From Demequinaceae bacterium UBA4004 (GTDB taxonomy: Bacteria > Actinomycetota > Actinomycetes > Actinomycetales > Demequinaceae): a stretch of 12,578 bases of DNA. Position 1 is the first letter of the stretch; each line of letters begins with the position of its first letter. Position numbers and translations under genes: made by a program. The notes under the pieces are model-generated. The model saw only the letters and a list, made by a program, of their open reading frames with translations. It ran no database searches and was not told where the DNA came from. The stretch covers positions 2,560-15,137 of the forward strand of contig DGBM01000111.1 of NCBI GenBank assembly GCA_002384765.1, read 5' to 3'. Below are positions 1-12,578 of the stretch, piece by piece.

Positions 1-84
1 GAACTGGGGGGCTATGCGTAGCGCGGACCCGACGGGCAGCGTCGCTGCCAGAGCGGTCATGGTGTCGCCGTTGGGTGTCTTCAC
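1..84 (-). CDS. N-terminal fragment of an unidentified minus-strand protein, cut by the window edge
   Basis: A minus-strand reading frame opens at GTG 84 and stays open to base 1 (28 codons), beginning VKTPNGDTMTALAATLPVGS. A very strong ribosome site (AAGGAGG, bases 102-96 on the minus strand) lies 11 bases upstream of this GTG, which is rather long but far better than anything upstream of the in-frame ATG at 60. The product is not recognisable from 28 residues. The gene diverges from the HTH-parA operon, so the interval of about 125 bases between the two starts probably holds both promoters. Without the rest of the gene no function can be assigned. Confidence 0.5.
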   Translation of the reverse strand, partial: MKTPNGDTMTALAATLPVGSALRIAPQF

Positions 85-139
85 GTCGACCTTCACCTCC
101 TTAGTTTGCCTTACCGCGCTACGGATTCACGAAAAGCCC

Positions 140-177
140 TTGACTAAGTGAATATCTAAGTACAACACTCTTGTCAA
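140..177. promoter_or_regulatory. AT-rich divergent control region with CTAAGT direct repeats
   Basis: This is the only AT-rich patch in the first 3 kb. It holds TTGACT (140-145, a good -35-like hexamer for the plus strand), two CTAAGT copies 12 bases apart (144-149 and 156-161), and a TTGAC/GTCAA dyad (140-144 and 173-177). It lies between the divergent partial gene and the HTH-parA operon. Plasmid parA operons are often repressed by, and partitioned through, sites just upstream, so this is a candidate operator or centromere-like site. No clear -10 hexamer sits at ideal spacing, so the promoter call is tentative. Confidence 0.35.
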
Positions 178-210
178 TCCCACTGGTGGAAATGCAGGAG
201 AGGTTGAGAG

Positions 211-441
211 ATGGCGATGACAGCGGACCGGCCCACGATCGGGCTTCCCGAGGTGTATCTCACGCCCGCGCAGGTCGCGGAGCAGCTCCCCGGTGTGACG
301 GAGAACGCGCTCGCGATCTGGCGGCATCGACGGCAGGGCCCGCCGTTCTGCCGACTCGGCCGCACCGTCGTCTACCCACTGGAGCCTCTGACGCTATGGG
401 TTGCCAGTCACACATTTCCGGGAGGCTCACGTGGACGCTGA
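211..441 (+). CDS. Small helix-turn-helix (excisionase/MerR-like) DNA-binding protein
   Basis: A 76-aa protein. Residues 17-65 read as the helix-turn-helix domain found in excisionases and small MerR-like proteins: a [11 protein letters not shown] first helix, a turn at GVT, a recognition helix [13 protein letters not shown], then a basic wing with G50-R51 and the typical [12 protein letters not shown] strand-helix ending. AGGAGAGG lies 7 bases before the ATG. The last 11 bases overlap parA, so the two are probably translated together. Such proteins act as recombination directionality factors or as small repressors. Its position first in a parA operon favours a regulator or a plasmid-maintenance role, but an Xis role for an integrase outside the window cannot be excluded. 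Confidence 0.8.
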
Positions 442-1108
442 TCAGTCGCTGCGGATCGTTGCGGTCGTGAATCAGAAGGGCGGGGTGGGGAAGACGACCA
501 TTACCGTTCAGCTCGCGGCGACCCTGTCCCGCAGGTCTCGGGTGCTGGTGGTGGATGTGGACCCGCAGCAGTCCAGTGTCTGGTGGGCTGACAACGCTGG
601 CGCCGGTCTGCCGTTCGATTTCGCGGGCAGGCAACATCCGAACGTCCTGGTCCGGCTGCGTGAACTGCACGCGACGTACGACCTCGTCCTGGTCGACACC
701 CCCGGTTCGCTGGAGAGCACTAAGCCCCTGGAGACGGTCCTGGATGCGGTGGACTTCGCGATCGTCCCGCTCACTCCGGAGCCGCTCGCGGTCGAACCAA
801 CCATTCGGACGATCACCACGCTGATCGAACCACGGCATGTTCGGCACGCCGTGGTGTTGAACCGGATCGATCCACGCATCCCCACCCAGCTACCCGCATG
901 GCAGGCGCTCCTGGACTCCACCTGGGGCATCCCCCGCTTCGACACCCATCTGCGGCAATACAAGGCGCACGCGGACGCACCCGTGCTCGGGCAGGTCGTG
1001 ACAACGCTTCGCGACAACCGGTCCACCGCGGGAGGCATCGCCGACGTCACCCGCCTGGGTCACGAACTGTCCGGGATTCTCGAGCCCGCACCTATGGGGA
1101 GCTGGTGA
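431..1108 (+). CDS. parA: ParA-family partition ATPase
   Basis: A 225-aa ParA/MinD-type deviant Walker ATPase, close in size to small plasmid ParA proteins without an N-terminal HTH. Visible motifs are the deviant Walker A KGGVGKTT (residues 16-23, with both signature lysines K16 and K21), the A' motif DVDPQ (42-46) and Walker B LVLVDTPG (85-92). GTG 431 was chosen because GGGAGG stands five bases before it and [10 protein letters not shown] then falls at the usual distance from the N-terminus; a TTG at 401 would extend the frame without a ribosome site. ParA forms ATP-dependent patches on the nucleoid and moves DNA through a centromere-binding partner. The likely partner is the next gene, whose GTG overlaps this stop by four bases. 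Confidence 0.93.
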
Positions 1109-1476
1109 AAGCAATGCCCCGCATCGATCTCGCTGCGACCCTCACCGACAGCCGAACCCGAGCACACGCGGAGGACACGGATCCGTCCGTGCCAATGTTC
1201 GCGCGGCTGACTCGCAAGGAAGCACGCGTGCGGGAAGACCAATACGCCGCGCTCTCTGCCCTCGCACGAACGCTGATGCGCCGCCGCACCGTACGGGCAG
1301 AGCGGATCACGGAGAACACCCTCATCCGTGTCGCGATCGACCTACTCCTCACCCACCAGCACCACCTGACCGGGTCCACCGAGGAAGCACTCCGACGCTC
1401 CGTGACCACCGGACTTACAGAATCCAGCACTTCCGTTCACCGTGCGGGCCGACGTGCGGCGGGGAAGGTGTCGTGA
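1105..1476 (+). CDS. Ribbon-helix-helix-like protein, probable ParA partner (ParB-like centromere binder)
   Basis: A 123-aa basic protein starting at GTG 1105 inside the parA stop (GTGA overlap); ATG 1114 is the alternative, and GGGGAG lies just upstream of both. Residues 40-83 fit a ribbon-helix-helix pattern: a short strand (ARVRED), a first helix [15 protein letters not shown], then [16 protein letters not shown] as the second helix. The N-terminus (1-38) and the Arg/Ser-rich tail look disordered. Small RHH proteins directly behind a short ParA are the usual centromere-binding and autoregulating partners in actinobacterial plasmids and islands. The assignment rests on position and helix pattern, not on a strongly conserved motif. 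Confidence 0.65.
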
Positions 1477-1802
1477 TGGTCAGCGTCACGGTGTACACGA
1501 CGGGGCCGGCGTGCGTGCAGTGCCGGCTCACCAGCCGACGCCTCGACGAAGCCGGCATCCGCTACACCGAGATTGATCTCACCCTCGACGCCAACGCGGC
1601 GGCCCGTCACTACGTCACCGAGGATCCCGGCTACAGCCAGGCGCCCGTGGTCGTCGTTGACGGTGAGCCCGAGCATCACTGGTTCGGTTTTCGCCCCGAC
1701 CGCATCGACCACCTCGCCTCCCTCGATCAACTGGCGCGGAAAGCGCCGCTGGGTCCCGGTGTCGTGCGGAGTTCCGTCACCGCGGGGATGGGCATGTCAT
1801 GA
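1476..1802 (+). CDS. NrdH-like glutaredoxin/thioredoxin-fold protein
   Basis: A 108-aa redoxin. It opens with VTVYTTGPACVQCRLTSRRL, the first strand and the CxxC active site (C13-V-Q-C16) of NrdH/glutaredoxin-like proteins. Next come a helix, the IDLTLD strand, a cis-proline segment QAPVVVVDG (P57) and a final WFGFRPDRIDHL element typical of NrdH. The last 25 residues extend past the core (NrdH is normally about 75-80 aa). NrdH reduces class Ib ribonucleotide reductase using thioredoxin reductase, but no nrdE/nrdF is present here. Redoxins of this kind are also carried by actinobacterial phages and conjugative elements. ATG 1476 overlaps the previous stop (TGATG) and has GGGGAAGG 7 bases upstream; GTG 1473 is possible. 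Confidence 0.85.
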   Translation: MVSVTVYTTGPACVQCRLTSRRLDEAGIRYTEIDLTLDANAAARHYVTEDPGYSQAPVVVVDGEPEHHWFGFRPDRIDHLASLDQLARKAPLGPGVVRSSVTAGMGMS

Positions 1803-2875
1803 CCGACGACGAACGGCCGCGCGTGCCCCGCCGGGATCGCAGCAAGGAATCACCTGCTCTGCAGGAGTGGAAGGACCAGCGTGAACGCGACGGCCTGCCC
1901 ATCCACGGACCCGAGTATCAGCGCGAGAAGAGCAAGTGGTATCGGGAGCTCACCCGGGACAGGCGGCGGGAGTTGCAGGCAGTGTACAAGGAGCGGAACC
2001 GGGAACACGTCCGCGCCTACAACCGCGAATACATGCGCGCGCAGGCGCAGCGGAGGCGCGCGGAGGAGGACAAGCGTGCGAGGCGTGCGGAGCAGTCCCG
2101 GCAGTACTACGCGGCGAATAAGGACAAGTGGGTCGGATACTCCCGCGCCTACGTCGCTCGACAACGGGCGGAGGACCCGGACGGGTTTCGCGAGCGGCGC
2201 CGCGCGAATAACGCGGCGGACTATCAGCGGCACCGCGAGGAACGACTTGCCGCGAAACGCGACGCACACCGTGACAACCCCGACGCCCGCCGAGCTGCCG
2301 CACGGGACTACTACGAACGGCACAAAGATGAGGTGAAAGCGAAAAGCCGCGACCGCTACCAGGCGAACAAGGAACGAGCGAAAACGGCGGCGACGGCGTG
2401 GCGGCGGCGGGAGAAGAACCGCCAACAGGGCGGGCTGCCCACTGAGCGACTGCACGGGACCAGCAGTGCGGAACGCGCGGAGAACCGCGCCGCCGCGACG
2501 GCGTTCTTCACCACCCCGCGCACTCCGGAACAGATCTCGCAACTGCAGGAGGAGTACGCGGTCAGCCCGGAGATGACCGCGGCCTGGGAACGCGACTGCC
2601 AACGAGCCCGCGCCCACGTGTACCTCGCCACTCAGCCAACGGTCGGACACAAATTCGTGGACCCCACCGATCGGGAGGCGTTTCGACGGATCGCTCGGGA
2701 ACGCGAGCAGGCCCGCAGGGACGCCGTAGAGGCTGCGGAGGATGCCCGGATGGATGAGATCGCTCGCAACCTCAACGACACCCTCCGCCACACACCCCGC
2801 CTCCCCAATCGCCGGCCCGACGCGACCGGCCCCCACACGGGACCCGCAACACCGGGGAAAGGGCTCGGACTGTGA
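1799..2875 (+). CDS. Highly charged basic protein with degenerate ~15-residue repeats, function unknown
   Basis: A 358-aa protein starting in an ATGA overlap with the redoxin gene. About half its residues are Arg, Lys, Glu, Asp or Ala. Residues 61-200 carry a degenerate repeat of roughly 15 residues, best seen as RQYYAANKDKWVGYS (101-115), RDYYERHKDEVKAKS (169-183) and RDRYQANKERAKTAA (184-198), with weaker units between. The pattern is aromatic-rich, charged and probably continuously helical, as in nucleic-acid-binding or coiled-coil spacers. Residues 290-330 form another charged helix and the tail is Pro/Gly-rich. There is no signal peptide, membrane segment or enzyme motif. Its operon place behind parA, RHH and redoxin genes suggests a DNA-related element function, but I do not recognise the family. 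Confidence 0.8.
   Translation: MTDDERPRVPRRDRSKESPALQEWKDQRERDGLPIHGPEYQREKSKWYRELTRDRRRELQAVYKERNREHVRAYNREYMRAQAQRRRAEEDKRARRAEQSRQYYAANKDKWVGYSRAYVARQRAEDPDGFRERRRANNAADYQRHREERLAAKRDAHRDNPDARRAAARDYYERHKDEVKAKSRDRYQANKERAKTAATAWRRREKNRQQGGLPTERLHGTSSAERAENRAAATAFFTTPRTPEQISQLQEEYAVSPEMTAAWERDCQRARAHVYLATQPTVGHKFVDPTDREAFRRIAREREQARRDAVEAAEDARMDEIARNLNDTLRHTPRLPNRRPDATGPHTGPATPGKGLGL
1979..2398 (+). repeat. Coding repeat: degenerate ~15-residue units in the basic protein
   Basis: The stretch encodes residues 61-200 of the basic protein. Units begin near A61, R76, R101, R116, D141, D155, R169 and R184 with a rough consensus R-x-Y-Y-x-x-N/H-K-D/E-x-x-x-x-x-S/A. The repetition is clear at protein level but weak at DNA level, so it is an old repeat and not a recent duplication. 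Confidence 0.55.
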
Positions 2876-2905
2876 CACTGAAGACAACCAGGAAGGCAGA
2901 CCACC

Positions 2906-3160
2906 ATGCTTGACCGTGCAGACGCCGAAGCCGTCATCTACCGCACCGCCGTCGCCTCATTCACCTGGTACCCCACCAAACACCAGGAAGAAACCGGCTA
3001 CAGCATCCAAGAAGACATCGACTGGTGCATCGAACCCCTCGGCGACCTGTTCCTCCCACACCGCCGCGGCCTCAGCGACCGGATCCGCGAACTCATCACC
3101 GACCCGACCGCCGACCGCCGCACCTTCATCCGCGACGTCATGGCCCTTACGACCGACTGA
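2906..3160 (+). CDS. Small hypothetical protein (84 aa)
   Basis: An ATG preceded by GGAAGG (2891-2896, 9 bases upstream) opens an 84-aa acidic frame, 30 bases after the basic-protein stop and therefore probably the last gene of the parA operon. The sequence has a mixed helical character with an aromatic N-terminal half (VASFTWYP at 16-23, EDIDWCIEPLGDLFLPHRRG at 36-55) and a C-terminal helix, RRTFIRDVMALTTD. No transmembrane segment, catalytic motif or HTH is evident and I do not recognise the family. The codons are strongly C-ending, like its neighbours. A longer frame on the same strand overlaps it but reads as a Pro/Ser/Thr-rich shadow. Confidence 0.7.
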   Translation: MLDRADAEAVIYRTAVASFTWYPTKHQEETGYSIQEDIDWCIEPLGDLFLPHRRGLSDRIRELITDPTADRRTFIRDVMALTTD

Positions 3161-3226
3161 ACTGTGGCAGCGCGCTCACGAGATGTCCGAGCTGGCCCGT
3201 TACTCTGCCGGTGTGAGCGGCCCCCC

Positions 3227-3464
3227 GTGAACCCCCGGCAACGACTCGCGGCCCTCTGGCATGACGAGCTGCTCGCCTTCGTGCGCGGCGGCTGAGTCGT
3301 CGAGCTCCACCGACATGAACAGTTCGCGCACCTTCGCGAAGGAGGGGAACGGTTCACCGTCACCCCCGAGCTCCCTTGCACACACCACTGAGCTCGCCGC
3401 CGGCCAGGACCCGCGGAACACCTACCTCCGCTGGTGGACCGGCGCCCTCAACGCGCTCACATGA
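3227..3464 (+). pseudogene. Possible decayed small gene with an in-frame stop and a frameshift
   Basis: GTG 3227 starts a plausible frame (NPRQRLAALWHDELLAFVRG) that ends at TGA 3294-3296. The same frame continues in protein-like fashion (VVELHRHEQFAHLREGGERF) to a stop near 3384. A shifted frame then reads ELAAGQDPRNTYLRWWTGAL to TGA 3462-3464. Reading through one stop and one shift would give a single small protein of about 75-80 aa. No homologue is recognised, and no ribosome site precedes 3227. It could equally be chance open sequence in GC-rich DNA. Confidence 0.3.
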
Positions 3465-3657
3465 CCGCGAACGCGGACTGAGCTTCCTGGGCGGCGAGAG
3501 TGTAGCGGGCCGCGCGGTGCTCCGTTCCGGGCTTTCGCGGCATATGCTCCCTCGCTGCCGCTCGGTCCGCTATTCCACGACCCGGCACTACACACCACCC
3601 GACCCGCTGACCACAGCCGGCTATCCCAGGACACCCGCAGACCGAAGCAACCACCTG
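3465..3657. other. Intergenic stretch with no supported gene
   Basis: I see no convincing gene, RNA or repeat here. On the minus strand a 28-residue frame (ATG near 3543, preceded by GAGGGAG) ends at 3457. It is too short and too poorly supported to call. Confidence 0.4.
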
Positions 3658-3737
3658 CGAAGTATCGGACCCCCGAAGTTCGGAACTTCCGACCTCACAG
3701 AGTCACTGACGCCCGAAGTGCTGGAGTCCCGAAGTCG
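3658..3737 (+). repeat. Four iteron-like CGAAGT direct repeats
   Basis: CGAAGT occurs at 3658-3663, 3674-3679, 3714-3719 and 3730-3735. The copies form two pairs, each with 16-base spacing, 40 bases apart. After each copy the next bases are partly alike (GG or TGG about 3-5 bases on). Elsewhere in the window the hexamer appears only singly, about every 2 kb, so four copies in 78 bases is a real cluster. Phased repeats in a gene-free segment beside a partition operon resemble replication iterons, a centromere or an operator array. No rep gene is visible here, so the function is open. Confidence 0.5.
3675..3689. repeat. 15-base perfect palindrome inside the iteron cluster
   Basis: GAAGTTC-G-GAACTTC is a perfect 7+1+7 inverted repeat overlapping the second CGAAGT copy. 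It lies about 70 bases beyond the zeta-like gene stop but lacks a T-run on either strand, so a protein-binding site is more likely than a terminator. Confidence 0.5.
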
Positions 3738-3758
3738 CTGGCACCCGCAGCTCCCGGC

Positions 3759-4748
3759 TCATCGAGTCACGCCCCCGCGGTCAGGGCCAGCAGGACCGAC
3801 GACCGGACCCGTCGCGTCGACTGTCTCTGTCGGCGCCAACGTCCGGCGCAGCTCGAGCAGTCGGGTAGCGATGCTCCGCTCCTGGACCGCGAGCACATCG
3901 GAACCCTCGAAGGACGGCAGGTGCGGGGTCACCTCCCGCAATGCAAGATCGTGCAACTCAACGAGAGCCTCAAGCACGTCTCGTTCGGGGCGGCGCAGCG
4001 ACTGTGCGAACTCGCTCACCCGGCGAAGTTCGCCTAACCACTCCACCATGTCCATCGTCGAAGGTGTGACGGACTGCGCCTTCACGAGCGCCTCAACCCC
4101 GCTCCCACCCTGGTCGGGCGCCGGCGTCTCGCTGTCGAAAACCGTGCGACCGCGACGGTCGAGCACCACGAGCCCACTTTCGGGGGCGTCGGTCTCGACT
4201 GCGGCGACGACCGCCCTTGTCGCGTCGAAGCCCGCCTGGTGCTCTTCCCCGTCCGTGAACCGCGAAGCACGACCCGCCTGGATGCGTGACGCGTGCGTCG
4301 ACGCCAACGTCAGCAGACTCTCGCGCGCCGGCACACCGACCATGATCACGCGCGTCCGAAACCCCTGCTCGGCGAACAGCCGTAGAGTTCCCGTGACCGC
4401 GTCCGGGTTCTCGAACGACCCCTCCAGCAGCACCGATCGTCGATGATCCCGCGCATACGCGATGCAGGCACCCACCCACTGCGCCGCCGCGGCCGCCAGC
4501 TCAACCTCCGCGTCAGCAGTGCCGACCAGTTCCGTGTATCGCGGATGGAAGGCGCGCAACTCATCACCCCTCACGACAGCAAGACGATGCTGCGCTGCGG
4601 ATTGGATTCTCGAGATGGCCTGTGCGCGGCCTGACCCCTGCTGCCCCGACAAGATCACAAACTCGGGCTCAACGTCCTCAACGTCGGCGAAGACGAGCGG
4701 GCGAATGTCGCGGTCAAAGACCCGCTCAAGCTCATCGGACGGTGTCAC
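3759..4748 (-). CDS. Zeta-toxin-like kinase with an altered P-loop
   Basis: A 329-aa protein with the zeta-toxin layout: FVILSGQQGSGRAQAISRI (residues 30-48, P-loop position), VVRGDELRAFHPRYTELVG (58-76, the family's D-x-x-R/K-x-x-H-P-x-Y stretch, D62), SVLLEGSFENPD (105-116), and SRIQAGRASRFTDGEEHQAG (154-173, the Arg-rich nucleotide/substrate-binding segment). Zeta toxins phosphorylate UDP-N-acetylglucosamine and block wall synthesis. The Walker A lysine and the following Ser/Thr are Arg41 and Ala42 here; the codons CGC and GCA were checked at 4628-4623. Activity is therefore doubtful or altered. The C-terminal 110 residues form a predicted helical extension. GTG 4748 directly follows the antitoxin stop (TAAGTG), so translation is coupled. 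Confidence 0.8.
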   Translation of the reverse strand: MTPSDELERVFDRDIRPLVFADVEDVEPEFVILSGQQGSGRAQAISRIQSAAQHRLAVVRGDELRAFHPRYTELVGTADAEVELAAAAAQWVGACIAYARDHRRSVLLEGSFENPDAVTGTLRLFAEQGFRTRVIMVGVPARESLLTLASTHASRIQAGRASRFTDGEEHQAGFDATRAVVAAVETDAPESGLVVLDRRGRTVFDSETPAPDQGGSGVEALVKAQSVTPSTMDMVEWLGELRRVSEFAQSLRRPERDVLEALVELHDLALREVTPHLPSFEGSDVLAVQERSIATRLLELRRTLAPTETVDATGPVVGPAGPDRGGVTR

Positions 4749-5003
4749 TTACGAGCCCTGCCGCACTTTATCGAGCTCCGACTGCAACTCGGCGATCGCG
4801 CCAGCAATCGCCGTCGCGTCGTAGCCGTCAACCGACTGAACGAACGAGCGCACCTGGTGAACTTGCGCGGCGGCATCTTCCGTGGGTATGCGGCCGCTCC
4901 GAGCTTGCGCAAGGAGCGCCGCGATCGTCCGATGGGCGACCGCGTCGAGCGCGTCAGATGCTGGGGCTTCCCGCAAACGCCACGGCGAAAAATCGACACG
5001 CAT
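4749..5003 (-). CDS. Probable antitoxin of the zeta-like toxin
   Basis: An 84-aa, largely helical protein. Its C-terminal half, DGYDATAIAGAIAELQSELD (residues 59-78), looks like a long amphipathic helix, and residues 21-57 predict two more helices. An excellent ribosome site AAGGAGGG lies 4-5 bases before ATG 5003. Its stop abuts the toxin GTG, the standard antitoxin-first order. Zeta antitoxins (epsilon and analogues) are small helical proteins that occlude the toxin nucleotide site. The sequence does not resemble canonical epsilon, so the assignment is by position and size. Confidence 0.72.
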   Translation of the reverse strand: MRVDFSPWRLREAPASDALDAVAHRTIAALLAQARSGRIPTEDAAAQVHQVRSFVQSVDGYDATAIAGAIAELQSELDKVRQGS

Positions 5004-5011
5004 ATCGCCCT

Positions 5012-5023
5012 CCTTCCGGAAGG
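5012..5023. promoter_or_regulatory. 12-base palindrome at the antitoxin ribosome site (candidate operator)
   Basis: CCTTCCGGAAGG is a perfect palindrome. Its last bases (read on the minus strand) overlap the start of the AAGGAGGG ribosome site of the antitoxin gene, and a weak -10-like TAGCCT lies just upstream on the minus strand. A bound repressor, or pairing in the mRNA, would shut down the pair. The site fits autoregulation but this is inferred. Confidence 0.4.
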
Positions 5024-5338
5024 CTATCGGCTGGATGAAAAGGTTCGAAGTCAGTCACGTGCCGATTCCCGGCGGGGCCACGGACGGGTTGCCATGCCGC
5101 GACGATCGCTGCGACGTTGACCGCCGGCGCCCGACATAGGTCCTTCAGGTCCTGGAACGAACCGCCGATGCTCAGCTTGACGCCACAGCTGGACCTTTGG
5201 CGCGCCGCTAGGCAATTGCCCACCGTCAATCCTTGGGGGCGGACCCATCGCAAACGTCGGCACCGCGTGGCGGGATGGGGATGTGATGTCTGGGCCTCCT
5301 GATAAAGATGCGTATGGCTTACGCGAGAGGAGACGACA
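5024..5338. other. Divergent intergenic region between the toxin-antitoxin pair and the R-M locus
   Basis: This holds no supported gene. It must contain the promoters of the antitoxin-toxin pair (minus) and the membrane-protein-hsdR-hsdS unit (plus). A small dyad GCGTA-TGGCT-TACGC sits at 5310-5324, just before the AGAGGAGA ribosome site of the next gene. A minus-strand frame across 5253-4954 has some protein-like stretches but no ribosome site and overlaps the antitoxin start. Confidence 0.4.
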
Positions 5339-5554
5339 ATGCTCGACTACTGGGAGATGCGCGACCTCTTTCAACAGGGGGTGTGGCAGGGCCTCGTGCT
5401 TCTCTGGCATGCGCTGTGGGTCAATGCGCTGACGTATTGGTGGTTTGGGCCGCTGGTGCTTGCGATCCTCATCACGGCCGGACGACGCAAGCTCGTGCGC
5501 CTTGTGCGATGGATCGGCGGCACATTCGTGCGCGGGCAGTCAGGCCCGATATAG
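5339..5554 (+). CDS. Small membrane protein preceding hsdR
   Basis: A 71-aa protein with a clear AGAGGAGA ribosome site 6-8 bases before ATG 5339. Residues 15-48 are strongly hydrophobic and Trp-rich (GVWQGLVLLWHALWVNAL, then YWWFGPLVLAILITAG), enough for one long or two short membrane segments. They are followed by a basic tail, RRKLVRLVRW, expected to stay in the cytoplasm. hsdR starts 21 bases downstream, so the two are probably co-transcribed. Membrane proteins are not standard type I R-M components; it may be an accessory or a toxin-like small peptide. I do not recognise the family. Confidence 0.75.
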   Translation: MLDYWEMRDLFQQGVWQGLVLLWHALWVNALTYWWFGPLVLAILITAGRRKLVRLVRWIGGTFVRGQSGPI

Positions 5555-5575
5555 CGCATTCGATACGCTGGCGGC

Positions 5576-8350
5576 ATGCTCGAAGCTGACCGCCTGCCCG
5601 CCGAAGCGCGTGCACGGAAACTCATCGACGAGCAGCTCGAAGCAGCCGGATGGGTAGTGCAGGACCGCGCCGCGATCAACCTCTTTGCGGGCGTTGGCGT
5701 AGCAGTGCGTGAGTTCATCATGGCCTCGGGGCATGGACGGGCCGATTACTTACTCTTCGTAGACAAGCAGGTCGTCGGAGTCATCGAGGCGAAACCGGTC
5801 GGCACCTCCCTGTCAGGCGTCGAGTGGCAATCCGCGATGTATGCCACCGGCCTTCCCGATGCGCAGGCTAGGCGGGCGGTGGTTACCGACGGCCGTCTCC
5901 CGTTCGTGTTCGAGTCGTCAGGAGTCGAGACCCATTTCACGAACGGGTTCGACCCGCATCCGCGAGCGCGTCGAGTCTTCGCGTTCCCGCAACCGCCAAC
6001 CCTCGCACGGGCGGCCCGCGAAGCCATTGAGAGGCCGGGCGCCGCGACCTGGCGCGCCCGCGTCCACTCTCTCCCCGAGCTCGACCGCACAAGTCTGCGA
6101 CCAGCGCAGATCGATGCGGTCAACGGGGTGGAGCAAGCGCTGCGTGAGCAGAGGTATACGCGATCCCTCATCCAGATGGCCACGGGGGCGGGCAAGACAT
6201 TCACCGCCGTGACCGAGGCTTACAGGCTTCTCGCTTACGGCGGATTCACTCGCATCCTTTTCCTCGTCGACCGCAACAACCTCGCAGACCAGACGCTCGC
6301 TGAGTTCCAGAACTACCGCACCCCTGGCGACGGCCGGCGATTCACGGAGCTGTATCCCGTGATGAAGCTAACAAGCGCTGGGATGCTGCAGTCGGCCAGC
6401 GTGGTGATCTCGACGATCCAGCGCGTCCACCGTGTGCTCCAGGGCAAGGACGTCGAGGATCGCGACGATCCCGGTATCGACGGTTTCGTCCCCGACGTTC
6501 CGGTGACGGTGGCATACAACCATGCGCTCCCCCCGGAAGCGTTCGACCTGGTTATCGTGGACGAGGCGCATCGCTCTATATACGGCGTGTGGCGAGGGGT
6601 GCTCGAGTACTTCGACGCACACATCGTGGGGCTCACAGCGACGCCCGGCAAGCAGACGTTCGGGTTCTTTCAGCAGAACCTGGTTTCGGAATACACCTAC
6701 CCAGAGTCCGTCGCGGATGGAGTGAACGTCGACTTCGACATCTATCGCATCAAGACTCGTGTGAGCGATGAAGGCGGAGCGATCGAGGCGGGCACGGTCG
6801 TTCCCAAGGTCGACCGTCGCACGCGAAAGCAACGACTCGAGACGCTCGATGAGGATCTCCAGTACACCGCGACGCAGCTCGACCGAGCGGTTACGAACAT
6901 GTCTCAGTTGCGGACGATCCTCGAGACCTACCGCGACCGCATGCCCGAAATTTTTCCTGGTCGCCGCGTCGTGCCAAAGACGCTTATCTTCTGCAAGGAC
7001 GACAATCACGCCGAGACAGTGGTAAACCTTGCGCGCGAAGTGTTCGGCAAAGGCAACGACTTCGCAGCCAAGATCACCTACAACGCGAAAGATCCGAAGG
7101 GTCATTTGCAGGCGTTCCGCACCTCGCCGACGATGCGCGTCGCGGTCACCGTCGACATGATCGCCACCGGAACAGACGTCAAGCCGCTCGAGTGCGTCTT
7201 CTTCCTACGCGATGTGCGCAGCGCCCAGTACTTCGAGCAGATGAAAGGCCGGGGCGCACGAACGATCCCATCCGCAGACTTCCGAGCAGTCACCCCGGAT
7301 GCCGCACAGAAGACCCGCTTTGTGATCGTCGACGCCGTCGGGGTCACCGAGCACGACTTCGTCGAACCGCCGCTGAATCGAGATCGCGGAGTCTCGCTGC
7401 AAAAGTTGCTTGCGAAGGCCGCGGACCTCTCCATCACCGAGGACGAGACCGCGACCCTTGCTTCGCGCCTGTCGGCCCTCGAGCTACAGCTCACCGCGTC
7501 GGAACGCGCCGAGCTCGATGAGGTCGCCGGGGGATCGCTGCGCAACGTCATTCGCGGACTCGTCGACGCCGTCGATCCCGATACTCAGGCCGGTTCGCTG
7601 CCGGAGGTCGACGACGCGTCGCCCGAATCCGCGAGGGCTCGGGAAGCAGCGATCGCTGAGCTGATCGAGCGCGCCATCGAGCCACTCGCATCGAGCCCTG
7701 AGTTGCGCTCGCGCATTCTCGAGCTGCGCCGCACACACGACCAAGTGATCGACGAAGTGACGGTCGATGAGCTCGTCGATGCCTACGGCGTGGTCGACAC
7801 GAACCATGCGCGGTCGATCGTCGAATCGTGGCGCGGTTACCTCGCTGAGCATCGCAGTGAGATCAGCGCAATACAGGTGCTCATGGAAGCGAAGACTCGG
7901 CACGTGCCGTTCGCGGCCATCGCGGAACTCGCCGACCGCATTGCCCGGCCCCCGCACAACTGGACGGTCGACCTCATCTGGCACGCATACGAAGCGGTAC
8001 AGGTCGAACGCGTCAGGCCAAATGATCACGCGAGACTCACCGACCTCGTCTCCCTTCTGCGGTACGAGTTGGGCGAGGACACCGAACTCGTCCCGTATGC
8101 CGACGTCGTGCGAGCACGTTACGACGACTGGCTCGATCGTCAGGGCCTCGCCGGTGTCGCGTTCACGGATGATCAGCGCTGGTGGCTCGATCGAATGGCA
8201 GACGTCATCGCAAACTCGGCCGGTCTATCAGATGCCGATCTCGATGGCGCACCCTTCACCGAGCGCGGGGGAGTCGATGGTGCCATACGCGTCCTCGGCG
8301 ACCGCGCCGGTACGCTCATCGACGAACTGAACGTGGAGCTGACCGCGTGA
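5576..8350 (+). CDS. hsdR: Type I restriction endonuclease subunit R
   Basis: A 924-aa motor/nuclease subunit. The N-terminal PD-(D/E)xK nuclease is visible as GRADYLLF (D57) and GVIEAKP (E71, K73). The SF2 motor follows: MATGAGKT Walker A (201-208, K207), VIVDEAH (327-332), LTATP (353-357), a second RecA lobe with KTLIFCKDDNHAE (468-480), MIATGTDVKPL (528-538), and motif VI QMKGRGAR (555-562). A C-terminal helical region (~600-924) is the usual surface for binding the methylase, like that of EcoEI-type R subunits. Length is normal and no stop or shift is seen. HsdR cuts unmethylated DNA after ATP-driven translocation, in complex with HsdM and HsdS. Its stop overlaps the hsdS GTG by four bases (GTGA). 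Confidence 0.97.
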   Translation: MLEADRLPAEARARKLIDEQLEAAGWVVQDRAAINLFAGVGVAVREFIMASGHGRADYLLFVDKQVVGVIEAKPVGTSLSGVEWQSAMYATGLPDAQARRAVVTDGRLPFVFESSGVETHFTNGFDPHPRARRVFAFPQPPTLARAAREAIERPGAATWRARVHSLPELDRTSLRPAQIDAVNGVEQALREQRYTRSLIQMATGAGKTFTAVTEAYRLLAYGGFTRILFLVDRNNLADQTLAEFQNYRTPGDGRRFTELYPVMKLTSAGMLQSASVVISTIQRVHRVLQGKDVEDRDDPGIDGFVPDVPVTVAYNHALPPEAFDLVIVDEAHRSIYGVWRGVLEYFDAHIVGLTATPGKQTFGFFQQNLVSEYTYPESVADGVNVDFDIYRIKTRVSDEGGAIEAGTVVPKVDRRTRKQRLETLDEDLQYTATQLDRAVTNMSQLRTILETYRDRMPEIFPGRRVVPKTLIFCKDDNHAETVVNLAREVFGKGNDFAAKITYNAKDPKGHLQAFRTSPTMRVAVTVDMIATGTDVKPLECVFFLRDVRSAQYFEQMKGRGARTIPSADFRAVTPDAAQKTRFVIVDAVGVTEHDFVEPPLNRDRGVSLQKLLAKAADLSITEDETATLASRLSALELQLTASERAELDEVAGGSLRNVIRGLVDAVDPDTQAGSLPEVDDASPESARAREAAIAELIERAIEPLASSPELRSRILELRRTHDQVIDEVTVDELVDAYGVVDTNHARSIVESWRGYLAEHRSEISAIQVLMEAKTRHVPFAAIAELADRIARPPHNWTVDLIWHAYEAVQVERVRPNDHARLTDLVSLLRYELGEDTELVPYADVVRARYDDWLDRQGLAGVAFTDDQRWWLDRMADVIANSAGLSDADLDGAPFTERGGVDGAIRVLGDRAGTLIDELNVELTA

Positions 8351-9603
8351 GTTGGGAGATCGAGACGCTCGCAGACATCGCTCGAGGCGGACTCTTCACC
8401 GACGGTGACTGGGTCGAATCAAAGGACCAGGATTCGAGTGGGGGAGTGCGGCTGACTCAACTCGCTGACGTCGGAGTAGGGGTCTTTCGTGATCGAAGCA
8501 ATCGGTGGATGCGTGAAGATCAAGCCCTTCGACTCAACTGTACTTTTCTTCGTCCACACGACATCCTTATTGCCCGGATGCCCGATCCCATCGGGCGCGC
8601 ATGTCTTGTCCCTCACGGGATCGAGCGCGCCGTGACAGTCGTCGACGTGGCCGTTCTTCGAATCGCTAGACAGGATCTCGATCCGCGATTCGTTATGTGG
8701 GCGCTCAACTCTCCGAACGTGCGCGCCAGGGTCGAGTCCATGCAGTCAGGGACTACTAGGAAGCGCATCTCCCGCCGAAACCTGGCTGCCATCGGACTCT
8801 CGGTGCCGCCTGTGATCGAACAGCAGCGAATTGTGGACATGATCGAAGATCAATTCTCCCGACTCGACGCCGCCGAGCGAGGGTTGGATGTCGTGATAGC
8901 GCGGACGGCGTCACTAGTGCAGCGGGCGCTCGCGGACGCAAGCTTTGGCGCAGAGCTGGTGCCGCTTGCGGACCTAGCGGCAATTCAGTCCGGCATTCAG
9001 AAACAACCGAAGCGCCGACCGAGCAGAAACACAGCGCCATTTCTGCGAGTAGCCAACATAACTGCTTCGGGACTTGATCTCGCTGAACTTCATGAGGTCG
9101 AGATGTTCGCTGGCGACCAGGAACGGTACCAACTGCTGCTGGGCGATCTACTTGTTGTCGAAGGTAACGGTAGCGCCAACCAGATCGGCCGCGCTGCTCT
9201 CTGGGACAACAGCGTGCCCGGGGCGGTGCATCAAAACCATCTGATTCGCGTACGTCCTGGACCACGGTTGCTCCCGGCGTATCTCGAGGCGGTTTGGAAC
9301 GCACCTCAGCTTCGTCGACAGCTCTCCAGTGTCGCTAGCTCATCAAGTGGCCTCTACACTTTGAGCGTTCGTAAGTTGAGCGCCCTCGGGATTCCCGTGC
9401 CGTCGCGAGCGCATCAGGCCGAAGTGGTGCAACGCATTGCACTGGTCCGCGAGGTGGCGGGTCGCCTACGCGCGGAGGTCATGGCAGCCCAACATCGTTC
9501 AAAGTTGCTCCGCAGGGCCGTTCTCGCTTACGCGTTTTCAGGACAGCTGACGGGAGCGACATTCGACGCTGCTCGGATCGAAGAGTCCTTAGCGGCGCAA
9601 TGA
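8347..9603 (+). CDS. hsdS: Type I restriction-modification specificity subunit
   Basis: A 418-aa HsdS with two target-recognition domains, about residues 1-150 and 205-350. They are separated by a helical spacer, EQQRIVDMIEDQFSRLDAAE (158-177), and followed by its counterpart HQAEVVQRIALVREVAGRLR (356-375) and the AYAFSGQLTG tail (395-404). Conserved domain ends are visible (LAAIGLSVPPVIEQQ in the first, SALGIPVPSRAHQAE in the second). It directs HsdM and HsdR to a bipartite DNA target, each half read by one domain. GTG 8347 overlaps the hsdR stop, with GGAG 8-10 bases upstream; a longer in-frame extension to 8182 would run inside hsdR and is rejected. The recognised sequence cannot be read by eye. 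Confidence 0.95.
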   Translation: MSWEIETLADIARGGLFTDGDWVESKDQDSSGGVRLTQLADVGVGVFRDRSNRWMREDQALRLNCTFLRPHDILIARMPDPIGRACLVPHGIERAVTVVDVAVLRIARQDLDPRFVMWALNSPNVRARVESMQSGTTRKRISRRNLAAIGLSVPPVIEQQRIVDMIEDQFSRLDAAERGLDVVIARTASLVQRALADASFGAELVPLADLAAIQSGIQKQPKRRPSRNTAPFLRVANITASGLDLAELHEVEMFAGDQERYQLLLGDLLVVEGNGSANQIGRAALWDNSVPGAVHQNHLIRVRPGPRLLPAYLEAVWNAPQLRRQLSSVASSSSGLYTLSVRKLSALGIPVPSRAHQAEVVQRIALVREVAGRLRAEVMAAQHRSKLLRRAVLAYAFSGQLTGATFDAARIEESLAAQ

Positions 9604-9652
9604 TACGGACGCCGGGCGCCATGCAAACCTCGTTTACTCATTGCCAGAACAT

Positions 9653-9664
9653 GTAAATATTTAC
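9653..9664. promoter_or_regulatory. 12-base AT-rich palindrome, candidate fic operator
   Basis: GTAAATATTTAC is a perfect palindrome about 50 bases upstream of the fic start and just upstream of the -35-like hexamer. A related TTTTTACAC follows at 9671-9679. The position suits binding by a small winged-helix dimer, plausibly the C-terminal domain of the Fic protein itself. Confidence 0.5.
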
Positions 9665-9672
9665 TCCGAATT

Positions 9673-9703
9673 TTTACACGTTCTCGCGTCGTGTGCGTAG
9701 ACT
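9673..9703 (+). promoter_or_regulatory. Candidate leaderless promoter of fic
   Basis: TTTACA (9673-9678) and TAGACT (9698-9703, TAnnnT type) have a 19-base spacer. A transcript would start about 7 bases after the -10, at the GTG codon 9710. No ribosome site precedes that codon, as expected for the leaderless mRNAs common in actinobacteria. Confidence 0.5.
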
Positions 9704-9709
9704 TTGCAT

Positions 9710-10825
9710 GTGACATGGCAGCCAAACGAGCCGTACAATGAGCTTCCCGCATTGCCTCCCAACACCGCGGTCGAGACGGTCGCCGTCCTCAAGGCGGCTA
9801 TCGAGGCGCGTGCGCAGGTCGCGGCCCTCGACCAGGCGACTCGGCGCATGCCCAACCCGGCGGTACTGCTCAACGCTATTCCGATCCTCGAAGCGCAAGC
9901 GAGCTCCGAGATCGAGAACATCGTGACGACAACCGACGAACTGTTCCGCTACGCGCAAGACGAGTCAGAACTCGCGACGCCCGAGACGAAAGAGACGCTG
10001 CGCTACCGCTCTGCACTGTTCGCGGGGTTGGAGAGTGTGCGATCGCGCCCGCTCTCGGTCACCACCGCGACCCAGATCTGTTCGATCATCCAGCAACGCG
10101 AGATGGATGTGCGCGATCTGCCCGGCACGATCATCGCAAACCCCGCGACACGACGCGCGATCTACACCCCGCCGCACGGGGCAGCTGTCATTCGCGGGAA
10201 GCTTGCCAACTGGGCGGACTTCATCCATGGGGCGCGGTCGGTCGACCCGCTCGTCCGGATGGCAATCGCGCACTACCAGTTCGAGGCGATCCACCCCTTC
10301 GCCGACGGAAACGGAAGGACCGGTCGCATCCTGAACATACTGATGATCGTGGATGCCGGCCTGCTCCAGTCGCCGATCCTTTACCTGTCGCGATACATCA
10401 TCGTTCATAAGGACGACTATTACCGGCTGCTTCTCGAAGTTACCCGCAGCGGTGTGTGGGAGGAGTGGATCCTGTTCATGCTCGACGCCGTCCGCGAGAC
10501 CGCCCGGGTGACGCTCGCGAAGATCGACGCCATTCAAGCGTTGCAGGTGAACGTGCGTGAACAGGTGCGCGAGACAAGCGCGGGCGCGAATTCCGATCTG
10601 CTGGATGTGCTGTTCGAGCAGCCGTATTGCCGGATCAGCAACGTGATAGCGCGTTGCGGGGTCTCTCGGCCAACGGCGACCAAATGGCTGAACGAGCTTG
10701 TTGCGACCGGGGTGCTCCGCGACATTCGCGTGGGTCGCGAGAGACTATTCATCAACTACGCGTTCTTCGAGATCCTGTTGCGTGACGAGCCCGACGACAC
10801 GCCTCGAGACGCGACTCTCTTCTGA
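9710..10825 (+). CDS. fic: Fic family protein AMP-transferase with C-terminal winged helix
   Basis: A 371-aa protein of the Shewanella SoFic type. The typical N-terminus is WQPNEPYNELPALPP (residues 3-17). The inhibitory helix motif SSEIEN ([S/T]xxxE[G/N], 65-70, E69) precedes the Fic core. The active-site motif HPFADGNGRTGR (195-206, catalytic H195, with N201 and R203) is complete. Residues ~295-350 form a winged helix (CGVSRPTATKWLNELVATG as recognition helix). Fic enzymes transfer AMP from ATP to Ser, Thr or Tyr hydroxyls on proteins, and the inhibitory Glu keeps them off until released. The target is unknown. GTG 9710 was chosen for family alignment and promoter position; TTG 9704 is possible. 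It lies between hsdS and hsdM, and hsdM follows after 24 bases. Confidence 0.93.
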   Translation: MTWQPNEPYNELPALPPNTAVETVAVLKAAIEARAQVAALDQATRRMPNPAVLLNAIPILEAQASSEIENIVTTTDELFRYAQDESELATPETKETLRYRSALFAGLESVRSRPLSVTTATQICSIIQQREMDVRDLPGTIIANPATRRAIYTPPHGAAVIRGKLANWADFIHGARSVDPLVRMAIAHYQFEAIHPFADGNGRTGRILNILMIVDAGLLQSPILYLSRYIIVHKDDYYRLLLEVTRSGVWEEWILFMLDAVRETARVTLAKIDAIQALQVNVREQVRETSAGANSDLLDVLFEQPYCRISNVIARCGVSRPTATKWLNELVATGVLRDIRVGRERLFINYAFFEILLRDEPDDTPRDATLF

Positions 10826-10849
10826 CGCAAGCCCTCGGAGACCTTCCTG

Positions 10850-12328
10850 ATGCCTGACTCTCGCCGCCTTGTCGACAAACTCTGGTCGTACGCGAACGTG
10901 CTGCGCGACGACGGCGTCGGCACGATCGACTACACGGAGCAGCTGACCTATCTGCTCTTCCTCAAGATGGCTCACGAGCGGGCCACACGACCGCTTAGAC
11001 CCGAGAAGATAGTTCCCGACGAGTACTCGTGGCAGCGACTGCTCGATGCCGACGGCGTGGAGCTAGAGCTTGAATACACGCGCATCCTGCAAGGGCTCGG
11101 GCGCGAGACCGGCACGCTCGGCGTGATCTTCCGCAAAGCGCAGAATCGGGTTCAGGATCCCGCGAAGCTGAAGCGCCTTATCCATGACCTCATCGACGCG
11201 GAGCAGTGGTCGCAGACCGGGGTCGACATCAAGGGTGACGCGTACGAGTCGCTGCTTGCGAAGGGCGCAGAAGACGTCAAGTCGGGTGCGGGGCAATATT
11301 TCACTCCTCGCCCGATCATTGATGCCATCGTTGACTGCATTCGTCCGACTGTCGAGGACACGGTGACTGACCCCGCGTGCGGCACGGGCGGGTTCCTGTT
11401 GCAGGCGTACGAGCATGTCGCGCGCTACGCGTCGTCCTTCACGCCTCCGCAGCGTGAGCACCTCGGGACGGGACTCGTGCATGGCGTCGAGCTGGTCGAC
11501 GGCACCGCGCGTCTGGCCGCGATGAACCTTCTGCTGCACGGCGCCGGCGAGGCCAATGGTCCGTCACTCATCGAGGTAAAAGATTCGCTTATCGCGGACC
11601 CCGGGCGCCGGTGGAGCGTGGTGCTTTCTAACCCGCCGTTCGGTCGCAAGTCATCGTTGACGATGGTCGGTGCCGACGGGCGCGAAGCGCGCGAGGATCT
11701 CGAGATCGAGCGCCAGGACTTCGTCGTCACGACGTCGAACAAGCAACTCAACTTCCTTCAGCACATCGCGACGATCCTCGACATCAACGGGCGGGCTGCG
11801 GTCGTGCTACCCGACAACGTGCTGTTTGAAGGTGGAGCCGGCGAGACCCTGCGTCGGCGGATGCTGAAAGACTTCGATCTGCACACGATGCTTCGGCTGC
11901 CGACGGGCATCTTCTATGCCGGCGGTGTCAAGGCGAACGTGCTGTTCTTCGACAAGAAGCCGGCGGGTGAGCGTCCCTGGACGTCGAAGCTCTGGATCTA
12001 CGATCTGCGCACGAATCAGCACTTCACCCTCAAGCAGAATCCGCTGACGCGTGCCCACCTTGACAACTTTGTGTCGTGCTTTGGTGTCGATCGCGAGTCC
12101 CGCGTCGAGACCGAGCAATACAAGTTTTTCGACTATGAGGAGCTGGTTGCGCGGGACAAGATCAATCTGGACATCACGTGGCTGAGAGACGAGTCGCTCG
12201 AAAACCTTGACAACCTCCCCGCGCCCGAGGTCATCGCGCGCGAGATCGTGGAGGACCTGACCGCAGCACTGGCGGAGTTCGAAACGGTCGCGGCCGCGTT
12301 GGAATCGGGCGCCGCGAAGAGTTCCTGA
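10850..12328 (+). CDS. hsdM: Type I restriction-modification DNA methyltransferase subunit (N6-adenine)
   Basis: A 492-aa methyltransferase. The N-terminal helical domain (residues ~5-120, WSYANVLRDDGVGTIDYTEQ onward) is the HsdM_N type. The catalytic domain contains GQYFTPRP (148-155), the S-adenosylmethionine motif DPACGTGG (174-181) and the catalytic NPPF (261-264). Length and layout are normal and no lesion is seen. With HsdS it methylates adenines at the target, protecting host DNA, and it is required for HsdR cleavage. GGAG (10837-10840) lies 9 bases before the ATG. It is co-directional with fic and only 24 bases away, so it is probably transcribed from the fic promoter and not from the hsdR-hsdS unit. 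Confidence 0.97.
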   Translation: MPDSRRLVDKLWSYANVLRDDGVGTIDYTEQLTYLLFLKMAHERATRPLRPEKIVPDEYSWQRLLDADGVELELEYTRILQGLGRETGTLGVIFRKAQNRVQDPAKLKRLIHDLIDAEQWSQTGVDIKGDAYESLLAKGAEDVKSGAGQYFTPRPIIDAIVDCIRPTVEDTVTDPACGTGGFLLQAYEHVARYASSFTPPQREHLGTGLVHGVELVDGTARLAAMNLLLHGAGEANGPSLIEVKDSLIADPGRRWSVVLSNPPFGRKSSLTMVGADGREAREDLEIERQDFVVTTSNKQLNFLQHIATILDINGRAAVVLPDNVLFEGGAGETLRRRMLKDFDLHTMLRLPTGIFYAGGVKANVLFFDKKPAGERPWTSKLWIYDLRTNQHFTLKQNPLTRAHLDNFVSCFGVDRESRVETEQYKFFDYEELVARDKINLDITWLRDESLENLDNLPAPEVIAREIVEDLTAALAEFETVAAALESGAAKSS

Positions 12329-12375
12329 TCTTGAGACCGCGCTTCGCCGAGATGACGACCCCAGGTATACGAAGA

Positions 12376-12395
12376 TCTAGGACTGTTGACCTAGA
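12376..12395. repeat. Hairpin downstream of hsdM without a T-run
   Basis: TCTAGG (12376-12381) and CCTAGA (12390-12395) pair as a 6-base stem around an 8-base loop. No T-run follows on either strand, so it is not a standard terminator. It lies next to the T-loop-like sequence and could be part of an attachment site. Confidence 0.4.
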
Positions 12396-12402
12396 CGCGA
12401 CG

Positions 12403-12417
12403 GCGGGAGTCGAACTC
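12403..12417 (-). other. tRNA/tmRNA T-loop-like sequence, possible attachment-site remnant
   Basis: On the minus strand this reads GAGTTCGACTCCCGC, followed by CGTCGCG. TTCGACT fits the TTCRANY loop of tRNAs, and TTCGACTCCCGCC resembles the tmRNA 3' end as I recall it. The five bases on the loop's 5' side do not pair well with CCCGC, and no cloverleaf surrounds it, so it is not a working tRNA. Short 3'-tRNA copies are what integrases leave at element borders. Confidence 0.3.
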
Positions 12418-12436
12418 AGGCGGGCGTTTTCCGCCT
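12418..12436. repeat. Short hairpin AGGCGG/CCGCCT
   Basis: AGGCGG (12418-12423) and CCGCCT (12431-12436) form a 6-base GC-rich stem with a 7-base loop containing TTTT. It may contribute to termination after hsdM, but no T-run follows the stem. Confidence 0.35.
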
Positions 12437-12457
12437 TGCCGCGAGATTCGGGAAAAA

Positions 12458-12479
12458 CCGCGTGATTACGCGGAATTTT
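12458..12479 (+). terminator. Probable rho-independent terminator of fic-hsdM
   Basis: CCGCGT-GATT-ACGCGG is a perfect 6-base GC-rich stem with a tetraloop, followed by AATTTT and preceded by AAAAA. It therefore could act in both directions. It lies about 130 bases after the hsdM stop, with no gene between. Confidence 0.55.
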
Positions 12480-12532
12480 CGCTTTCCTCGACGGGGCTCA
12501 AACGGGCTCGATCGGGGTGAATCTCGACCAAG

Positions 12533-12551
12533 TGTGGGCAGAATGTGGGCA
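12533..12551 (+). repeat. Direct repeat TGTGGGCA x2, candidate recombinase arm site
   Basis: Two exact copies (12533-12540 and 12544-12551) lie 11 bases apart, about one helical turn. The phasing suits two protein molecules bound on one face of the DNA, as at integrase or excisionase arm sites. This is inferred from spacing only. Confidence 0.35.
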
Positions 12552-12562
12552 CTTCCGTCACC

Positions 12563-12578
12563 GATGTCCTGAGACATC
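12563..12578. repeat. Inverted repeat at the window edge
   Basis: GATGTC-CTGA-GACATC is a perfect 6-base inverted repeat with a 4-base centre, running exactly to the window end and possibly longer. It could be the operator of, or the end of, something beyond the window. Confidence 0.4.

Follow-up and report, generated by a model that had tools for sequence, protein, structure and literature searches.

A SoFic-like gene with a predicted operator of its own between hsdS and hsdM of a type I restriction-modification locus in Demequinaceae bacterium UBA4004

We examined a 12,578-nucleotide stretch of DNA from Demequinaceae bacterium UBA4004 (hereafter the window) and identified a SoFic-like fic gene between hsdS and hsdM of a type I restriction-modification locus. 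It is probable that a SoFic cassette, with its own promoter and operator, was inserted in the slot of an R-S-M locus, that it represses itself, and that hsdM follows this control in part. The features are given below with their window coordinates.

5576..8350, + strand: hsdR, type I restriction subunit (ResIII helicase, EcoEI_R_C)
8347..9603, + strand: hsdS, specificity subunit, with a GTG start and a 4-nt overlap with the hsdR stop
9649..9681, + strand: O1, predicted operator dyad ACATGTAAA-N15-TTTACACGT, with 0 mismatches to the actinobacterial SoFic consensus
9673..9678, + strand: putative -35, TTTACA, within the right half of O1 and 19 nt before the -10, placed by eye on the alignment
9689..9711, + strand: O2, second predicted dyad TCGTGTGCG-N5-TTTGCATGT, 7 nt after O1, covering the -10 and the start codon
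9698..9703, + strand: putative -10, TAGACT, 6 nt before the GTG start, placed by eye on the alignment
9710..10825, + strand: fic, SoFic-like, 371 aa (Fic_N, Fic core, C-terminal winged helix)
10826..10849, + strand: 24-nt spacer between fic and hsdM, aligned with the hsdS-hsdM junction of the related locus L172
10850..12328, + strand: hsdM, type I N6-adenine methyltransferase

The order hsdR-hsdS, 106 nt, fic, 24 nt and hsdM was read from the sequence, and the restriction-modification set is complete, with HsdR, HsdS and HsdM all encoded by open frames. The first-pass annotation had described the same R-S-fic-M layout, with the R/S overlap and both gaps, and had placed a regulatory region before fic; the layout was confirmed, and operator dyads were found in that region. 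The GTG at 9710 replaced the TTG at 9704, called by the ORF tool, as the start of fic, since aligned relatives start there, 6 nt past the putative -10 as judged by eye. A -10-to-start spacing of such size marks leaderless mRNAs in actinobacteria, and the fic mRNA is predicted to be leaderless. Scanning the window for terminators predicted none in the hsdS-fic gap; the inverted repeat at 9643-9687 is A+T-rich and conserved as an operator, and for these reasons was no longer considered a terminator. No promoter of its own was predicted for hsdM, and the automatic promoter scan listed 9710-9739 (+) and 9627-9600 (-), neither of which is the putative -35 or -10.

SoFic is a family of single-gene anti-phage toxins of the class II Fic type, among them SO_4266 of S. 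oneidensis and the SoFic of E. coli. The domain order of Fic_N, Fic and a SoFic-like C-terminal winged helix-turn-helix (wHTH) was detected in the identified protein by Pfam, PADLOC and structure comparison. The catalytic motif HxFx(D/E)GN(G/K)R is present as HPFADGNGR at residue 195 and the inhibitory N-terminal motif (S/T)xxxE(G/N) as SSEIEN at residue 65, following motif definitions that we partly take as given; the complete active site, inhibitory motif and winged helix claimed earlier were thus all found. Catalytic and inhibitory positions are invariant in alignment A1, save for 198, which is variable, and 68, which is nearly invariant. The PADLOC SoFic model matched with 384.8 bits (E 1e-115), and the NCBIfam equivalog NF046030 matched over nearly the full length with 510.6 bits, below its curated cut-off of 550 bits. 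We call the protein SoFic-like on the strength of Pfam, PADLOC and structure comparison and not of the equivalog NF046030. The PDB entries 9tc4, 9tch, 9tcl and 9tb0 are SoFic structures that were absent from the structure comparison results (library up to April 2026) and may already contain evidence of SoFic DNA binding.

O1 is the only site with at most 4 mismatches in the window, and the left half of O2 is weak here. A palindromic site overlies fic's own putative promoter, as in the CccR mode of control, the -35 and -10 both being putative. Many SoFic genes of Actinobacteria and Proteobacteria have the two-dyad array upstream. For the dyad test (9-nt arms, inner 15), 108 distinct fic genes were collected; 9 in which no start motif was found and 2 more with short upstream sequence were left out, leaving 97 with the window included. 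Arms with at least 8 of 9 complementary positions were present in 53/97 fic upstream regions, compared with 4/97 coding stretches and 2/97 upstream regions shuffled once, and the dyad was exact over the 9-nt arms in 24 of the 97. The geometry of O2 (offset +40, inner 5) was the best of 522 combinations of offset and spacing, with a mean of 8.19 against a background of 4.38 (sd 0.57), as computed on the 67 of 99 fic genes with a clear O1; the other 32 had no dyad above the stricter cut. Two sets of loci had not been used for motif finding. The best dyad beat at least 99.4% of 500 shuffles in all 8 plasmid SoFic loci, which were hand-picked from 40 listed matches, and O2 was visible by eye in 7 of them; the same-genus SoFic loci had at most 1 mismatch in all 6 fetched, of 8 found.

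Genome-wide, an O1-type dyad with at most 2 mismatches was detected in 23/26 SoFic genomes, and all 26 sites adjoin SoFic by their coordinates; since many of these genomes also supplied motif loci, the scan tests uniqueness and not presence. Such a dyad occurred in 3/30 comparison genomes, of which 27, all but G402-G404, had come out of an earlier search without a SoFic-level match; good sites without SoFic were found in two of the comparison genomes (G355 and G007). The reversed-pattern control matched in 1/26 SoFic and 1/30 comparison genomes. The Proteobacterial form of the operator was found in 14/15 genomes, chosen because the site had already been seen there, with 1 to 3 sites each whose positions were not all checked individually; three additional 1-mismatch sites lay on other contigs. 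Between the AAA and CGA operator classes, the recognition-helix columns differ strongly (4/354 windows score as high, itself included), which is only suggestive of co-divergence because operator class follows phylogeny. In the accessible portions of the open-licence literature, we found neither a SoFic operator nor a fic gene between hsdS and hsdM; beyond the text covered, three papers (PMC11062135, PMC4420470, PMC3339403) contain Fic, hsdM and hsdS.

The slot between hsdS and hsdM was then compared across 43 related type I loci (8 from the family, 15 from the order, 16 from the phylum, 2 plasmid records and 2 from the genus). Six without assignable S and M (L184, L186, L214, L215, L217, L218) and L134, with the order R-M-S, were dropped, and 36 loci were counted; hsdR was also seen in 34 of these, the exceptions being L210 and L211, both cut off by the end of the fetched stretch or of the contig. 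The junction is a gap of at most 159 nt in 10/36, holds at least one called ORF in 24/36 and is unclear in two (L208 and L216). By Pfam, run on 30 slot ORFs called mechanically, the cargo is often Mrr, GmrSD, AbiE, Abi_2, DUF4357 or RhuM-Fic. Seven of the 30 had no Pfam match (one each in L128, L133 and L207, two each in L182 and L180), and below the cut-off were GIY-YIG in L155, HipA pieces in L156 and Fic_N in L185. Some slot ORFs (that of L210 and the antisense ones in L129 and L132) are probably spurious, and L174 looks frameshifted. The comparison supports the junction as a cargo slot for defence genes in related type I loci. The R-S-fic-M order had been called unusual; among the close relatives examined, R-S-X-M is the usual order, with X as variable cargo.

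The nearest hsd relatives, L172, L244 and L245, have HsdM of about 90% identity and no fic. L172, with the nearest HsdM (89-90%), has an empty slot and pairs with the window in the HsdM tree (99/95). The tree required 15 label changes for 14 cargo labels, where the least possible is 13 and the labels of L174, L206 and L208 are tentative; only the window-L172 pair was taken from it because of several long branches (L185, L213, L156, L212). Since the 24-nt spacer aligns with the empty L172 hsdS-hsdM junction (CAAGCCCT...AGACCT...ATG), with 0 of 2000 shuffles as good, it is probably the original leader of hsdM. On the side of Fic, no hsd gene adjoins the nearest relative whose surroundings were read (80%). 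Such genes were detected near Fic relatives in 2/80 genome loci, 0/20 Microbacteriaceae regions and 0/6 further same-genus regions, as sought with profiles grown from the window proteins in loci of which 49/80 are at least 18 kb, so that divergent or distant hsd genes were possibly missed. In a set of 398 Microbacteriaceae genomes, a SoFic-level match (E below about 1e-80) was present in 33 and an HsdM match (E at most 1e-60) in 8, with no genome carrying both and less than one expected by chance; the 164 genomes from the genus of G602 gave 8 with SoFic, 3 with HsdM and none with both. A conserved hsdS-fic-hsdM order, which the first-pass annotation had proposed to look for, was not borne out: the homologous hsd loci have no fic, or have unrelated genes in its place, which is one part of what that annotation had named as refuting its view. 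A conserved unit was rejected because the closest hsd relatives are without fic. With the nearest hsd relatives lacking fic and the nearest Fic lacking hsd neighbours, we consider this an insertion. In Shewanella (L067), a SoFic gene lies 21 nt before hsdM. Two proteins from one source, each with a longest contig of 9229 bases, P0018 (Fic, 78%) and P0134 (HsdM, 84%), perhaps belong to another fic-hsdM locus, which was left out of the counts.

In the reading that we prefer, a SoFic gene has probably been brought in between hsdS and hsdM of an ordinary R-S-M operon, along with a promoter and a two-dyad operator of its own. A SoFic dimer would bind O1 and O2 through its C-terminal winged helix, occlude the -35, the -10 and the start codon, and so keep its own level low, while the class II inhibitory helix would restrain AMPylation, as is known for SoFic. 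Judging from the SoFic literature, phage infection may lower or displace SoFic, or relieve its inhibition, whereupon fic would be derepressed and AMPylation would arrest the infected cell. Transcripts of hsdM would arise at the fic promoter as well as by read-through out of hsdRS, so that SoFic autorepression should partly set the level of hsdM. We infer that SoFic represses its own promoter with hsdM under joint control. This looks like autoregulation because the operator sits on fic's promoter and travels with SoFic genes that lack hsd neighbours; hsdM would be affected only because it lies downstream of fic.

It is a real possibility, though falling somewhat short of probable, that the two are passive neighbours, SoFic being a self-sufficient defence cassette that occupies a permissive slot, functionally untied to restriction-modification, and hsdM being read through from hsdRS and indifferent to SoFic. 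The rarity of hsd genes near SoFic (2/80 genome loci), the unrelated genes in the slots of relatives and the 10/36 loci without cargo fit this well; however, the Shewanella locus arrived independently at SoFic 21 nt before hsdM, and some co-transcription of fic and hsdM is hard to avoid given the 24-nt distance, the retained leader and the lack of a predicted hsdM promoter. Perhaps another host-encoded regulator of SoFic binds O1 and O2. SoFic binding to these sites is itself a prediction, and orphan sites exist in two genomes, but this is unlikely, as the array geometry is kept in two phyla and on plasmids, the array was not found elsewhere in the 26 SoFic genomes scanned, the recognition helix differs with the half-site, and CccR provides a precedent for self-binding.

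Two further explanations tie SoFic closely to the Hsd proteins. In one, also put forward in the first-pass annotation, the Hsd complex holds SoFic inactive until a phage anti-restriction protein frees it, as PrrC is with EcoprrI; the toxin gene in a type I locus and the PrrC precedent (PMC12707154, as far as its accessible text goes) speak for it, yet SoFic seldom accompanies hsd genes (2/80), carries its own inhibitory motif and has nothing in its sequence pointing to a partner, making this quite improbable. Least probable of all is a dedicated controller, in which SoFic would have evolved at this locus to set the timing of methylase expression in the manner of a type II C protein. A wHTH protein and an operator upstream of fic-hsdM would suit such a role, but the same operator precedes SoFic genes without hsdM nearby, and fic is absent from the nearest relatives. 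Type I HsdR cuts only with HsdM and HsdS, so delayed hsdM would bring no classic C-protein benefit. Of the controller model put forward earlier, Fic as a transcription regulator gains support from the likely autoregulation and the conserved operator, whereas dedicated control of hsdM does not.

Several known systems resemble this arrangement in part. CccR of Yersinia pseudotuberculosis, a Fic toxin with a C-terminal HTH, acts as a dimer and represses its own promoter at a palindrome near the -35 and -10; it is only distantly related to SoFic (29% identity to SO_4266 at 45% coverage), its half-sites are 26 bp apart and of other sequence, and it is a T6SS effector, according to the accessible text (PMC9755527). 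In E. coli H397, SoFic is kept in check by a small antitoxin whose gene lies downstream, so control other than autorepression exists in the family; here the fic gene lies inside a type I operon, the 24 nt downstream leave no room for a small antitoxin gene, and the available part of that report does not mention the operator described here (PMC12249575). The RRDM island, with DarTG2 in a type I system and the repressor RptR, likewise combines a toxin within an hsd locus with a repressor acting at one of the locus promoters, and its authors propose a hotspot; it occurs in E. coli and other Gammaproteobacteria, in the slot hsdS|hsdR and with a separate small repressor (PMC12255303), while here the slot is hsdS|hsdM and repression probably comes from the toxin itself. 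PrrC shares the position of a toxin gene within a type I locus and is an anticodon nuclease activated upon EcoPrrI inhibition (PMC12707154, seen in part), whereas nothing in the present sequence points to such coupling. In Corynebacterium diphtheriae VA01, a variable region encodes type I R-M subunits together with a nuclease and a Fic/DOC protein, again placing fic and type I genes in a common actinobacterial defence region; its description, in the portion available, makes no statement of fic between hsd genes or of SoFic identity (PMC5379612).

As far as the accessible text goes, a 2023 paper noted that SoFic had yet to be shown to bind DNA (PMC10628234), and the silencing and triggering of this toxic family were called open (PMC12249575). 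A defined operator whose geometry is shared by two phyla, and which is nearly unique within the searched genomes, makes SoFic DNA binding directly testable. The comparison further suggests that hsdS|hsdM is a variable defence slot in actinobacterial type I loci and a practical place to seek new defence genes, alongside the hsdS|hsdR one that others have proposed for Gammaproteobacteria. It is possible, if rather doubtful, that SoFic proteins as a class act as toxin-repressors, each keeping its own dose in check through an operator of four half-sites, and that here, with the insertion before hsdM, methylase supply has become part of the circuit. If so, phage-triggered loss of SoFic repression would raise both the suicide enzyme and the modification subunit at once, and the Shewanella locus, with SoFic directly before hsdM, would be a second, independent case.

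HsdM relatives were searched in 398 genomes of Microbacteriaceae, 396 of the order, 396 of the phylum and 164 of one genus, in addition to plasmids (two of the listed records were taken), and 43 loci were compared for what lies at the hsdS|hsdM junction, referred to here as the slot. Seven loci were left out, 6 without assignable S and M and 1 with the order R-M-S. M came after S in all 36 usable loci, and hsdR was ahead of S in 34; the slot was a gap of ≤159 nt in 10, contained at least one called ORF in 24 and was unclear in 2. In 15 of the 24 filled slots, there is a 4-nt overlap between the hsdS stop and the first cargo ORF, which is thus probably read on the hsdRS transcript, unlike fic in the window, which lies 106 nt from hsdS and has its own regulatory region. 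The R-S-fic-M order, regarded as unusual in the first-pass annotation, is explained by this comparison with related hsd loci. Of the 30 slot ORFs tested, 7 had no Pfam match; the following cargo was identified with Pfam:

L173, L177, L183, L185: Mrr
L178: GmrSD
L207: AbiEi/AbiEii
L129, L130, L131: Abi_2
L129, L155, L182: DUF4357 (the L155 gene is annotated as GIY-YIG nuclease in its record)
L213, 4521-5522, minus strand: RhuM-Fic fusion
L185, 4778-5989: non-SoFic Fic protein
L133: DUF488
L156 (Rhodococcus plasmid), 7316-8915: HIRAN, with weak HipA-like pieces that are under the Pfam cut-off
L211: PIN with DUF433
L128: PIN
L205: AAA
L206: DUF4258

The slot also hosts two other Fic-domain genes, those of L185 and L213.

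Judged by sequence comparison, the insertion of fic into the hsd locus looks recent. In L172, the nearest HsdM relative (~90% identity), which is sister to the window in the HsdM tree (99/95), 43 nt separate hsdS from hsdM, and no fic was found in L244 and L245 (HsdM 90%), with hsdS|hsdM gaps of 130 and 159 nt. The 24-nt spacer between fic and hsdM can be aligned to the L172 junction, better than any of 2000 shuffles, which indicates that fic entered directly ahead of what was probably the hsdM leader before the insertion. Near Fic relatives, hsd genes were detected at 2 of 80 genome loci and in none of 20 Microbacteriaceae or 6 same-genus regions (the latter including L243, with an 80% identical Fic); these counts are lower bounds, as the profiles were built from the Hsd proteins of the window and only 49 of the 80 contigs were ≥18 kb. 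A conserved hsdS-fic-hsdM order in related genomes was thus not found, the nearest hsd relatives being without fic and the Fic relatives seldom near hsd genes. In L055, hsdM is 5 kb from a Fic relative. L067 (Shewanella gaetbuli), with the order hsdR-SoFic-hsdM-hsdS, a fic-hsdM spacing of 21 nt and a CGA-type operator ahead of fic, has a second SoFic directly ahead of hsdM, in a locus of different gene order.

A repeat search identified a 19-nt inverted repeat at 9643-9687 of the window, and the dyad obtained from aligned SoFic upstream regions has 9-nt arms with 15 nt between them. The candidate operator and promoter elements of the window are:

9649-9681: O1, the first dyad, 0 mismatches, single site in the window
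9689-9711: O2, the second dyad, covering TAGACT and the GTG start, left arm degenerate
9698-9703: putative -10 TAGACT, 6 nt before the GTG at 9710, as in many aligned relatives

From 108 distinct fic genes, 97 were kept (no start motif was located in 9, and 2 had too short an upstream sequence). Arms with the O1 spacing and ≥8/9 complementary were present in 53 of the 97 upstreams (window included), compared with 4/97 stretches inside those genes and 2/97 upstreams shuffled once; arms were fully complementary in 24/97. Most actinobacterial genes have the half-site ACRTGTAAA and some ACRTGTTAA, and most proteobacterial ones have a form near WYRTGTCGA. The best of 522 offset/spacing combinations placed the second dyad, with arms 5 nt apart, 40 nt downstream of the first, counted from start to start. 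Its mean score was 8.19 (background 4.38, sd 0.57) among the 67 of 99 genes that have a clear first dyad. As the GTG is only 6 nt after the putative -10, a leaderless fic mRNA is likely. The putative fic -35/-10 pair (19-nt spacer) was not among the results of a general promoter scan.

The actinobacterial O1 (≤2 mismatches) was present in 23 of 26 SoFic genomes, many of which also supplied motif loci, so that this is a test of uniqueness and not of presence. By coordinates, all 26 sites in the 23 genomes adjoin SoFic, one upstream in each and a second just behind the gene in 3. The reversed-pattern control gave 1/26 SoFic and 1/30 comparison genomes. O1 was found in 3 of the 30 comparison genomes, of which 27 had given no SoFic-level match when searched and the other 3 were outside that search. 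Two of the hits are orphan sites of good quality: position 3317 of L219 (G355) and 3307 of L220 (G007), with no SoFic-level match in either genome. Perhaps they are scars of a lost cassette. The proteobacterial form was detected in 14 of 15 genomes picked for a known site, with 1 to 3 sites each and three sites on other contigs. Independently of motif discovery, the best dyad of plasmid SoFic genes beat ≥99.4% of 500 shuffles in 8/8, and a site with ≤1 mismatch lay at fic in 6/6 same-genus loci fetched, of 8 found. A second operator copy (≤3 mismatches) occurs just behind fic in 5/99 SoFic loci (L115/L222, L109/L223, L007/L224, L032 and L062), and in G023 the upstream and downstream 33-nt copies are identical; such a copy may act on the next gene, in looping or in cassette exchange.

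The sequence evidence points to SoFic itself as the binding protein, since the array is found with SoFic in different phyla and replicons and seldom elsewhere. The recognition helix is among the most divergent stretches between proteins with AAA-type (35) and CGA-type (34) operators (4 of 354 windows are as high, itself included); this is supporting evidence only, as operator class follows phylogeny. CccR, which combines Fic with a C-terminal HTH, represses its own promoter: the dimer binds two inverted repeats of 10 bp near -35/-10, with 26 bp between them (PMC9755527). E. coli SoFic is described as a dimer whose toxicity needs the C-terminal domain, and its antitoxin, 47 residues long, is encoded downstream (PMC12249575). 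According to a paper on a Coxiella Fic, binding of SoFic to DNA had not been demonstrated (PMC10628234).

The window has further features:

3759-4748, minus strand: Zeta/PezT-like toxin (Zeta_toxin, 86.5 bits, Pfam)
4749-5003, minus strand: 84-aa ORF in antitoxin position preceding it, no Pfam match
401-1108: ParA-type partition ATPase, under the NCBIfam cut-off
1473-1802: NrdH-like glutaredoxin, under the NCBIfam cut-off

The Zeta/PezT-like toxin and this ORF make up another toxin system, located 0.6 kb from hsdR, and the ATPase and glutaredoxin suggest a plasmid or integrative element. By eye, 12390-12578 resembles a tRNA 3′ end or attachment site followed by repeats (gtgggcagaatgtgggcac); ARAGORN detected no tRNA there. 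In the plasmid loci L230 and L231, the SoFic gene overlaps, by 4 nt, a downstream recombinase gene located beside repC.

Toxins inside type I loci have precedents. PrrC is one (PMC12707154), and darTG2, with a separate repressor RptR, sits between hsdS and hsdR, where its authors suggest a hotspot (PMC12255303); in the window, SoFic is cargo of the hsdS|hsdM slot. In C. diphtheriae, one variable region is mentioned as carrying Fic/DOC and type I genes together (PMC5379612). No mention of an hsdS|hsdM slot with SoFic cargo, nor of a SoFic operator, was found in the search results and passages from open-licence papers; newer SoFic structures exist.

The layout, the slot, the insertion and the conservation and specificity of the operator are supported by the data. 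The first-pass annotation had proposed Fic as a controller of methylase expression or as a PrrC-like guard toxin. The presence of the operator at SoFic genes without hsd neighbours speaks against a dedicated hsdM controller, and the rarity of hsd genes near SoFic in the loci examined speaks against a PrrC-like guard. The most likely reading is that SoFic works as an abortive-infection toxin under autorepression; it would bind the operator, repress its own promoter and be derepressed in infection, and hsdM, as the probable second gene of the fic transcript, may be under partial control of the fic promoter.
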